Positions 1-64,000 of a stretch of DNA of 64,000 nucleotides are shown here, piece by piece. A program made the position numbers and the translations under genes. Every line of letters starts with the position of its first letter. Positions within the stretch are counted from its first letter, which is position 1. Source of the DNA: Lysobacter sp. MMG2 (GTDB lineage: Bacteria; Pseudomonadota; Gammaproteobacteria; Xanthomonadales; Xanthomonadaceae); the NCBI RefSeq assembly GCF_016735495.2, contig NZ_JAERQY020000002.1, positions 620,001 to 684,000 on the forward strand, read 5' to 3'. Below the pieces are notes generated by a model. The model did not search any database. It was not told the DNA's origin and saw only the letters and a list, made by a program, of their open reading frames with translations.

Positions 1-2
1 CC

Positions 3-794
3 GAGTACCCGCAGGCCGCCGCCGAGCTGCTAGGCGAAGCCGCCGCCGCCGCGGCACTGTTCACCGGCCACGCCAAGGTCGACGGTCGCCTCTCGGTGCA
101 GTTGCGCGGGCACGGCGCGCTGCGCACCCTCTTCGCCGAATGCACCGCGGCGGGCACGCTGCGCGGCATCGCACAGGTGGACGAGCACGCCCAAACGGTC
201 TCGCGCGACCTGCGCGAACTGGGTCCCGACGCAGTGCTCGCCATCACCATCGAGAACCCGTCCATCGACGGCCGCGAGCCCATGCGCTACCAGGGCCTGG
301 TGGCGCTGGAATCGGACTCGCTGACGGAGGCCTTCGAGGATTACTTCCGCCAGTCCGAGCAGCTGCCGACCCGCCTGCTGCTGGCCGCCGACGAACGGCA
401 GGTGGCGGGACTGATGCTGCAGAAGCTTCCGTCGGATCATGGGGATGACGACGGCTGGTCGCGTGTGGGCGCCCTATTCGACACGCTCACCACGCGCGAA
501 CTGCTGGAATGGTCGGCGGAGGACCTGCTGACCCGCCTGTTCCATGAGGACGGGGTCCAGGTCCTGGGACGCAAACCGCTCCGCTTTGCCTGCTCCTGCT
601 CCCGGGAACGGGTGGAATCGATGCTCGTCTCCCTCGGGGCCGCCGAGGCGGAGGCAGCGGTGGAGGCGGCCGGTGGCGCCGCCCAGATCCGTTGCGAGTT
701 TTGCGGACAGAGTTACCGTTTCGATGCGGAGGAAATCGCTAGCTTGTTTGCCGTGGCGACAACGGAGATGGCGGCCCCTGAAAGGCTGCAGTAG
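3..794 (+). CDS. hslO: Hsp33 redox-regulated chaperone (3' part)
   Basis: This is the C-terminal part of the cytoplasmic holdase Hsp33, which is activated by oxidation and protects unfolding proteins during oxidative stress. The frame is already open at base 3 and has no start in the window, so the gene begins upstream. Near the C-terminus two paired cysteine motifs are visible, CSCS (about 200 residues into the visible part) and CEFCGQ, which together bind Zn in reduced Hsp33. The end FDAEEIASLF also fits the family. No terminator is obvious after the stop. The next gene has its own promoter, so it is probably transcribed separately. Confidence 0.93.
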   Translation, partial: EYPQAAAELLGEAAAAAALFTGHAKVDGRLSVQLRGHGALRTLFAECTAAGTLRGIAQVDEHAQTVSRDLRELGPDAVLAITIENPSIDGREPMRYQGLVALESDSLTEAFEDYFRQSEQLPTRLLLAADERQVAGLMLQKLPSDHGDDDGWSRVGALFDTLTTRELLEWSAEDLLTRLFHEDGVQVLGRKPLRFACSCSRERVESMLVSLGAAEAEAAVEAAGGAAQIRCEFCGQSYRFDAEEIASLFAVATTEMAAPERLQ

Positions 795-817
795 CACCTC
801 CGACGTCACTCGGGGAA

Positions 818-846
818 TTGTTAAATAAACATAAACGGTCTATAGT
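818..846 (+). promoter_or_regulatory. Sigma70-type promoter of the secreted protein gene at 900
   Basis: TTGTTA (818-823) and TATAGT (841-846) are separated by exactly 17 bp, so the start of transcription should be near 853. A CCGGGTTTACCCGG dyad lies in the leader at about 877-890. No clear Shine-Dalgarno sequence precedes the ATG at 900, so translation may depend on leader structure. Motif and spacing are seen directly; activity is inferred. Confidence 0.6.
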
Positions 847-899
847 CGCGGTCCTCAAGAGAGGGGAACTCCGCCGGGTTTACCCGGTCGTACAAGACC

Positions 900-1757
900 A
901 TGAACACGCGCCTGCTTCGACTGCCATTGACCCTGATGCTCGCCCTGGGCGTGGTGTCGGGCGTCCATGCGCAGGCCAGGCGCACCCCGGAGACGACCTA
1001 CCTCCCGGTCTGGAACCAGACCAGCGGCAAGCTCGAATACCTCCTGCAGCTCGAGCCCACCGGCACCCCGGTGGCAGGCGCCCGCTGGCGCGTGGGCAGC
1101 AATACCCTCGACGCTGCGTTCGGCCTGGAAGCCGGCGACACCCTCGGCCTGGTCTGCGATCGCAAGACCGGACTGGCCGGTGCAATCGGCAACCTCGCCA
1201 ATCACTGCATGCTCGCCTCGATGGACGAGGACGACGACCATTCCGGCACGCGCCAAGGCACCCTCGGTGCCAGCCTGAGTCGCGCGGGTGGCAAGGTCGG
1301 CCTGGCGCTCGGCACGGGTCGCGACACCCTACCCGCCTGGCTGAGCCCCAACTCGAAGTTCAGCAAGGTCGACCAGAACACGCTCACCGTGTACGGCCAG
1401 AAGAACATCGGCCGCGAGGCCACGGTGTCCATCGGCGGCACCTGGGCACGCGCGAAGCTGATCCCGGCCGGCGAAGTGCCCGCCCTGGCCGATCGCTGGA
1501 ACACCAAGAGCCTCACGGTCGGCGCTGGCGTCGGCAACTTCAGCGCAAACATCGTCGGCCGCGTGGTCGACACCCCCGGCGAGCCGGGCCAGTGGGAAGG
1601 CCTCGGCGTCGGTCTGACCTGGCGCACGCCGTGGAGCGGCCAGCTCACGGTGGGCGCGGAGAACGTCGTGACCCGCGGCCGCAACCCGTTCGCCCCCGAA
1701 AACGGCGACAAGGACGAGGGCACCGTTCCCTATGTCCGTTACGAGCAGGATCTCTGA
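900..1757 (+). CDS. Secreted or outer-membrane protein of unknown function
   Basis: The gene encodes 285 residues that begin with a clear Sec signal peptide (MNTRLLRLPLTLMLALGVV, predicted cleavage after VHAQA near residue 24). The mature part is rich in glycine and in alternating hydrophobic residues (for example TVSIGGTWARA, LTVGAGVGNFSAN, LGVGLTWRTPW). This looks like amphipathic beta-strands, as in a small barrel or a beta-sandwich. One pair of cysteines occurs (VCDRK and NHCM). I do not recognise a named family. It has its own promoter and is followed by a possible terminator, so it is probably monocistronic. An envelope role is inferred from the signal peptide only. Confidence 0.7.
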   Translation: MNTRLLRLPLTLMLALGVVSGVHAQARRTPETTYLPVWNQTSGKLEYLLQLEPTGTPVAGARWRVGSNTLDAAFGLEAGDTLGLVCDRKTGLAGAIGNLANHCMLASMDEDDDHSGTRQGTLGASLSRAGGKVGLALGTGRDTLPAWLSPNSKFSKVDQNTLTVYGQKNIGREATVSIGGTWARAKLIPAGEVPALADRWNTKSLTVGAGVGNFSANIVGRVVDTPGEPGQWEGLGVGLTWRTPWSGQLTVGAENVVTRGRNPFAPENGDKDEGTVPYVRYEQDL

Positions 1758-1806
1758 CGATCCGCCGTCCGCGCCAGCCGCGGATTTAACTCCTTGAATC
1801 CAAAGA

Positions 1807-1842
1807 CCGCTCGCGGGGTTCTCGTGAGCGGCGCCTTCGTTT
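1807..1842 (+). terminator. Possible rho-independent terminator after the 285-residue gene
   Basis: CCGCTC (1807-1812) pairs with GAGCGG (1826-1831), and the inner bases extend the stem to about 11 bp with G-U pairs and a short loop. The following tract is only moderately T-rich (CGCCTTCGTTT), so efficiency is uncertain. Confidence 0.4.
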
Positions 1843-1920
1843 GGGCACATCTCTTGCCTTCCAGCCCCCTGCCGGGGTCGATACACCCGCGTACGGCCTT
1901 CACAAGTTCGAAACTGTGCA

Positions 1921-2044
1921 TTAACGACACTTTCACTTCTCTTCGAACGTGGTTAGGATCGGGTTGCCTTGCCGTTTTTGGCGTCTTCTTTGACGCCGTC
2001 GGTTAGGTCCCATGGGATCCATCGACTCACGTTTGGAGAGAGAG
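1921..2044 (+). promoter_or_regulatory. Promoter and conserved 5' leader of receptor 1
   Basis: A promoter TTTCAC (1931-1936), 17 bp, TAGGAT (1954-1959) is preceded by TTAAC at 1921. The likely transcript start lies at or just before CCTTGCC (1967). The leader then contains a perfect 6-bp hairpin GGCGTC-TTCTTT-GACGCC (1980-1997), a second dyad around TCCCATGGGA (2009-2018), and a GGAGAGAGAG Shine-Dalgarno stretch ahead of the ATG at 2045. The same ordered elements occur before receptors 2 and 3 with spacing differing by only 1-2 bases. Confidence 0.65.
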
Positions 2045-5000
2045 ATGAACTTGAAGACCACCCCGCTCCGCGACGCGATTGTTTACTCGCTCGCGGTCGG
2101 CACCACCGCCCTGGCCGGTACGGCCATGGCTCAGGAACAGCAGCAGACGACGACCACCCTCGATCGCATCGAGGTGACCGGTTCGCGCATTCGTCAGGTT
2201 GATATCGAGACCGAAGCACCGGTCCTGACCATCACCCGCGCGGACATCGAAAACCAGGGCTTCCAGTCGGTCGCCGACATCCTGCAGAACATTTCCGCCG
2301 TCGGCGCCCCGGCCATCAGCCGCGCTTCGCCGCTGTCGGCCGGTGAAAACGTCGGCGGCCAGTTCATCAGCATGCGCAACCTGGGTACCCAGCGCACGCT
2401 GATCCTGGTCAACGGCAAGCGCCTGGGCATCAGCACCTCGGGCCTGCAGGACGTTTCGCTGATCCCGACGGTCGCCGTCGAGCGCGTCGAAGTCCTGAAG
2501 GACGGCGCTTCCTCGATCTACGGCTCCGACGCGATCGCCGGCGTGGTGAACATCATCACCCGTTCGAACTTCGAAGGCGCCACGGTCGACGCGTACTACG
2601 GTCAGTACAGCGAAGGCGACGGCGAGACGACCCGCGCTTCGGGCATCCTCGGCTTCACCGGTGATCGCGGTTCGATCACGGCCGCCGTCGAATACCGCAA
2701 GGAAGAGGAAGTCTTCGCCAAGGATCGCGAGTACAGCGCGTACCCGCAGAGCTACAAGCATCCGACCCGCGGCTGGACCACCGCTTCGCAGTGGGGCCAG
2801 ATCACGGATGCGCCGGGTGCAGCGAACCCGGGCGGCGTCGGCACGCTCGTTCTGAACCCGGGTGCGGATTGGCGCAGCCTCGCCAACTACCACACGCAGA
2901 ACTCCAACACCGGCGCAACGGCTGCTGATCCGAACGGTTCGGTGCTCGACAAGAGCAACACGAACCAGCAGACGCACCTGCGCACGCCGCTGGAGAGCCG
3001 CTCGCTGTTCGTCAACGGCATCTTCGACATCACCGAGAACGTCCGTTTCCGCGGCGACATGCTGTACACCGACCGCGACGCCGAGCGTCAGGTCGCGGGC
3101 TATCCGTTCCAGAGCGCGTCGGCCGGCCTGATTCCGGGCGGCTTCAAGATGTCGCGCTTCAGCTACTACAACCCGGTCGGCACGCAGCACGGTTATGCCA
3201 CCCCGCGTGACATCAACTTCACCCGCCGTACCTGGGAAGTGCCGCGCGTCGACGCTCCGTCGTCGACCACCTGGCGCTTCTCCGCGGCCCTTGAAGGCAG
3301 CTTCGACGTCGCCGAGCGCATCTTCGACTGGGACGTCAACTACCTCTACAACAACAACAAGGTCCATCAGGAAAACTACGGCAACCTCAACGTCGACCGC
3401 GCCAAGCAGTCGACCGGTCGTTCCGAGCGTCAGGCCGACGGCAGCGTCGTCTGCTTGCTGCCGGACGATCCGAGCACGCCGGCCGTTGAGCGCGTGGTCA
3501 TCCCGGGCTGCGTCGCATGGAACCCGTTCATCCCGTACGGTCAGGTTGGCGAAGGTGGTCTCACCGGCAACCAGGCTCTGCAGGACTGGCTGTTCCAGCG
3601 CCTGAACTCCAGCGGCGAAACCGAAACCACCGTGTACTCGGCCAACATCAGCGGCTCGCTCGCGACGCTGCCGGGTGGTGACCTGGGCGTGGCGGTCGGC
3701 GTTGAAAACCGCAAGGAGCAGGGTCGCTTCATCCCCGACGCGCAGGCAGTGACCGGCAACTCGACGACGCTGGCCAGCGGTCCGACCCAGGGCAGCTACA
3801 CCGTCGACGAAATCTACGCCGAGTTGTTCCTGCCGGTCCTGGCCGACCTGCCGGGCGCGCAGGAGCTGAGCTTCAGCCTTGCCACCCGCTACTCGGACTA
3901 CGACACCTTCGGCGACACGCTCAACAGCAAGTTCGGTTTCAAGTGGAAGCCGATCGATTCGCTGCTGTTCCGCGGTACCTACGCTGAAGGCTTCCGTGCG
4001 CCGACGATCGCCGACCTGTACGGCGGCGGCTCGCAGACGTTCTCGTTCTTCACCGACCCGTGCGATACGAACTTCGGCACGGCGCGTACGAACGCGGCGG
4101 TCCGTACGGCGTGCGCCGGCGGCGCGGGCGTCCCGGGCGTTCCGAACCCGGCCACCTATCGTCAGCTCGCGCAGGGCTTCAACGCCGCCACGGCGCCGAA
4201 CGCCCAGACTCCGGTTCCGTTCTTCTCGGGTTCCAACCCGAACCTGATCCCGGAAACGTCCGAGTCCAAGACGCTGGGTCTGGTGTGGAGCCCGGGCTTC
4301 ATCGAAGGCTTCAACGTCAGCCTCGACTGGTGGAAGATCCGCATCGACGACACGATCGTTGCCGACTCGCCGACGCAGATCCTCAACGACTGCTACATCC
4401 AGAACGATCCGACCCGTTGCGCACTGTTCACTCGTGACGCGGCACAGGGCTACGTCAACAACCTTGCATTCGCCAGCATCAACGCGGGTTACCGCGAGGC
4501 CGAAGGTTGGGACATGGACCTGGGCTACCGCCTGACGACGGAAGGTTTCGGTAACTTCAACTTCTCGTGGCAGACGACCTACACCACGAGCGACGAGATC
4601 AAGACCGACACCAACCCGGCCACCAAGGCGCAGCAGCTGGTTGGCTACGCGACCTCGCCGGGCTTCGTGGGCACCTTCCGCGTTCGTTCGAACACGAGCC
4701 TGAGCTGGGATCTGGGTTCGTGGGGCGCGACGTGGGGCATGCGCTACTACTCGGGCATGAAGGAAACCTGCTTGTCGGCCACGCTGTTCCCGGATGAGTG
4801 CTCGAACCCGGACTTCGCCGTGGCGAACCCGGTGCCGGCGCAGGCCCGTGCGATCAACGAGATCGGCTCCAACACCTTCCACGATCTGGAATTCCGCTGG
4901 AAGGCGCCGTGGAACGCGACCGTCGCCCTGGGTGCGAACAACGTGTTTGATCACCAGGGTCCGGTGGTGTACAGCCAGCCGAACGCGAACGTGTCCTACC

Positions 5001-5056
5001 AGGGCCAGTTCGACATCGGTCGTTTCATCTACATGAAGTACCAGCAGCGCTTCTGA
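2045..5056 (+). CDS. TonB-dependent outer-membrane receptor 1 of a tandem trio
   Basis: This 1003-residue outer-membrane transporter takes up a large ligand using energy from TonB-ExbBD. The ATG at 2045 is chosen over one at 2012 because GGAGAGAGAG sits just upstream and a signal peptide (MNLKTTPLRDAIVYSLAVGT...AMA) follows. A TonB-box/plug start, TLDRIEVTGSRI, begins near residue 39. The plug continues with VERVEVLKDGASSIYGSDAI, and the barrel ends in the canonical terminal phenylalanine (KYQQRF). Length and style match the large Caulobacter/Xanthomonas-type receptors. It is the most diverged of the three tandem copies, with different loops. The ligand cannot be read from sequence, and no Fur box is seen upstream, so iron is not the obvious substrate. 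Confidence 0.93.
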   Translation: MNLKTTPLRDAIVYSLAVGTTALAGTAMAQEQQQTTTTLDRIEVTGSRIRQVDIETEAPVLTITRADIENQGFQSVADILQNISAVGAPAISRASPLSAGENVGGQFISMRNLGTQRTLILVNGKRLGISTSGLQDVSLIPTVAVERVEVLKDGASSIYGSDAIAGVVNIITRSNFEGATVDAYYGQYSEGDGETTRASGILGFTGDRGSITAAVEYRKEEEVFAKDREYSAYPQSYKHPTRGWTTASQWGQITDAPGAANPGGVGTLVLNPGADWRSLANYHTQNSNTGATAADPNGSVLDKSNTNQQTHLRTPLESRSLFVNGIFDITENVRFRGDMLYTDRDAERQVAGYPFQSASAGLIPGGFKMSRFSYYNPVGTQHGYATPRDINFTRRTWEVPRVDAPSSTTWRFSAALEGSFDVAERIFDWDVNYLYNNNKVHQENYGNLNVDRAKQSTGRSERQADGSVVCLLPDDPSTPAVERVVIPGCVAWNPFIPYGQVGEGGLTGNQALQDWLFQRLNSSGETETTVYSANISGSLATLPGGDLGVAVGVENRKEQGRFIPDAQAVTGNSTTLASGPTQGSYTVDEIYAELFLPVLADLPGAQELSFSLATRYSDYDTFGDTLNSKFGFKWKPIDSLLFRGTYAEGFRAPTIADLYGGGSQTFSFFTDPCDTNFGTARTNAAVRTACAGGAGVPGVPNPATYRQLAQGFNAATAPNAQTPVPFFSGSNPNLIPETSESKTLGLVWSPGFIEGFNVSLDWWKIRIDDTIVADSPTQILNDCYIQNDPTRCALFTRDAAQGYVNNLAFASINAGYREAEGWDMDLGYRLTTEGFGNFNFSWQTTYTTSDEIKTDTNPATKAQQLVGYATSPGFVGTFRVRSNTSLSWDLGSWGATWGMRYYSGMKETCLSATLFPDECSNPDFAVANPVPAQARAINEIGSNTFHDLEFRWKAPWNATVALGANNVFDHQGPVVYSQPNANVSYQGQFDIGRFIYMKYQQRF

Positions 5057-5078
5057 TCCGCTCACGCGGAGCAACTCG

Positions 5079-5107
5079 AGCGGCCCCGAAAGGGGCCGCT
5101 TTTTTTT
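5079..5107 (+). terminator. Rho-independent terminator after receptor 1
   Basis: A 9-bp perfect stem AGCGGCCCC / GGGGCCGCT with a GAAA loop is followed by an unbroken run of T's. This is a very strong intrinsic terminator. It separates receptor 1 from receptor 2, so the trio is not one operon. Confidence 0.92.
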
Positions 5108-5210
5108 GGCCCGTCGACGGCCCCTGCCGGACCGGCCGGCCTCTCCCTCCATACGCCCATTCAGGGTTTCGTATGTTCAAACTTTGCCGTCACTGGCCGA
5201 TAACTGGTCG

Positions 5211-5336
5211 TTAACACGTCTTTCACTTTTCTGATGGCGCGGTTACGATCCGGTTAAGCCTTGCCGTTTTTGGCGTCTTCTTTGACACCGCCGGCGGGCC
5301 CCATGGGAAGTACCACCCTGCTTTACGGAGAGAGAG
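5211..5336 (+). promoter_or_regulatory. Promoter and conserved 5' leader of receptor 2
   Basis: TTAAC (5211), TTTCAC (5221-5226), 17 bp, TACGAT (5244-5249), CCTTGCC (5259), CCCATGGGA (5300-5308) and GGAGAGAGAG before the ATG at 5337 repeat the layout of the receptor 1 leader. From CCTTGCC onward the two leaders are identical for more than 20 bases. The first hairpin here has one mismatch (GGCGTC against GACACC). Confidence 0.65.
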
Positions 5337-8300
5337 ATGACCTTGAAGACCACCCAGCTTCGCGACGCGATTACCTTCGCGCTCGCGGTGGGCAGCACCG
5401 CCGCTGCCGGCACCGGCATCGCCGTGGCCCAGGAAAGCTCGCAGCAGCCGACCACCCTCGATCGCATCGAGGTGACCGGTTCGCGCATCAAGCGCGCCGA
5501 CATCGAAACGTCCCAGCCGATCTTCTCGCTGAGCCGCGAGGACATCTCCTCGCAGGGCCTGACCTCGGTCGGCGACGTGATCCAGAACATCACCGCCAAC
5601 GGCTCCACGCTCAACAGCACGTTCAACAACGGCGGTAACGGCGAAACCCGCGTCAGCCTTCGCGGCCTGGGCTCCAACCGCACCCTGGTGCTGGTCAACG
5701 GCCGTCGTTGGGTCGGTGGCACGGGCCTCGGCGGCGCGGTCGACCTCAACACCATCCCGACCGCCGCGGTCGAGCGCATCGAAGTGCTGAAGGACGGCGC
5801 CTCGACGATCTACGGCTCCGACGCCATCGCCGGCGTCGTGAACGTGATCCTGCGCCAGAACTTCGAAGGCGCCGAAGCCAACGCTTACATCGGCCAGTTC
5901 GACAAGGGCGACGGCTTCCGCCAGGGCTACGACTTCACCATCGGCACGACCTCCGACCGCTTCTCGGCCATGCTGGGCTTCGGTTACGTCAAGGAAGAGC
6001 CGGTCATGGCCGGCGATCGCGATATCTCCAAGGAGCCGATCGTCGGTACCGGCAATGCCTTCGGCAGCTCGACCTCGCCGAACGGCAACTACAGCGTCAC
6101 CAACAACGCCTGCCGCGGCGCACCGACGGCGACCAACCCGCTCGGCCCGCTGCTGCGCTGCCTGCCGAACGGCCAGGTGGGTTCGTTCACGTACAACAAC
6201 GGCCAGAGCGGCGCCAACTGGCGTCCGCGTTCGGTGCCGGCCGACATCTACAACTTCGCGCCGGACAACTACCTGCTGACGCCGCAGGAGCGCCGTTCGG
6301 TGTTCGGTAGCGCCACCGCCGACATCACCGATGAAGTCCGCTTCAAGTCGACGATCACCTACAACCAGCGCGTCTCCGAGCAGCTGCTCGCGGCGATGCC
6401 GGTCGTGCTGGGTCGCGCGGCTCCGGGCACCAACGCTTCCGACATCCGCGTCAGCGCGACGAACTTCTACAACCGTCCGGAAAACGGCGGCATCGGTCAG
6501 GAAGTCGACTGGATCCAGCGTCGCGCCGTCGAGACCGGCGGTCGTTCGTTCAACCAGGACGTGCGTACCTTCGCGATGTCGGCCGGCCTGGAAGGCACGC
6601 TGAACTTCGCCGAGAAGTACTTCGACTGGGAAGCCGGTTACTTCCGCGGTGAGAACAAGGCCAACAACACCACCTTCGGCCTGTTCAACGTCATCGCGCT
6701 GCGCCAGGCCCTGGGCCCGTCGTTCCGCGACACCGATGGCGTGATCAAGTGCGGCGCGCCGGGCGCGATCGTCACCGGCTGCGTGCCGATGAACATCCTC
6801 GGCGCTCCGGGCACGATCACGCAGGACATGCTGGACTTCGCGACGTTCACCGCGCACGACGAGTACAGCTACACGCAGAAGAGCTACTACGCCAACATCA
6901 GCGGCGATCTGTTCTCGCTGCCGGGCGGCCCGCTGGGCTTCTCCTTCGGTCTGGAACACCGCACCGAAGACGGCTACGACTCGCCGGACGCGCTGATCAA
7001 CTCGGGCAACACCACGGGCAACGCGCGCACCGCGACCGCCGGTGGCTACGACCTGGACGAGGCCTACCTCGAACTGGCGATCCCGGTGCTGGCCGACCTG
7101 CCGGGCGCCAAGCTGCTCGACTTCTCGCTGGCCACGCGCTACTCGGATTACTCGAACTTCGGCGACACGCTCAACAGCAAGTTCGGTTTCCGCTGGAAGC
7201 CGATCGACGACCTGCTGGTTCGTGGTAACTGGTCGGAAGGCTTCCGCGCGCCGTCCATCGCCGAGCTGTTCGCCGGCCAGGCCGACTCGTTCCCGCAGCT
7301 CGCCGACCCCTGCAACGTGAACAACTTCGCCGACCAGATCCCGGCGGCGCAGGCACAGTGCGTGCGTGAAGGCGTTCCGGCCAACGGCTACGTGCAGAAC
7401 AACCCGCAGATCCGCATCACGGTCGGCGGCAACCCGGAACTGCAGCCGGAGAAGTCCGAGTCCTACACGCTGGGCTTCGTGTACAGCCCGAACTACGTGG
7501 AAGGCCTGGACGTCTCGCTGGACTGGTGGCAGATCAAGATCGAGGACGCCATCACCACGATCGGCGGCGCCAACATCATCCAGCAGTGCCTTGACTCGGG
7601 CGGCACCAGCCCGGCGTGCTCTCTGTACAGCCGTGAACCGGGTGGCCAGATCATCGACCTGCTCGACACCACCACCAACATCGGCGGCACGAAGGTGGAA
7701 GGTTACGACCTGACGGTGAGCTACCGCCTGCCGGAAACCGCGTGGGGCAAGTTCAGCTTCACGTGGGACACCACCTACATGTCGAGCTACGAGAACGACA
7801 TCAACGGTAACGGTGTCTACGGTGAGGACAACCTCCAGGTTCCGGCCATCGGCGCTCCGTTCTTCTTCGACGAAGGCGGCAACCTGGTCGGCGAGTACGA
7901 CGGTCCGAACCAGTTGAACTACTGGCGCATCCGCTCGAACCTGGCCACGCGTTGGGAGATGGGCGACTGGGGTGCGACCTGGAACGTCCGCTACTACTCG
8001 TCGCAGAGCGAGCCGTGCCAGAACTTCGAGGACTACGGTTACTCGTTCCTGTGCACCGACCACACCCGCACCACGGGCCTGCCGACGGACAGCAACGGCA
8101 ACGGCGTTTGGGACGGCACGGCCGGTGGCGACGCGATCACCCCGGTGGCGTCGGCCGAGCACCACATCGGCTCCACGACGTACCACGACGTGAGCGCGTA
8201 CTGGAATGCGCCGTGGAATGCGCGCATCACGGTCGGCATCAACAACCTGTTCGACAAGAATCCGCCGATCTCGGCGACGACCTTCGCGAACTCGTTCGAC

Positions 8301-8357
8301 CCGCAGTACGAAGTCCCCGGCCAGTTCTTCTACTTCCGCTACTCGCAGAAGTTCTGA
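5337..8357 (+). CDS. TonB-dependent outer-membrane receptor 2 of the trio
   Basis: This 1006-residue receptor has the same architecture as its neighbours: a signal peptide ending GIAVAQ, the TonB-box/plug start TLDRIEVTGSRIKRADIET, the plug motif VERIEVLKDGASTIYGSDAI, and a barrel ending in phenylalanine (RYSQKF). It closely resembles receptor 3 through the plug and most of the barrel and differs mainly in segments that should be extracellular loops, such as the region near residues 225-270. This points to a fairly recent duplication followed by loop divergence. It has its own promoter and terminator. The substrate is unknown. DNA around the TonB box is also identical to receptor 1 over a few dozen bases, which may reflect gene conversion. 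Confidence 0.93.
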   Translation: MTLKTTQLRDAITFALAVGSTAAAGTGIAVAQESSQQPTTLDRIEVTGSRIKRADIETSQPIFSLSREDISSQGLTSVGDVIQNITANGSTLNSTFNNGGNGETRVSLRGLGSNRTLVLVNGRRWVGGTGLGGAVDLNTIPTAAVERIEVLKDGASTIYGSDAIAGVVNVILRQNFEGAEANAYIGQFDKGDGFRQGYDFTIGTTSDRFSAMLGFGYVKEEPVMAGDRDISKEPIVGTGNAFGSSTSPNGNYSVTNNACRGAPTATNPLGPLLRCLPNGQVGSFTYNNGQSGANWRPRSVPADIYNFAPDNYLLTPQERRSVFGSATADITDEVRFKSTITYNQRVSEQLLAAMPVVLGRAAPGTNASDIRVSATNFYNRPENGGIGQEVDWIQRRAVETGGRSFNQDVRTFAMSAGLEGTLNFAEKYFDWEAGYFRGENKANNTTFGLFNVIALRQALGPSFRDTDGVIKCGAPGAIVTGCVPMNILGAPGTITQDMLDFATFTAHDEYSYTQKSYYANISGDLFSLPGGPLGFSFGLEHRTEDGYDSPDALINSGNTTGNARTATAGGYDLDEAYLELAIPVLADLPGAKLLDFSLATRYSDYSNFGDTLNSKFGFRWKPIDDLLVRGNWSEGFRAPSIAELFAGQADSFPQLADPCNVNNFADQIPAAQAQCVREGVPANGYVQNNPQIRITVGGNPELQPEKSESYTLGFVYSPNYVEGLDVSLDWWQIKIEDAITTIGGANIIQQCLDSGGTSPACSLYSREPGGQIIDLLDTTTNIGGTKVEGYDLTVSYRLPETAWGKFSFTWDTTYMSSYENDINGNGVYGEDNLQVPAIGAPFFFDEGGNLVGEYDGPNQLNYWRIRSNLATRWEMGDWGATWNVRYYSSQSEPCQNFEDYGYSFLCTDHTRTTGLPTDSNGNGVWDGTAGGDAITPVASAEHHIGSTTYHDVSAYWNAPWNARITVGINNLFDKNPPISATTFANSFDPQYEVPGQFFYFRYSQKF

Positions 8358-8397
8358 TCGGTACATTCGTCCCGTACGAATGGCACTTGCGTTACTT

Positions 8398-8428
8398 CTA
8401 CGGCCCCGAAAGGGGCCGTAGTTGTTTG
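8398..8428 (+). terminator. Rho-independent terminator after receptor 2
   Basis: A 10-bp perfect stem CTACGGCCCC / GGGGCCGTAG with a GAAA loop is followed by TTGTTTG. The core is nearly the same hairpin as the one after receptor 1, which supports duplication of the whole unit including its end. Confidence 0.85.
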
Positions 8429-8473
8429 TGGCCGTTGCAGAAATGAAACGACGGCCGTTCAGAATGTTGAAGA

Positions 8474-8600
8474 TTAACAACACTTTAAGTATTGGCTCGG
8501 CGGGTCTACCATCGGCCCGACCTTGCCGGACTTGGCGTGGTTTTTTGCTCCGCCGGCGGGGTTCCCATGGGAACAAACTGAGACCGACTTGGAGAGAGCG
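8474..8600 (+). promoter_or_regulatory. Promoter and conserved 5' leader of receptor 3
   Basis: TTAAC (8474), TTTAAG (8484-8489), 17 bp, TACCAT (8507-8512), CCTTGCC (8521), GTTCCCATGGGAAC (8562-8575, a perfect 14-base palindrome) and GGAGAGAGCG before the ATG at 8601. The order and distances match the leaders of receptors 1 and 2, although the sequence between elements has diverged. Confidence 0.62.
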
Positions 8601-11600
8601 ATGATCTTGAAGACAACAAAGCTCCGGGACGCCATTAGCATGACGCTCGCCCTGGGCACGACAACCGCAGTCGGCATGGGTACCGCACATGCCCAGGACC
8701 CCGCCCCCGCCCCCGACCAGGAAGCCACCACCCTCGATCGCATCGAAGTCACCGGTTCGCGCATCAAGCGCGCGGACATCGAGACTTCGCAGCCGATCTT
8801 CTCGCTCAGTCGCGACGACATCGCCGCACAGGGCCTCACCTCCGTCGGCGATGTGATCCAGAACATCACCGCCAACGGTTCCACGCTCAACACGACGTTC
8901 AACAACGGCGGCAACGGCGACACCGGCGTCAGCCTGCGCAACCTCGGTGCGAACCGCACTCTGGTGCTGGTCAACGGCCGTCGCTGGGTCGGCGGTGCAT
9001 CCGGCACCGGCCTGGGTGGCCAGGTCGACCTCAACTCGATTCCGACCGCCGCGGTGGAACGCATCGAAGTGCTGAAGGACGGCGCCTCGGCGATCTACGG
9101 TTCCGACGCCATCGCCGGCGTTGTCAACGTGATCCTGCGCCAGAACTTCGAGGGCGCCGAAGCCAACGCCTACATCGGCCAGTACGACAAGGGCGACGGC
9201 TTCCGCCAGTCCTACGACTTCACCATCGGCACGACGTCCGACCGCTTCGCCGCGATGCTCGGCTTCGGTTACGTCAAGGAAGACCCGGTGATGGCGGGCG
9301 ACCGCTACATCTCCAAGGAGCCGATCTACACCACCGGCGCAGCGCTGGGCGGCAGCTCCACCACACCCGACGGCAACTTCAGCGTGCGCTTCGGCGAGTG
9401 CTTCACCGACCCGGACGATCCGGATTCGGCCACGCGCTGCCGTCCCAACGCGACGCCGGGCAGCACGGGCACACCGAATTCCCCCGGCAGCTTCACCTAT
9501 GACCGCGGCGCGGCGAGCACGGCATGGCGCAACTTCACCGGTGCCGACATCTACAACTTCGCGCCGGACAACTACCTGCTCACCCCGCAGGAACGCCGCT
9601 CGGTGTTCGGCAATGCCTCGGTGGAAATCACCGACGACATCCGCTTCAAGACCACGCTGACCTACAACGAACGCCAGTCCGAACAGCTATTGGCGGCGAT
9701 GCCCATCACGCTGGGCGTGCCGGTCGCCGGCACCAACGCCGGCAACGTGGTCATCAGCGCCGACAGCATCTACAACCCGTTCGGCGAAGACATCGACTGG
9801 GTGCAGCGTCGTGCGGTTGAAACCGGCGGTCGCCGTTTCAGCCAGGACGTGCGCACTTTCGCGATGAACGCGGGCTTCGAAGGCACGCTGAACTTCGCCG
9901 AGAAGTACTACGACTGGGAAGCCGGCTACTTCTACGGGCGCAACAAGGCCAACAACACCACCAACGGCCTGTTCAACGTGATCTCGCTGGGCAACGCGCT
10001 GGGGCCGTCGTTCGTCGACGCTGAAGGCGTGCCGACCTGCGGCACGGCAGCCAATCCGATCGCCGGATGCGTGCCGATGAACCTGCTCGGTGGCGCGGGC
10101 AGCATCACGCAGGACATGCTCGACTACACGACCTTCGTCGCGCACGACGAGTACAGCTACACGCAGAAGACCTACTACGCCAACATCGGCGGTGATCTGT
10201 TCGATCTGCCCGGCGGTCCGCTCGGCTTCTCGGTCGGTGTCGAACACCGCACCGAGGACGGCTACGACTCGCCGGATGCGCTGATCAATTCCGGCAACAC
10301 CACCGGCAACGCGCGCACCGCCACCAACGGCGGCTACGACGTGGACGAGGCGTACCTGGAACTGGCGATTCCGCTGCTCGCGGACCTGCCGGGCGCCAAG
10401 CTGCTCGACTTCTCGGTGGCCACGCGTTACTCGGACTACAGCAACTTCGGCGACACGCTCAACAGCAAGTTCGGTTTCCGCTGGAAGCCGATCGACGACC
10501 TGCTGATCCGCGGCAACTGGTCCGAAGGCTTCCGCGCACCGTCCATCGCCGAACTGTTCGCCGGCCAGGCCGACTCGTTCCCGCAGCTCAGCGATCCCTG
10601 CAACCAGGTCAACTTCGGCAACCAGACGCCGCCCGCGCAGGCCCGCTGCCGCGCTGAAGGCGTGCCCGACGGCGGTTATGCGCAGAACAACACGCAGATC
10701 CGCATCACCGTCGGCGGCAACCCGAACCTGCAGCCGGAAAAGGCCGAGTCGACCACCGCCGGCTTCGTCTACAGCCCGAGCTTCGTCGAGGGCCTGGACG
10801 TTTCGCTGGACTGGTGGAAGATCAAGATCGAGGACGCGATCACCACCGTCGGCGGCGCCAACATCATCCAGCAGTGCATCGACTCCGGCGGCACCGGCGC
10901 GACCTGCGATCTCTACAGCCGCCAGCCGGGCGGCGAGATCCTGTCGCTGCTCAACACCACGGTGAACATCGGCGGCACCAAGGTCGAGGGTTGGGACATG
11001 ACGGTGAGCTACCGTCTGCCCGAGAACTCCTGGGGCAAGTTCAGCTTCACCTGGGACACGACCTACCTGTCCGAGTTCCTCAACGACAACGACGGCGACG
11101 GCCGTTACGGCGAGGACATCTTCACCGAGCCGGCAATCGGCGCGGAGATGGCGGCCAACGAAGGCGGCAACCTGGTGGGCGAGTACGACGGCCCGAACCT
11201 GCTCAACTACTGGCGCATCCGCTCCAACCTGGCGGCGCGTTGGGAGAAGGGCGACTGGGGCGCGACCTGGAACGTGCGCTACTACTCGTCGCAGAACGAG
11301 CCCTGCCAGGCCTTCGAGGACTACGGCTACGCCTGGTTGTGCACCACGACCGGCCGCACCCGCAGCGTGCCGACCGACAGCAACGGCAACGGCATCTGGG
11401 ACGGCCCGGCCGGCGGCGACAGCTTCACGTCGATCGCCGCGAACGAGCACCACATCGGCGCCTCGACCTTCCACGACGCCAGCGTGTACTGGAATGCGCC
11501 GTGGAACGCGAAGGTCACGGTGGGCATCAACAACCTCTTCGACAAGAACCCGCCCATCGCCTTCACCTCGTTCGCCAACTCGTTCGACCCGCAGTACGAC

Positions 11601-11645
11601 CTGCCCGGCCGCTTCTTCTACTTCCGCTATTCGCAGAAGTTCTGA
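8601..11645 (+). CDS. TonB-dependent outer-membrane receptor 3 of the trio
   Basis: This 1014-residue receptor starts at the ATG preceded by GGAGAGAGCG. A longer reading from 8523 would run back through the conserved leader and is rejected. The signal peptide (ending GTAHAQ) is followed by a Pro/Ala-rich stretch and the same TLDRIEVTGSRIKRADIET TonB-box region. The plug motif VERIEVLKDGASAIYGSDAI and terminal RYSQKF match receptor 2 almost exactly. Differences from receptor 2 cluster in loop regions, for example an inserted Cys-containing segment near residues 270-300. A 2OG-Fe(II) oxygenase gene follows just after its terminator. Substrate unknown. Confidence 0.93.
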   Translation: MILKTTKLRDAISMTLALGTTTAVGMGTAHAQDPAPAPDQEATTLDRIEVTGSRIKRADIETSQPIFSLSRDDIAAQGLTSVGDVIQNITANGSTLNTTFNNGGNGDTGVSLRNLGANRTLVLVNGRRWVGGASGTGLGGQVDLNSIPTAAVERIEVLKDGASAIYGSDAIAGVVNVILRQNFEGAEANAYIGQYDKGDGFRQSYDFTIGTTSDRFAAMLGFGYVKEDPVMAGDRYISKEPIYTTGAALGGSSTTPDGNFSVRFGECFTDPDDPDSATRCRPNATPGSTGTPNSPGSFTYDRGAASTAWRNFTGADIYNFAPDNYLLTPQERRSVFGNASVEITDDIRFKTTLTYNERQSEQLLAAMPITLGVPVAGTNAGNVVISADSIYNPFGEDIDWVQRRAVETGGRRFSQDVRTFAMNAGFEGTLNFAEKYYDWEAGYFYGRNKANNTTNGLFNVISLGNALGPSFVDAEGVPTCGTAANPIAGCVPMNLLGGAGSITQDMLDYTTFVAHDEYSYTQKTYYANIGGDLFDLPGGPLGFSVGVEHRTEDGYDSPDALINSGNTTGNARTATNGGYDVDEAYLELAIPLLADLPGAKLLDFSVATRYSDYSNFGDTLNSKFGFRWKPIDDLLIRGNWSEGFRAPSIAELFAGQADSFPQLSDPCNQVNFGNQTPPAQARCRAEGVPDGGYAQNNTQIRITVGGNPNLQPEKAESTTAGFVYSPSFVEGLDVSLDWWKIKIEDAITTVGGANIIQQCIDSGGTGATCDLYSRQPGGEILSLLNTTVNIGGTKVEGWDMTVSYRLPENSWGKFSFTWDTTYLSEFLNDNDGDGRYGEDIFTEPAIGAEMAANEGGNLVGEYDGPNLLNYWRIRSNLAARWEKGDWGATWNVRYYSSQNEPCQAFEDYGYAWLCTTTGRTRSVPTDSNGNGIWDGPAGGDSFTSIAANEHHIGASTFHDASVYWNAPWNAKVTVGINNLFDKNPPIAFTSFANSFDPQYDLPGRFFYFRYSQKF

Positions 11646-11668
11646 GCGGGTGTGTCGCTTGCACGACC

Positions 11669-11700
11669 GCTACGGCCTCGCATGAGGCCGTAGCGTTTTT
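11669..11700 (+). terminator. Rho-independent terminator after receptor 3
   Basis: An 11-bp perfect stem GCTACGGCCTC / GAGGCCGTAGC with a GCAT loop is followed by GTTTTT. It separates receptor 3 from the oxygenase gene 42 bases downstream. Confidence 0.9.
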
Positions 11701-11741
11701 GGCTACACTGCGGACATCGCTGCCCGTCTGTCCGGTTCCGC

Positions 11742-12401
11742 ATGCCCTTCGAGATCAACCCCGTCTTCGCGGTCCCGCTGGCGCAGGACATGCTGCCCGA
11801 TGCGTCCGGCCTCAATGCGCAACTGCGCGCGCTGATCCTCTCGCGCGAAGCGCAGGGCGACCGGTACGCCAATCCGAATCCGTCGCTGAAACAGCAGCAC
11901 GGGGTGTTCGAGAGCGACTTCAACCTGTTCGCCTGGCCCGAGGCCTGCGTGCAGCAGCTGCGGCAGTTCTGCTGGGCCACGCTCGGCCGCGCGATCGCCG
12001 ATCTCAATGGCTACACCGCGCAGGAAATGCAGCGGCTGCAGATCTTCTCGCACACCTGGTTCCATGTGACCCGGCACGGCGGGTTCACGATCATGCATAC
12101 GCACCCGATGGCGTCGTGGTCGGGCGTGTACTGCGTCGACCCGGGCACCACGCCGCCAGATCGGCCCGAGTCGGGCGTGCTTCGATTCCACAATCCGCAT
12201 CACTACAGCAACTACTTCATGGACGCGGGCAACCAGCGCTTGCGTGCGCCGTATCACCATGGCACGTACAGCATCCGGTTCCAGGCGGGGCAGCTCGTGC
12301 TGTTCCCGTCGTGGCTGCAACATGAAGTGCTGCCGTTCTATGGCGACGATGAACGCATCACCATCGCGTTCAACTGCTGGTTCGGGATGAAGGAAGGCTG
12401 A
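11742..12401 (+). CDS. Putative 2OG-Fe(II) oxygenase (TIGR02466-like)
   Basis: This 219-residue cytoplasmic protein has the double-stranded beta-helix pattern of the TIGR02466 group of 2-oxoglutarate/Fe(II) dioxygenases. Candidate metal ligands are H119 and H121 in the HTHP motif and H194 in LFPSWLQHEV. R205 in ERITIAFN would bind 2-oxoglutarate. Such enzymes hydroxylate a protein, peptide or small molecule; the substrate is unknown. It follows receptor 3 by less than 100 bases but lies beyond a strong terminator, so it needs its own start. A TACACT -10-like element sits at 11704-11709. No good Shine-Dalgarno is visible. The call rests on motif pattern, without an alignment. Confidence 0.75.
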   Translation: MPFEINPVFAVPLAQDMLPDASGLNAQLRALILSREAQGDRYANPNPSLKQQHGVFESDFNLFAWPEACVQQLRQFCWATLGRAIADLNGYTAQEMQRLQIFSHTWFHVTRHGGFTIMHTHPMASWSGVYCVDPGTTPPDRPESGVLRFHNPHHYSNYFMDAGNQRLRAPYHHGTYSIRFQAGQLVLFPSWLQHEVLPFYGDDERITIAFNCWFGMKEG

Positions 12402-12474
12402 GGGCGCGCGGCGCGCGGCTTCGAACGCGCGGTGGTGCGGTGCGATGGCTGGGATTGAACGCGGCGGACGGAGC

Positions 12475-12642
12475 GTTTTGCTCCGATGGCCCGAGCGTTA
12501 AGCTCGGCGCGCGGGGCTTTTTGCTCGGATGGCCGAGCTTGGCGCTCGGCGTGTGGGGCTTTTTGCTCGGATGGCCGAGCTCGGAGCTCGGCGTGCGGGG
12601 CTTTTTGCTCGGACGCCCGAGCTTGGCGCTCGGCGTGCGGAG
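12475..12642 (+). repeat. Four tandem copies of a 42-bp repeat
   Basis: Units run 12475-12516 (degenerate), 12517-12558, 12559-12600 and 12601-12642. Each carries CTTTTTGCTCGG and the arms CCGAGC...GCTCGG, so every unit holds two overlapping 6-bp dyads, GCTCGG-ATGG-CCGAGC and CCGAGC-TTGGC-GCTCGG. Arms of neighbouring units can also pair. Because 42 is a multiple of 3, frames stay open through the array on both strands, giving 14-residue peptide repeats. I see no start site or gene-like flank that would make these real proteins. The array fills most of the gap between the oxygenase and the DUF4097 gene. Confidence 0.85.
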
Positions 12643-12720
12643 TACCCGGCGCGACCGCGCCAGCCGGCGAGCGAGGCTCGCATCGCGTGATGCCTTTCCA
12701 ATGCGTGAGGATTCGGAAAC

Positions 12721-12749
12721 TTGGATTCCCGCCTTCGCGGGAATGACGG
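12721..12749. repeat. REP-like palindrome (ATTCCCGC family)
   Basis: ATTCCCGC-CTTC-GCGGGAAT (12725-12744) within TTGGATTCCC...GAATGACGG is a perfect 8-bp inverted repeat with a CTTC loop. This is a dispersed extragenic palindrome; related copies occur near 24.5, 24.6 and 53.5 kb. Confidence 0.8.
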
Positions 12750-12807
12750 CTTCGGGTGTCCGGTGTAGGGGGCGAGTGAGAGAAAAGCGGGGGCGCACCC
12801 ATCGCCT

Positions 12808-12846
12808 GCCCTCACCCCAACCCCTCTCCCGCATGCGGGAGAGGGG
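12808..12846. repeat. Dispersed palindrome with CCCTCACCCCAACCC lead
   Basis: CCCCTCTCCCGCA / TGCGGGAGAGGGG (12821-12846) is a perfect 26-base palindrome preceded by GCCCTCACCCCAACCC. The same 16-base lead recurs at 60644-60659 with a degenerate palindrome. This is typical of dispersed intergenic repeats in Xanthomonadaceae. Confidence 0.75.
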
Positions 12847-12865
12847 CTCGCACGGTAGAAGGCCT

Positions 12866-12896
12866 CAAAGAAAAAGGGCCGCCTTGCGGCGGCCCT
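12866..12896 (-). terminator. Terminator of the DUF4097 gene
   Basis: On the minus strand AGGGCCGCC-GCAA-GGCGGCCCT is a 9-bp perfect stem followed by TTTTCTTTG. It lies 30 bases after the stop of the minus-strand gene at 12927. Confidence 0.88.
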
Positions 12897-12926
12897 GCGG
12901 TGTGTCGCTTGCAGGCGCTCCGCGCC

Positions 12927-13841
12927 TCACTCCAAGCGCAGCGTCGCATCTCCGGAGAAACTCTCGATCGTGATGTCGCCGTCGCCGCTGCCGTAACGGT
13001 GGTCGAAGCTGGAACCCGGGCCGTGCTTGGGCCGGATGATCTGAGCGCCCGGCGCCGCGAGATCGCCGCTGAAGCTCTCGCCGCGCACGTTCGCCGACAG
13101 GTTCCTCGGCAGGGTCAGGTCGAGGTCGCCGCTCACCGTTTCCAGCGAGATGCGGCCGTTGCTCGCCAGCGCGGTGTGGATGTTGATGTCGCCCGACACC
13201 GTGGAGCCCGACAGCTTCTGCACGCGGCTTTGCAGCGTGCTCACGTCGATGCGGCCGGAGACGGTTTCCACGCGCACTTCGCCGTCCAGGCGACCGCGCA
13301 GGTTGAGGTCGCCGCTGACGGTCTCGGCGCTGACGCGGCTGGAGTTGATCGTGAGCTGCAGGTCGCCGCTGACGCTGTCGAAATCGGCCTCGCGCGGCGC
13401 GGCGGCGACGGTGACTTCACCGCTGACCGTGTCGACGGACAGTTCGTTGGATGCCACGCCCTCGATGTTGACGTCGGCCGAGACCACGTCGATGTCCAGG
13501 TCCGCGCGGATCGGCACCGTCAGGATCAGGTCCGTCGGCTCGCTCTTGTCGCTGCCGAACATGCCCATGCCGCCGCGGTTGGGGTACTTCACGCGCACGT
13601 TGAGGTGCTCGCGGTCGCCTTCGACTTCCAGGCGTTCCACGCCCGCGCCGAGGCTGCCTTCGATCTTCACTTCGGACTTGTCCCAGGCGCGCACGACCAC
13701 GCTGCCTTTGACGTTCTCGATCTCGATGCGTCCGCGCGGATCCAGCGGGCGCGTCTCGTTGATCGGCGTGGCGGCGAAGGCGCTGTGCGCCGTCAGCAGG
13801 GCCAGGCCGAATGCGAGGCGTTGGAGGTGGGCGCGGGTCAT
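12927..13841 (-). CDS. DUF4097-family beta-helical exported protein
   Basis: The 304-residue protein has a signal peptide (MTRAHLQRLAFGLALLTAHSAFA) and then many short repeats of the type VETVSGDL or SFSGD, about ten in a row from residue 120 to the end. These form the right-handed beta-helix typical of DUF4097 (adhesin-like) domains. It probably sits in the periplasm or at the outer membrane. The ATG at 13841 has GGAG eight bases upstream. It is the last gene of a minus-strand run, 74 bases after an anti-sigma factor. This suggests that it is an output or a sensor partner of that ECF sigma system; that link is inferred from context. A strong terminator follows. Confidence 0.82.
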   Translation of the reverse strand: MTRAHLQRLAFGLALLTAHSAFAATPINETRPLDPRGRIEIENVKGSVVVRAWDKSEVKIEGSLGAGVERLEVEGDREHLNVRVKYPNRGGMGMFGSDKSEPTDLILTVPIRADLDIDVVSADVNIEGVASNELSVDTVSGEVTVAAAPREADFDSVSGDLQLTINSSRVSAETVSGDLNLRGRLDGEVRVETVSGRIDVSTLQSRVQKLSGSTVSGDINIHTALASNGRISLETVSGDLDLTLPRNLSANVRGESFSGDLAAPGAQIIRPKHGPGSSFDHRYGSGDGDITIESFSGDATLRLE

Positions 13842-13915
13842 GGAGATTCTCCGGGAAGCGTTCTTCGGTTCTTGGGACGAAGCGGCAGAGGGTCGGGACA
13901 TCGGGGCATTCACCA

Positions 13916-14452
13916 TCAGGCGTAGGCGACGCGCTGCGCAAGTGCGAGGCGGCGTGCGTAGGTCCGGCGCAGCTGCTCCAGCAGCAGGCGCGAGTCGGGG
14001 TTCTGCGCCAGCGCGTCGAGGATCAGCGTGGCGTTGCGGTCGAGTTCGTCGAAGGCCGGCTGCAGTTCGACCGGCGGCCGGCCCGGGCCGACTTCGATCA
14101 TCGCGGCCTGGTACTGGCGGGTCATGCCCTGGGCCTCGAGCTGCACCAGCGTCGCCTGGCGGGCGTCGGTCGCGACCGGCGTGCCGGGGTTGGCCGGGTG
14201 ATCGGTTCCGGCTCGCCATACGCCGACCATGCCGACGGCCATCACCATCGTGGCGGCCATCGCCACCGGCGCGAGCCAGCGCGGGCGCTGCGGTCGGGCC
14301 GCCTGCTGCGGCGACTGCTGCAGGCGCTGGGCGATGTCCGGCCACAGGTCGCGGGCGGGCGGTTCGTCGCGGCGCATCGCGCGCAACTGCCAGCGCAGTG
14401 CATCGGGAAGATCGTCGCGGCGGGTGTCTTCGTTGGCGTTGGGGGTGTTCAT
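13916..14452 (-). CDS. Membrane anti-sigma-like protein
   Basis: The 178-residue protein has a soluble N-terminal region, one membrane helix at about residues 60-82 (WLAPVAMAATMVMAVGMVGV), and a helical periplasmic tail. The start overlaps the stop of the ECF sigma gene upstream (ATGA, 14449-14452), so the pair is translationally coupled. Position and topology are those of an anti-sigma factor. The zinc motif HxxxCxxC of the ZAS class is absent, so it would be a non-zinc type. Assignment is by context, as there is no strong sequence signature. The tail has a leucine-rich amphipathic helix near the C-terminus. Confidence 0.7.
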   Translation of the reverse strand: MNTPNANEDTRRDDLPDALRWQLRAMRRDEPPARDLWPDIAQRLQQSPQQAARPQRPRWLAPVAMAATMVMAVGMVGVWRAGTDHPANPGTPVATDARQATLVQLEAQGMTRQYQAAMIEVGPGRPPVELQPAFDELDRNATLILDALAQNPDSRLLLEQLRRTYARRLALAQRVAYA

Positions 14453-15045
14453 GCGTGGGCCTCCAACCGGTCGCGCAACAGGGTGCGCGCGCGGTGCAAT
14501 TGCGCTTTCGAACTGCCGACCGCCATGCCGAGTTCGGCGGCGATCTCCTCATGCTTCCAGCCTTCCACGTCGTACAGGACCAGCACCGCGCGGGCGCGCG
14601 GCGGCAGGCTGGCGACGGCGCGTTCCAGGTCCATGGACAGCGCGGTGACATGCCCGGCCGAGTCGGCGCTGCCGATCAGGTCGAACACCTCCTCGTCCGA
14701 ATCGCCCTCGTCCTGCGGGCGGCTGCGCCGGCTGCGCAGCTCCATCAGCGCGGTGTTCACGGCCAGGCGGTGCAGCCAGGTCGAGAACGCCGACTCGAAG
14801 CGGAACGCCGGCAGCGCCTGCCACGCGCGGACGAAAGCTTCCTGCGTCAGGTCCTCGGCGCGGGCGCCGTGCGCCCCGACCAGGCGGGCGATGACGCCGT
14901 GGACGCGGCCGGCGTGGCGGCGGTACAGCGCCTCGAAGGCCCGCACCTCGCCGCGGGCAGCCGCGGCCACCAGGCTGCGCTCCTCGCCCGGATCGTCCGG
15001 GGCGGTGGGGGCATCGGTCAGGCTTTCGGTCACGACGGTCAGCAT
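14449..15045 (-). CDS. ECF-family RNA polymerase sigma factor
   Basis: The 198-residue protein has region 2 (LTQEAFVRAWQALPAF, STWLHRLAVNTALMELR) and region 4 (LPPRARAVLVLYDVEGWKHE and EIAAELGMAVGSSKAQLHRA) of ECF sigma factors. A longer upstream reading would overlap the sulfotransferase gene and is rejected. The ATG at 15045 follows the previous stop by 32 bases, so it may be read from the same transcript as the sulfotransferases or from its own promoter. It should direct polymerase to envelope-stress or nutrient genes and be held by the membrane protein encoded next. Target promoters are not identifiable here. Confidence 0.92.
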   Translation of the reverse strand: MLTVVTESLTDAPTAPDDPGEERSLVAAAARGEVRAFEALYRRHAGRVHGVIARLVGAHGARAEDLTQEAFVRAWQALPAFRFESAFSTWLHRLAVNTALMELRSRRSRPQDEGDSDEEVFDLIGSADSAGHVTALSMDLERAVASLPPRARAVLVLYDVEGWKHEEIAAELGMAVGSSKAQLHRARTLLRDRLEAHA

Positions 15046-15077
15046 GTCCCTTGTGATGCGCCGAACCGCGCGCGGGT

Positions 15078-16679
15078 TTAAGGGCCGGGGTTCTGAATGG
15101 TGTCCTGCGGCTCCCGCCAGGGCGCGAGCCCTTCCAGGAGCGGCCCCAGCTTGTCCGCGTAAGGCGCCCAGGCAGCCTTGCGGTTCTTGATGATGCCCCC
15201 GCGCATCTGCGGGCTGCTCGCGGTGGCCACGGCGCCGGCGCGGTCCAGCGTGGTCGCCGATTCGTTCCAGGGCAGGCCGCAGAACTCGAGCACACCGCGC
15301 ATCACGGCCTCCGGGTCGGCGACGAGCTCGTCGTAGTGCACATCGAGGATGCGACCGGGCATCACCGCATGCCAATGCGCCATCAGGCCGCGGTACTGGC
15401 CATACCACTCGGCCAGCTCGCGCTGGTCGTAGGAGAAGGTGTTCACGTCGGAGAACATCGTGCGCAGGTTCGAGAAGCACGTGTCCACCGGGTCGCGCAC
15501 CATGTGCAGGATGCGCGCGTGCGGCAGCGCCCGGGCGATGAAGCCCAGGTTGAGGAAATTCGACGGCAGTTTCTCGGTCAGCACCGCACGGCCCCGTGCG
15601 CGGCGCGCGGTGTGTTCGAGGAAGCGTTGCCCGAGCGCGGCGTAGTCGACGTTGGGCGCGCGCTTGACCAGCTCCGCATCGACCACGCCCTTGTTGCGGT
15701 GGTCGGCGAAGTAGCGCATCTGCGAGGTGAACGAGTACGTCTCGCCGCCGTCGGTGACATCGGGATGGCCGCCCAGCAACTGCTCCAGCAGCGTGCTGCC
15801 CGAGCGGTGCATGCCGACCACGAACACCGGCCGGTACGGCGCGGGCGCATCGGCGTGCGCCTGGCCTGCGGCAACGAAGTCCGCGTCGCAGGTCTTCGCC
15901 AGTCCTTCGAACATGCGCCGCGCATCGAGCCGGTCGTGCGGCGTGAGCATGCGCTTGGTGCGGCACGCATGCTCCAGTGCCTGCCACGATTCGTCGAAGT
16001 CGCCCAGGTCGTGCGCTTCGTTGTGCACCGCGTAGGCGAGGTACACGCGGCTCTCGCTGCCGGCGGGCACGCGCGGGATCAGCGCCTTCATGCGCGCGAC
16101 GTGGTTGTTCTCCGGCGTCTGCTTGCGCAGGCGCGAGAGCACCCAGTGCGCCTGCGCGTAAGTCGGCAGCAGCGCGATGCACTGCTCCAGTTCCTGCTCG
16201 GCCTCGTCCATCTGGCCGAAGAACATGCGCACGACGCCGCGGAAGTAGCGCGTCGGCGGATGCTTGGGATCGCGCTGCACGGCGACGTCGAGCAGCTGCA
16301 TCGCCAGGTCGTTCTCGCCGCTGGTGCTGATCAGCATGGCCATTTCGGTGAGCCACTGCGCCGAGCGGCGTTCCTGCCAGCGCGAATGCTCGATGCATTC
16401 CATCAGCAGCGCCGGCTCGTTGAACAAACGCAGCGCGCGGGCGAGGTTCAACACCGGCTCGTCGCCCTGCGGCCTGGCGGCAAGCGCGCGCACCGCGTAC
16501 TCGCGCGCGTCGCGGTAGCGTCCCAGCGAAAGCGCCATGCGCGAGGCGCGCAGCATGGCCATGACGTGCTTGGGATCGCGTTCGAGCACGCCGTCGTAGG
16601 CCTTGAGCGCCGCCGCCCACTGCCCCTGCTTCGCATAGGTTTCGCCCTGCTGCCACAGCGATGCCACGTTCACGTCCAT
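15078..16679 (-). CDS. TPR-domain sulfotransferase
   Basis: This 533-residue protein has TPR-like helical repeats in about residues 1-200, followed by a sulfotransferase domain. The PAPS 5'-phosphosulfate loop VFVVGMHRSGSTLLEQ is at residues 285-300, and the 3'-phosphate motif ILHMVRDPVDTCFSNL is at about 390-405. Such enzymes move sulfate from PAPS to a hydroxyl, often tyrosine or a sugar; the TPR part may hold a protein substrate. GGAGG lies directly against the ATG at 16679, so a GTG two codons later (16673) may be the true start. It overlaps the upstream sulfotransferase-like gene by 10 bases, suggesting translational coupling. The substrate is unknown. Confidence 0.88.
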   Translation of the reverse strand: MDVNVASLWQQGETYAKQGQWAAALKAYDGVLERDPKHVMAMLRASRMALSLGRYRDAREYAVRALAARPQGDEPVLNLARALRLFNEPALLMECIEHSRWQERRSAQWLTEMAMLISTSGENDLAMQLLDVAVQRDPKHPPTRYFRGVVRMFFGQMDEAEQELEQCIALLPTYAQAHWVLSRLRKQTPENNHVARMKALIPRVPAGSESRVYLAYAVHNEAHDLGDFDESWQALEHACRTKRMLTPHDRLDARRMFEGLAKTCDADFVAAGQAHADAPAPYRPVFVVGMHRSGSTLLEQLLGGHPDVTDGGETYSFTSQMRYFADHRNKGVVDAELVKRAPNVDYAALGQRFLEHTARRARGRAVLTEKLPSNFLNLGFIARALPHARILHMVRDPVDTCFSNLRTMFSDVNTFSYDQRELAEWYGQYRGLMAHWHAVMPGRILDVHYDELVADPEAVMRGVLEFCGLPWNESATTLDRAGAVATASSPQMRGGIIKNRKAAWAPYADKLGPLLEGLAPWREPQDTIQNPGP

Positions 16680-17716
16680 TCCTCCGGCGGCGTCATCGCC
16701 CGTTCGTCATGCAACGCAGGCATTACAAACCGTTCGGCCCAGGCGCGTGCGCGCGCGAGCTCCCCACGATGGTGATCGTGCACCAGTCGCGCTTCGTGTG
16801 CGCGCCGATCGGCGCTGTATTCCACCGACACCGCCTTGGCGTTGCGGCGCGCGACCTCGTCGGCCCGTGCGCGCACCACCTCGGCCGGCGCGGGCAGCCG
16901 CCACCAGCGCGAGCACGCGACCGGCACGCCGACCGGGTCGGCCGCGAGCGTCGTGAAGTCGAGCAGGCGCGCGCGGTCGCCGTACTGCGCGGCCAGGCGT
17001 GCGATGAGATCGCGCTGCGCCGCCCATTGCAACGCAACCGCGCAGAGCAGGTCCGGCGGCTGCAATGCCTGCGCCGGCAAGCGCGTGTGCAGCGAGCCGG
17101 CGCGCAGTGCGCGTTCGGCCAGCTCGGGCACTTTCGCCCACGTGTCGGCGGGTTTCTTGAGGTTGGAGATCAGGAAGTCCTCGAGCGACGAGGTCAACAG
17201 CACGGCGCGGCTGCCGGGCGTGGCATCGAGCAGTTCACCGGCGATGTTGAGCGCGGCGTGCGTGGCCTTGATGAGCACGCCGCCGCCGTCGCTCCAGGGG
17301 CGCGACAGCAGCCGGGCCGTCGTCGCGGAGAGCTCGCCGGTGGACCAGCCGGCATGGCGCGCGTCACCGAGGCGACGCAGCACCAGTGGCTCCTTCAGCG
17401 CGACCTGGTGCGGCGGGACATGCAGCGCGCGGGCGAGCAGGGTCGAGCCGCAGAAAGAGGTGTGGAACAGCCAGGCCGGCGGTCGCGGCGGCGCGGCGAC
17501 GGAAGCCGCGGCATCCGCGCCCACAGGCGTCGCATCGTCGAGGCCGGCGTCGAGGCGCGTGTCCAGGAAGGTCGAACGCTCCAGCGCATCGACATCCAGC
17601 GTTGCGAACGTGAAACGCCGCTCCGGCACGTGCAGGTCGACCGGAAACCAGCGGGCGTCCGCGAGGGCGGACGACGGCGCGGATTCGGGCGACGGAGGCA
17701 TCGCGGCGTCGGGCAC
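16670..17716 (-). CDS. Sulfotransferase-like P-loop protein
   Basis: The 348-residue protein has a sulfotransferase-type P-loop, WLFHTSFCGSTLLARAL (residues 82-98), and a second motif near 170-185 (AVLLTSSLEDFLISNLKK) that resembles the 3'-phosphate-binding segment. The N-terminal 80 residues are Pro/Ala-rich. The reading opens with GTG at 17716; an ATG at 17701 is an alternative, and neither has a good Shine-Dalgarno. It lies 4 bases after the hydroxylase-like gene and overlaps the TPR sulfotransferase, so the three form a tight unit. Two different sulfotransferase folds side by side suggest consecutive or alternative substrates. Enzyme activity is inferred. Confidence 0.72.
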   Translation of the reverse strand: MPDAAMPPSPESAPSSALADARWFPVDLHVPERRFTFATLDVDALERSTFLDTRLDAGLDDATPVGADAAASVAAPPRPPAWLFHTSFCGSTLLARALHVPPHQVALKEPLVLRRLGDARHAGWSTGELSATTARLLSRPWSDGGGVLIKATHAALNIAGELLDATPGSRAVLLTSSLEDFLISNLKKPADTWAKVPELAERALRAGSLHTRLPAQALQPPDLLCAVALQWAAQRDLIARLAAQYGDRARLLDFTTLAADPVGVPVACSRWWRLPAPAEVVRARADEVARRNAKAVSVEYSADRRAHEARLVHDHHRGELARARAWAERFVMPALHDERAMTPPEEWT

Positions 17717-17720
17717 GACG

Positions 17721-18305
17721 TCAGCCCGGGACGCGCTGGCGCTCGAACTTGATCGCGAACGTGTAGCGCGGCGCGTAGCAGATGCGGTTCGGCGGGCGGC
17801 CGACGTGCTTGATCGCGCCGTCGAAGATCACCAGCCGTCCGGGACGCGGCTGCACGGCGCAGGCCACTTCGTCCTGCGCGTCGAAGAACATCGTCTCCCC
17901 ACCCCACTCCAGGTCCCACTGCTCGCACAGGTACCACAGCGCGGTGAGATCGTGCTGCTCGGGCAGGCAGTCGGTGTGGCTGAAGAGCATGTCGCCGAAG
18001 CTGGCGACGTTGGTGTACGCGCGGTACGGCCGGTAGCCGAACTCGCGCGTGGTGAAGCCCAGCACCGCGCGGGCCGTGATGTCGAAGATCGGCTGCTGCA
18101 CCAGCGCTTCGAGCTTCACTTCGGTGGCCCAGTGCCGATGCTCGGCCGTTTCCGGGCGGGCGATCTCGGTGCGCGTGTACGCGGCCCGTTCCAGGCCGCG
18201 CACGTAGTCGCCGACGTTCGGCAGATGGCCGTCGAACACCCGCAGCGGGCGGCCGTCGATCACGAGTTCACGACTGGCCGCGAGCGCGGCGGGGTTCGTT
18301 GTCAT
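17721..18305 (-). CDS. Prolyl 4-hydroxylase-like 2OG-Fe(II) oxygenase
   Basis: The 194-residue protein carries the oxygenase triad: H110 and D112 in LFSHTD, H167 in AIKHVGRPP, and R180 ahead of YTFAIKF for 2-oxoglutarate. The order and spacing fit the P4Hc (prolyl 4-hydroxylase) fold, similar to proteins that hydroxylate proline or neighbouring residues. The Shine-Dalgarno (GAGG) overlaps the pckG stop 7 bases upstream, so it is probably on the pckG transcript. It opens a three-gene unit with two sulfotransferase-like genes, consistent with hydroxylation followed by sulfation of a shared target. That pathway is an inference from order. Confidence 0.8.
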   Translation of the reverse strand: MTTNPAALAASRELVIDGRPLRVFDGHLPNVGDYVRGLERAAYTRTEIARPETAEHRHWATEVKLEALVQQPIFDITARAVLGFTTREFGYRPYRAYTNVASFGDMLFSHTDCLPEQHDLTALWYLCEQWDLEWGGETMFFDAQDEVACAVQPRPGRLVIFDGAIKHVGRPPNRICYAPRYTFAIKFERQRVPG

Positions 18306-18312
18306 GCAGTCC

Positions 18313-20118
18313 TCAGTTCGAAAGCGCCTTGGCGATGCGCTGCTGCTCGTCCTTCAGCGCCTGCGGCATGCGCGGGCCGTACTCGTCCAGGTACTCGCCG
18401 ATGCTGGCGAACTCCGCCTGCCAGCCTTCGCGTTCGAAGCCGAACAGCTTCGCGCGCGCTTCGTCGGTCAGGGCGACGCCTTCCAGGTTGATCTCGTCGT
18501 TCTTCGGCAGATGACCGATCGGCGTCTCCACCGAACCGGCCTCGCCCTTCACGCGCTGGATCATCCACTCCAGCACGCGCAGGTTCTCGCCGAAGCCCGG
18601 CCACAGGAACGAACCGTCATCGCCCTTGCGGAACCAGTTGACGTGGAAGATCTTCGGCAGCTTCGCGTCGGCCTTGTCGAACGACAGCCAGTGGCTGAAG
18701 TAGTCGGCGAAGTTGTAGCCGCAGAAGGGCTTCATCGCCATCGGGTCGCGGCGCATCACGCCGACCGCGCCGGTGGCGGCGGCGGTGGTTTCCGAACCCA
18801 TCGCGGCGCCGACCAGCACGCCGTGCGTCCAGTCGCGCGCTTCGAACACCAGCGGCACCAGCGACGGACGACGACCGCCGAACACGATCGCGCTGATCGG
18901 CACGCCGGCGGCGCTTTCGGCTTCGGTCGAATAGCTCGGGCACTGCTTCGCGCTCACGGTGAAGCGCGAATTCGGATGCGCGGCCGGGCCCTTGGCGGCG
19001 TCGAACGCGTTGCCGCGCCAGTCGGTCACCGGCTGCTGGCCGTCGTCGAGGCCTTCCCACCACGGCTGGTTGTCGGCGGTGACGCCGACGTTGGTGAAGA
19101 TGGTGTTCTTCTGGATCGAGGCGAGCGCGTTCGGGTTCGACTTCTTCGACGTGCCCGGCGCGACGCCGAAGAAACCGGCTTCCGGGTTGATCGCGTACAG
19201 GCGGCCATCGGCACCCGGGCGCATCCAGCAGATGTCGTCGCCGACCGTCCAGACCTTCCAGCCGTCGGCGCGATAGCCTTCCGGCGGAATCAGCATCGCC
19301 AGGTTCGTCTTGCCGCAGGCCGAGGGGAACGCGGCGGCGACGTAGTGCGTCTCGCCCTGCGGATTCTCCAGGCCCAGGATCAGCATGTGCTCGGCCAGCC
19401 AGCCTTCCGACTTGGCCTGGTGCGAGGCGATGCGCAGCGCATGGCACTTCTTGCCCAGCAGCGCGTTGCCGCCGTAGCCGGAGCCGAACGACTTGATCGT
19501 CAGTTCTTCCGGGAAATGCATGATGAAGCGGCGTTCCGGATCGAGCTCGCCGATGGAATGCAGGCCGCGCACGAAGCTGCCTTCGCGCTCGATGCGCGCC
19601 AGGGCCGGTGCGCCCATGCGCGTCATGATGCGCATGTTGGCGACCACGTACGGGCTGTCGGTGATTTCCACGCCGCAACGCGACAGCGGGGAGTCGATCG
19701 GGCCCATGCAGTACGGGATCACGTACATCGTGCGGCCCTTCATGCAGCCGTCGAAGAGCGCGTCCATCTTCTTGTGGCCGTCGGCCGGCGACATCCAGTG
19801 GTTGTTCGGGCCGGCGTCGTCCTGTTTGCTCGTGCACACGAAGGTCAGGTGCTCGACGCGTGCGACGTCGTCCGGATGCGAGCGGTGCAGGTAGCTGCCC
19901 GGATGCGTCTGCTCGTTGAGCTTGACCAGCGTGCCATCACGCTGCATCTGCGCGATGAGCGCGGCGTTCTCGGCGTCGCTGCCGTCGCACCAGTGGATCG
20001 CGTCGGGCTTGGTCAGCGCGGCGACTTCTGCGACCCAGGCGTTGAGGGCGGCAAGCTTGCTGCCGTCGCTTCCCGGGGCGATGACAGGTTTGGCGACGTC
20101 ATGGGAAATGGCATTCAC
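18313..20118 (-). CDS. pckG: Phosphoenolpyruvate carboxykinase (GTP)
   Basis: The enzyme converts oxaloacetate and GTP to phosphoenolpyruvate, the first step of gluconeogenesis. The sequence has the GTP-type features: the P-loop FPSACGKTNLAML with the reactive cysteine, FGSGYGGNALLGKK, and FFGVAPGTSKKSNPNA. The length of 601 residues is normal for the family. An ATG lies at 20127, but GGAGG is directly against it. A GTG at 20118 (VNAISHDVA) has 9-base spacing, so I prefer it. Downstream, the hydroxylase-like gene begins only 7 bases after the stop, an unusual partner for pckG. The TetR gene ends about 50 bases upstream on the same strand. Confidence 0.95.
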   Translation of the reverse strand: MNAISHDVAKPVIAPGSDGSKLAALNAWVAEVAALTKPDAIHWCDGSDAENAALIAQMQRDGTLVKLNEQTHPGSYLHRSHPDDVARVEHLTFVCTSKQDDAGPNNHWMSPADGHKKMDALFDGCMKGRTMYVIPYCMGPIDSPLSRCGVEITDSPYVVANMRIMTRMGAPALARIEREGSFVRGLHSIGELDPERRFIMHFPEELTIKSFGSGYGGNALLGKKCHALRIASHQAKSEGWLAEHMLILGLENPQGETHYVAAAFPSACGKTNLAMLIPPEGYRADGWKVWTVGDDICWMRPGADGRLYAINPEAGFFGVAPGTSKKSNPNALASIQKNTIFTNVGVTADNQPWWEGLDDGQQPVTDWRGNAFDAAKGPAAHPNSRFTVSAKQCPSYSTEAESAAGVPISAIVFGGRRPSLVPLVFEARDWTHGVLVGAAMGSETTAAATGAVGVMRRDPMAMKPFCGYNFADYFSHWLSFDKADAKLPKIFHVNWFRKGDDGSFLWPGFGENLRVLEWMIQRVKGEAGSVETPIGHLPKNDEINLEGVALTDEARAKLFGFEREGWQAEFASIGEYLDEYGPRMPQALKDEQQRIAKALSN

Positions 20119-20169
20119 GGACAACATCCTCCAGCGGGGGCCGGCGTTATTGAAAATTAGGCTGACGGA

Positions 20170-20853
20170 TCATGCTGATGGAATCAGCGTGGCCATCATG
20201 TGCTCGACATAGGCCTCGAATTCATCGTGCTGCATGCGCGCCTGGTGCAGTTGCAGGTTCAGCTGCAGGAAGCCCACGTAGGCGGCATACAGCAGGCGCG
20301 CGCGGTGCTGGGCGTCGGTGCGGCTGAGCCCGGCCTGGCGGAACGATGCGACGAGGTATTCGAGCCGGCGCTCGGAGACGCGGCCGATGACCGGCTGGAC
20401 TGCCGGGTGGTCGAGCGCCTTGAGCAGCTCGGAATAGATGACGTGCGATTTGAACTCGTGCGCGACCAGGGTGAACAACGCACGCAGGCGTTCGCGCGGG
20501 TCGGAGATGGGTTCGAGCTGGCCGAAGACGGTTTCCTGCTCGACCTTCTCCCAGCGCTCCAGCGCGGCCACCAGCAGGGCATCGCGCGAGGGGAAGTGCC
20601 AGTAGAAGCTGCCCTTGGTCACGCCCAGGCGACGGGCGAGCGGTTCGACCGCGACGGCGGCGACGCCCTGCTCGGCGATCAGGTCGAGCGCGGCCTGGGC
20701 CCAGTCGTCGGCACTCAGGCGCCCGGTGCGCTCGGGCGCGGCGGGGCGATCCTGGCCCGCACGCTCCTGGGCTCCGCGGTCACCGGTGCGGTCCTGCCCG
20801 GCTCCTTCCTGCTTGGTCTGCGCGTTCGAGCTCATGGCGGCAAGTTTAACCAT
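20170..20853 (-). CDS. TetR-family regulator, probable repressor of fadE
   Basis: The protein has 227 residues from the ATG at 20853, or 221 from 20835. After a polar, low-complexity N-terminal extension of about 45 residues, a TetR helix-turn-helix is clear (DLIAEQGVAAVAVEPLARRL and GVTKGSFYWHFPSRDALL). An all-helical ligand domain follows. It is divergent from the acyl-CoA dehydrogenase gene, and a palindrome covers the promoter between them, so control of fatty-acid breakdown by an acyl-CoA-responsive repressor (as with FadR/PsrA-type TetR proteins) is likely. The half-site CCATAC at 20850-20855 overlaps the first possible start codon, which suggests autoregulation. The start is uncertain because no Shine-Dalgarno is visible. 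Confidence 0.88.
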   Translation of the reverse strand: MVKLAAMSSNAQTKQEGAGQDRTGDRGAQERAGQDRPAAPERTGRLSADDWAQAALDLIAEQGVAAVAVEPLARRLGVTKGSFYWHFPSRDALLVAALERWEKVEQETVFGQLEPISDPRERLRALFTLVAHEFKSHVIYSELLKALDHPAVQPVIGRVSERRLEYLVASFRQAGLSRTDAQHRARLLYAAYVGFLQLNLQLHQARMQHDEFEAYVEHMMATLIPSA

Positions 20854-20918
20854 ACGGCAGTGGCGGTAACAGTATGCGCCCCGTCAAGATGGCCGAAAGA
20901 AGGCATGAAGACGGTCGG

Positions 20919-20959
20919 TTGACAGCAAGGATGGGATATTACCATACTCGGCCGTATGG
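20919..20959 (+). promoter_or_regulatory. fadE promoter with palindromic TetR operator
   Basis: TTGACA (20919-20924) is followed after 18 bp by CATACT (20943-20948). The palindrome CCATAC-TCGGCC-GTATGG (20942-20959) covers this -10 box, so a bound repressor would block polymerase. A CCATAC half-site and a GTATG element recur at 20850-20876 next to the TetR start. The motif is seen directly; binding is inferred. Confidence 0.65.
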
Positions 20960-21079
20960 CAAGCGTTTGATGCGCGCGCTTGAACGCCTTGTTTCCATAA
21001 AAGGCCCCTGCGCATCGACGCAACCCGACCCAACATATCCATCAACTGGACACTGCCGCACCGCTGCTGGAGCGCCGTC

Positions 21080-23548
21080 ATGAGCATCGCCATTCCTTTT
21101 ATTGCCTTCCTGCTGGTGGGCGCCATCTGTGCTTACCACCGCCTGCGCCTGCCGGTGTGGGCGGCGCTGACCGCCACCGCCCTGGTCGCCTGCTGGCTGC
21201 TGGGCGCCAGTGGCACGGCGACCGTGGTGGCCGCGCTGGTCACCGCGATCATCGCGGTGCCGCTCCTGGTGCCGCAGATCCGCCTGCCGTTCATCACCAA
21301 GCCGCTGCTGGGCTTCTACACGAAGATCCTGCCGCCGCTGTCGGAAACCGAGCGCGTCGCGCTGGAAGCCGGCACCGTGGGTTGGGAAGGCCAGCTGTTC
21401 TCCGGCAAGCCGGACTGGGATGTGCTCGCCAACCAGCCCAAGCCGACGCTGCGTCCGGATGAGCAGGCCTTCCTCGACGGCCCGGTCGAAGAGCTGTGCA
21501 AGATGGTCGACGACTGGAAGATCACCCACGTCGACGCCGATCTCTCGCCGGACCTGTGGGAGTACATCAAGAAGAACAAATTCTTCGGCATGATCGTGCC
21601 GAAGGAGTACGGCGGCCTGGGCTTCACCGCGCTGGGCAACCACAAGGTGATCCAGAAGCTGGCTTCGATCTCCTCGGTGGTCTCCTCCACCGTCGGCGTG
21701 CCGAACTCGCTCGGCCCGGCCGAACTGCTGATGCACTACGGCACGCAGGAGCAGAAGGATCACTACCTCCCGCGCCTGGCCGATGGCCGCGAAGTGCCCT
21801 GCTTCGGCCTGACCGGCCCGTGGGCCGGTTCGGACGCCACGTCGATCCCCGACTACGGCATCGTCTGCATGGGCGAGTGGAACGGCGCGCGCGTGGTCGG
21901 CGTGAAACTGACCTTCGACAAGCGCTACATCACCCTCGCCCCGGTGGCGACGCTGATCGGCCTGGCCTTCCGCATGTACGACCCGGACGGCCTGATCGGC
22001 GACAAGCAGGACATCGGCATCACCCTGGCGCTGCTGCCGCGCGACACGGCGGGCGTGGAGATCGGCCGCCGCGCGATGCCGCTCAACAGCCCGTTCCAGA
22101 ACGGCCCGATCCGCGGCAAGGACGTCTTCATTCCGCTGAGCCAGCTGATCGGCGGCGAAGCCTACGCCGGCAAGGGTTGGCAGATGCTGGTGGAGTGCCT
22201 GTCCATCGGCCGTTCGATCACGCTGCCGTCCACCGCCTCGGGCGGCACGAAGTTCGGCGCCGTGGTGACCGGTGCTTACGCGCGCATTCGCAAGCAGTTC
22301 GGCCTGTCGGTCGGCCGCTTCGAAGGCGTGGAAGAAGCGCTCGCCCGCATCGGCGGCAACGCCTACACCATCAGCGCGCTGGCCGAAGCCTCGGCCGCCG
22401 CGGTGGCCCGTGGCGAACTGCCGGCGGTGCCTTCGACCATCTCCAAGTACCACTGCACCGAAATGGGCCGCGAAGTCGCCCGCGACGTCATGGACATCAT
22501 CGGCGGCAAGGGCATCATCCTGGGCCCGCGCAACTTCGCCGGCCGCAACTGGCAGGCCGCGCCGATCATGATCACGGTGGAAGGCGCGAACATCATGACG
22601 CGCTCGCTGATGATCTTCGGCCAGGGCGCGATCCTGTGCCATCCGTGGGTGCTGAAGGAAATGAAGGCGGCGACGTTGCCCGATCCGGAAGAACGCCTGC
22701 GCGAGTTCGACCGCAACCTGTTCGGGCACATCGGCTTCGCGATCTCCAACGCCGTGCGCTCGTTCTGGTTCGGCCTGACCTCGGCGCGAGTCGGCAAGGC
22801 GCCGGGCGATGCCTACACGCGCCGCTACTACCGCAAGCTCAACCGCTACTCGGCGGCGCTGGCGCTGTGCGCCGACACCTCGATGCTGCTGCTGGGCGGC
22901 AAGCTGAAGTTCAAGGAATCGCTGTCGGGCCGCCTGGGCGACGTGCTCAGCAACCTGTACATCGCCAGCGCGCTGCTCAAGCGCTACGAGGACGAAGGCC
23001 GTCCGGTCACCGACCAGCCGCTGCTGGCCTGGTCGATCCACAACGCCACCTTCAAGATCGAAAAGGCGTTCTCCGGCGCGCTGCGCAACTTCCCGATCCG
23101 TCCGATCGGCTGGCTGCTGTGGGCGCTGGTGTTCCCGCTGGGCCGTCGCGCGCAGTACCCGAGCGATCGCCTGGGCCACAAGGTCGCGTCTTTGCTGATG
23201 TCGCCGAACGAAGCGCGCGATCGTCTGGGCAAGGGCGTGTTCCTCACGCCGACCGCGAACAACCCGGGCGGCCGCATCGCCAGCTATTTGCAGAAGGCAG
23301 TTCTCGCCGAGCCGGTGGAGCGCAAGTTCCTCAAGGCGCTCAAGCAGAAGGGCATCGAGGCGCACGACTTCGCCACGCAGCTCGACGAGGGCGTGCGCGA
23401 AGGCTGGATCACCGCCGACGAACGCCGCCAGCTGGAAGAGCTGCGCGAGCTGACGATCGACACGATCAGCGTGGACGACTTCGCTCCGGACGAGCTGCGT
23501 GCCGCCGGCCACCACGACGCGACGCACGACAGCCGCTACGCGGCCTGA
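21080..23548 (+). CDS. fadE: Membrane acyl-CoA dehydrogenase (FadE type)
   Basis: The enzyme catalyses the first beta-oxidation step, oxidising acyl-CoA to trans-2-enoyl-CoA with FAD. At 822 residues it matches the long FadE class, not the 380-residue short class. Two or three N-terminal hydrophobic segments (residues 1-65) anchor it in the inner membrane. The substrate/FAD region contains CFGLTGPWAGSDATS, and the catalytic glutamate lies in ITVEGANIMTRSL near residue 501. The C-terminal 250 residues form the extra domain typical of FadE. A TetR gene is divergent, with an operator on this promoter. A hairpin terminator and a thioesterase-fold gene follow. Confidence 0.95.
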   Translation: MSIAIPFIAFLLVGAICAYHRLRLPVWAALTATALVACWLLGASGTATVVAALVTAIIAVPLLVPQIRLPFITKPLLGFYTKILPPLSETERVALEAGTVGWEGQLFSGKPDWDVLANQPKPTLRPDEQAFLDGPVEELCKMVDDWKITHVDADLSPDLWEYIKKNKFFGMIVPKEYGGLGFTALGNHKVIQKLASISSVVSSTVGVPNSLGPAELLMHYGTQEQKDHYLPRLADGREVPCFGLTGPWAGSDATSIPDYGIVCMGEWNGARVVGVKLTFDKRYITLAPVATLIGLAFRMYDPDGLIGDKQDIGITLALLPRDTAGVEIGRRAMPLNSPFQNGPIRGKDVFIPLSQLIGGEAYAGKGWQMLVECLSIGRSITLPSTASGGTKFGAVVTGAYARIRKQFGLSVGRFEGVEEALARIGGNAYTISALAEASAAAVARGELPAVPSTISKYHCTEMGREVARDVMDIIGGKGIILGPRNFAGRNWQAAPIMITVEGANIMTRSLMIFGQGAILCHPWVLKEMKAATLPDPEERLREFDRNLFGHIGFAISNAVRSFWFGLTSARVGKAPGDAYTRRYYRKLNRYSAALALCADTSMLLLGGKLKFKESLSGRLGDVLSNLYIASALLKRYEDEGRPVTDQPLLAWSIHNATFKIEKAFSGALRNFPIRPIGWLLWALVFPLGRRAQYPSDRLGHKVASLLMSPNEARDRLGKGVFLTPTANNPGGRIASYLQKAVLAEPVERKFLKALKQKGIEAHDFATQLDEGVREGWITADERRQLEELRELTIDTISVDDFAPDELRAAGHHDATHDSRYAA

Positions 23549-23569
23549 CGCGACGCGGGATTCACATCC

Positions 23570-23600
23570 ACGACGGCGGGCTTGTCCCGCCGTCGTCTTA
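23570..23600 (+). terminator. Terminator-like hairpin after fadE
   Basis: ACGACGGCGGG (23570-23580) and CCCGCCGTCGT (23586-23596) form an 11-bp perfect stem with a CTTGT loop, then CTTAT. The T-tract is short, so some read-through into the next gene is possible. Confidence 0.6.
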
Positions 23601-23613
23601 TGCGGACTTCGCC

Positions 23614-24078
23614 ATGACGCCATTGCTCCAGCTCTACCGCAGGATCACGCGCTGGCCCGCGGGCCACTGGCTGTTCTCGCGCGCGGTGTGCTTCAAGGCG
23701 CCCTACTTCGGCACCATCGCGCCGCGCATCGTTTCGCTGGAGCCGGGCCGCTGCGAAGTGCGCATCCGCGACCGTCGCCGCGTCCACAACCACATCGGCA
23801 CCGTGCACGCGATCGCGCTGTGCAATCTGGCCGAACTCGCTGCCGGCGTGATGACCGACGCTTCGCTGCCGCCGTCGATGCGCTGGATTCCCAAGGGCAT
23901 GACGGTCGAGTATCTGAAGAAGGCCACCGGCACGATGCACGGCGTCGCCACGCCCGATGTGGCGCTCGTCGAGTCGACGAACGGCTACGACCTGCCGGTC
24001 ACGGTGCTGGTGAGCAACGACGCGGGCGAAGCAGTGTTCCGCGCGTCGATCATGATGTGGGTGTCGCCGCGACGGTGA
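23614..24078 (+). CDS. Hotdog-fold thioesterase-like protein (DUF4442)
   Basis: The 154-residue protein resembles the DUF4442 group of hotdog-fold acyl-CoA thioesterases. Visible features are an N-terminal helix, the strand/turn RVHNHIGTVHAIALCNLAELA that places the long hotdog helix near residue 75, and WIPKGMTVEYLKKATG. These proteins usually hydrolyse or bind acyl-CoA. The gene follows fadE by 65 bases, which fits a role in fatty-acid turnover such as clearing unusable acyl-CoAs. The ATG at 23614 was chosen because the same frame upstream runs antiparallel to fadE codons. No catalytic residue can be assigned with certainty. Confidence 0.75.
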   Translation: MTPLLQLYRRITRWPAGHWLFSRAVCFKAPYFGTIAPRIVSLEPGRCEVRIRDRRRVHNHIGTVHAIALCNLAELAAGVMTDASLPPSMRWIPKGMTVEYLKKATGTMHGVATPDVALVESTNGYDLPVTVLVSNDAGEAVFRASIMMWVSPRR

Positions 24079-24090
24079 AAGCCGCGGCTC

Positions 24091-24444
24091 CTAGCGGGCG
24101 AACCACACCACGGCCAACGCCACGATCGCCGGCAGTGCCTGCACGTAGAAGATGCGCTTGTTGACCGTCGCCGCGCCGTACACGCCGGCGACGATCACGC
24201 ACGCCAGGAAGAAAGTCGCCACATCGGCGCGCTGGGCGACGATCGCCCACACCAGCCCGGCGACGAGGAATCCGTTGTAGAGGCCCTGATTGGCGGCAAG
24301 CACCTTCGTCGCCTCGGCCTTTTCCGGCGACATCCGGAACACCTTGCGGCCCAGCGGTTTCGTCCACAGGAACATCTCCAGCACCAGGAAGTACAGGTGC
24401 AGCAGGGCGACGATCGCGATCAGCACCAGCGCGAGCATGGACAT
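24091..24444 (-). CDS. DUF1304 small membrane protein
   Basis: This 117-residue protein has four hydrophobic segments (about 4-25, 53-70, 76-92 and 98-115) and the family pattern LHLYFLVLEMFLWTKPLGRK then NQGLYNGFLVAGL. These match DUF1304 inner-membrane proteins of unknown function. An ATG at 24438 (MLAL) is an alternative start. It converges on the thioesterase gene with only a 12-base gap, and no terminator is visible between them. Nothing in the context suggests a role. Confidence 0.85.
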   Translation of the reverse strand: MSMLALVLIAIVALLHLYFLVLEMFLWTKPLGRKVFRMSPEKAEATKVLAANQGLYNGFLVAGLVWAIVAQRADVATFFLACVIVAGVYGAATVNKRIFYVQALPAIVALAVVWFAR

Positions 24445-24476
24445 TCGGGTTCTCCAACAGGCGGCGTAACGCAGAC

Positions 24477-24504
24477 GTCATCCCGGCGAAGACCGGGAGC
24501 CAGG
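24477..24504. repeat. REP-like palindrome, left copy of an inverted pair
   Basis: GTCATCCCGGCGAAGACCGGGAG is an imperfect inverted repeat of the dispersed palindrome family. It points toward the copy at 24623-24651, about 150 bases away in opposite orientation. The pair fills the gap between the DUF1304 gene and the epimerase gene. Confidence 0.7.
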
Positions 24505-24622
24505 CTCGCAGCGTCGCATGGATTCGGTGAGTGCAAACAGCGTCGGAGTCACCGCCCTTATTCCGACGGAAGAGGGGTTTGGGTGACTGGAGTGACGCGA
24601 CAGCGTCTGACAACGTGACGGC

Positions 24623-24651
24623 CTGGATCCCGGCCTTCGCCGGGATGACGG
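24623..24651. repeat. REP-like palindrome, right copy of an inverted pair
   Basis: ATCCCGGC-CTTC-GCCGGGAT (24627-24646) is a perfect 8-bp inverted repeat followed by GACGG. Apart from the element at 24477, I see nothing gene-like in 24445-24769. Confidence 0.75.
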
Positions 24652-24769
24652 CATCGGGTGTGCTGCCGGCCTTTCGGGTGGGCGCCGGCCTTTCGGCTGT
24701 GCCATCCACGCTTTCCGGCGCGATATCGGCCTCTTGGTACGCGACTGGTCTTCCAGCGCTGGCTGCGCC

Positions 24770-25900
24770 TCAGCCGCCGCCCTTTTCCTTCGCGTGCCAC
24801 GCCGCCAGCAGTTCCGCCTCGCGCTGCGGCGTGAGGCCGGCCTTGGGCTTGGCGCGGCGTTCGGCCGGCTGTGCGCGCCACCACACGAGCGTGTCGTGCA
24901 CGGTGTCGCGCAAGGGGCGGTAGGTCAGCCCCGCCGCCTGCGCCTTCGCCGAACTGCGACGGCCGAAGCCGGCGTACTCGCCGGTCGGCGGAATCCACGC
25001 CGGCAGGTCCTGCCACGCCGACGCCTTGTTCGCTTCCAGGAAATCCGCCGGCACCCAGGTGACCGTGGACTTCGGTGCGCCCAGCTCGCCGGCGACGGTG
25101 CGGCAGGTGTCGAGCAGGCCGCCCATCGTGAGCTTGCCGGCGGGCGCGTCGGCGTTGAACGTTTCGAAGCGGCGCTGTTCGATCAGGTGCAGCAGGAACG
25201 CGGCGAGATCGCGCACGTCGATGAACTGCGTGGGATCGCTCGCGCTGCCGGGTCCGAGGATCTCGCCGCCGCGATCGGCGCGCGCCGGCCAGTAGGTGAA
25301 GCGATCGGTGGTGTCGCCGGGGCCGACGATGAGGCCCGGGCGAACCACCGTCGTGCGGCCCGGCATCGCCGCTTCGGCGGCCTTCTCGCACGCCGCCTTG
25401 AGGCCGCCGTAGGTGGCGCCGGTGACCTCGGTGACGTTGGGATCGGCAAGCTGCGCGAGCGGGCCGGATTCGTCCTCTCCGATCTTGTCGTTGTTCGCAT
25501 AGACGGAGATGGACGAGATGATCACGTACTGGTCCACGCGCGGCGCCAGCAGCGTCGCCGAGCGCGTGACGTCGGCGGGAATGTAGGCCGAAGTGTCGAG
25601 CACCGCGTCCCAGCGCTGCGCGCCCTCCAGCGCGGTCAGGTCGGTCTTGCGGTCGCCGTGCAGTATTTCGACGCCCTTGGTCCCGGCGAACTTGGTCGGA
25701 TTGGTCTTGCCGCGATTGAACAGCGTGAGCGCATGACCGCGCGCACGCGCGGCATCGACGAAGTGCGGGCCGAGGAAGCCGGTGCCGCCGAGCACGAGGA
25801 TGCGCATCGGCTTGGCGGGCTTTTCGCGGGCGAACGCGGGAAGGGCCATCCATGCGGCGCCGGCGAGGCCGGCCTTCAGGACGTCGCGGCGATGCGTCAT
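24770..25900 (-). CDS. Tat-exported NAD-dependent epimerase/dehydratase-like protein
   Basis: The 376-residue protein starts with a twin-arginine signal (MTHRRDVLKAGLAGAAW... PAFA), chosen over a start 19 codons upstream because AAGGATC precedes this ATG. An extended-SDR Rossmann fold follows, with the nucleotide loop RILVLGGTGFLGPHF (about residues 33-47). The usual YxxxK is replaced by a region ATYGGLKAACE, in which Y and K are spaced YGGLK, consistent with the catalytic pair. Substrate is probably a sugar nucleotide or similar, but export to the periplasm is unusual for that. It is similar in layout to the exported isoflavone-reductase-like or NmrA-like enzymes. The exact reaction is unknown. 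Confidence 0.82.
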   Translation of the reverse strand: MTHRRDVLKAGLAGAAWMALPAFAREKPAKPMRILVLGGTGFLGPHFVDAARARGHALTLFNRGKTNPTKFAGTKGVEILHGDRKTDLTALEGAQRWDAVLDTSAYIPADVTRSATLLAPRVDQYVIISSISVYANNDKIGEDESGPLAQLADPNVTEVTGATYGGLKAACEKAAEAAMPGRTTVVRPGLIVGPGDTTDRFTYWPARADRGGEILGPGSASDPTQFIDVRDLAAFLLHLIEQRRFETFNADAPAGKLTMGGLLDTCRTVAGELGAPKSTVTWVPADFLEANKASAWQDLPAWIPPTGEYAGFGRRSSAKAQAAGLTYRPLRDTVHDTLVWWRAQPAERRAKPKAGLTPQREAELLAAWHAKEKGGG

Positions 25901-25967
25901 GTCGATCCTTCGGATGCGGAGTCGGGGCAGCGTGCGCCGGCCGGCGCACGTCGCCATCCGCCGAAGG

Positions 25968-27302
25968 TCATGGCGTGGCGGCTTGCGTCGCGGCGGGCGG
26001 CGTTTCTTCCACGCGACGCGACAGGCGCCAGCCGATGGTCGCGGCCGCGAAGGCGGCCATCGCGCTGATGCCGGCGAACCCGGCGGTGGTCACGCCCACC
26101 GCGCGCAGGGCGTTCATGCTCAGCGCGATCGCGGTATCGCCGAAGCGCCACACCGCCGTGTCCACCGCGTTCTGGCCCTTGTAGCGGACGTTGCGCGGGA
26201 CGCGCGCGTAGAGGCTGTGACGCGCCGGTTCGGCCATTCCGTAAGCCAGGCCGCGACTGATGATCAGCGCGACCGCTACCGCCGGCAGGCCGAAGACCAT
26301 CGGCGCATGCGGATCGGTCGCCAACACCACCAGCGACAGCGCGAGCATGCTCACCACGGCCCACACCATGATCACCGCGCCCGGTCCCTTGCGCGGCAGC
26401 AGCCAGCGCGTGAGCGTGAGCTGGGTGATCACGGTCAGCGCGTTGGCGGCCTGGTCCACCTTCGCGGCGAAGGCGGTGCGCGACACCGCGTCGGCGAAGG
26501 TCGCCCCCGAATAGTCCGCCACCAGCGCGTAGTTCACGGTGCCGATGCCGTCGGCCAGCAGCAGCAGGATCGCCATGCCGCGCATGAAGGGATCGGAGAA
26601 CACCTGACGCAGGCCGTCCCACATGCTGCCGCCGATCGGCGCTTCCTGCCCGGTCTCGAAGCGGCGCTCGCCGTGCGTGCGCGCCCAGCGGCCGAGCAGC
26701 ACGATGCACACCACCGCCACGCCCAGCAGCGAGGCCGACACCAGCAGCAGCGGCGCGACGCCGATGATGTTGACCAGCGTGGCGGTGATCGTCGGCCCCG
26801 CCAGCGCGCCGCAGGTGCCGGCCACCGCGATGATCGGAAACAGGCGCTTGGCCTGCTCGCTGGTCCAGATGTCGGACATGAAGATCCAGAACACCGACAC
26901 CACGAACAGGTTGAACACGCTCACCCAGACGAAGAACACCGTGCCCAGCGCGCGCGGGCTCAGCAGATCGGGCTGGGCGAACAGCGGGACGAAGGCGAAC
27001 AGGCAGGCGATGAAGAACAGGTACACCAGCGGCACGACGACGCGCCGCGAGTAGCGCGCGATCAGGCCGGCGAAGATCGGCGTGAGGGCCAGCGTGGCCA
27101 GGAAGGTGGCGCCGTAGAACCAGGGCAGCTGGGTCGAGCCGACCGCGGCGGAGAGCTGCTCGCGCACCGGCCGGATCACGTAGTAGGCCGCCAGGACACA
27201 GAAGAAGTAGGCGAACGAAAGCGCCACCGCCGGCCACTCCCCGCCCCGGATGCGGCGGGCCGGCACGGCGGACGGCTCGCGGTCGTCGTGGCCCTGCGTC
27301 AT
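25968..27302 (-). CDS. MFS-like or NTP/NDP-exchange-type transporter
   Basis: This 444-residue integral membrane protein has about twelve hydrophobic helices. The first segment, AYFFCVLAAYYVIRPVREQL, and the early RPVRE motif recall the ATP/ADP translocase (Npt1/Npt2) group, which shares a distant fold with the MFS. The internal loop ARTHGERRFETGQEAPIGGS is cytoplasmic. The ATG at 27302 is preceded by GGAG-like bases and is preferred over a longer reading. In free-living bacteria such proteins are seldom studied, so the substrate, nucleotide or otherwise, is open. The divergent neighbour is a GMC oxidoreductase. The class is moderately certain, the substrate is not. Confidence 0.68.
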   Translation of the reverse strand: MTQGHDDREPSAVPARRIRGGEWPAVALSFAYFFCVLAAYYVIRPVREQLSAAVGSTQLPWFYGATFLATLALTPIFAGLIARYSRRVVVPLVYLFFIACLFAFVPLFAQPDLLSPRALGTVFFVWVSVFNLFVVSVFWIFMSDIWTSEQAKRLFPIIAVAGTCGALAGPTITATLVNIIGVAPLLLVSASLLGVAVVCIVLLGRWARTHGERRFETGQEAPIGGSMWDGLRQVFSDPFMRGMAILLLLADGIGTVNYALVADYSGATFADAVSRTAFAAKVDQAANALTVITQLTLTRWLLPRKGPGAVIMVWAVVSMLALSLVVLATDPHAPMVFGLPAVAVALIISRGLAYGMAEPARHSLYARVPRNVRYKGQNAVDTAVWRFGDTAIALSMNALRAVGVTTAGFAGISAMAAFAAATIGWRLSRRVEETPPAATQAATP

Positions 27303-27465
27303 CGCACTGCGGCTCCGGGGGAGAGGTGGCGGCAGTGTAACCGCCGTGCCCGGCCCCGCCATCGCGCGCCTGCCGCCCCTGGGAGCATTTGCTCTAATGG
27401 CGGCGCTTACGGTCGGCCGGCCGCTGGCAGGCAGACCGACACACCGATTGGGGCGCAAGGCAAAC

Positions 27466-29046
27466 GTGTACGACTACATCATCATCGGTGCCGGCTCCGC
27501 CGGCTGCGTGCTCGCCAACCGACTGTCCGCGGACCCCGACGTCAAGGTGCTGCTGCTCGAAGCCGGCCCGCGCGACAACCACCCCTTCATCCACATGCCC
27601 GCCGGCCTGGCCAAGCTGGTCAACAACCGCCGGGTCAACTGGGACTACCACACCGCGCCGGAGCGCGAGCTCGACAACCGCACGCTGTGGTGGCCGCGCG
27701 GCAAGGTGCTGGGCGGTTCCAGTTCGATCAACGCCATGTGCTACACGCGCGGCGTGCCGGCCGATTACGACGAGTGGGCCGCGCACGGCGCGAGCGGCTG
27801 GGACTGGGCGTCGGTGCTGCCCTACTTCCGCCGCAGCGAGCACAACGCGCGCGGACCCGACGCGCTGCACGGCGACGAAGGCCCGCTGTATGTGTCCGAC
27901 CTGCGGCACAGCAATCCGCTGTCGCACGCTTTCATCGAAGCCGGCCGGCAGGCGGGCTTCGTGCGCAACAACGACTTCAACGGCCCGCGACAGGACGGCT
28001 TCGGCCTGTACCAGGTCACGCAGAAGGACGGCGCGCGCTGCTCGGCCGCCGTCGCCTACCTCGATCCCGTGCGCGGTCGTCGCAACCTGACCATCGTCAC
28101 CGGCGCGACGGCCAGCCGCGTCACCTTCCAGCACGGCCGCGCCAACGGCGTGGTGTACACCGCGAAGGGCCGCGCCTTCCACGAAGCCGCCGCGCGCGAA
28201 GTGCTGCTGTGCGGCGGCGCGCTCAACTCGCCGCAGCTGCTGATGCTGTCGGGCATCGGGCCGGCGATGCAGTTGCGACGCCACGGCCTGCAGGTCGTCG
28301 TCGACGCACCGCAGGTGGGCGAGAACCTGCAGGACCATCTGGACATCTGCACGCTCCAGCACTGCACGCAGCCCATCACCTACGACCGCCTCAGCGATGC
28401 GCGCATCGCCTTCGACTACTACCTGCGCGGCCACAGCGGCATCGGCAGCAGCAACATCGCCGAGGCCGGCGGATTCGTGCGTTCGCGCCTGGCGCCGGAC
28501 GAACGCCCGGACATCCAGCTGCACTTCGTGCCGGCCATGCTCGACGACCACGGCCGCCACCGCCTGTCCGGCGACGGCTACACCGTGCACGCGTGCTTCC
28601 TGCGCCCACGCAGCCGAGGCCGGATCACGCTGGCCAGCGGGCATGCCGGCGACCAGGTGCGCATCGAAGCGAACTACCTCAGCGATGCCGAAGGCTTCGA
28701 TCTGAAGATGATGGTCGAATGCGCAAAGCTCTCGCGCGAACTGCTCGCGCAGCCCGCGTTCGATGCGTATCGCGGCGCGCCGATCTTCCCCGCACGCAAC
28801 GACCTCACCGATGCGGAGCTGGTCGAGTTCATCCGCGCCAAGGCCGAGACCATCTACCACCCGGTCGGCACCTGCCGCATGGGCGAGGACGCGCTGTCGG
28901 TGGTCGATCCGCAACTGCGTGTTCGCGGCGTCGAGGGCCTGCGCGTGGTCGACGCGTCGGTCATGCCGACGCTGATCGGCGGCAACACCAACGCCCCGAC
29001 GATGATGATCGCCGAGCGCGCCGCCGAGCTCATCCGCGCAGCGTGA
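27466..29046 (+). CDS. GMC-family FAD oxidoreductase (choline dehydrogenase-like)
   Basis: The 526-residue flavoenzyme starts at a GTG (27466) with AAGG six bases ahead. The FAD-binding DYIIIGAGSAGCVLANRL begins at residue 3. The GMC signatures are present: PRGKVLGGSSSINAMCYTRG near residue 82, and the C-terminal YHPVGTCRMG with GGNTNAPTMMIAERAA. The catalytic His/Asn pair fits HPVG and GGNTNAP. Such enzymes oxidise alcohols, from choline to long-chain alcohols, and pass electrons to a quinone or oxygen. No betaine genes are nearby, so choline is not supported as substrate. Longer in-frame readings upstream lack a ribosome-binding site. Confidence 0.92.
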   Translation: MYDYIIIGAGSAGCVLANRLSADPDVKVLLLEAGPRDNHPFIHMPAGLAKLVNNRRVNWDYHTAPERELDNRTLWWPRGKVLGGSSSINAMCYTRGVPADYDEWAAHGASGWDWASVLPYFRRSEHNARGPDALHGDEGPLYVSDLRHSNPLSHAFIEAGRQAGFVRNNDFNGPRQDGFGLYQVTQKDGARCSAAVAYLDPVRGRRNLTIVTGATASRVTFQHGRANGVVYTAKGRAFHEAAAREVLLCGGALNSPQLLMLSGIGPAMQLRRHGLQVVVDAPQVGENLQDHLDICTLQHCTQPITYDRLSDARIAFDYYLRGHSGIGSSNIAEAGGFVRSRLAPDERPDIQLHFVPAMLDDHGRHRLSGDGYTVHACFLRPRSRGRITLASGHAGDQVRIEANYLSDAEGFDLKMMVECAKLSRELLAQPAFDAYRGAPIFPARNDLTDAELVEFIRAKAETIYHPVGTCRMGEDALSVVDPQLRVRGVEGLRVVDASVMPTLIGGNTNAPTMMIAERAAELIRAA

Positions 29047-29234
29047 CGCCGCACCGCCGCGCAGGCCGCCCGCAGACTCGCGCATCGACAAAAGTGAACG
29101 GGAAAAAGAGCGCCTCGCGAACTGCGATGGACCGCACTAAAGCCTGCAAAATCAGGGCCGTGGTCGGGACTGTTGCGCCACCCCCTTAGATAGGCGCTAT
29201 GATCCCCGCGTACTGTGAAGCAGGGGCGAAGGCC

Positions 29235-30614
29235 ATGAATAGCAACGTGAAAAAGCCTTCGCGCGCCCTGCCCCGGGCGTGTGCCATTGCCCTGCTGCTG
29301 CCGCTCACGCTCGGCTCCACTGCGCAGACTCCGCAGCACAACGGCATGACGAATGCGGCGCGTGTCCAGAACACCGTGGCCACGACCGTCGCGCGTCCCG
29401 CGAACCTGCCGCCGGCCGTACCGCTTCCCGCCGCTTTCGACGTACGTCAATTCGAATCGATGGCGCAGCAGCTGGTCGCCAACCAGCGTGTACCGGGCCT
29501 GGCGATGGCGATGGTGCACGACGGCCGCATCCTCAGCGCGCGCGGCTATGGCATCACCGATACCAGCCATGCCACGCCGGTCGATTCGCACACCGTCTTC
29601 CGCCTGGCCTCGCTGTCCAAGAGCTTCGCCGGCACGATGACCGGCCTGCTCGTCAACGACGGTTCGCTGCGCTGGGACAGCAAGCTGGTCGACTACCTGC
29701 CCACGTTCCGCCTGAGCGATCCGCTCGCCTCGCAGCAGCTCACCGTGGCCGACCTGCTCAGCCACCGCGTCGGGCTCACGCACAACGCGTTCGACCGCGA
29801 CCTGGAGCAGTACACCGATTACCGCACGCTGACGCAGAAGCTCGCCTATGCGCCGCTGCAGTGCGCACCGGGCACCTGCTACAGCTACCAGAACGTCGCC
29901 TTCAGCCTGGTCGGCGATATGGTCTTCGCCGCCACCGGCGACTTCTATGCGCAGGAAGTGCAGCGCCGCATCTTCAAGCCGCTGGGCATGAACGACGCGA
30001 GCCTGGGCCTGGAAGGCATCCAGGCCAGCCCTAGCTGGGCGCGTCCGCATGTGCGCGGCCGCGGCGGCTGGGTGTCGATGATGCCCAAGACGACCTACTA
30101 CCAGGTGCTGCCGGCCGCGGGCGTCAACGCCAGCGCCAGCGACATGGCGCAGTACCTGCTCGCCCACACCGGCCATCGCCCGGACGTGCTGCCCGCGCCG
30201 CTGCTGGCCACGCTGCATCAACCGCTGGTGAGCACGCCGAGCGAGATCCGCGGTTCGTCCTGGCGCCGCAGCCGCCTCACCAGCGCCGGCTACGCATTGG
30301 GCTGGCGCTCCTATGACTATGCCGGGCACCGCGTGGTCTTCCACGGCGGCGCCGTGCAGGGCTATCGCGGCCTGATTGCGATGGTGCCGGAGCTCGACTT
30401 CGGCGTGGCGATCATGTGGAACAGCGAAAGCTCGCTGCCCTCCGGCCTGCTGCCGACCATCCTCGACAACGCGCTCGGCCTGCCCGCCGGCCAGTGGCTG
30501 GACGACGACATCGACCCGACGCTCTACGCCGCCGAGTCCAGCGACGACGCCTCGCCCAACGCACCGAACGCGCCGGGCACGCACGCATCGGCTTCGACCG
30601 CCGCGCCGCACTGA
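29235..30614 (+). CDS. Exported serine beta-lactamase-fold hydrolase
   Basis: The 459-residue protein starts with a lysine-rich signal peptide (KKPSRALPRACAIALLLPLT...). The class C/esterase-type motifs follow: the SxxK nucleophile in LASLSKSFAGT (about residue 134), the YxN motif in CYSYQNVAFS, and an HGG-like motif FHGGAVQGYRG near residue 375. This places it in the beta-lactamase/DD-peptidase/esterase superfamily (PF00144). It may act on peptidoglycan peptides or esters. True beta-lactam resistance is not implied. A Ser/Asp/Ala-rich tail ends the protein. Start choice: the ATG at 29235, as the 12 residues before it would ruin the signal peptide. Confidence 0.88.
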   Translation: MNSNVKKPSRALPRACAIALLLPLTLGSTAQTPQHNGMTNAARVQNTVATTVARPANLPPAVPLPAAFDVRQFESMAQQLVANQRVPGLAMAMVHDGRILSARGYGITDTSHATPVDSHTVFRLASLSKSFAGTMTGLLVNDGSLRWDSKLVDYLPTFRLSDPLASQQLTVADLLSHRVGLTHNAFDRDLEQYTDYRTLTQKLAYAPLQCAPGTCYSYQNVAFSLVGDMVFAATGDFYAQEVQRRIFKPLGMNDASLGLEGIQASPSWARPHVRGRGGWVSMMPKTTYYQVLPAAGVNASASDMAQYLLAHTGHRPDVLPAPLLATLHQPLVSTPSEIRGSSWRRSRLTSAGYALGWRSYDYAGHRVVFHGGAVQGYRGLIAMVPELDFGVAIMWNSESSLPSGLLPTILDNALGLPAGQWLDDDIDPTLYAAESSDDASPNAPNAPGTHASASTAAPH

Positions 30615-30966
30615 GCGGCTGATCCGACGCCCTGCGGCGTCATCGCTCGCCGGTTCGACGGGCGGGCATTCATCGATGCTTGAGATCGGCGGCGGGCCCG
30701 CCCGCGTCGCGCGTGGCGGGTCGTCGCGCGCCGCTTACCGCAAGAGATCCGGGCAACGCACCGCGCCATCCTCCCGTGCAGCGATGCCGCAGGTGTCGCA
30801 GTGAGCTGCTGAGTTTCTGACGCAGACGAAGCGGCGGGCTCATCCGATGCCGCCAGTGCCGAGTCGCATCCATCCGGGGCCATCGCTCCGCGCACCCTGC
30901 TCCCCTCCGTCGAGGACGGGATACCGCCGCACCGCATTCCCGTGGCGCCTGTCGCCTTTCGAGGCC
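30615..30966. other. Intergenic stretch without a recognised gene
   Basis: About 350 bases lie between the beta-lactamase-fold gene and the terminator of the lysine-rich gene. A small GACGCC-CTGC-GGCGTC hairpin is present near 30625-30640, but it has no T-tract. Several short GC-driven reading frames exist on both strands without ribosome-binding sites or protein-like composition. I see nothing else. Confidence 0.5.
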
Positions 30967-30968
30967 AC

Positions 30969-31006
30969 AAAAAAAAACTCTCCCCCCGCCTGGGCTGCGG
31001 GGAGAG
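30969..31006 (-). terminator. Terminator of the histone-H1-like gene
   Basis: On the minus strand CTCTCCCCGC and GCGGGGGGAGAG pair around a 7-base loop, and a run of nine T's follows. This is a strong intrinsic terminator 28 bases after the stop. Confidence 0.92.
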
Positions 31007-31033
31007 AGCTCGATTACGGTCTTCGGGGCTTTC

Positions 31034-31483
31034 TTAGATCATCGGAGCCGGGGTAGCCGGCATCGCCGTCACGGACGCCTTCTTGGCGGTCTTCTTGCGG
31101 CTCGACTTGCGGGCGGCCTTCTTCGGGGCAGCCTTCTTGGTGGCCTTCTTGCCAGCCTTCTTAGCCGTCTTCTTGGCGGCCTTCTTGGCAACCTTCTTGG
31201 TGGCCTTCTTGGCGGTCTTCTTCGCAGCCTTCTTCGCCGGACGCTTGGCAACCTTCTTGGCGGCCTTCTTCGCGGTCTTCTTGGCGGCGGTCTTGCGCGT
31301 GGCCTTCTTAGCCGTCTTGCGGACGGACTTCTTGGCGGCCTTCTTCGCGACCTTCTTGGCCGGACGCTTGGCAGCCTTCTTGGCGGCCTTCTTCACGGTC
31401 TTCTTGGCGCCAGCCTTCTTGGCTACCTTCTTGGTCGCCTTCTTGGCGGCGGTCTTTTTCTTCGCAGCTTTCTTCATGGCCAT
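31034..31483 (-). CDS. Lysine/alanine-rich histone H1-like protein
   Basis: The 149-residue protein consists almost wholly of lysine-alanine repeats (AAKK, TAKKA, KKVAKK, KRPAKK) with an Ala/Pro tail (ATPAPMI). It is very basic and unstructured, like eukaryotic histone H1 tails and the AlgP/Hc1-type proteins of gammaproteobacteria, which bind DNA and compact the nucleoid or affect transcription. The ATG at 31483 is preceded by GAGGAG. A longer frame extends to 31642, but that segment has different composition and lies outside the ribosome-binding site. The repeat length is probably variable between strains. A promoter and a hairpin lie in the long region upstream. Confidence 0.88.
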   Translation of the reverse strand: MAMKKAAKKKTAAKKATKKVAKKAGAKKTVKKAAKKAAKRPAKKVAKKAAKKSVRKTAKKATRKTAAKKTAKKAAKKVAKRPAKKAAKKTAKKATKKVAKKAAKKTAKKAGKKATKKAAPKKAARKSSRKKTAKKASVTAMPATPAPMI

Positions 31484-31636
31484 GGTATGGCTCCTCGTCA
31501 GTGGTTGATCAGCATTGATCAGTGGTCTTGCAGGTCTATCGCCCAGTAGAACCAGAGCCGCGGGAGTCGGACCCGCGAGCAGCCGCCGACGCGCGGGCGC
31601 GCCGGTACGGATTCGGTACCGCCCGCGAGTGCGGGC

Positions 31637-31830
31637 AAACAAAAACCCGGCGCGCGCTAAGCGGACCGGGTTGGATGGAGTGCCTGGCCTGCGTGTGCAC
31701 GGTGCGCGTTTTCGCGGGGGAAACGAACCCTGCTTCCACCGTGTCGACTGCCCGGTCGGAGGTTCGTTTTGTGCCGCGAGTTGTCGCGTTGTCTGTACTC
31801 ACTCTCTTCCGCAGGAGACGTCTGCTGGGC
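31637..31830 (-). ncRNA. Candidate small RNA or long attenuated leader
   Basis: A promoter-like TTGACA (31861-31856), 17 bp, TAGGTT (31838-31833) on the minus strand lies under an A/T tract. It would start a transcript near 31826. This would fold a 9-bp stem AAACGAACC / GGTTCGTTT (31768-31721) and end at AACCCGG...CCGGGTTTTTGTTTG (31672-31637), an intrinsic terminator with a T-tract. The product would be about 190 nt with no convincing reading frame. Read-through would give a 340-nt leader to the H1-like gene. All elements are seen in the sequence; transcription is inferred. Confidence 0.5.
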
Positions 31831-31832
31831 GA

Positions 31833-31861
31833 AACCTAATCACGCTTTTTCGGACTGTCAA
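31833..31861 (-). promoter_or_regulatory. Promoter ahead of the candidate small RNA
   Basis: The -35 box is a perfect TTGACA (31861-31856) and the -10 is TAGGTT (31838-31833), with exactly 17 bp between. Just upstream is an A/T run (AAAAAAATTT) that may act as an UP element. This is the best sigma70-like match in the window. Confidence 0.65.
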
Positions 31862-32383
31862 CAACTTCGCCCAAATTTTTTTCAACGCCGTCGGTGCGGC
31901 ATCGCCATGGACGGCAGTCGAAGCGGTGCAGCTGACGACGGCGACGAGGACCATCGAACCCGTCGTGCGCACTCATGCATTTCACAAATGGCTTTTTTTT
32001 AGGGGTTTGCGAAAACGCTCGCAGCGACGACGCAAAACTCGCGCACATGCACGACGGAGGCGGCGAACCGTTTTCGGGGGTCGCGAAGGCACCCGAAAAA
32101 AAATCACCGACGACCGCCCGGTTTCGCGTCGCACAAGCCGATTTGCGCGAAAGTGCGCGAACCCGATGACGGCTTCGAGATGCTCGTGCAGGTCGCGTCG
32201 GGCCACTCGACGATGCCTTCGACGGTGGCGAGTGAGCGCGATGGCGCACCCTGTCGCTGGCATCGGACGTCGCGCTTGGATGCTTGGCGGACGTCGCGTT
32301 TCGATCGGCGTCGAAGCTCGGATGCACGCGCGCAACGCCTGAAACTCACCCGACCGTCACTTCCCGCAACGCGCGCTCACCGC
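31862..32383. other. Gene-poor stretch with homopolymer tracts
   Basis: Between the candidate RNA promoter and the gcvH terminator, about 520 bases hold no convincing gene. It contains runs of T (near 31992) and A (near 32095). Possible frames on both strands have poor ribosome-binding sites and Arg-rich GC-driven composition. A diverged or decayed gene cannot be excluded. Confidence 0.45.
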
Positions 32384-32415
32384 AAAAAAAGAACCGGCCG
32401 CACAGGGCGGCCGGT
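32384..32415 (-). terminator. Terminator of gcvH
   Basis: On the minus strand ACCGGCCGC and GCGGCCGGT form a 9-bp perfect stem with a 5-base loop, then TCTTTTTTT. It lies 45 bases after the gcvH stop and ends the minus-strand gcv unit. Confidence 0.92.
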
Positions 32416-32459
32416 CCGGGTGTCGCGTGCGTCGCGCGAAGGATCGCGCGGCGGTGACG

Positions 32460-32855
32460 TCAGTGATCTTCTTCTTCGAGCAGCTCGGCGTAGTCGTCCG
32501 GCGCCAGCAGCTCGTTGAGCTGATCGGCGTCCTCGATCTCCACGGTGAAGATCCAGCCTTCGCCGTAGGCGTCCTCGTTGATGGTTTCCGGCTTGTCGGT
32601 CAGCGCGGCGTTGACCGCCACGACCTTGCCCGACACGGGTGCGTAGACGTCGGAGGCGGCCTTCACCGACTCCACGACGGCGCAGCCGGTGCCCGCTTCC
32701 ACGCGGTCGCCGACGTTCGGCAGTTCGACGTACACCAGGTCGCCGAGCAGGCCCTGTGCGTGGTCGGAGATGCCGACGGTGGCCTTGCCGTCACCATCGA
32801 TACGGACCCACTCATGGGACTTCATGAACTTCAGATCGCCGGGAATTTCACTCAT
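32460..32855 (-). CDS. gcvH: Glycine cleavage system H protein
   Basis: This 131-residue lipoyl carrier moves the aminomethyl group between the P, T and L proteins of the glycine cleavage complex. The lipoylation lysine is K65 in [23 protein letters not shown] and [20 protein letters not shown] are conserved family segments. The ATG at 32855 with GGGAG-like bases upstream is better than a start 13 codons earlier. The terminator follows. The T-protein gene is 740 bases upstream on the same strand, separated by an isomerase-like gene; gcvP is not in the window. Confidence 0.97.
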
Positions 32856-32955
32856 GACGGGAGCCTCGAAACGTTTGCGGGGGCGGCGGAACACCGGATG
32901 TCGGCGCCTAGTTTAACGGCGCCGACCCGGACCGCGACAGGGTAGCGGATCGCGG

Positions 32956-33591
32956 TCAGCGTGGCTCGACGGACGGGCGGTACGGCGCACGCGGATGCAC
33001 GAGCGCATCGCGCAGCGCATCGACGCGGTCCTGGCCCCAGAACGGTTCGCCGTCGAGGACGTAACCCGGCAGTCCCGGCAGGTCCGCCGCGATCGCCGCG
33101 CGCGTGTTGGCGGCGTACCGCTCGGCGACGGCGTCGGTCGCGGCCTGCTCCATCACGACCCGCGCATCGAAGCCCTGTGCCTGGAGCAACGCAGCAACGA
33201 CCTGGGGATCGGCGAGGTCGCGATCCTCCGACCACAGCGCGCGGAACGCCGCGTCCATGTAGCCGGAGGGATCGTGTCCCGCCTCGACCAGCGCGATCGC
33301 ACAGCCGTCCGCCAGGGCGATGTCGACCGGGAAGAACGCCGGCGACAGGTTGAGCGGCAGGCCGCGCTGTTCGCGCCAGCGCTGCAGTTCGATCAGGCGG
33401 TAACGCTGCCGCGCCGGTGCGCGCTTGCCCAGCGGCAGGCCGCCGTTGGCATCGAACAGTTCGAAGATGCGCACCGGCCGGTAGTGCAGGGTCGCGCCCG
33501 TCTCGCGTGCCACCGCCAGCACCGCCGCATGCCCGAGCCAGGCATACGGCGAGATCAGGCTGAAGTAGTACTCGACGACGCGCGCGACCAC
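32956..33591 (-). CDS. DsbA-fold 2-hydroxychromene-2-carboxylate isomerase-like protein
   Basis: The 211-residue thioredoxin-fold protein resembles HCCA isomerases, a glutathione-dependent kappa-class GST relative from naphthalene breakdown. YFSLISPYAWLG at the N-terminus replaces the CxxC of DsbA with a Ser in the active-site loop. The C-terminal LPGLPGYVLDGEPFWGQDRV is a strong family signature. It lies between gcvT (5-base gap) and gcvH (100-base gap). No aromatic-degradation genes are near, so a general glutathione-dependent isomerase or transferase role is more likely. An oddity is its place inside the gcv unit. Confidence 0.87.
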   Translation of the reverse strand: MVARVVEYYFSLISPYAWLGHAAVLAVARETGATLHYRPVRIFELFDANGGLPLGKRAPARQRYRLIELQRWREQRGLPLNLSPAFFPVDIALADGCAIALVEAGHDPSGYMDAAFRALWSEDRDLADPQVVAALLQAQGFDARVVMEQAATDAVAERYAANTRAAIAADLPGLPGYVLDGEPFWGQDRVDALRDALVHPRAPYRPSVEPR

Positions 33592-33596
33592 GGCGA

Positions 33597-34718
33597 TCAG
33601 CCCAGCACGCCTTCCTGCGGCTGGCCGTCGCGCACGAACGGGAACTTCACCACGCGCACCGGGACTTCCTTGCCGCGGATGTCGACGCGCACGTTGCCAG
33701 GCGTGCCGGCCGGCACGCGCGCGAAGGCGATCGCCTTGCCCAGCGTCGGCGAGAACGTGCCGGAGAGGATCTCGCCGTCGCCGTTGTCGGTGAGCACCTT
33801 CTGGCCGTGGCGCAGCACGCCCTTCTCGTCCATCACCAGCGCGATCATCTGACGCGGCGCGCCGGCCGCCTTCTGCTTCTCCAGCACGTCGCGGCCGATG
33901 AAGTCGCGCGGCTTTCCATCAGCTTGGTCGTCCAGGGCCACGGTCCAGGCCAGCGCGGCTTCGTACGGCGAGACCGAATCGTCCATGTCCTGCCCATAGA
34001 GGTTCATGCCCGCCTCCAGGCGCAGCGTGTCACGTGCACCCAGGCCGGCGGGCTTCACGCCGGCTTCCAGCAGTGCGTTCCAGAAAGCGACGGTCTGCGC
34101 TTCGGGCACGACCACTTCGAAACCGTCCTCGCCCGTATAGCCGGTGCGTGCGACGAACACGTCGATGCCGCCCGTCGTCTTCGCCTCGGCGGCGACGAAC
34201 TTGCCGAGCTTGCCGACCGCAGCGCGGTCCTCTTCGCGCAGCAGGCCGAGCACCTTCTCGCGCGCGCTGGGGCCCTGCACCGCGATCATGCCGAAGTCGG
34301 GGCGCTCGGTGACCTTCACGTCGAACGCCTCGGCCTGCTCGGTGATCCACGCCAGGTCCTTGTCGCGGGTGGCGGCGTTGACGACCAGGCGGAAGAAGTC
34401 CTCCGCGCGGTAATAGATGATGAGGTCGTCGATCACGCCGCCCTGCGGGTTGAGCATGCAGGTGTACAGCGCCTTGCCCGGCACCTTGAGCTTGTCCACC
34501 GAATTGGCGACCAGACGACGCAGGAAGTCGCGCACCTTCGCGCCGCGCAGGTCGACCACGGTCATGTGGCTGACGTCGAACATGCCCGCGTCGCGGCGCA
34601 CCTGGTGGTGTTCCTCGATCTGCGAGCCGTAATGGATCGGCATGTCCCAGCCACCGAAGTCGACCATCTTGGCGCCGAGGTCGCGGTGGGTCTGGTTGAG
34701 GATCGTCTTCTGGGTCAT
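33597..34718 (-). CDS. gcvT: Glycine cleavage system T protein (aminomethyltransferase)
   Basis: The 373-residue enzyme transfers the methylene from the H-protein lipoyl arm to tetrahydrofolate, releasing ammonia. It starts with the family segment [18 protein letters not shown] and keeps [19 protein letters not shown] and [17 protein letters not shown], including the Asp of the catalytic site. Length is normal. It is upstream of the isomerase-like gene and gcvH on the minus strand, with no terminator between gcvT and the isomerase gene. Confidence 0.97.
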
Positions 34719-34818
34719 GGCGCTGGGAACCTGTGTGCGGGAGCGAGCCCGCGATTATCCCAGAACGGCCGGCGCGGGGCTTTCCCGCATTCACCTACGC
34801 CGGCGCATGGACGCGGCG

Positions 34819-35334
34819 CTACTCGCTGGAGCCTTCGTTGTAGCAGCGCACGCGCGAGGGCTGCACACGCAGGAACTTGCCCGAGGCGCGGTCCAGCCGC
34901 ATCGCCCAGCGCGCGGCCGGGAGCATGTCCAGTTCGGAGGCACCCGCCGCGCCGGTGTCGATGATCGCGACCACGCTGGTGTCGTCCACGCCGTCGCGCT
35001 GGCAGGTAGCGATGGCGACCAGTTCATCGCGGCGCAGCGCGGGGTACGGCAGGGCGTCGGTGATGCGCCAGCGCGGCTCGTCGCCCACCCGGTCGACGAA
35101 CTGCGCGGCAAGCAGCTGCACCGTGCGGTCTTCGGCATCGTCCAGGGTGACGATGCTGCGCGTGCAGAGCTGGTCGATGCCGGTGCCCGTGCCCACGCAG
35201 CTGCCGGTGTTGGATCGGTACCCTTCCGGATAGGGCGGCACCACCTTGCCGATCATCATCGGATGCCCGCCTGCCCATGTACCGCCACCGGCGCACAGGC
35301 CGGCCAGCAGCAGGCACGCGGTGTACAGGCGCAT
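34819..35334 (-). CDS. Small exported protein of unknown function
   Basis: The 171-residue protein has a signal peptide (MRLYTACLLLAGLCAGGGTWA) and a mature part with four cysteines (in GSCVGTG, QLCTRS, ATCQRDG and VRCYNEG), which could make two disulfides in the periplasm. The start overlaps the stop of the NfeD gene by one base (ATGA arrangement), so it is probably co-translated with the SPFH/NfeD pair. I do not recognise a family. A role in the membrane-quality functions of the operon can be suggested only from position. Confidence 0.75.
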   Translation of the reverse strand: MRLYTACLLLAGLCAGGGTWAGGHPMMIGKVVPPYPEGYRSNTGSCVGTGTGIDQLCTRSIVTLDDAEDRTVQLLAAQFVDRVGDEPRWRITDALPYPALRRDELVAIATCQRDGVDDTSVVAIIDTGAAGASELDMLPAARWAMRLDRASGKFLRVQPSRVRCYNEGSSE

Positions 35335-35774
35335 CACTGCGCGGGCTCGACCATGAGCGTCATGCCGCGCGTGGCGATGATGCGCACGACGGTACCGGCG
35401 GGAAGTTCCGGGCCGCTCACGTCCCAGTACGCATCGGCGATCTGCACGCGACCGTGACCGTTGACGATGGCCAGCTCCAGCGGCACGACGCGTCCGACCA
35501 GCGCCTGCGCGCGACGGTTCAAGTTGGGCTGGTCGCTGCGGGGTTCCCGGCCGCGAAACCACGTGCGGTACACCTGGATGGAGACGAAGCTGAGCACTAC
35601 GAACGCCGTCACTTGCGCCAGCACCGGCACGCCCGGCACCAGCAGCACGATCGCGAACACCGCCGCTGCGGCGAAGCCGAGCCACAGCATGAACGCTCCC
35701 GGCGCCATCGCTTCGGCGGCGAACAGCAGCAGCGCCACCACCGCCCAGGTCACCGTCTGCCAGTCCCACTGCAT
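35334..35774 (-). CDS. NfeD-family membrane protein
   Basis: The 146-residue protein has two or three N-terminal membrane helices (about 8-24, 28-47 and 50-70) and a C-terminal OB-like beta domain (residues 85-146, ending RIIATRGMTLMVEP). This is the layout of short NfeD proteins such as E. coli YbbK. These act with SPFH proteins (stomatin/prohibitin-like) in membrane microdomains. The SPFH gene ends 3 bases upstream of this start, which is the usual pairing. Confidence 0.88.
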   Translation of the reverse strand: MQWDWQTVTWAVVALLLFAAEAMAPGAFMLWLGFAAAAVFAIVLLVPGVPVLAQVTAFVVLSFVSIQVYRTWFRGREPRSDQPNLNRRAQALVGRVVPLELAIVNGHGRVQIADAYWDVSGPELPAGTVVRIIATRGMTLMVEPAQ

Positions 35775-35777
35775 CGG

Positions 35778-36737
35778 TCAGCCTCCCGTCCGCGGCGACG
35801 GCGGCGGCGTGGCAATCACAGGCTTGCGGTCCATCGCTTCCTTCGCCAGTTCGGCGATGCCGGCCAGCGAGCCGATCACGCCCGCCGACTCCATCGGCAT
35901 CATCACGAACTTCTGGTTCGGCGCCTCGGCCAGCGCCTTGAACGCCTCGATGTACTTCTGCGCGACGAAGTAGTTGATGGCGCTGACGTTGCCGGCGGCG
36001 ATCGCATCCGACACCAGCTGCGTCGCCTTGGCTTCGGCTTCGGCCAGACGCTCGCGGGCCTCGGCCTCGCGGAAGGCGGCTTCGCGCTTGCCTTCGGCGG
36101 CGAGGATCGCTCCCTGCTTCTCGCCCTCGGCACGCAGGATCTCCGCCTGCCGGTGGCCCTCGGCCTCCAGGATGTTGGCGCGCTTCTCGCGCTCGGCCTT
36201 CATCTGCCGCGCCATGGAATCCACCAGGTCGCGCGGCGGCTGGATGTCCTTGAGCTCGATGCGGTTGACCTTCAGGCCCCACGGATGCGTGGCCTGGTCC
36301 ACGGCCACCAGCACCTTGGCGTTGATCTCGTCGCGCTTGGACAACGATTCGTCCAGGTCCAGCGAACCGATGGCGGTGCGGATGTTGGTCATCACCAGGT
36401 TGAGGATGGCGACCTCCAGCTGCGCGACCTCGTAGGCGGCCTTGGCCGCGTCGAGCACCTGGAAGTAGACGATGCCGTCCACCTTCACCACGGCGTTGTC
36501 CTTGGTGATGACGTCCTGGCTGGGGACCTCCATCACCTGCTCCATCATGTTGATCTTGCGGCCGACGCCGTAGACGATCGGGATCAGGAAGTGCAGCCCC
36601 GGGTCCATGGTGTGGGTGTAGCGGCCGAAGCGCTCCACCGTCCATTCATACCCCTGCGGCACCATCCGGACCGCCTTGAGCACCAGGACGACACCGGCGA
36701 ACAGCAGGACGACGCTCAGTACTGCACTCAGGCTCAT
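35778..36737 (-). CDS. qmcA: SPFH-domain protein (QmcA/stomatin-like)
   Basis: The 319-residue inner-membrane protein has one N-terminal membrane anchor (residues 4-22), an SPFH/band-7 domain (about 25-190, with VPQGYEWTVERFGRY and YFQVLDAAKAAYEVA), and a long coiled coil of Ala/Glu/Arg repeats (190-260, AEGEKQGAILAAEGKREA). This layout matches QmcA. It probably assembles into ring-like membrane cages with the NfeD protein next door and may modulate FtsH or related proteases. The ATG at 36737 follows GGAGGGG. An ECF sigma gene is divergent, with about 90 bases of shared upstream DNA. Confidence 0.92.
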   Translation of the reverse strand: MSLSAVLSVVLLFAGVVLVLKAVRMVPQGYEWTVERFGRYTHTMDPGLHFLIPIVYGVGRKINMMEQVMEVPSQDVITKDNAVVKVDGIVYFQVLDAAKAAYEVAQLEVAILNLVMTNIRTAIGSLDLDESLSKRDEINAKVLVAVDQATHPWGLKVNRIELKDIQPPRDLVDSMARQMKAEREKRANILEAEGHRQAEILRAEGEKQGAILAAEGKREAAFREAEARERLAEAEAKATQLVSDAIAAGNVSAINYFVAQKYIEAFKALAEAPNQKFVMMPMESAGVIGSLAGIAELAKEAMDRKPVIATPPPSPRTGG

Positions 36738-36829
36738 GATCCCCTCCTTCTGATGGCCCGAGTATAGGCGCAGGGACCTGAGCAGGCCGCTGCGACGATT
36801 TTCCCGGTCCCCGCATCCTTGGGAATGAC

Positions 36830-37480
36830 ATGCCATCGAACGCAGGCCCCGAGCCCTTGTCTCCGCCCGTGACACCAACGACCGACGCGCCCCGCAGCAG
36901 CTTCGCCATCGATGTCCCGGAGGCGCTGCTGGCGCGCGTGCGGGCCGGCGAGCGGGCGGCATTCGAACAGATCTACCGCCGCTTCGAGCGCCCGGTGTTC
37001 AACCTGGCGCTGCGCATGCTCGGCGGCGGCAAGGGGCCGGATGGTCACGAGGAGGCGGCGGACGTGCTGCAGGAAACCATGCTCAAGGTGTTCGGCCGGA
37101 TCGGCGATTTCCGCGGCGGCCACGGCGAAGGCGCCAGCCCGTTCTGGGGCTGGGTCCGCCAGATCGCCGTGAACGAGGCGTTGATGCGCCTGCGCAGCCA
37201 GCGTCGCCACGTGCATGACGTCGCGCTGGAAGACGACGACTTCGTCGTCGATCCGGCACCACTGCCCGCAGCGGCCGCCGATGCCGCCGCGCTGGGCCGC
37301 GCGTTGGCACGGCTGCCCGACACCACCCGAAGCGTGCTGTGGCTGTACCACGCCGAGGGTTACACGCACGAGGAGATCGCCGCGCTGATGCAGCGCACGC
37401 CGAGCTTCTCGAAATCCCAACTCGCGCGCGGCAGCCGCCGCCTGCGCGATCTGCTCGAACCGGAGAAGGCCCATGCCTGA
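36830..37480 (+). CDS. ECF-like RNA polymerase sigma factor
   Basis: The 216-residue protein carries sigma region 2 (FEQIYRRFERPVFNLALRML and ADVLQETMLKVFGRIGDFRG, with VRQIAVNEALMRLRSQ) and region 4 (LPDTTRSVLWLYHAEGYTHE, EIAALMQRTPSFSKSQLARG). It overlaps the next gene by 8 bases, and that gene encodes a membrane protein, so sigma and partner are co-translated. A third gene encodes a PDZ protein. This is a complete sigma/anti-sigma/envelope-protein operon distinct from the one at 12.9-15.0 kb. The signal is unknown. Confidence 0.92.
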   Translation: MPSNAGPEPLSPPVTPTTDAPRSSFAIDVPEALLARVRAGERAAFEQIYRRFERPVFNLALRMLGGGKGPDGHEEAADVLQETMLKVFGRIGDFRGGHGEGASPFWGWVRQIAVNEALMRLRSQRRHVHDVALEDDDFVVDPAPLPAAAADAAALGRALARLPDTTRSVLWLYHAEGYTHEEIAALMQRTPSFSKSQLARGSRRLRDLLEPEKAHA

Positions 37481-38234
37481 CACCGAACGCACCACCCCGC
37501 CCGCCGACTGGAGCGGCGCCTTCGCCGCATTGCCGGTGGAAACGCCGCCGGACGGTGGCTGGCAGCGATTGCAGCAGGCGCTGGATGCGCCCGTCGCGCA
37601 CACGCAGCGCCGCAGGCATTGGCCGGTGTGGCTGGCCGCCGCTGCGATCGGCGCGATCGCGCTGGTTCCGGCGCTGCGCCATTCCGACGACGCCGTCGCG
37701 CCGGGCGACGCGCCCATCGCCGCGCACAAGCGCGCGCCGGTGGACACTTCACGCCCGCCCATCGCCACGTCGAAGCGACCCGAGACGCGCGTGGCGACGA
37801 CGACCGAACCCACGCAGGCTCCGTCGCGCGACGACGGCGCAGCCGCTTCGACGAAGCCAGCCGCTCCGGACACCGCACCACGCATCGCCGCGACGACACC
37901 GCCTTCCCCCGCACCGGACGCGCAAGCCGCCGAGCTGCGCGCCGGCATCGCCGCATTGCAGTCCGAATCCGCGCAGCTCGAAACGCTGCTGGCGCTGGCG
38001 CGCGACGACCGCGTCGCATCGGCCAACGGCGCGGCGCTGGCGGTCGAGTTCGACCGCCGCATCGGTCGCATCGATGCCTCGCTCTCGCAGCCCGGTCTGG
38101 CCGACGCCGATCGCGCTGCGCTGTGGCAGGCGCGCGTGGCGACGATGCGCGAACTGGCGGGCATCGAAACCACGCAGCGCTGGCTCTTCGCCAGCGGCGA
38201 GCGCTACGACGGCGCGCTGGTCAGCGTCGACTGA
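37473..38234 (+). CDS. Membrane anti-sigma-like protein
   Basis: The 253-residue protein has a cytoplasmic part of about 48 residues, one membrane helix (about 50-66, WPVWLAAAAIGAIALVPALR), a low-complexity Thr/Pro/Ala linker (75-150), and a helical C-terminal domain (150-245, probably coiled coil) in the periplasm. It overlaps the sigma gene. There is no HxxxCxxC zinc motif. Position and topology suggest an anti-sigma factor whose periplasmic part senses the envelope. The long proline-rich linker resembles a tether through the peptidoglycan layer. Assignment rests on context. Confidence 0.72.
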   Translation: MPDTERTTPPADWSGAFAALPVETPPDGGWQRLQQALDAPVAHTQRRRHWPVWLAAAAIGAIALVPALRHSDDAVAPGDAPIAAHKRAPVDTSRPPIATSKRPETRVATTTEPTQAPSRDDGAAASTKPAAPDTAPRIAATTPPSPAPDAQAAELRAGIAALQSESAQLETLLALARDDRVASANGAALAVEFDRRIGRIDASLSQPGLADADRAALWQARVATMRELAGIETTQRWLFASGERYDGALVSVD

Positions 38235-38263
38235 CTCCCCACTTACCCCGCAGGACCGAACCC

Positions 38264-39391
38264 ATGATTCCCATCCGCACCACACCGACGCTGCTGGCCG
38301 CAACGATCGGACTGCTCCTGGCCTGCGCGGGCGCCGGCGCGCAAACCAGCAAATCCGACGCCGACAAGGCGCGCGAACTGGAGAACGCGCGCACCGAACT
38401 CAATCGCGCCGCGCAGCGCTATGCCGAACTTTCGCGCGAGAACATCAAGTTCGACCGCGTGCAGTTCGAGCGTGAGTTCGAAAAGCGCTTCGCGCGCCAG
38501 CCGGTGCTGGGCGTGGTGCTCTCGCCCGAGCCGAAGGCCGGCGTGCGCATCGCCGCCGTCACGCCGGACAGCGCCGCCGCCAAGGCCGGACTGCGAAGCG
38601 GCGACGTGCTCACCGCCATCAACGGCAAGAACCTGGACCAGAAGGACGCCGACGCACGCCTGGAGCAGGCCCGCGCGCAACTGCGCACGCTGGACGTGAA
38701 ATCGCCGATCGCGCTGGCCTACACGCGCGATGGCCGCGCCGCGACCGCGCGCGCCACACCGCAGATCGGCGATCGCCTGCTGGTCACGCGCGACGCCGAC
38801 GGCAACCCGCTCGCCCGGCCGATGGCGATCGTCGCCCCGCAGGTGCGCAACGAACTCATCCGCCTGGACTGCGACCCGGGCGACGACGACTGCCGCCTGC
38901 CCGCGCTCACCGAAGCCTTCCGCTGGAACGGCCTGAACCTGGCGACGGTGGACGCGCAGCTGGGCCGCTACTTCGGCACCGATCGCGGCGTGCTGGTGTT
39001 GAGCACCGGCCCGGAGCTGGCCGGACTGCAAGCGGGCGACGTGATCCAGCGCATCGACAACAAGCCGGTCAATTCGCCGCGCGAAGCCATGGCCGCGCTG
39101 CGCGGCAAGCCCGCCGACAGTCGCGTCGGCGTGACTTACCTGCGCGACCGCAAGAGCGCCACCACGCAGATCACGGTGCCGAAGACGGCGATGCTGCGCA
39201 TCCCGCGTCCACCGGTGCCGCCGCTCCCGCCCGCGGCGCCGAAGCCGCCTGCCGTTCCGGCCGTGCCCGCGTTACCCGCGCCGCCGACCGCGCCGAAGCC
39301 GCCTCAGGCGATGACGCCTCCGTCGCCGCCTGCGGCGCCACGGGCACCGGAGCCTCCGGAGCCGTCCGTCGTGGTCGTGCGATCGTTCTGA
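38264..39391 (+). CDS. Exported protein with two PDZ domains
   Basis: The 375-residue protein has a signal peptide (ending GAGAQTS), a short coiled coil (residues 28-65), a first PDZ domain near 78-165 (VLGVVLSPEPKAGVRIAAVT, GDVLTAINGKNL), a second near 235-315 (GVLVLSTGPELAGLQAGDVI, RIDNKPVNSPREA), and a Pro/Ala-rich tail ending VVVVRSF. No protease domain is visible, so it is a PDZ scaffold or ligand sensor. It is the third gene of the sigma/anti-sigma operon, 29 bases after the anti-sigma gene. It may bind C-termini of misfolded outer-membrane proteins, as the DegS PDZ does, and report to the anti-sigma protein. That role is inference. Confidence 0.82.
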   Translation: MIPIRTTPTLLAATIGLLLACAGAGAQTSKSDADKARELENARTELNRAAQRYAELSRENIKFDRVQFEREFEKRFARQPVLGVVLSPEPKAGVRIAAVTPDSAAAKAGLRSGDVLTAINGKNLDQKDADARLEQARAQLRTLDVKSPIALAYTRDGRAATARATPQIGDRLLVTRDADGNPLARPMAIVAPQVRNELIRLDCDPGDDDCRLPALTEAFRWNGLNLATVDAQLGRYFGTDRGVLVLSTGPELAGLQAGDVIQRIDNKPVNSPREAMAALRGKPADSRVGVTYLRDRKSATTQITVPKTAMLRIPRPPVPPLPPAAPKPPAVPAVPALPAPPTAPKPPQAMTPPSPPAAPRAPEPPEPSVVVVRSF

Positions 39392-39402
39392 ACTGGCGCA
39401 AG

Positions 39403-39438
39403 TAAAAAAGCCCCTCCTCCGTCGCCGGAAGAGGGGCT
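39403..39438 (-). terminator. Terminator of the haem operon
   Basis: On the minus strand AGCCCCTC and GAGGGGCT pair around a 14-base loop, followed by TTTTTTAC. The T-tract shows that it serves the minus-strand DUF6607 gene; it also marks the convergent end of the PDZ operon. Confidence 0.8.
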
Positions 39439-39549
39439 GGGACGAATGCGGGCAGCGCGGCGACGTGGCAAGGCACCGCGCGGCGCGCTTCATCCCTCCC
39501 CTGCACGCTTGGGAGGGAGCGACTGCGGCAGGTGGAACCTACAGCTCAA

Positions 39550-40497
39550 TCAACGCTGCGCCGCCGCCTCGACCGGCGCGCGCTCGACCCACTTGTCGAA
39601 CACCGCATCGATCTGCGCATCGCGCACCTTCTTGCCCTTCTCGAGCGAGCCGGCCTGCTCGAACAACGGGATGATCATCGCCATGCCGTCGATCTTGGTC
39701 TTCAGGTGCACGCCCGGCGGCTGGGCGAGGAATCGATCCCAACGCGTGCGCACCTTCGCCCAGAAATCCTTCGTGGCGTTCCAGTAGGTGTAGGCGGGCT
39801 TGAAGTCGACTTCCGTCGTCTTCTGGTAGTCGTTGAAGCCGAACTCGCGCGCCAGTTCCACCTGCGTGCCGTCGGGCTTGCGCAGCACCTTGGTGTTGAA
39901 CTGCTCGTGCGTCCAGCCGCCCGGCGTCAGCGTGTGGCGATTGACCGCGCTGATGGCGTTGTAGTCGTGGCGCTGCGTGTACTCGCGACGCGGCAGCGGG
40001 CGCCAGCTCAGGTCGCTGGTCCAGGTCGGCACGTTGTTGTCGTAGGTCCATTTGCCCGTGCCGCAGTAGCGCGGTGCGTCGCTGACCTCGTACACGCACT
40101 GCGTCCACGCGCCCTTCGAGAGCGCGGCCGGGATCGCCCGCACCTGCCAGGTCTGGTCGGCGCTGAACTCGAAGCGCGTCGGCGCTTCATACGTCCAGTC
40201 CTGGCGCCAGTGCTTGGTCACGTGGCCGCTCTTCCCGTCCACCAGGATGTGTTGCAACACGATCTTGTCGGGCGAGTCCTGCACCACGATCACGACCTCG
40301 TTGCCGCCGCTGCGCATCGCCGGATGGCGTTCGTAGCCCGGCACCAGCAGGACGGTTTCGTCGAAGGCGAAATCGACGATGTATTCACCCTGCATGGCGA
40401 GGATGGACGCGTGGTCACGCGTGGTATCGGCGAAGGACGCCGGCGAGACGACGGCGGCGAGGAAGCCCAACGGAAGGGCGAGCGTGCGAAGGTTCAT
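39550..40497 (-). CDS. DUF6607-like exported protein of the haem operon
   Basis: The 315-residue protein has a signal peptide (MNLRTLALPLGFLAAVVSPASFA) and a mature part rich in Trp and Tyr (RQDWTYEAPTRFEF, GKWTYDNNVPTWTSD, YTYWNATKDFWAKV). It resembles the DUF6607 group, which in my recollection is often found beside haem-type TonB-dependent receptors. It lies 50 bases after the receptor gene on the minus strand and ends at the operon terminator. A periplasmic or lipid-anchored helper in haem handling is likely. Two cysteines (TQCVYE and PRYCGTG) could form a disulfide. The family name is from memory and could be wrong. Confidence 0.68.
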   Translation of the reverse strand: MNLRTLALPLGFLAAVVSPASFADTTRDHASILAMQGEYIVDFAFDETVLLVPGYERHPAMRSGGNEVVIVVQDSPDKIVLQHILVDGKSGHVTKHWRQDWTYEAPTRFEFSADQTWQVRAIPAALSKGAWTQCVYEVSDAPRYCGTGKWTYDNNVPTWTSDLSWRPLPRREYTQRHDYNAISAVNRHTLTPGGWTHEQFNTKVLRKPDGTQVELAREFGFNDYQKTTEVDFKPAYTYWNATKDFWAKVRTRWDRFLAQPPGVHLKTKIDGMAMIIPLFEQAGSLEKGKKVRDAQIDAVFDKWVERAPVEAAAQR

Positions 40498-40547
40498 GGC
40501 TGGCTCGATGTCACGGAAGAAATGGATAGAGAGGACCGACGGGAGCT

Positions 40548-42842
40548 TCACCAGCTCACCGCCAGGCTGACGCCGACGTTGCGGCCCGGGCTGGTGTAGC
40601 GATCAAGTACGGCGCTCGACGCGAGCGTGCCGTTCGGCACGTCGCCCGCGTCCCAGTACTTGCGGTCGGCGAGGTTGAAGACGCCCGCGTTGAACACCGC
40701 GCCCGGCGCGAAATTCCAGTGCGCGAGCAGGTCGAACACGCCGTAGCCCGGGATCTCGAACTGGTTCGCCGCCGGCAGTTCGTCCTTGCGTCCGGCGAAG
40801 CGACCGGCGAGTTCGACGCCCCAAACTTCGGCGTCGTAGGCCAAGCCCAGCGTCGCACGCAGCGGGTCGATCGACGGCAGTGGATCGTTCGTCGTGCGGT
40901 CCTCGCCCTTCGACCACGCGGCGGCGCCGCGGATCGACCAGCCGGCCAGTGCATCGCTGAACGCACCCAGGTCCACGCCGGCGCGCGCTTCGATGCCGTA
41001 GATCTCCGCGTCCTCGATGTTCTGCGACTGAAACACGATCAGCGGCGTCTGCGGCGGCGCGCTCACCTGCACGGACGACTCGATGAAATCGTCGTAGCGG
41101 TTGTAGTAGCCCGACACTTCCGCGTACACGGCGTCGTTGGAGAAGCGCAGGCCCAGTTCGACGCCATTGCTCTTTTCCGGCTTGAGGTCCGGATTCGGAA
41201 TCGCCGTGTAGCCGAACTGCAGGTTGGTGAAGCCCAGGTTGACGTCGCTATAAGGCGGCGCGCGGAAACCATGCTGGTAGCCGCCGAACAGCGACCAGTC
41301 CTGGCTGAAATGCCACACTGCGCCGAGCTTGGGCGACACGCTGGTTTCGCTCAGGTCGGCGACCTGCACGCCCGGGTTGTCCTGCGCGAAGATCGTGTCG
41401 ATCTTCGGCTCCAGCTTGTAATAGTCCACGCGCACGGCCGGAATCAGGCGGAACGCGCCGTCGGCGAAGGACATTTCATCCTGCACGAACAGCGCCGCCT
41501 GCGTGGTGTCGCTCACCGGGAAGTCGCGCACCGGGAAGGTGTCGGGCGAGATCACGTTGGTGACGGTGCCGGTGAGCAGGTTGGTCGCGCGGCCATCGCG
41601 CTTCTGCTTGAACTCGGTGCGGGTCAGCTCGACGCCGTAGGTGAATTCGTGGTCCACCGTGCCGGTCTCGACCGCCTTGTGCAACACCGCGTCCAGGCCG
41701 GTCAGGCGTTGGTCGAAGTTGAACTCGCGCTCGCGCAGCACCGGGTTGATCGCGACGCCGGCCCGCAGCGTGGCGCGTTCCTCGCGGGTGCGCTGCGTGG
41801 TCTCGCTGTCCTGGCGGTAGATCTGCCATTGCAGGGAATCGGCGATGCCCGCGTCGAGCGCATCGACTTCGTGCGCGAACGCGACGCGGGCACGCGTCTG
41901 CTTGTCGTCGCCGGTCTGCGAGGTCACGCGCACCGACGGCGGCGTGCCCGGGATCGTCGCGGAGTCGCCCAGCGCGTTGAGCACGTCGGTGTCGACGTTG
42001 TCTTCGTTGCCTTCGACGGTGAGCTTGAGGCGCTGGTTCTCGCTCGGCGCGAACACCAGCTTGGTGAGCAGGCTGCGGCCGTCGTAATCCTGCGGATTGG
42101 GCGCGGTGCGCGTGGTACCGCGGCTGCGGTTCTCGCCCATGTTCTCGCGCTCCTGGCCTTGGTGATGGCCGACCGCGACCAGACCCGACCAGCGATCGCC
42201 GCCGAAGGCCGCCGTCGCACCGCCGAACAGCCCGTTGTCTTCGCCGAAGTAGCCCAGCTTCAGACCGAAGTAGGCGTCCTTGCCGTCCGCCAGGTAGTCC
42301 GACGGATCCTTGGTCACGAAGGAGACGACGCCGCCCAGAGCGTCGGAGCCGTACAGCGCACTGCCCGGCCCGCGCACGACTTCGACCGCCTTGAGCGTGT
42401 CCAGGTCGACGAAGTTGCGGTTGGCGTTGGAGAAGCTGCCGATCGAGAACGCGTCCGGCACCGAAATGCCGTCGGTTTCGATACGCACGCGATTGCCGCC
42501 CAGGCCGCGGATGCGGATGTCGCCCAGCCCGCCGAAGCGGCCCGAACCGCCGGAGACGGTGATGCCGGGCTCGTAGCGGAACAGGTCGCGCAGGTCGCGG
42601 ACCAGGTGGCGGTCCATTTCGTCGCGATTGATCGCGGTGACTACGTTCGGGACGTCGTCCAGCGCGCGCTCGGTCAGCGTGGCGGTGACGACGATGCGGT
42701 CGAATTCGTTCGCGGCGGCGGCCGCCGCGGCAGCGGTGACCAGCGATGGATCGCTGCCGTCGGGCGTGGCATCGGCGGCGGACGCGACGGCGGGAATGGC
42801 AAGCAGGAGGGCCAGTGCCAGGGTGTTGCGGACAGGGTGCAT
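40548..42842 (-). CDS. TonB-dependent haem/haemoglobin-type receptor
   Basis: The 764-residue receptor starts at MHPVRNTLALALLLAIPAVA with a clean signal peptide; a longer reading is rejected. The plug begins FDRIVVTATLTERALDDVP and includes RIRGLGGNRVRIETDGI and VVRGPGSALYGSDALGG. The barrel has YGGYQHGFRAPPYSDVN-like segments typical of the FRAP region of haem receptors (here GYQHGFRAPP), with NPDLKPEKSNGVELG. The HemP gene precedes it and a Fur box lies ahead of HemP, so it should be made under iron starvation to import haem. It ends without the usual terminal Phe (VSW). Confidence 0.92.
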   Translation of the reverse strand: MHPVRNTLALALLLAIPAVASAADATPDGSDPSLVTAAAAAAAANEFDRIVVTATLTERALDDVPNVVTAINRDEMDRHLVRDLRDLFRYEPGITVSGGSGRFGGLGDIRIRGLGGNRVRIETDGISVPDAFSIGSFSNANRNFVDLDTLKAVEVVRGPGSALYGSDALGGVVSFVTKDPSDYLADGKDAYFGLKLGYFGEDNGLFGGATAAFGGDRWSGLVAVGHHQGQERENMGENRSRGTTRTAPNPQDYDGRSLLTKLVFAPSENQRLKLTVEGNEDNVDTDVLNALGDSATIPGTPPSVRVTSQTGDDKQTRARVAFAHEVDALDAGIADSLQWQIYRQDSETTQRTREERATLRAGVAINPVLREREFNFDQRLTGLDAVLHKAVETGTVDHEFTYGVELTRTEFKQKRDGRATNLLTGTVTNVISPDTFPVRDFPVSDTTQAALFVQDEMSFADGAFRLIPAVRVDYYKLEPKIDTIFAQDNPGVQVADLSETSVSPKLGAVWHFSQDWSLFGGYQHGFRAPPYSDVNLGFTNLQFGYTAIPNPDLKPEKSNGVELGLRFSNDAVYAEVSGYYNRYDDFIESSVQVSAPPQTPLIVFQSQNIEDAEIYGIEARAGVDLGAFSDALAGWSIRGAAAWSKGEDRTTNDPLPSIDPLRATLGLAYDAEVWGVELAGRFAGRKDELPAANQFEIPGYGVFDLLAHWNFAPGAVFNAGVFNLADRKYWDAGDVPNGTLASSAVLDRYTSPGRNVGVSLAVSW

Positions 42843-43026
42843 GCGCGTGCTCGGAGTGGTTTCCGAGGCGGCTGGCAGCCGTTGCCGGCGGGCGGGCTTG
42901 CCTTCGTGAAGTTGAGAGTGCGGCCGCCGGATGCGGCCGTGCGCGGCGACCTTCCCCAAGATCGCCGCGCCATGGAGGTCGACCGAGGCGGCCGGGAGAG
43001 AACGGCCGCCGTCGATCAGGGAAGGA

Positions 43027-43251
43027 TTACTTGGTGAGGATCAGCTTGTCGTTGCGCGTATGGCGCAGGCGGTAGACCTCGCCGCCGTGGCGGATCAGCA
43101 CTTCGCGACCGCCCCGCAGCAGGTCATCGCTTTCGACGAGGCCGCTGGCCAACGGCAACGCGACGGGCGCACCCGGCGCGACCGCGGCGATGGGCGGCGT
43201 CAGGCGTTCGGTACGGGGCTTGAGCTGCAGCAGCGTGGGACGCATCGACAT
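43027..43251 (-). CDS. hemP: Hemin uptake protein HemP
   Basis: The 74-residue protein ends with the family signature [15 protein letters not shown], preceded by [11 protein letters not shown]. HemP-type proteins are short cytoplasmic proteins needed for full expression of haem receptors. The upstream Fur box (43278-43300) is 27 bases from the ATG. It opens the operon hemP, receptor, DUF6607. The N-terminal 40 residues are Pro/Ala-rich and variable. Confidence 0.9.
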
Positions 43252-43277
43252 GGGCGTGGCTCGTTCAGGGCTCGCCG

Positions 43278-43300
43278 ATGATGATAATGATTCTCATTTA
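43278..43300 (-). promoter_or_regulatory. Fur box of the haem operon
   Basis: GATGATGATAATGATTCTCATTT contains ATGATAATGATTCTCATTT, a close match to the 19-bp Fur consensus, 27-49 bases before the hemP start. It would repress the operon when iron is plentiful. The match is judged by eye. Confidence 0.8.
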
Positions 43301-43330
43301 TGAGTCAACAGACCCGGCCGCGATTTTGTT

Positions 43331-44299
43331 TCACCCGGTCGCGGCCTCCACCCGCTGCCAGTCGCCTTCCGACAAACGATCGGCCAGTTCCAGCGCCTCC
43401 AGGTTCTGGATCAGCTGTTCCGGTCGGCTGGCCCCGAGGATCACGCTGGAAACATGCGGATTGCGCAGGCACCAGGCGATCGCCAACGGCGCCGGCGCGA
43501 GGCCGAGCTCCTGCGCGATCGCGACGAAGCGCCGTGCACGTTCCACGCGCTCGCCCTCGCCTCCCAGCACCGTGCGCTGCAACCAGCCCAGGCCTTCGCG
43601 CCCCAGACGCGCCTCCGTCGGTACGCCTGCGTTGTACTTGCCGGTCAGCAGGCCCGAGGCCAGCGGCGACCAGATCGTCGTGCCCAGGCCGTACTCGGCG
43701 TAGAGGGGCGCGTACTCCAGCTCGACACGCTCGCGGTGCAGCAGGTTGTACTGCGGCTGCTCCATCGTCGGCGCATACCAGTGGTTGGCGCGGGCGATCT
43801 TGTGCGCCTCGCGGATCTGCGCCGCCGTCCATTCCGAAGTGCCCCAATACAGGACCTTGCCCTGGCGGATCAGCACGTCCATCGCGCCCACGGTCTCTTC
43901 GATCGGCGTATCGGGATCGGGGCGGTGGCAGTAATAGAGGTCCAGGCACTCCACGCGCAGGCGCTTGAGCGCGGCGTGGCAGGCATCGGTCACGTGCTTG
44001 CGCGAGAGGCCGCGCTGGGTCGGCCCGGGCTCGTTGGCCGAACCGAAGAAGACCTTGCTGGAGACGCAGAAGCCGTCGCGCGGCAGGCGCAGGTCGGCGA
44101 TCACGTCGCCCATCACCTTCTCGGCCTCGCCGTTGGCGTAGGTCTCGGCGTTGTCGAAGAAGTTGATGCCGTTGTCCCAGGCCGCGGCGATGAGTTCACG
44201 CGCGGTGGAGCGCCCGATCTGGGCGCCGAAGGTCAGCCAGGCACCGAAGGAAAGGGCCGACAGCTGCAGGCCGGACGAGCCGAGGCGGCGGTATTGCAT
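43331..44299 (-). CDS. Aldo/keto reductase
   Basis: The 322-residue (beta/alpha)8 NADPH-dependent reductase keeps the AKR catalytic residues: D51 and Y55 in FFDNAETYANGEAEKV, K84-like lysine in CVSSKVFFG, and H123-like histidine in YYCHRPDPDTPIEET. GLGTTIWSPLASGLLTGKYN and SSVILGASRPEQL are typical of the voltage-gated K-channel beta/YghZ group. It reduces aldehydes or ketones such as methylglyoxal. The gene is convergent with hemP's promoter and divergent from the Mn riboswitch. No operon partner. Confidence 0.92.
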   Translation of the reverse strand: MQYRRLGSSGLQLSALSFGAWLTFGAQIGRSTARELIAAAWDNGINFFDNAETYANGEAEKVMGDVIADLRLPRDGFCVSSKVFFGSANEPGPTQRGLSRKHVTDACHAALKRLRVECLDLYYCHRPDPDTPIEETVGAMDVLIRQGKVLYWGTSEWTAAQIREAHKIARANHWYAPTMEQPQYNLLHRERVELEYAPLYAEYGLGTTIWSPLASGLLTGKYNAGVPTEARLGREGLGWLQRTVLGGEGERVERARRFVAIAQELGLAPAPLAIAWCLRNPHVSSVILGASRPEQLIQNLEALELADRLSEGDWQRVEAATG

Positions 44300-44361
44300 G
44301 GGGGAACTCCGGAAGGACAGTCCGGTTCAGTTTAGCCCTGCCCCCGTGGCCTTCCGGTCGG

Positions 44362-44616
44362 TACAATGCGCGCACTTCCTCCTCCGGGGAGTAGCCCATC
44401 CGCGATCCGGCCCGCCGGCCTCGCGGGGATCTGCGTCAACACACTTGGCCCACCGGCCATGGCGCAGGAGCGGCAGCCAGCCGGCGTTCCGACGCGCGGC
44501 GAGCGACCACGGGCAAGACCGAAGGCAGGCGTCATGCGAGCAACTGGCGAAAGCCGGGTCGGGCCGCGTGACGGCTGCCTTTCGCGTCCACGCGAAAGCC
44601 CGACCTCGGAGTCCCC
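44362..44616 (+). promoter_or_regulatory. yybP-ykoY (Mn2+) riboswitch upstream of the GDT1-family exporter
   Basis: The two conserved loop sequences of this aptamer are present: GGGGAGTAGC (44386-44395) and GTCAACACACTTGG (44435-44448). A -10-like TACAAT is at 44362-44367. In the expression platform GGTCGGGC (44557-44564) can pair with GCCCGACC (44598-44605), next to the Shine-Dalgarno CGGAG (44607-44611), and TTTCGCG/CGCGAAA (44580-44597) forms a hairpin between. An alternative helix, GGCAGCC (44472-44478) with GGCTGCC (44573-44579), could compete. Mn binding would switch on export. Aptamer identity is by motif; the switch mechanism is inferred. Confidence 0.85.
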
Positions 44617-45195
44617 ATGGATCACTTTCCGCTCATGTCGGCCGCCATTTCGGCGGGCACCGTCGCGCTCGCCGAAATCGGCGACAAAACCCAGCTCCTC
44701 GCCTTGCTGCTTGCCGCTCGCTTCCGCAAGCCGCTGCCGATCATCGCGGGGATTCTCGTGGCGACCCTGCTCAATCACGCGCTGGCCGGCTGGTTTGGCA
44801 CGCTGGTGGCGCAATGGCTGACGCCGGAGGTGCTGCGCTGGGTGGTCGCCATCAGCTTCTTCGCCGTGGCGCTGTGGACGCTCAAGCCGGACAAGCTGGA
44901 CGAGGGCGAGGAATCGCTGCCCGCGCGCGGCGCATTCGTGGCGACGACGTTCGCCTTCTTCCTGGCTGAGATCGGCGACAAGACCCAGGTCGCCACCGTT
45001 CTGCTGGCCGCGAAGTACCAGCCCCTGTGGGAAGTGGTGGTCGGCACGACGGTCGGCATGCTGCTGGCTAACGTGCCGGTGGTGCTGCTGGGCAGCAAGC
45101 TGGCCGACCGCCTGCCGTTGAAGGCGGCGCGCTACACGGCGGCGGTGGTGTTCCTCGCCCTGGCGGCGTGGGCCGCATTCCGCGGCATCGCCTGA
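44617..45195 (+). CDS. mneA: GDT1/UPF0016-family manganese exporter
   Basis: The 192-residue inner-membrane protein has two copies of the family motif EIGDKTQ (residues 18-24 and about 119-125) within six predicted helices, the layout of the GDT1/TMEM165 family. Members in Xanthomonas and Vibrio (MneA) export Mn2+. The yybP-ykoY Mn riboswitch in the leader strongly supports this. The Shine-Dalgarno CGGAG is 5 bases upstream of the ATG and could be sequestered. A diguanylate cyclase gene follows after 77 bases. Confidence 0.92.
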   Translation: MDHFPLMSAAISAGTVALAEIGDKTQLLALLLAARFRKPLPIIAGILVATLLNHALAGWFGTLVAQWLTPEVLRWVVAISFFAVALWTLKPDKLDEGEESLPARGAFVATTFAFFLAEIGDKTQVATVLLAAKYQPLWEVVVGTTVGMLLANVPVVLLGSKLADRLPLKAARYTAAVVFLALAAWAAFRGIA

Positions 45196-45272
45196 CATCC
45201 GGCCTGCGCCACGCCACGGTGCCGCGCTATGCTCGGCGCGGCACCGCTAGGGCCACGCGATCGGGGGAGTGG

Positions 45273-46409
45273 ATGCTCGGAACCGGCGGAAGGGTCCGCG
45301 ATGTCATCGCCGCGCTATTGGCGAGGCCGGACGAAATCATGCTCGAGATCGGCGCCGGCGGCGAGCTGATGGTCGCGCGCCTGCGCGTGGTCATCGCCGC
45401 GATGCTGCTGGTCCTGCCGGTGGCAAACGCGCTCGGCGGCGGCAGCGTGAAGGACACCATGGTCGGCCTGGGCGGCGCGATCGTGATCAACATCTTCGCC
45501 CACCTGTGGCTGGCGCTGGCGCGGCGGCGGCGGTTGTTCCGCTGGCTGCCGTTCGCGTCGTCGGCGTTCGACGTCACCGCCACGACGGTGCTGCTGCTTC
45601 TGCTCGCCTCCGACCACCTGCCCGCCGGCGTGAACAACCTCACCGCCTGGTGCGGCTACGTGGTGGCGATCGTGCTGACCGCGCCGCGCAGCGACGGCCG
45701 CATCGCCCTGTTCGCCGGCGCGCTGGCGATCGGCCAGTACAGCCTGCTGGTGCTGTGGGTGTTCGCTTCGGCCAGTTCCCCGGAGCAGCTCATTTCCAGC
45801 GACTACGGCGCGATCACCGTGGCCAGCCAGTTGCAGCGCATGCTGCTGCTGGTGATCTTCACCCTGATCACGGCGATGGTCGTCTACCGGATGCAGCGGC
45901 TGGTGGAGATGTCCGGCACCGACGGTCTGACCCGCCTGCCCAACCGCACGTGGCTGATGTACCGCGTGCCGCGCCTGTTCGACAGCGTGCGCCACGACGG
46001 CGACAGCCTGACCCTGGCGTTGATCGACCTGGACCATTTCAAGCGTATCAACGACGCCCACGGCCACCACGCCGGCGACCGCGCCCTGCGCCACGTCGTC
46101 GCCGTGCTGCGCGAGCTGGCCGAGCCGGGCGAATGGCTGGTGCGCATCGGCGGCGAGGAGTTCGTCCTGCTGCTGCGCAAGCCGATCGGGACGGCCTGGG
46201 AGCGCGTGGACGCGATCCGCCGCGCCCTGGGCGAGCGGCCGTTCGAGCCCGAGCGCGGAGCGGACAATGTGGCACTGAGCTTCAGCGCCGGCCTGGCCGG
46301 CTTCCCGCACGAGGGCTCGGACCTCTCGCGTCTGTTGCGCCGGGCCGACGGCCGCCTCCAGCAGGCCAAGCTGCAGGGCCGAAACCGGGTCGTGGCGCGG
46401 GATACCTGA
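45273..46409 (+). CDS. Membrane diguanylate cyclase (GGDEF domain)
   Basis: The 378-residue enzyme makes cyclic-di-GMP from two GTP. The N-terminal half has about six membrane helices (residues 35-205), and the GGDEF domain occupies 215-378. The active-site motif is RIGGEEFVLLL (GGEEF), with the metal-binding DLDHFKRIND before it and DGLTRLPNRTWL at the start, so it is probably active. The start at 45273 is preceded by GGGGGAG; a longer reading is rejected. There is no visible inhibitory site (RxxD) directly before GGEEF. The signal sensed by the membrane part is unknown. Confidence 0.9.
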   Translation: MLGTGGRVRDVIAALLARPDEIMLEIGAGGELMVARLRVVIAAMLLVLPVANALGGGSVKDTMVGLGGAIVINIFAHLWLALARRRRLFRWLPFASSAFDVTATTVLLLLLASDHLPAGVNNLTAWCGYVVAIVLTAPRSDGRIALFAGALAIGQYSLLVLWVFASASSPEQLISSDYGAITVASQLQRMLLLVIFTLITAMVVYRMQRLVEMSGTDGLTRLPNRTWLMYRVPRLFDSVRHDGDSLTLALIDLDHFKRINDAHGHHAGDRALRHVVAVLRELAEPGEWLVRIGGEEFVLLLRKPIGTAWERVDAIRRALGERPFEPERGADNVALSFSAGLAGFPHEGSDLSRLLRRADGRLQQAKLQGRNRVVARDT

Positions 46410-46602
46410 CCGCGCATCGCGCTGTTTTCGTACCCCCGAAGCGGGCGAGCCCCTCTGGCACGGCCCACCGCCCGCGGTCCCGGCGGCGTCGTAAACTACG
46501 CGCCGCCGCAGCCATGACCCGCCCCCCTCGAGGGCTCAGGGCCGCATCATTCCTGAACGACAACGACTCGCTGCCGGCCGCCGGTTGCATGGGGAGAACT
46601 GA

Positions 46603-47901
46603 GTGGAAGCCATTACCCGGGTGGCCTTTGGCCTGTTTGGTCTTGCGGTGCTCATCGGCATCGCGTGGCTGTTCTCGAACAACAAGCGTCGCGTGGACTG
46701 GAAGCTCGTCGTCACCGGCGTGAGCCTGCAGGTCGCCTTCGCGGCGCTCGTGCTGCTGGTGCCGGGCGGCAAGGATGTCTTCGACGCCATCGGCCACGGC
46801 TTCGTGAAGGTGCTCAGCTTCGTCGGCGAAGGCTCGAAGTTCATCTTCGGCAGCCTGATGGACGTGAACACCTACGGCTTCATCTTCGCCTTCCAGGTGC
46901 TGCCGACAATCATCTTCTTCGCCGCGCTGATGGGCGTGCTCTACCACCTGGGCGTGATGCAGGCGGTCGTGCGCGGCATGGCGTGGGTGATCACCAAGGT
47001 GATGCGCGTGTCCGGTGCGGAAACCACCAGCGTCTGCGCCAGCGTCTTCATCGGCCAGACCGAGGCGCCGCTGACGGTGCGTCCGTACATCCCGAAGATG
47101 ACCGAGTCGGAGCTGATCACGATGATGATCGGCGGCATGGCGCACATCGCCGGCGGCGTGCTCGCCGCGTACGTGGGCATGCTGGGCGGTGGCGATCCGG
47201 AGCAGCAGGCGTTCTACGCCAAGCACCTGCTGGCGGCCTCGATCATGGCCGCACCCGCGACGCTGGTCATCGCCAAGATCCTCGTGCCCGAAACCGGCGA
47301 ACCGCTGACGCGCGGCACGGTGAAGATGGAAGTGGAGAAGAACACCGCCAACATCATCGACGCCGCCGCGGCCGGTGCCGGCGACGGCCTGCGCCTGGCG
47401 CTGAACATCGGTGCGATGCTGCTGGCCTTCATCGCGCTGATCGCGCTGGTCAACTGGCCGCTGACCTGGATCGGCGACGTCACCGGCATCTCCGCCGCGA
47501 TCGGCAAGCCGTTCGACCTGGCGACGATCTTCGGCTATGTGCTCGCGCCGCTGGCCTGGGTGATCGGCACGCCGTGGCAGGACGCGTCCACCGTGGGCAG
47601 CCTGATCGGCCAGAAGGTCGTCATCAATGAGTTCGTGGCGTACCTGCAACTGGCCGACATCGTCAACGGCAAGGTCGCCGGCGTCACGCTGACCGACCAG
47701 GGTCGACTCATCGCCACCTACGCGCTGTGCGGCTTCGCCAACTTCAGCTCGATCGCGATCCAGATCGGCGGCATCGGCGGACTCGCGCCGGAGCGTCGCC
47801 AGGACCTGGCGCGCTTCGGCTTGCGCGCAGTGCTGGGCGGTTCGATCGCGACGTTCATGACCGCGACGATCGCCGGCGTGCTGACCTGGTTCGGTAGCTG
47901 A
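46603..47901 (+). CDS. nupC: NupC-family concentrative nucleoside transporter
   Basis: This 432-residue inner-membrane protein has about ten helices and the CNT signatures GVLYHLGVMQAVVRGMAW, SGAETTSVCASVFIGQTEAP, and QKVVINEFVAYLQL. It imports nucleosides with H+ or Na+. The start is a GTG at 46603 with GGGGAG seven bases upstream. It may feed nucleosides to the PfkB-family sugar kinase encoded next, which fits nucleoside/ribose salvage, though the gap between them holds a repeat and no shared regulation is seen. Confidence 0.93.
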   Translation: MEAITRVAFGLFGLAVLIGIAWLFSNNKRRVDWKLVVTGVSLQVAFAALVLLVPGGKDVFDAIGHGFVKVLSFVGEGSKFIFGSLMDVNTYGFIFAFQVLPTIIFFAALMGVLYHLGVMQAVVRGMAWVITKVMRVSGAETTSVCASVFIGQTEAPLTVRPYIPKMTESELITMMIGGMAHIAGGVLAAYVGMLGGGDPEQQAFYAKHLLAASIMAAPATLVIAKILVPETGEPLTRGTVKMEVEKNTANIIDAAAAGAGDGLRLALNIGAMLLAFIALIALVNWPLTWIGDVTGISAAIGKPFDLATIFGYVLAPLAWVIGTPWQDASTVGSLIGQKVVINEFVAYLQLADIVNGKVAGVTLTDQGRLIATYALCGFANFSSIAIQIGGIGGLAPERRQDLARFGLRAVLGGSIATFMTATIAGVLTWFGS

Positions 47902-47906
47902 AAGCC

Positions 47907-48025
47907 GGGATTCGGGATTAGGGATTCGTGATTCGCAAAGCGAAATCCGGGTCGGCCGCCACTATCGACAGATGAAGCGATGACACCTGCTCCTGCGAAT
48001 CCCGAATCCCGAATCGCGAATCACG
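47907..48025. repeat. Inverted pair of GATTCGGGATTC-type dispersed repeats
   Basis: The left arm (47907-47936, GGGATTCGGGATTAGGGATT...) and the right arm (47994-48025) are near reverse complements of each other, built from short units of the type GATTCGGGATTC. The right arm forms the first codons of the kinase gene. Such repeats are common between genes in Xanthomonadaceae. Confidence 0.75.
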
Positions 48026-48987
48026 GCGCCATAGTCGTCGTCGTAGGTTCGTTCAACGTCGACCACGTGTGGACGGTCGCGGCGCTGCCGCGGCCGGGCG
48101 AAACGCTCAGCGGCCACTACCACACCGGCCCCGGCGGCAAGGGCTTCAACCAGGCCACCGCGGCGGTGCGCGCGGGCGCGGCGACGACGTTCGTGTGCGC
48201 GCTCGGCGACGACCTCGGCGGCCAGCTCGCCCGCGCGCTCGCACAGGCCGACGGTCTGGACCTGCGGGCGCACAACAGCGAGGCACCCACCGGCACCGCC
48301 GGAATCTATGTCGATGGCGCCGGGCGAAACTCCATCGTGATCGGCCCGGGCGCAAACGCGGAGCTTTCGGTGGCGTTCGTTGAAGAACAACGAAATCGAA
48401 TCGCCGGCGCGCAGGTCCTGCTGGCACAGCTGGAGTCCCCGCTGCACGCGATCGAAGCCGCGTTCCGCGCTGCGCGCGCGGCCGGCGCGCGCACGGTGCT
48501 CAATCCGGCGCCGGCCGACGCGGATGTCCCGGCGTCGCTGCTCGCACTGGCGGATGTGGTAACGCCGAACGAAACCGAATTCTGCGCGCAGTTGCTGCGC
48601 CATGCCGGCGAGCGCGTGGATGCGACCACGCTTGCTTCGCAGGACGACGAAACCCTGCACGGCTGGTGCCGCCGCCTGCTGCCGCACGGCACCGTCGTGG
48701 TGACGCTGGGCGCGGCAGGCTGTTTCGTTTCCCACGCCGACACCGCAATGCACCGCGATGCGCAATCGCACTACCGCGTCGCCGCCGCCAAGGTGCAACC
48801 GCTCGACACCACTGGCGCCGGTGACGCATTCAACGGCGCCCTGTCGGCATCGTGGGCGCGCCATCCGGACGCTGCATTCGCGGACCACCTGCACTACGCC
48901 AACCGCTACGCCGCGCTCTCGACCGAACGCGCAGGCGCCGCCGCATCCATGCCCCGCGATGCGGACGTGCGGGCGCGCTTCGGCTGA
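47980..48987 (+). CDS. PfkB-family sugar kinase (ribokinase-like)
   Basis: The 335-residue kinase phosphorylates a sugar or nucleoside. PfkB features are GSFNVDHVWTVAALPRPGET near residue 22, the first signature GPGGKGFNQATAAVRAGA, and the second signature DTTGAGDAFNGAL with the catalytic Asp (near residue 283). This fits ribokinase more than fructokinase. The first 13 or so residues (including NPESRIANH) are encoded by a dispersed repeat, so the true start is uncertain; no better start codon is visible before GAIVVVVGSF. It follows a nucleoside transporter gene. Confidence 0.88.
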   Translation: MTPAPANPESRIANHGAIVVVVGSFNVDHVWTVAALPRPGETLSGHYHTGPGGKGFNQATAAVRAGAATTFVCALGDDLGGQLARALAQADGLDLRAHNSEAPTGTAGIYVDGAGRNSIVIGPGANAELSVAFVEEQRNRIAGAQVLLAQLESPLHAIEAAFRAARAAGARTVLNPAPADADVPASLLALADVVTPNETEFCAQLLRHAGERVDATTLASQDDETLHGWCRRLLPHGTVVVTLGAAGCFVSHADTAMHRDAQSHYRVAAAKVQPLDTTGAGDAFNGALSASWARHPDAAFADHLHYANRYAALSTERAGAAASMPRDADVRARFG

Positions 48988-49054
48988 ATTCCGCGCGATT
49001 GCCCGCGTCGGAATAAGGCTGGAAAGCCGCCCCCGGAGGGGCAGGCTATCAAAC

Positions 49055-49074
49055 ACGAATGATTCGCATTAACA
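49055..49074 (+). promoter_or_regulatory. Fur box ahead of the second iron receptor
   Basis: ACGAATGATTCGCATTAAC lies 32-51 bases before the ATG at 49106 and matches the Fur consensus in the ATGATTnnCATT core. It should make the receptor/PepSY pair iron-repressed. Judged by eye. Confidence 0.7.
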
Positions 49075-49105
49075 TGGGGCGCTGAATCCATCGCTCCCAC
49101 GCCCC

Positions 49106-51289
49106 ATGCCCCGTCGCCACCTTCTCGCCAGCGCGCTGCTGGCTGCCCTTGTCGCGCCCGTTGCCCACGCCGCCGATGAGGCCACCGACATCGATCGCGT
49201 CACCGTCTCCGCCAGCACCAGCCGAATCCCCGATTCCGAGGCCGCGCTGCCCAATACGATCACCGTGATCGACCAGGCGCAGCTGCAACAACAGCTCGCA
49301 CTGACGCAGGACATCTCGCAGGTGCTGGCCAACCTGATCCCGTCGTTCGCACCGTCGCGCCAGAAGCTGACCAACAGCGGCGAGACGCTGCGCGGCCGCA
49401 AGCCGCTGTACCTGGTCGACGGCGTGCCACAATCCACGCCGCTGCGCGAGGGCGGCCGCGATGGCCACACCATCGATCCGTCGATGATCGAGCGCATCGA
49501 GGTCATCCACGGCGCCAACGCGCTGCAGGGCCTGGGCGCTTCGGGCGGCATCATCAACATCATCACCAAGCGCGCGCCACGCCAGGACGGCGAGACGTTC
49601 CAGGACGTCTCCGTCGCCGCCAGCACCGCGCTGCCGCACGAAAGCGACAGCACGGGCTACCGCGCCTCGTACCTGCTGGGCACGCGCCGCGGCGCGTTCG
49701 ACTTCGTCGGTGGCGCGTCCTACGCCAGCGAAGGCCTGTACTACGACGGCGACGGGCGCTCCATCGCCGTGAACGACGTGCAGGGCGACCTGATGGACTC
49801 GGAGAGCTACAACCTCTTCGCCAAGGCCGGATGGAACTTCGACGACGAGCATCGCCTGCAGCTCAGTGCCAACCGCTACGACCTGCAGGGCGACAACAAC
49901 TACCACTCCGTCAACGCCGTGATCTGCCCCACCGGCCCGCGGGTTCCGTGCGTGCCTTCGACGTCGGCGCGCGGCGGCAGCGAGGGCGAAGGTCCGCGCA
50001 ACCGTTCCACGTCCGTCTCGCTGGACTACACCGACAAGTCCCTCGCCGGCGGCTACCTGCAGGCGCAGCTGTACTGGGTGGATTTCGAAGCCCTGTACGG
50101 CGGGAGTTACTGGGGCGACTTCTGGGGTGACGGCCGCGATCCGGACTGGTTCGATCAGTCGCAGAACCTCTCCGAGAAGCTCGGCGGCAAGTTCAGCTGG
50201 TCGCGCGGCGACCTGTTCGGGTTGCGCCTGCGCGCCACCGTCGGCCTGGACGTGGGCCGTGACACCACCTCGCAGGAGCTGGTCGTCGCCGGCATCGACT
50301 GGGTTCCGGAAACCAAGTACGAGTCGTGGTCGCCGTTCGTGCAGCTGGAGTGGTGGCTCACCGATTCGGTGATGCTCGCCGGCGGTCTGCGCCACGAACG
50401 CGGCAAGCTCGAAGTGGACGATTACTACACCATTCCCGACCAGCGCCTGACGCCCGGCATCCACGGCCGCCGCTATTTCGTCACCGGCGGCTCGCCGGAA
50501 ACCAGCGAGACCCTGCCGAACGTGGGCGCCGTCTGGGAAGCGACCGATACGCTGAAGCTTTACGCCTCGTACTCGGAGGGTTACACCGTCGCCGACATCG
50601 GCCGCGTGCTGCGTGCCATCACACAGCCGAACCAGCGCGTGGACAACTTGGTCGACCTGCAGCCGGTCATCGCCGACAACCAGGAAATCGGCCTGGATTA
50701 CGACGACGGTCGCTGGCTGGCGCACCTGGCCGTGTACCGGTCGGACTCCGACCTGGGTTCGCGCCTGGCGTTCGACAATGCCACGCAGACCTATAACGTC
50801 GTGCGCGAGCGCACGGAGATCGAAGGCTTCGAAGGCAGCGTCGCCTACCGCTTCACCGACGCCACGCGCGTGGGCCTGGCCTACGCGCAGACCGACGGCC
50901 GCTACGACAGCAACGGCGACGACCGCGTCGACAGCGACCTGCCCGGCATCAACGTGAGCCCCGACCGGACGACGATGTTCTGGGAACAGACCTGGACGCC
51001 GGCGATGTCCACCCGCCTTCAGGCCAGCCATGCGTTCGACCGCGACTTCGACCTTCGCGGCCAGACGCTGCCGGACGACTTCGAGGGCTACACCACGGTC
51101 GATCTGCAGGCGCGCTTCCAGTTGCCGGTCGGCGCGTTGAACGTCGGCATCGAGAACCTGTTCGGCGAGCAGTACATCACCTACAACTCGCAGACGACCT
51201 ACCAGCGCAACCTCGCCACGCAGCGACTGGACACCTACACCGCCGGTCGCGGCCGCGTGCTCACGGTGGGCTGGGCGCATCGGTTCTAA
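49106..51289 (+). CDS. TonB-dependent siderophore receptor
   Basis: This 727-residue outer-membrane receptor has a signal peptide (MPRRHLLASALLAALVAPVAHA), the TonB-box/plug region DIDRVTVSASTSRIPDSEAAL, LRGRKPLYLVDGVP and IERIEVIHGANALQGLGASG, and a barrel ending in Phe (GWAHRF). It resembles ferric-hydroxamate/aerobactin-type receptors more than haem receptors. A Fur box is in the promoter, and the next gene encodes a PepSY membrane protein that often reduces iron or releases it from siderophores. No Shine-Dalgarno is visible before the ATG, so the transcript may be leaderless or nearly so. The exact siderophore is unknown. Confidence 0.92.
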   Translation: MPRRHLLASALLAALVAPVAHAADEATDIDRVTVSASTSRIPDSEAALPNTITVIDQAQLQQQLALTQDISQVLANLIPSFAPSRQKLTNSGETLRGRKPLYLVDGVPQSTPLREGGRDGHTIDPSMIERIEVIHGANALQGLGASGGIINIITKRAPRQDGETFQDVSVAASTALPHESDSTGYRASYLLGTRRGAFDFVGGASYASEGLYYDGDGRSIAVNDVQGDLMDSESYNLFAKAGWNFDDEHRLQLSANRYDLQGDNNYHSVNAVICPTGPRVPCVPSTSARGGSEGEGPRNRSTSVSLDYTDKSLAGGYLQAQLYWVDFEALYGGSYWGDFWGDGRDPDWFDQSQNLSEKLGGKFSWSRGDLFGLRLRATVGLDVGRDTTSQELVVAGIDWVPETKYESWSPFVQLEWWLTDSVMLAGGLRHERGKLEVDDYYTIPDQRLTPGIHGRRYFVTGGSPETSETLPNVGAVWEATDTLKLYASYSEGYTVADIGRVLRAITQPNQRVDNLVDLQPVIADNQEIGLDYDDGRWLAHLAVYRSDSDLGSRLAFDNATQTYNVVRERTEIEGFEGSVAYRFTDATRVGLAYAQTDGRYDSNGDDRVDSDLPGINVSPDRTTMFWEQTWTPAMSTRLQASHAFDRDFDLRGQTLPDDFEGYTTVDLQARFQLPVGALNVGIENLFGEQYITYNSQTTYQRNLATQRLDTYTAGRGRVLTVGWAHRF

Positions 51290-51298
51290 TCGGACGCC

Positions 51299-52387
51299 AT
51301 GGACACCGCCGTGACCCGTCCCGCCACGTCCGCGCCGCCCAGGCGGCGCGTGCGTGCGGTGCTGTCGCGGCTGCACCTGTGGGCCGGGCTCACCGCGGGC
51401 CTGGTGTTCGCGCTCGCCTCGCTTGCGGGCACGGTACTGGTGTTCCATGTCGACCTGCTGAAGCTGCAACATCCCCAGCTCGCCCAGCACGCACCCGTCG
51501 CCGACGGCCGCGTGCTGGCGCAACTCATCGAACGCTGGGCGCCGGAAGGCATGCGCTCGCTCGACCTTCCGCGCGAGGAGTTGCCGGTCTGGCAGGCGTA
51601 TTTCCAGGACGGACACCGCCAGTACTTCGCGCCGGAAGACGGCGCGCTGCTGCTCTACCGCAGCCATCACGACGACGTGCTGCTGTGGCTGCACGAGTGG
51701 CACGTCGATCTGCTGGGCGGCAAGACCGGTCGCGAAGTGTGGGGTGTCATCGGCGTGATCTCGCTGGCGATGATCCTGATCGGCCTCTACCTGTGGTGGC
51801 CGAAAGGCGGGCGCTACCTGGCGCAGTTGAAGATGCATGCCGGCCCGCCCGTTCGACGCTGGCTGACGTGGCACCGCAGCAGCGGCGTGATCCTGCTTCC
51901 ACTGCTCCTGCTGGCGACGGTGACCGGCGTGGGCATGGTGTACTCGAAGGCGTTCCAGAAAGCGCTCACCGCCACGTTCGGCGGCAAGAACGTGAAGGAG
52001 CCCGAGCTGCCTGCGAACACCGCGCCGATCGACTGGACCAAGGCGATCGCACAGGCACGCGCCGTGCTTCCCGATGCCCGACTGGCGCGCGTCTCGGTGC
52101 CGGATCCCGACGAAGGCGTGGTCTCGTTCCGCGCACAGGCGAACGGTGAGTGGCATCCCGTCGGGCGCAGCACGGTGTCGCTGTCGCGCGACGGCCGCGT
52201 CGTACAGTCCTTCGATGCGACCACGCACAAGCTCGGCATGCGCATGAGCCAGGCGTTCTATCCGCTGCACGTCGGCGCCGTCGGCGGGTCGGCGATGAAG
52301 TGGGCGACCGCGTTCATCGGCCTGTTGCCGATGTTCCTGCTGGTCACGGGTTTCCTGTTCTGGCGCCGCCGCCGCGGGAAACGCTGA
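51299..52387 (+). CDS. PepSY-domain inner-membrane protein
   Basis: The 362-residue protein has four membrane helices (about 20-43, 142-160, 190-212 and 335-355) and two PepSY-like domains between them, the layout of the PepSY-associated TM (PiuB/YqjH-like) group. These sit in the inner membrane beside siderophore receptors and are thought to reduce Fe(III) or handle it after uptake. The start is 9 bases after the receptor stop, so it is in the same Fur-controlled operon. Conserved histidines in the helices (RLHLWAG, LHEWHVDLLGG, WHRSSGVI, PLHVG) may bind haem. Confidence 0.88.
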   Translation: MDTAVTRPATSAPPRRRVRAVLSRLHLWAGLTAGLVFALASLAGTVLVFHVDLLKLQHPQLAQHAPVADGRVLAQLIERWAPEGMRSLDLPREELPVWQAYFQDGHRQYFAPEDGALLLYRSHHDDVLLWLHEWHVDLLGGKTGREVWGVIGVISLAMILIGLYLWWPKGGRYLAQLKMHAGPPVRRWLTWHRSSGVILLPLLLLATVTGVGMVYSKAFQKALTATFGGKNVKEPELPANTAPIDWTKAIAQARAVLPDARLARVSVPDPDEGVVSFRAQANGEWHPVGRSTVSLSRDGRVVQSFDATTHKLGMRMSQAFYPLHVGAVGGSAMKWATAFIGLLPMFLLVTGFLFWRRRRGKR

Positions 52388-52413
52388 CCCGCCGGGCCCG
52401 CACGGCCGGCCGC

Positions 52414-52425
52414 TACAATGGCGGC
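52414..52425 (+). promoter_or_regulatory. -10 box giving a leaderless dusB transcript
   Basis: TACAAT (52414-52419) ends six bases before the ATG at 52426, so transcription would start at about the A of the start codon. There is no Shine-Dalgarno. A good -35 box is not visible. This fits a leaderless mRNA; it is an inference. Confidence 0.5.
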
Positions 52426-53436
52426 ATGTCCGCCCTCTCCTTCCGCATCGGTCCCCACGAGGTCGCCCCGCGCGTCGTGCTCGCGCCGATGGCGGGCGTG
52501 ACCGACAAACCGTTCCGCATCCTGTGCAAGCAGATGGGCGCGGGGCTGTGCGTGTCCGAGATGACCACGTCCGACCCGCGCTTCTGGAAGACCGCCAAGT
52601 CGCGCCACCGCATGGACCACGACGGCGAACCGGCGCCGATCAGCGTGCAGATCGCCGGCACGGTGCCGGAGGTGATGGCCGAGGCCGCTCGCTACAACGT
52701 CGATCACGGCGCGCAGATCGTCGACATCAACATGGGCTGCCCGGCGAAGAAGGTCTGCAATGCCTGGGCGGGCTCGGCGCTGATGCGCGAACCGGAGCTG
52801 GTGGCGCGCATCCTCGAGGCCGTCGTGAACGCCGTGGACGTGCCGGTGACGTTGAAGATCCGCACCGGCTGGGCCGCCGACCAGCGCAACGCGTTGCAGA
52901 TCGCGCGCATCGCGCAGAACGCCGGCATCGCCGCATTGGCCGTGCATGGCCGCACGCGCGACCAGCAGTACACCGGCATGGCCGAGTACGACACCATCGC
53001 CGAGGTGAAGGCCGCGCTGACGATTCCCGTCTTCGCCAACGGCGACATCGACTCCCCGCACAAGGCCGCGCAAGTGCTCGCCTACACCGGCTGCGACGCG
53101 GTGCTGATCGGACGCGCGGCGCAGGGACGGCCGTGGATCTTCCGCGAGATCGCGCACTACCTCGAACACGGTGAAACACTGGCCGAACCCACGCTTGCGG
53201 AAGTGCGCGACGTGCTGCTCGGCCACCTGGCGCACCTGCACGCGTTCTACGGCGAGGTGTCCGGCTTGCGCATCGCGCGCAAGCACCTGGGCTGGTACGC
53301 CAAGGACCGCCCGGAGAATGCCGCGTTCCGCGCCGTGGTGAATCGTGCGGAGACGGCGGAAGCACAGTCGCAGTTGACCCGCGATTACTTCGATGCGCTG
53401 ATCGCGGGTGTGCAGCCGCTGGGCGTCGCCGCGTAA
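52426..53436 (+). CDS. dusB: tRNA-dihydrouridine synthase B
   Basis: This 336-residue FMN enzyme reduces uridine to dihydrouridine in the D-loop of tRNAs. The TIM barrel starts RVVLAPMAGVTDKPFR; the catalytic cysteine is in DINMGCPAKKVC (near residue 108), and AVHGRTRDQQYTG with NGDIDSPHKAAQVL bind FMN and substrate. Length and motifs fit DusB. In enterobacteria dusB is followed by fis; here it is followed by REP-like repeats and a methyltransferase, so fis is not linked. The start is chosen because the residues match other DusB N-termini. Confidence 0.95.
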   Translation: MSALSFRIGPHEVAPRVVLAPMAGVTDKPFRILCKQMGAGLCVSEMTTSDPRFWKTAKSRHRMDHDGEPAPISVQIAGTVPEVMAEAARYNVDHGAQIVDINMGCPAKKVCNAWAGSALMREPELVARILEAVVNAVDVPVTLKIRTGWAADQRNALQIARIAQNAGIAALAVHGRTRDQQYTGMAEYDTIAEVKAALTIPVFANGDIDSPHKAAQVLAYTGCDAVLIGRAAQGRPWIFREIAHYLEHGETLAEPTLAEVRDVLLGHLAHLHAFYGEVSGLRIARKHLGWYAKDRPENAAFRAVVNRAETAEAQSQLTRDYFDALIAGVQPLGVAA

Positions 53437-53447
53437 GGTTTCAAGCC

Positions 53448-53475
53448 GTCATTCCCGCGAAGACGGGAGCCCATG
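53448..53475. repeat. REP-like palindrome, left copy of a pair
   Basis: GTCATTCCCGCGAAGACGGGAG lies just after dusB. It is an imperfect member of the palindrome family at 12.7 and 24.5 kb and may help end or stabilise the dusB transcript. Confidence 0.65.
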
Positions 53476-53520
53476 TTTCCGCGTATGAACTTTTGCGGAC
53501 GACGGAATCGGTTCGGACAC

Positions 53521-53547
53521 TTGGATCCCCGCCTTCGAGCGAATGAC
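53521..53547. repeat. REP-like palindrome, right copy of a pair, degenerate
   Basis: TTGGATCCCCGCCTTCGAGC followed by GAATGAC is a decayed member of the family in the opposite orientation to the copy at 53448. The pair fills the dusB-methyltransferase gap. Confidence 0.55.
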
Positions 53548-53647
53548 TGCCATCGGACGGGCACGGCGGCGAAGTTCATGCACTTTGCGTCCCGTTTAAC
53601 CTCCCCCATGCGAGCATTCCGGCATCCGATGCCGTTCAGGTGCCGCC

Positions 53648-54484
53648 ATGTCCTCCAATTCGTCGTCCTGCTCCGACTTCCCCTACCTGCACGGCTTCTC
53701 GGCGACCGAACAGGCACGCCTGGTGAAGCAGGCCAGACTCGCCGAATCGACGATCTTCCACGACATCGACTACAGCGGCGCACGACGCCTGCTGGAGGTC
53801 GGCAGCGGCGTCGGTGCGCAGACGGAAATCCTGCTGCGCCGGTTCCCGGACCTGCAGGTGACCTGCGTCGACCTCAACGAAGCGCAACTCGCCGCCGCTC
53901 GCGCGAATCTCGGCGCGATGCCGTGGATCGAGGGCCGCTACGAGCTCCACCGCGCCGACGCCACCAACCTGCCCTTCGAGCCGCGCAGTTTCGACGGCGC
54001 GTTCCTGTGCTGGGTGCTGGAACACGTGCCTTCGCCCTCGCGTGTGCTCAACGAGGTGCGCCGCGTACTGGCGCCGGGATCGCCGGTGTACATCACCGAG
54101 GTGATGAACTCCTCCTTCCTGCTCGATCCGTACTCGCCCAACGTGTGGCGCTACTGGATGGCCTTCAACGATTTCCAGTACGACAGCGGCGGCGATCCGT
54201 TCGTTGGCGCCAAGCTGGGCAACCTGCTGCTGGCCGGCGGTTTCCGTGACGTGACCACGCAGGTGAAGACCTTCTACTTCGACAACCGCGAACCTGCGCG
54301 CCGCAAGACCATGATCGCTTTCTGGGAGGAACTTCTGCTGTCGGCGGCCGAGCAACTGATCGCCGCCGGGAAGGTCACGCCGGACGTGGTGGAGGGCATG
54401 CGTCGCGAACTGCATCAGGTGCAGAACGATCCGAACGCGGTGTTCTTCTATGCCTTCGTGCAGGCTCGCGCCGTAGTGTATTGA
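53648..54484 (+). CDS. Class I SAM-dependent methyltransferase
   Basis: The 278-residue enzyme has motif I (RLLEVGSGVGAQTEILLRRF, residues 48-67), motif II near CVDLNEAQLAAARANL, motif IV in FDGAFLCWVLEHVPSP, and a helical C-terminal cap. The N-terminal segment has a cluster of serines (MSSNSSSCSDFPY). It is a small-molecule methyltransferase by type; similar proteins methylate polyketide or lipid-like substrates, but nothing here shows which. No operon partner is visible, and REP-like repeats lie upstream. A second gene with its own ribosome-binding site begins 230 bases downstream. Confidence 0.85.
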   Translation: MSSNSSSCSDFPYLHGFSATEQARLVKQARLAESTIFHDIDYSGARRLLEVGSGVGAQTEILLRRFPDLQVTCVDLNEAQLAAARANLGAMPWIEGRYELHRADATNLPFEPRSFDGAFLCWVLEHVPSPSRVLNEVRRVLAPGSPVYITEVMNSSFLLDPYSPNVWRYWMAFNDFQYDSGGDPFVGAKLGNLLLAGGFRDVTTQVKTFYFDNREPARRKTMIAFWEELLLSAAEQLIAAGKVTPDVVEGMRRELHQVQNDPNAVFFYAFVQARAVVY

Positions 54485-54530
54485 GCCATGCGTGCGCGAT
54501 TCCCGTGAGGAAGGTGAAGGCGCAATACAC

Positions 54531-54642
54531 GTTCGCTTTCGCATGAAACCTTCATCTTCATGTGCACGCATCGCGCTGACGACGAACGGTGCAGGCCGAA
54601 AGTAACACTCCCCTTCGGCCGATGTAATTCGCCTTCGCATGA
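54531..54642 (+). repeat. Two direct repeats in the promoter region of the 106-residue gene
   Basis: GTTCGCTTTCGCATGA (54531-54546) and ATTCGCCTTCGCATGA (54627-54642) match at 14 of 16 bases and are 96 bases apart, in the 230-base region upstream of the small exported protein. They may be binding sites for one regulator; function is unknown. Confidence 0.45.
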
Positions 54643-54714
54643 TGGACGCTGACACCGTCGGGGCGTCCCCTCTGCGGTTCCACCGCAGCGCTCCGGCGGA
54701 CCAGGAGGCCACTC

Positions 54715-55035
54715 ATGAAAGCCAAGATTGCATTCATCGCGTTGGCAATGGCGGTATCGGCCCCGGCATGGGCCGCCGAAGATCCGGTAGGCGACCTGTC
54801 GAAGGTTACCGGGCTGACCGAACGCAAGGTGCAGATGATCCTCGGCAACCGCACCGCATTCGCCGAGTATCCGTACACGTACGACCGCTCGCTGCAGAAG
54901 TTCGTCACCGCGATCGGCAAGGAGAACTACCAGCGTCTGATGGAAGGTGAAGCCGTGGCACTGCGTGATACGCAGGGCAACGAGTACATCGTGCAGCTTG
55001 ATCGCAAGCAGCTGTCGAATCGCAACGCGCTGTAA
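54715..55035 (+). CDS. Small exported protein of unknown function
   Basis: The 106-residue protein has a textbook signal peptide (MKAKIAFIALAMAVSAPAWA) and a good ribosome-binding site (AGGAGG, 8 bases before the ATG). The mature 85-residue domain has helix-turn patterns (DLSKVTGLTERKVQMILGNR) and a beta-like end (EYIVQLDRKQL). No cysteines. I do not recognise it. Composition and a clear start make it very likely a real gene. It is flanked by a methyltransferase gene and a convergent membrane-hydrolase gene, with no clear link to either. Confidence 0.75.
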   Translation: MKAKIAFIALAMAVSAPAWAAEDPVGDLSKVTGLTERKVQMILGNRTAFAEYPYTYDRSLQKFVTAIGKENYQRLMEGEAVALRDTQGNEYIVQLDRKQLSNRNAL

Positions 55036-55219
55036 CGCCGGCCGGGGCGCATCCGGCTCGTGATACGCGAGCGGAACGTCCCGTACCGTTCCTCTCTTCC
55101 GACCAGCCAAGGTGTCAGGGTGAACAGGTCAACCACGGTCTGAGGGGCCGCGTGATGCACGCCACGCGGCCCTGCCAGCGGCCGTTGCCACTCTCACGCT
55201 CGCCTTGCCGATCCCACCC

Positions 55220-56284
55220 TCAATGCGTCGTCGCGTCCGTCCCCGGTGGCGGCGTCTGCGCGTTTGCCGTAGTTGCGTCCTCGGGGGCATGCCAGATGCG
55301 CTGCCACATCGCGCCGAGGCGACGCCCCGCCTCCCACGGCCATTGCAGCTGCTGCGGCGCAATCTCGCGCCACTTGTCCCCTTCACGCTTCGCCACCGCG
55401 AAACGGAAGCTGTAATCGGGCTCCGCGCCCATCCGCAGGTCCGACAGCACCAGCCGGTCGTCGTGCGCCTGCGCCTTCATGAAGCCACGGTTGAACCACA
55501 GCAATCGCTGCACGGCGGAAAACGACTGCACCTGCGACAGCGCGGCCACGTCCGAGGGGTGATCGCGAAAGCGAATGGGCCCGTGGTCGGCCACCAGGGA
55601 GCGCTCGCCTTCGACGAATCCCTCCGGTGTCATCGCGACCACGCGCCACAGCAGTATGTTGAACGGCATTGGCACGGAAAAACGCGGCGCATGCTCCAGG
55701 CCGCGCGCGGCCAGGGCTTCTCCGGCGGCCCGCTCCACTTGCTGCTTGGCCAACAACGATGCGCCCAGGTACAGCGAGCTCAAGGCCAGTCCGACGATCA
55801 GCGCAGGCTGGGCGATGCGCTTCTCGCGAGCGAACCACGCGATCAGGCAGCCCGCCAGCAACCACACCGTGTAGAGCGGGTCGATGATGAACACGCTCGA
55901 CCACATCACCGGCTGGAACGGCAGCGGCCATAGCAACTGCGTGCCGTACACGGTGAAGGCGTCCAGCAACGGGTGCGTCAGCAACGCGCCCTGCATCGCC
56001 CAGAACCAGCGCCTCGGCGACTGCGCGACGCGCCCGCCTCGCGAACGGAACCAGGCCCACAGTGCCCACGCCACAAACGCCAGCACGATCAGCGAATGGC
56101 TGAAGCTGCGATGCCAGGTCATGCGCGCGACCGGATCGTCGGTGATCAGGTTGATCGGCAGGACGTCGAGGTCGGGCAGCGTACCGAGTGCGGCGCCTGC
56201 GAGCAGTGCGGCGCGGCGATGCTGCGGCGGCGCGATGGCGGCGGCGACGGCCGCGCCGAGAACGATCTGGGTGAAGGAGTCCAT
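55220..56284 (-). CDS. YdjM-like membrane-bound metal-dependent hydrolase
   Basis: The 354-residue membrane protein has about five helices and the conserved His/Asp motifs of the YdjM (DUF457/LexA-regulated) family: PDLDVLP (near residue 38), HRSFSHSL (near 58), and THPLLDAFTVYGTQLLWP (near 95). These would bind a metal in an inner-membrane phosphohydrolase-like site. The C-terminal 150 residues are soluble and partly unique. The start at 56284 fits the usual MDSFTQIVLGAAV opening of the family. Substrate unknown. It is transcribed toward the small exported gene. Confidence 0.88.
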   Translation of the reverse strand: MDSFTQIVLGAAVAAAIAPPQHRRAALLAGAALGTLPDLDVLPINLITDDPVARMTWHRSFSHSLIVLAFVAWALWAWFRSRGGRVAQSPRRWFWAMQGALLTHPLLDAFTVYGTQLLWPLPFQPVMWSSVFIIDPLYTVWLLAGCLIAWFAREKRIAQPALIVGLALSSLYLGASLLAKQQVERAAGEALAARGLEHAPRFSVPMPFNILLWRVVAMTPEGFVEGERSLVADHGPIRFRDHPSDVAALSQVQSFSAVQRLLWFNRGFMKAQAHDDRLVLSDLRMGAEPDYSFRFAVAKREGDKWREIAPQQLQWPWEAGRRLGAMWQRIWHAPEDATTANAQTPPPGTDATTH

Positions 56285-56331
56285 GCGCCAATGCTAACCG
56301 TCATCGCGTGCGCGCGATGACGGGCGGACGC

Positions 56332-57159
56332 TCAGGCCGCCTGCGGCCGTTCGGTCCGCGGCACCGGCTCGGGCCGGCGCGGTTCGACGTATGCAAGGGT
56401 TTCGCCGGCGTGCGACAGCAGCCGCAGCGTGCCGTCGGGTTCTTCGACCAGCGCGCTGAGGCTTTCGACCCAGTCGCCGTCGTTGGCGTAGATCAGGCCG
56501 TCGCGTTGCACCAGTGATGCGCGATGGATGTGGCCGCAGATGATGCCGTCCAGCCCACGCCGCCGCGCATCGTCCAATCCGGCGGTGACGAAGCGTTCGA
56601 TGTAGCGCTCGGCCGCGCCGCTGCGGCGCTTGAGGAATTCCGACAAGGACCAGTAACGACGACCCGCGAGTCGACGAACCCGGTTTAGCCACTGGTTGCC
56701 GGTGAGGATGCGGTAGTACAGCCAGTCGCCGAACTGCTCCTGCAATCCGCCGAAGTGGGTGATGCCGTCGTAATCGTCGCCGTGCGTGACGAGCAGGCGG
56801 CGTCCGTCAGCGGTGACGTGGATCGCGCGACGACGCACGCTCATGCGCGGCAAGGCAAGGCCGCAGAAGCGGCGGATCGGACGGTCGTGGTTGCCCGGCA
56901 CGTAGACGATCTCCGTACCGGCACGACGCAACGCGTGCAGGGCCTCCACCACGCGATTGTGCGCGGCATCCCAGCGCGCGCGCCGCTGCGCCATCCACCA
57001 CAGGTCGACGATGTCGCCGACCAGGTACAGGCGATCGCAGCGCAACCCGGAAAGGAAATCCGCCAGCTCGGCCGCGTGGCAATGTTTGGACCCCAGGTGG
57101 ACGTCGGACACGAAGACCGCGCGTCGGCGCGGCGGCAGCGCGGTCGGCATCGACGTCAT
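56332..57159 (-). CDS. LpxH-like metallophosphoesterase
   Basis: The 275-residue calcineurin-like phosphoesterase has all metal motifs: VFVSDVHLGS, YLVGDIVDLWWM, YVPGNHDRPI, THGDDYDG and ICGHIHRA. It resembles UDP-2,3-diacylglucosamine diphosphatase (LpxH) and its LpxH2-like relatives. It overlaps the OlsF-like gene by 4 bases (ATGA), so the two are co-translated, which suggests a joint role in envelope lipids. The ATG at 57159 has GGAG upstream; a second ATG at 57150 is possible. Classical lpxH may be elsewhere, so exact lipid A involvement is uncertain. Confidence 0.85.
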   Translation of the reverse strand: MTSMPTALPPRRRAVFVSDVHLGSKHCHAAELADFLSGLRCDRLYLVGDIVDLWWMAQRRARWDAAHNRVVEALHALRRAGTEIVYVPGNHDRPIRRFCGLALPRMSVRRRAIHVTADGRRLLVTHGDDYDGITHFGGLQEQFGDWLYYRILTGNQWLNRVRRLAGRRYWSLSEFLKRRSGAAERYIERFVTAGLDDARRRGLDGIICGHIHRASLVQRDGLIYANDGDWVESLSALVEEPDGTLRLLSHAGETLAYVEPRRPEPVPRTERPQAA

Positions 57160-58907
57160 CCGGCGGTCTCCGGGCACGTGGAGGTTGCGGGCGCGACGCC
57201 GAGGTAGCGCTCGCGCTTCTTCGGTCGCAGGCGATCCAGGTCCACTTCGATCAGGCCATCGACGGCGTCGCTGAAAGCGGGGTCCACGCCGAAGGCCAGG
57301 AAACGCGCGCCGCCGGGTTCGCAAAGATCGGTGTATTGCTTGTAGAGCATCGGCAGCGTGGCGCCGAGTGCGTCCAGGTTGGCCTTGAGCACGCGGAACG
57401 CCGTGGCGGCGTCGACCTCGCCGAACTGCGGCGGCGCGGCCCGGTACACGAATGGCTGGCGCGACACCGCGCTGCCGGCTTCGCTGCCGTAATAGCGGGC
57501 GTAGTACGCGACGATCTGCTCGCGTGCCGCGGCCGGCAGCGCCGCGCTGATCGACACCGGCCCGAACAGGTAACGCACGTTCGGATGCTTCGCCAGATAG
57601 GCGCCGATGCCCTGCCACAGGTAATCGATGCTGCGGCTGCCCCAGTAATCCGGCGCGACGAAGCTTCGCCCCAGCTCCATGCCCTGCGCGATGCGCGGCA
57701 CTGCGTCGTCGGCGTACTGGAACAGCGAGGCCGTGTAGAACCCGGCCAGCCCACGCTCGGCCAGCACGCTGGCGCCGCGCGCGATGCGGTAGGCGCCGGC
57801 GATCTTCATCGGCTCCGCATCCCACAGCACGATGTGCTCGTAACCGCTGTCGTAGACGTCCACGTCCAGCCGCTGGCCGGTGCCCTCGCCCACGGCGCGG
57901 AACGTGAGCTCACGCAGACGGCCGATTTCCTGCAACAGCGCCGAGCCGGCGGCGAGCCGACCCACGCGGATCTGCTTTCCGTCGAAGGTGCGGCCGAGCA
58001 GCGTCATCGCCTCCACGCCGTCGCGCACCCGCACGGGATCGAGCGGTTCGATCAGCGGCGCGAGCAACGGTGCAGGCGGCGTGTCGGCGCGCTTCGTCGC
58101 GTGCCCGTCGGGCCGGCGACGACCGAGCGAGAACAGCTCCCGGCGCACATCGCGCAGCAAACGCTGCGGATCGCCGACGGGGGACAACTGCAGCGGCGTA
58201 CCGATGCGCAGTGCGATGCGGTGCGCGCGGCGGGCGAACATCTCCCTCGCCAGCAGCGCCGTGCCGGCCGGCTTGAACAGCGCCGAGGCACCGTAGAACA
58301 GCGCCGAATTGCGCGCCTCGATGCGCACCGGCAGCACCGGTGCACCACTGGCGCGGGCGAAGCGCAGGAAGCCACGGCGCCAGCGGCCATCGGTGACGCC
58401 GCGCAGGCCGAGCCGCGCCACTTCGCCGGCGGGAAACACGATCACGCACTGGTCGGCACGCAGGGCGTCGTCGATGGCCTCCAGGCTCTGCGCACTGGGC
58501 CGCCCCCCGAGGATGCGCACCGGCAGCAACAGGCCGGACAGAGGATCCAGCGCGGACAGCAAATCGTTGGCGACGATGCGCACGTCGCGCCGCACGCGCC
58601 CCACTGCGTCCAGCAGGGCCAGCGCATCGAGCGCGCCGGAGGGGTGGTTGGCGACGATCAGCAGCCGCCCCTTGGCGGGGATGCGCTCGAGCTCGCCCGG
58701 TTCACAGGTGTAGCGCGCCTGCAGGTGGTCCAGCGCGGCGCCGACGAAGGCGAACTCGCGCAGGTGCCCGTTGGCGTGCAGGAAGTCCTCGACCTGGTCG
58801 AAACGGGACCAGCGGCCGATCGTGCGCAGCAACGGCCGCGCGACGCTGGCACGCCGTCCCCGGAACCAGTGCGGAAAGCGTTCTTGCAGGCGGCGTTCGA
58901 GTGGCAT
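57156..58907 (-). CDS. Two-domain acyltransferase, OlsF-like ornithine-lipid synthase candidate
   Basis: The 583-residue protein joins an N-terminal lysophospholipid acyltransferase domain (HxxxxD motif in ANHPSGALDALALL near residue 88, then FPAGEVARLGLRG) with a C-terminal GNAT/OlsB-like N-acyltransferase domain (from about 300, with GSRSIDYLWQGIGAY and PVSISAALPAAAREQI). This order is that of OlsF, which makes ornithine lipids in one protein (OlsA plus OlsB). It overlaps the LpxH-like gene. Phosphate-free ornithine lipids usually replace phospholipids under phosphate limitation. The match is by domain order and motifs; a hemolysin-like acetyltransferase reading is an alternative for the C-terminal half. 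Confidence 0.78.
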   Translation of the reverse strand: MPLERRLQERFPHWFRGRRASVARPLLRTIGRWSRFDQVEDFLHANGHLREFAFVGAALDHLQARYTCEPGELERIPAKGRLLIVANHPSGALDALALLDAVGRVRRDVRIVANDLLSALDPLSGLLLPVRILGGRPSAQSLEAIDDALRADQCVIVFPAGEVARLGLRGVTDGRWRRGFLRFARASGAPVLPVRIEARNSALFYGASALFKPAGTALLAREMFARRAHRIALRIGTPLQLSPVGDPQRLLRDVRRELFSLGRRRPDGHATKRADTPPAPLLAPLIEPLDPVRVRDGVEAMTLLGRTFDGKQIRVGRLAAGSALLQEIGRLRELTFRAVGEGTGQRLDVDVYDSGYEHIVLWDAEPMKIAGAYRIARGASVLAERGLAGFYTASLFQYADDAVPRIAQGMELGRSFVAPDYWGSRSIDYLWQGIGAYLAKHPNVRYLFGPVSISAALPAAAREQIVAYYARYYGSEAGSAVSRQPFVYRAAPPQFGEVDAATAFRVLKANLDALGATLPMLYKQYTDLCEPGGARFLAFGVDPAFSDAVDGLIEVDLDRLRPKKRERYLGVAPATSTCPETAG

Positions 58908-59134
58908 GCGTCGCGGCGGTCGCCCCGGCGGGGCTTTCGCCGGGGAAGGTTGGGCGCGACTGGCGACAGCGGCATGGCGGTTCCGGGTCAGAACGGTGAC
59001 AAGCCCCCCGTTCCGGCGCGGTGCGCACGTCGACGGGTCAGCCTCCGGAGCCGGCCGGGAGCGCAGAAATGGGCGTCCCGCTTAACCTGTTCGCAACATC
59101 TCCTTGGCGCACAATGCGCCGACCGGCACGACCC

Positions 59135-59142
59135 TGTATCAT
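59135..59142 (+). promoter_or_regulatory. Extended -10 element of metK
   Basis: TGTATCAT (59135-59142) is an extended -10 element about 43 bases ahead of the metK start. There is no convincing -35. I looked for a SAM riboswitch in the leader and saw none. A small GGCGCA-CAA-TGCGCC hairpin is upstream (about 59106-59120). Confidence 0.4.
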
Positions 59143-59184
59143 GCCCGGCCATCCTTTCATCCGAATCAAGGGATATTGACCTCG

Positions 59185-60405
59185 ATGTCCAGCTACCTGT
59201 TCACCTCTGAATCCGTCTCCGAAGGCCATCCGGACAAGATCGCGGACCAGATTTCCGACGCCGTCCTCGACGCCATCCTGGCGCAGGACAAGCGCGCGCG
59301 CGTCGCCTGCGAGACGATGGTGAAGACCGGCGCGGCGATCGTCGCCGGCGAGGTCACCACGACCGCGTGGGTCGACATCGAGTCGCTGGCGCGCCGCGTG
59401 ATCAACGAGATCGGCTACGACAATTCCGACGTCGGCTTCGACGGCCACACCTGCGCCATCATCAACATGCTGGGCAAGCAGTCGCCGGACATCGCCGCCG
59501 GCGTTGATCGCAAGAAGCCGGAAGAACAGGGCGCGGGCGACCAGGGCCTGATGTTCGGCTACGCCTGCAACGAGGCGCCGGAATTCATGCCGGCCCCGAT
59601 CTACTACTCGCACCGTCTGGTCGAGCAGCAGGCCAAGATCCGCAAGAAGAAGAACTCGCCGCTGCCGTGGCTGCGTCCGGACGCGAAGTCGCAGGTCACG
59701 CTGCGCTACGACGCCAACCACAACGTCGCGGGCCTCGACGCCGTCGTGCTGTCCACGCAGCATGACCCGGGCATCAAGCAGAAGGACCTGGTGGAAGGCG
59801 TGTACGAGCACGTCCTCAAGCCCGTGCTGCCGAAGAAGTGGCTCGAGTCGCTGCCGAAGAACAAGATCCACATCAACCCGACGGGCATCTTCGTGATCGG
59901 CGGCCCGGTGGGCGACTGCGGCCTGACCGGCCGCAAGATCATCGTCGACAGCTACGGCGGCATGGCCCGCCACGGCGGTGGTGCGTTCTCGGGCAAGGAT
60001 CCGTCGAAGGTCGACCGCTCGGCCGCCTACGCCGCGCGCTACGTCGCCAAGAACATCGTCGCCGCCGGCCTGGCCGACCGTTGCGAAGTGCAGGTCTCCT
60101 ACGCCATCGGCGTGGCCGAGCCGACCTCGATCTCGGTCACCACCTTCGGCACCGGCAAGATCAGCGACGAGAAGATCGAGAAGCTGATCCGCAAGCACTT
60201 CGACCTGCGTCCGTACGGCATCGTGAAGATGCTCGACCTGATCCACCCGGTGTACCAGGACACGGCCGCCTACGGCCACTTCGGCCGCAAGCCGAAGGAA
60301 GTGTCGTACGTCGACGGCGCCGGCAAGAAGCAGACCGCCACGGCCTTCTCGTGGGAGAAGACCGACCGCGCCGACGCCCTGCGCGCCGACGCCAAGCTGA
60401 AGTAA
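59185..60405 (+). CDS. metK: S-adenosylmethionine synthetase
   Basis: This 406-residue enzyme makes S-adenosylmethionine from methionine and ATP. The signatures [16 protein letters not shown], the [15 protein letters not shown] hexapeptide region, and [19 protein letters not shown] are all present. The ATG at 59185 follows a weak Shine-Dalgarno (AAGGGATATTGACC), and the preceding 27 codons in frame are rejected since [16 protein letters not shown] is the family N-terminus. The gene starts the SAM-cycle block with ahcY and metF; a terminator separates it from ahcY. Confidence 0.97.
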
Positions 60406-60448
60406 GCGGTACGCGGCGCCGCGCGCGAGCGTGGGTCGCGACACCACA

Positions 60449-60480
60449 CGAAACGGGCCGCTCGTCGGCCCGTTTCGTTG
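60449..60480 (+). terminator. Terminator of metK
   Basis: CGAAACGGGCCG and CGGCCCGTTTCG form a 12-bp perfect stem with a CTCGT loop, followed by TTG. Strong hairpin, short T-tract. It isolates metK from the ahcY riboswitch. Confidence 0.8.
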
Positions 60481-60537
60481 TCCGGCAGGACGGCTGTCGG
60501 GGCCGGTCGAGTTCATCCACGACCAGCCCCCAACGGC

Positions 60538-60630
60538 TAGAATGCCGGCTCCCACCGAGGGGCGCTGCAAGTCCGGCATTCGGAATCAGGCTCGGCGGGA
60601 GTTCCAGAACAACGGCGCCCGGTTTGGCGA
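60538..60630 (+). promoter_or_regulatory. SAH riboswitch upstream of ahcY
   Basis: After a TAGAAT -10 box (60538-60543), the SAH aptamer core follows: CCGAGGGGCGCTGCAA (60555-60570) and CAGGCTCGG (60587-60595), which pair as CCGAG/CTCGG in P1. GGGCGC (60560-60565) can pair with GCGCCC (60615-60620) as the P4 pseudoknot. In known cases binding of SAH turns ahcY on. The aptamer assignment is by conserved motif; the expression platform between 60620 and 60701 is not clear. Confidence 0.88.
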
Positions 60631-60643
60631 GCCGCACACGGCC

Positions 60644-60682
60644 GCCCTCACCCCAACCCTCCTCCGCACGGCGGACGAGCGG
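60644..60682. repeat. Degenerate dispersed palindrome between the SAH riboswitch and ahcY
   Basis: GCCCTCACCCCAACCC (60644-60659) is identical to the lead of the palindrome at 12808. The following CTCCGC-ACG-GCGGAC arms are decayed. It sits in the leader, between the aptamer and the ribosome-binding site, so it may be part of the riboswitch readout in this strain. Confidence 0.6.
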
Positions 60683-60701
60683 GACGAAACCGGAGCAATC
60701 G

Positions 60702-62147
<1,446 letters not shown>

Positions 62148-62174
62148 TCGACGCAAGTCGCATCACGCCGCACG

Positions 62175-62206
62175 AAAAGCGGGCGCTTCGGCGCCCGTTT
62201 TTCTTT
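62175..62206 (+). terminator. Terminator of ahcY
   Basis: AAAAGCGGGCGC-TTCG-GCGCCCGTTTTT is a UUCG-type tetraloop hairpin with flanking A/T tracts, then CTTTG. A strong intrinsic terminator, functional on both strands in part. Confidence 0.92.
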
Positions 62207-62231
62207 GGGGCGGCCGCGGCCCGAAAGCACG

Positions 62232-62260
62232 TTCAATTCATCGCGATGAAGAGATAGAAT
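62232..62260 (+). promoter_or_regulatory. metF promoter with palindromic operator
   Basis: TTCAAT (62232-62237), 17 bp and TAGAAT (62255-62260) form the promoter. The spacer holds the perfect 14-base palindrome TTCATCGCGATGAA (62237-62250), a likely site for a methionine-cycle repressor such as an ArsR-type SahR or a LysR-type MetR. Which one is not shown by the sequence. Confidence 0.6.
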
Positions 62261-62287
62261 TCCCTCAACCTCACGCGAGCGGCCCGC

Positions 62288-63118
62288 ATGCCCACGCCTC
62301 CGATCAGCTTCGAGTTCTACCCGCCCAAGACCGACGAGCAGCGCGCGCAGCTGGACAAGACCGCGGCGAAGTTGAAGTTGGAGAAGCCGCAGTACGTCTC
62401 GTGCACCTTCGGTGCCGGCGGCTCGACGCTGAGCTATACGCCCGAGACGGTGGAACGCCTGCACAAGGAACACGGGCTCGATGCCGCCCCGCACCTGTCC
62501 TGCGTCGGTGGCACGCGCGCGGAACTGGGTGAGTTGCTCGAACGCTACAAGGCGATGGGCTGCCGCCGCATCGTCGCGCTGCGCGGCGACCTGCCTTCCG
62601 GCATGGGCCACACCGGCGACTTCCGCTACGCGACGGAGCTGGTGGAATTCATCCGCAAGGAGCACGACGGCTATTTCCACATCGAAGTGGGCTGCTATCC
62701 GGAATGCCATCCGCAGTCCGACGACGCGCTCGCCGACCTGCGCCATTTCAAGGGGAAGATCGACGCCGGCGCCGACGGCGCGATCACGCAGTACTTCTAC
62801 AACGCCGACGCGTATTTCCGCTTCGTCGACGATGCACGCAAGCTCGGCGTGAACGTGCCGATCGTGCCGGGCATCATGCCGATCTCGAACTTCTCGCAGC
62901 TCAAGCGCTTCTCCGATGCGTGCGGCGCGGAAATCCCGCGGTGGATCGGCAAGCGCATGCAGGCCTTCGGTGACGACGTCGACTCCATTCGCGAGTTCGC
63001 CGCGGATTTCGTCGCCGACATGTGCCATCGACTGATCGAAGGCGGCGCGCCCGGCCTCCACTTCTACACGCTGAACCTCACCAAACCGACGCTGGCCGTG
63101 CTCGCGCGCATGCGCTGA
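62288..63118 (+). CDS. metF: Methylenetetrahydrofolate reductase
   Basis: The 276-residue FAD enzyme reduces 5,10-methylene-THF to 5-methyl-THF for methionine synthesis. It starts with ISFEFYPPKTDEQ and keeps CTFGAGGST, LRGDLPSGMGH, GCYPECHPQ, and DGAITQYFYNADAYFRF of the (beta/alpha)8 barrel. Length is normal for bacterial MetF. It is 140 bases after ahcY with its own promoter and an operator-like palindrome. It closes the methyl cycle of this block; methionine synthase is not in the window. Confidence 0.97.
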   Translation: MPTPPISFEFYPPKTDEQRAQLDKTAAKLKLEKPQYVSCTFGAGGSTLSYTPETVERLHKEHGLDAAPHLSCVGGTRAELGELLERYKAMGCRRIVALRGDLPSGMGHTGDFRYATELVEFIRKEHDGYFHIEVGCYPECHPQSDDALADLRHFKGKIDAGADGAITQYFYNADAYFRFVDDARKLGVNVPIVPGIMPISNFSQLKRFSDACGAEIPRWIGKRMQAFGDDVDSIREFAADFVADMCHRLIEGGAPGLHFYTLNLTKPTLAVLARMR

Positions 63119-63193
63119 AAGCACGCGATCTCACACGCGGCATTGACGGCACGGGGGAGACGATGAGCGCTCCCGCTCCCCCCGGGCCGAAAC

Positions 63194-63769
63194 ATGAATG
63201 CGCCGCGATTCGCGGTGGTGGCATCGAGCCTGCTGCTCGCGTGGTCGTGTGCGTTTGCCCCCGCGCACGCTGCCGGCGCCATCCACCGCTGCCAGACTTC
63301 GGACGGTGAAGCCGTCTACACCGACAGCGCCTGCACGGCCTTCGACGCGAAGCCGTCGCCGATGTCGGCCGACCTGCTCAACCGCATCGCGATGGACGAT
63401 GCGGTGTTCAATTCCGATACGTCGCGCGCCCGCGCTTTGGGCTCGGCGATCCGCACGCGGCGCGCGCCACAGGCCGGTTGCGCGCGCAGTCCCGGGCAGC
63501 TGTCGATGGACCTGCTGGCGTCTTTCGCGATGGGCGATGTGAACCGTCTGGCGGAGAGCGTGCACTGGCCGGGCCTGCGTCACCGCCAGGCGCACGCGGT
63601 GATGAACCGGTTGCAGCAGCTGATGCGCCAGTCGCTGATCGATGCCAGCTTCTGGCCCGGCCTGGCCGGCACCGGCGCCGGGGCGATGCAGCTGACCTTC
63701 ACCCAGCCCGAGCGAGTGATGGAAGTCGGCGTGGAGCGTTACGCCGGTTGCTATTTCGTGCGCTTCTGA
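63194..63769 (+). CDS. Exported DUF4124-type protein
   Basis: The 191-residue protein has a signal peptide (ending PAHA) and an N-terminal DUF4124-like motif IHRCQTSDGEAVYTDSACTAF (about residues 29-49), a small cysteine-bonded domain. A C-terminal half (from about 95) has another Cys pair (AGCARS and AGCYFVRF). It is periplasmic. The next gene encodes a similar protein (63847), so the two are probably a tandem duplication. The metF gene is upstream but not clearly linked. Function unknown. Confidence 0.8.
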   Translation: MNAPRFAVVASSLLLAWSCAFAPAHAAGAIHRCQTSDGEAVYTDSACTAFDAKPSPMSADLLNRIAMDDAVFNSDTSRARALGSAIRTRRAPQAGCARSPGQLSMDLLASFAMGDVNRLAESVHWPGLRHRQAHAVMNRLQQLMRQSLIDASFWPGLAGTGAGAMQLTFTQPERVMEVGVERYAGCYFVRF

Positions 63770-63846
63770 AGCCTCGCCACGCGTGCCCGCGCGGGACTGC
63801 GATCCACGCACTGTCCTGCCCTCGCCGGCCCCGCTAGTCTGCGCCG

Positions 63847-64000
63847 ATGCCCGTCCTGATCCGTTCGTTGTTCGCGCTGTGCCTGTTCGGCGTGCTCGCC
63901 TGGTGCGGGACGACGCAGGCGCAGGTCCGGCACTGCGTCACGCCCGACGGTCAGAGCGTCTTTACCGATCGCGGCTGCGAGGCGTTCGGCGGCGTGGAGC
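63847..64000 (+). CDS. Exported DUF4124-type protein, cut by the window end
   Basis: The first 51 codons show a signal peptide (MPVLIRSLFALCLFGVLAW...TTQA) and the motif HCVTPDGQSVFTDRGCEAFGG, the same C..DG...TD..C pattern as the neighbour at 63194. It is a paralogue of that protein. The gene continues past base 64000, so its length and any C-terminal domain are unknown. Confidence 0.75.
   Translation, partial: MPVLIRSLFALCLFGVLAWCGTTQAQVRHCVTPDGQSVFTDRGCEAFGGVE

Follow-up and report, generated by a model that had tools for sequence, protein, structure and literature searches.

What is the common region that precedes three genes for TonB-dependent receptors in Lysobacter sp. MMG2, and how might it govern their expression? 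The window, i.e. the whole stretch of 64,000 nucleotides that was analysed, carries these three receptors as tandem homologues; the features located around them are collected in Table 1.

Table 1. Positions of the features of the three receptor genes and their leaders in the window.
Feature	Coordinates	Strand	Remarks
Promoter box of receptor 1, TTAACGACACTTTCACT	1921..1937	+	TTTCAC 1931-1936 at -35 position
-10 box TAGGAT of receptor 1	1954..1959	+	17 bp after TTTCAC
Hairpin P1/P2, leader 1	1966..2008	+	MFE fold of nt 1-52 and of whole leader
TCCCATGGGA dyad (P3 region), leader 1	2008..2017	+	read from sequence
Shine-Dalgarno GGAGAGAGAG of receptor 1	2035..2044	+	read from sequence
TonB-dependent receptor 1	2045..5056	+	1003 aa; Plug and beta-barrel domains
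Coding hairpin P5 region, receptor 1	2066..2104	+	signal-peptide codons; group result
Terminator-like hairpin 3' of receptor 1	5078..5101	+	hairpin scan
Promoter box of receptor 2, TTAACACGTCTTTCACT	5211..5227	+	TTTCAC at -35 position
-10 box TACGAT of receptor 2	5244..5249	+	17 bp after TTTCAC
Hairpin P1/P2, leader 2	5258..5299	+	MFE fold of nt 1-52, not of whole leader
CCCATGGG dyad (P3 region), leader 2	5300..5307	+	read from sequence
Shine-Dalgarno GGAGAGAGAG of receptor 2	5327..5336	+	read from sequence
TonB-dependent receptor 2	5337..8357	+	1006 aa
Coding hairpin P5 region, receptor 2	5358..5396	+	group result; copy outside the 53 representatives
Terminator-like hairpin 3' of receptor 2	8398..8421	+	hairpin scan
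Promoter box of receptor 3, TTAACAACACTTTAAGT	8474..8490	+	TTTAAG at -35 position
-10 box TACCAT of receptor 3	8507..8512	+	17 bp after TTTAAG
Hairpin P1/P2, leader 3	8520..8562	+	MFE fold of nt 1-52 and of leader extended by 30 coding nt; missing for leader alone
P3 GUUCC-CAUG-GGAAC, leader 3	8561..8574	+	pairing count
P4 CUGAG-ACCGA-CUUGG, leader 3	8578..8592	+	overlaps first GG of Shine-Dalgarno
Shine-Dalgarno GGAGAGAG of receptor 3	8591..8598	+	read from sequence
TonB-dependent receptor 3	8601..11645	+	1014 aa
Coding hairpin P5 region, receptor 3	8622..8660	+	-13.4 kcal/mol, weaker than most
Terminator-like hairpin 3' of receptor 3	11668..11695	+	hairpin scan

Geometry and spread of the leader

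As read from the sequence, TTAAC lies at 1921, 5211 and 8474 ahead of receptors 1, 2 and 3, CCTTGCC at 1967, 5259 and 8521, CATGGG at 2011, 5302 and 8566, and the start codons at 2045, 5337 and 8601. The resulting spacings are 46, 48 and 47 from TTAAC to CCTTGCC, 44, 43 and 45 from CCTTGCC to CATGGG, and 34, 35 and 35 from CATGGG to the ATG. All nine match those on which an earlier note had based its claim of a fixed order and geometry, and the triple occurrence greatly exceeds chance: CCTTGCC-N(35-50)-CATGGG occurs three times in the window for 0.05 expected, and none of 100 shuffles contains three. In the whole genome, the looser CCTTGCC-N(25-55)-CCATGGG has six matches, and the covariance model agrees with only three of them, the window leaders. 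The view that the sequence between the elements has diverged holds in part: the three gene starts, aligned over some 195 bases that begin upstream of TTAAC and end within the coding sequence, retain 78% mean column identity, and a conserved hairpin lies between CCTTGCC and CATGGG. Receptors 1 and 2 share 43% identity at the protein level.

Covariance models built from the leaders recovered the element in all 12 genomes of the genus, in 154 of 297 genomes of the family (1-4 matches per genome) and in 30 of 54 genera, the searches of more than 40 genomes having been run with strict filters by which weak matches are lost. The relatives with a match mostly have one to three copies, largely at one syntenic place and in tandem; in at least one genome of the Stenotrophomonas group (G169), a second true copy is found on another contig (L205). 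The codons that follow the leader were read for a part of the model matches, namely 53 representatives and 20 further regions, and for 7 promoter matches; an LR-x-A motif in the signal peptide marks the receptors behind all 53 representatives. The out-of-family matches (L207 and L208, in G356 and G451) and a weak match within the family (L206) were fetched and rejected, as they have neither the box nor a receptor start. Very many TonB receptors are known in the family that bears the leader, according to the excerpted text of PMC3771888, which deals with Xanthomonas. A general leader placed before unrelated TonB receptors of the same genome was considered and rejected, since the genome of MMG2 has three copies only (next covariance score, 12.9 bits), against 15 matched stretches of related receptors among those listed. 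As far as sequence comparison indicates, the leader is an old feature kept across the bacterial family, and it marks one old receptor lineage. The further copies before TonB receptors that the earlier note had asked to be sought do exist across the family, but not before many different receptors.

The promoter box

A scan of positions 1700-12000 for TTGACA/TATAAT returned no promoter (1.0 expected in shuffles), and the -35 hexamer of the receptor promoters departs from the sigma-70 consensus. The general form of the promoter is TTAAC-N4-CTTTAATT, 17 bp, TANNNT, of which the window carries box variants; the box can also be written TTAAC-N4-CTTT(A/C)A-T. With 7 of the 92 rows left out for want of a recognised box or -10, the spacer is 17 bp in 83 of 85 leaders, and the distance from the -10 box to the first pair column is 6-8 nt in all 85. 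Ten of the 17 box positions are invariant in these 85 leaders, seven of the ten being fixed by the search expression itself.

The promoter box is almost exclusive to one receptor family. Among the 12 genus genomes, 20 of 21 box matches are located at the element. A strict version of the promoter pattern matches 47 sites in 99 genomes (none for the reversed control), of which 41 adjoin a model match by their coordinates; four of the six lying away from model matches, when fetched, precede LRDA receptors. Eight leaders known from the promoter pattern only were folded, with z below -1 in four (L225, L227, L230, L231) and between -0.83 and +0.23 in the others (L226, L228, L229, L056). The box may well be a transcription-factor site in addition to the RNA element.

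Hairpins of the leader

CCTTGCC forms the 5' arm of the hairpin P1/P2, whose outer stem in leader 1 starts from CCUUGCCG and whose inner stem there is GGCGUC-UUCUUU-GACGCC. In the covariance-model alignment (106 matches, 92 distinct), 86.5% of the cells are paired versus 80.1 in shuffled alignments, two-sided changes occur in 17 of 23 pairs versus 10.9, and the covariation score is 0.254 versus 0.157; none of 500 shuffles reaches any of these values, which are to be read with the fitting of the alignment to the covariance model in mind. Partners slid along the same alignment give at most 57.6% paired cells and a covariation of 0.062. P1 and P2 contribute 14 of the 17 pairs with two-sided changes. 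Independently of any alignment, 68 of 70 leaders, among them all three of the window, have the terminal hairpin in the MFE fold of nt 1-52, but only 54 of 70 have it in the whole-leader fold, and in the window only leader 1 does. Against dinucleotide shuffles its z is -2.47, with 94% below -1 (n=53), and -2.46 at n=70. The native halves fold at -19.21 versus -15.50 (sd 0.30) when swapped between leaders, a value reached in none of 40 swaps (n=70); for the 53 representatives the figures are -19.23 versus -16.66 (sd 0.35), about 7 sd, and in ten control windows the difference ranges from -1.9 to +3.8 sd.

The pairing of P1/P2 is, as judged from covariation, kept while the letters of its arms vary, as would be expected if the fold alone mattered. 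This preference for pairing over sequence appears by covariation only. RNAalifold speaks against it, predicting zero pairs in a sequence-only MAFFT alignment of 70 leaders (26 leaders gave a partial consensus of -5.7 kcal/mol), and so does the stability of the whole leader, which was discarded as evidence because its z of -0.67 is no better than that of controls (-0.75 upstream, -0.55 coding). The many further copies and the compensatory changes uphold the earlier proposal of a shared structured RNA leader, and the outcome named beforehand as fatal to it, the lack of both further copies and covariation, did not occur in the covariance-model search of the family.

The core of this leader is the 5'-terminal CCTTGCC hairpin and not the CATG-loop hairpin formerly suggested. 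The CATG region (P3) folds no better than its shuffles (z -0.29, n=67), though in the subset of 40 leaders out of 70 that have a CC-NN-GG core its native arms match one another better than swapped ones do. CCATGG is present in 61 of the 92 distinct leaders; many leaders have a perfectly palindromic dyad, and in many others it is absent or broken. The CATG hairpin is the least general part of the leader. An upstream-ORF attenuator starting at the ATG of CATGGG was rejected: frames 0, 1 and 2 share the 61 CCATGG leaders as 21, 30 and 10, a stop falls before or at the start in 14, and the ATG is often lost.

Around the start codon, two other hairpins are supported by computation more weakly than P1/P2 is by covariation. 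P4, in which CCAAG faces CUUGG over the beginning of the Shine-Dalgarno stretch in many copies, has a z of -1.75 (n=52) and folds at -2.92 versus -2.51 swapped (sd 0.13). A strong P4 is absent from window receptors 1 and 2 and from several other groups: leader 1 has at most a weak one (4 pairs by a permissive count), and leader 2 has none of 4 pairs. P5, a hairpin in the signal-peptide codons, exceeds its synonymous recodings in stability (z -1.35, n=53), seven later coding windows giving -0.44 to +0.01. In 12 relatives without a model match its mean z is -0.28, with 4 of the 12 below -1.4; one of these, L056, has the same promoter box upstream. Swap controls reach as much as 3.8 sd through lineage structure alone, so that the values for P5 (about 6.8 sd) and P4 (about 3 sd) overstate the support for these hairpins.

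A proposed role for the leader

The model we propose builds on what was computed here, i.e. the element, its distribution, the promoter geometry, the covariation of P1/P2 and, more weakly, P4 and P5. Each receptor would probably be a separate transcription unit driven by its non-consensus promoter. The terminator-like hairpins behind the three genes have 10-12 pairs each; the scan found 11 in all versus 8.0 (sd 2.7) in shuffles, so that their length and place alone speak for them. Transcription would start 6-8 nt after the -10 box, which would make the RNA begin at the base of the P1/P2 hairpin of about 42 nt. This terminal hairpin would shield the 5' end from decay and give a long-lived message for an outer-membrane protein. 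The start site would lie between P4, pairing CCAAG with the CUUGG that opens the Shine-Dalgarno stretch, and P5 in many members, and both hairpins probably tune initiation. We give about an even chance to such a leader, which would combine a 5'-terminal mRNA stabiliser resembling that of ompA with translational tuning.

In the excerpted text of PMC7509114, the 5' stem-loop of Escherichia coli ompA is an mRNA stabiliser. The likeness lies in a hairpin at the presumed 5' end of the mRNA of an outer-membrane protein, in pairing kept rather than sequence and in a start region downstream of the hairpin. The receptor leader nevertheless has another sequence, belongs to another family and adds the promoter box, P4 and the coding hairpin, and its stabilising role is proposed by analogy only. 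As for named elements, Rfam release 15, searched at a permissive threshold with window positions 1-12000 and eight diverse loci, gave nothing at the gathering score, in agreement with the earlier note; two chance-level matches fall inside receptor 2 on the minus strand (E 0.48) and over the leader of L133 (E 0.31, 18.4 bits versus a gathering score of 41). No account of the leader was found in the open-access literature, an absence that is weak evidence because that literature alone was covered. Additional copies with compensatory changes, preceding related genes, are what a new cis-regulatory RNA family would be expected to show. A wider proposal, of a family-wide cis-regulatory RNA with a dedicated promoter, three hairpins around the start and a CCAAG that chooses between two partners, so that a signal would set decay and translation of one receptor family jointly, is put forward with only a low probability.

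That choice could also stand by itself as a two-state translational switch, a rather doubtful alternative, in which CCAAG would pair either upstream (P3', with (C)UUGG/UGGG of the CCC(A/U)UGG block) or downstream at the Shine-Dalgarno (P4), and a small RNA, a protein or a ligand would shift the balance. Of the 92 distinct leaders, 60 contain UGG-N-CCA, whose inner forms include UGGGA/UCCCA and UGGGU/ACCCA, and P3' accompanies a P4 of at least 4 pairs in 49 of 92, counts obtained with permissive criteria and without a computed null. CCA is kept in several paralogue leaders with just 3 P4 pairs, and the group of L134, L139, L214 and L215 has CUUGG twice around a single CCAAG. However, P3' is missing in the Stenotrophomonas-group leaders that were counted and P4 in the L137/L138 group, and in leaders of the P4 class the GG is predicted to stay poorly accessible. 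A possible precedent for a small RNA comes from Xanthomonas, where, in the excerpted text of PMC3771888, sX13 raises the mRNA of the TonB receptor XCV3572 in one growth medium. The two systems would be alike in controlling G-rich leaders post-transcriptionally close to the start, and the mRNA of one TonB receptor depends on sX13; sX13 differs in acting in trans on G-rich motifs, and that excerpt does not present a common leader fold.

Control at the DNA level alone, with TTAAC-N4-CTTTAATT and the TCCCATGGGA dyad as factor sites and the RNA structure incidental, would account for a highly conserved, nearly private box standing in for the -35 consensus and for the perfect palindromes; we regard it as unlikely, since the RNA pairing of P1/P2 survives changes of letters and CCATGG is missing in 31 of 92 distinct leaders. 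It is very unlikely that the leader is an RNA thermometer in which heat would melt P4 or other pairing and free the Shine-Dalgarno. A short hairpin does overlap the Shine-Dalgarno, and between 10 and 60 C the predicted unpaired probability of the GGAG in the window rises from 0.04 to 0.45 (leader 1), from 0.29 to 0.42 (leader 2) and from 0.25 to 0.47 (leader 3), with most of the increase above 42 C; yet for the GG of the representatives it is nearly flat over this range (0.08-0.14 in 32 with P4, 0.31-0.35 in 21 without), and receptors 1 and 2 do not have the strong P4 that would melt. That the 5' hairpin acts as a riboswitch or binds a protein as an aptamer, as its conserved position and fold ahead of transport genes could suggest, seems more improbable still, for the loops, internal bases and arm sequences of P1/P2 all vary, inspection of 92 and 70 aligned leaders revealed no conserved unpaired core in P1/P2, and an Rfam match is absent. 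Functionless remnants of duplication, to which the tandem homology of the receptors could point, are scarcely credible and already contradicted by gene starts far more alike than proteins 1 and 2 and by the spread over genera, neutral drift having then to produce the compensatory pattern.

In conclusion, our analysis describes a structured leader of one receptor lineage that was found neither in Rfam nor in the open-access literature searched. The ompA-like leader that we favour would make its 5' end, where pairing is fixed and letters are free, a natural test of whether selection favours long-lived messages, and its regulator could be approached through the nearly private promoter box.

Distribution of the leader and its locus

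The promoter and leader elements that the earlier note had claimed for the three tandem receptors, with their spacings, are all present in the window sequence where it had placed them, and the CCTTGCC-to-CATGGG spacing occurs in 3 copies for 0.05 expected, far above chance. By their domain matches (Plug and beta-barrel), receptors 1-3 are TonB-dependent receptors, and none has a listed NCBIfam match at the curated cut-off. The terminator-like hairpin of 10-12 pairs that follows each gene suggests three separate transcription units; the scan gave 11 such sites in total versus 8.0 (sd 2.7) in shuffles.

A single scan with receptor 2 as the query, run on named genomes, returned 44 loci, mostly of Lysobacter, which together with those of the own genome yielded 26 distinct CCTTGC...GGAGAG...ATG leaders, all 26 followed by proteins with LRDAI or LREAI near residue 8. 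The covariance model R1, built from 24 of these leaders (those of loci L025 and L053 were excluded), found three copies in the own genome (next score 12.9 bits) and matched 12 of 12 genus genomes and 130 of 297 family genomes, in 30 of 54 genera. A second model, R2, built from 106 aligned matches, reached 154 of the 297, likewise in 30 of 54 genera, so that the further copies for which the earlier note had proposed such a search do exist. An open frame with LR-D/E/S/N-A lies behind all 53 representatives, defined as leaders less than 85% identical to one another. An order-wide draw gave matches in 45 of 299 genomes, 43 of them from the own family. Of 20 regions fetched around mostly weak matches of this search, 17 have both the box and the start of a receptor with LRDA or LREA; the other three (L206, L207, L208) have neither and were rejected as true copies. 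Since both matches from outside the family are among these three, the element appears to be restricted to the family. In at least one family genome, G169, a different contig bears a further true copy (L205).

Matches to the window proteins were sought in the 44 named loci with flanks of up to 4 kb: 20 loci gave the 2OG-Fe(II) oxygenase, 21 the TPR/sulfotransferase-like protein, 17 the XOO1806-family protein and 14 the Hsp33-like protein, and the gene order mostly followed that of the window. The Hsp33 and sulfotransferase labels are our own reading, supported for sulfotransferase by a weak match to NoeE. The leader is thus for the most part inherited as the beginning of a single syntenic receptor locus, tandem-multiplied in Lysobacter-type genomes. 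This neighbourhood may form one functional cassette. The two Stenotrophomonas-type loci (L049, L064) keep the upstream genes and have no 2OG match in the flank of up to 4 kb.

Window coordinates of the coding hairpin and of the recurring neighbourhood
Feature	Position	Remark
Signal-peptide-codon hairpin (P5)	2066-2104, 5358-5396, 8622-8660	same codons in relatives; group result
Recurring neighbourhood	3-794, 900-1757, 2045-11645, 11742-12401, 15078-16679(-)	Hsp33-like, XOO1806-family, receptors, 2OG-Fe(II) oxygenase, TPR/sulfotransferase-like

The promoter box

The box TTAA(C/T)-N4-(C/T)TTT with a -10 element was recognised in 85 of 92 distinct leaders (7 dropped) by a search expression that itself fixed TTAA and TTT; beyond these letters, three more positions show no variation in the 85: the C that precedes TTT, and an A and a T lying two and four bases downstream of TTT. 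The spacer from the box to TANNNT is 17 in 83 leaders and 18 in 2, and the first P1 column follows the -10 element by 6, 7 or 8 nt in 20, 33 and 32 leaders. Allowing up to 2 mismatches, the 17-mer box occurs 21 times in the 12 genus genomes, 20 times at the leader element; the sole match away from this receptor family (G007:C3:76435-76451, L181) has 2 mismatches.

With a stricter promoter pattern, 99 family genomes gave 47 matches and reversed controls none; a model match adjoins 41 of the 47 by coordinates. The remaining six and one of the 41 were fetched for inspection: LRDA receptors lie downstream in four of the six (L227-L230), L226 is equivocal, and L225 shows no recognisable open start within 150 nt. 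Folding of eight leaders (these seven and L056, from the receptor 2 scan) gave z below -1 in four, the others standing at -0.83, +0.23, +0.17 and -0.03. In L225 a perfect box precedes a 5' hairpin that is itself stable (z -2.82); this locus may be a degenerate copy or a different gene. In L227 and L056 the same box stands before a related receptor, but the sequence of the 5' hairpin is unrelated, and the hairpin of L056 is no more stable than shuffles. Some tandem copies (L026 656, L034 2089 and 5495) keep the leader with the box replaced by GTTAAAACCGTGTTGGA, which suggests that promoter and leader are separable.

Hairpins of the leader

By our reading of the folds, the 5'-terminal hairpin P1/P2 belongs to the minimum-energy structure of 20 of the 26 leaders folded alone; the six without it are window leaders 2 and 3 and those of L024 (3921), L025, L027 (3922) and L053. 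Among 70 leaders it appears in 54 whole-leader folds, and in 68 when nt 1-52 are folded, the two misses (L121, L135) having shorter leaders; the window leaders show it in all three nt 1-52 folds and in the whole-leader fold of leader 1 only. The terminal hairpin would form first during transcription. In the alignment A4 of 106 model matches, pair counting finds two-sided changes in some sequence at 14 of 16 pairs of P1/P2, the kind of base change the earlier note had asked for, at 1 of 2 in P3 and at 2 of 5 in P4. As A4 was fitted to the covariance model, alignment-free tests were added. The P1/P2 segments of the 53 representatives fold at z -2.47, control windows at -0.34 to +0.27 with one exception in the first codons (-1.58), which is the signal-peptide-region hairpin P5. 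Swapping P1/P2 halves between leaders costs 3.7 kcal/mol (70 leaders) or 2.6 (53 representatives); shared ancestry alone can shift the swap controls by up to 3.8 sd, and values near that are no proof. Two results count against structure: a sequence-only alignment predicted no pair, and whole-leader energy is ordinary. At L024 3921, L027 3922, L053 3921 and window 8516-8540, the 5' arm can fold into its own small hairpin (UGCCG-GACU-UGGCG type, from single-sequence folds of the genus third-receptor leaders), a possible alternative state.

Many of the 26 leaders folded alone also show a small central hairpin, P3, and the Shine-Dalgarno hairpin P4. As a general leader element, the CATG-loop hairpin suspected at first did not hold (P3 z -0.29, n=67); it survives in a subset of 40, whose arms fit one another (-2.40 versus -1.81, sd 0.15, when swapped; 0/40 swaps as low). 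The P4 segments as a group reach z -1.75 (n=52) and -1.34 (n=70). A permissive count without a null gives P4 at least 4 pairs in 71 of 92 leaders, and 4, 3 and 5 pairs for receptors 1, 2 and 3, that of receptor 3 (CUGAG/CUUGG) including wobble pairs. Taken by itself, the Shine-Dalgarno stretch lacks specificity, since a receptor paralogue of the own genome (C5:382471-385281; L011, L013), which matches receptor 2 at 70% and 51% identity over two stretches, carries GGAGAGAGA without a model match.

Compared with synonymous recodings, P5 has the more stable fold (z -1.35, n=53, a group result), and its native arms fold at -17.93 versus -16.29 (sd 0.24) when swapped; 12 relatives without a model match average -0.28 (spread -1.98 to +0.78). 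Such stability so near the start codon is unusual.

A proposed role in receptor expression

The pattern, a fold at the presumed 5' end with free letters and free loops before an outer-membrane protein, finds its closest match in an ompA-type terminal stem-loop stabiliser, as described in PMC7509114. P1/P2 at the transcript end would stabilise the receptor mRNA, and the start-site hairpins suggest a tuning of translation. Alternative pairing of CCAAG might also act as a switch. In a related genus, the small RNA sX13 acts on mRNA leaders, and one TonB receptor mRNA depends on it, according to PMC3771888. We infer all functional steps of this mechanism, and the literature searched held no published description of the leader. 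The leader is real and old, ordinary in kind as a structured 5' leader, and well worth experimental follow-up.
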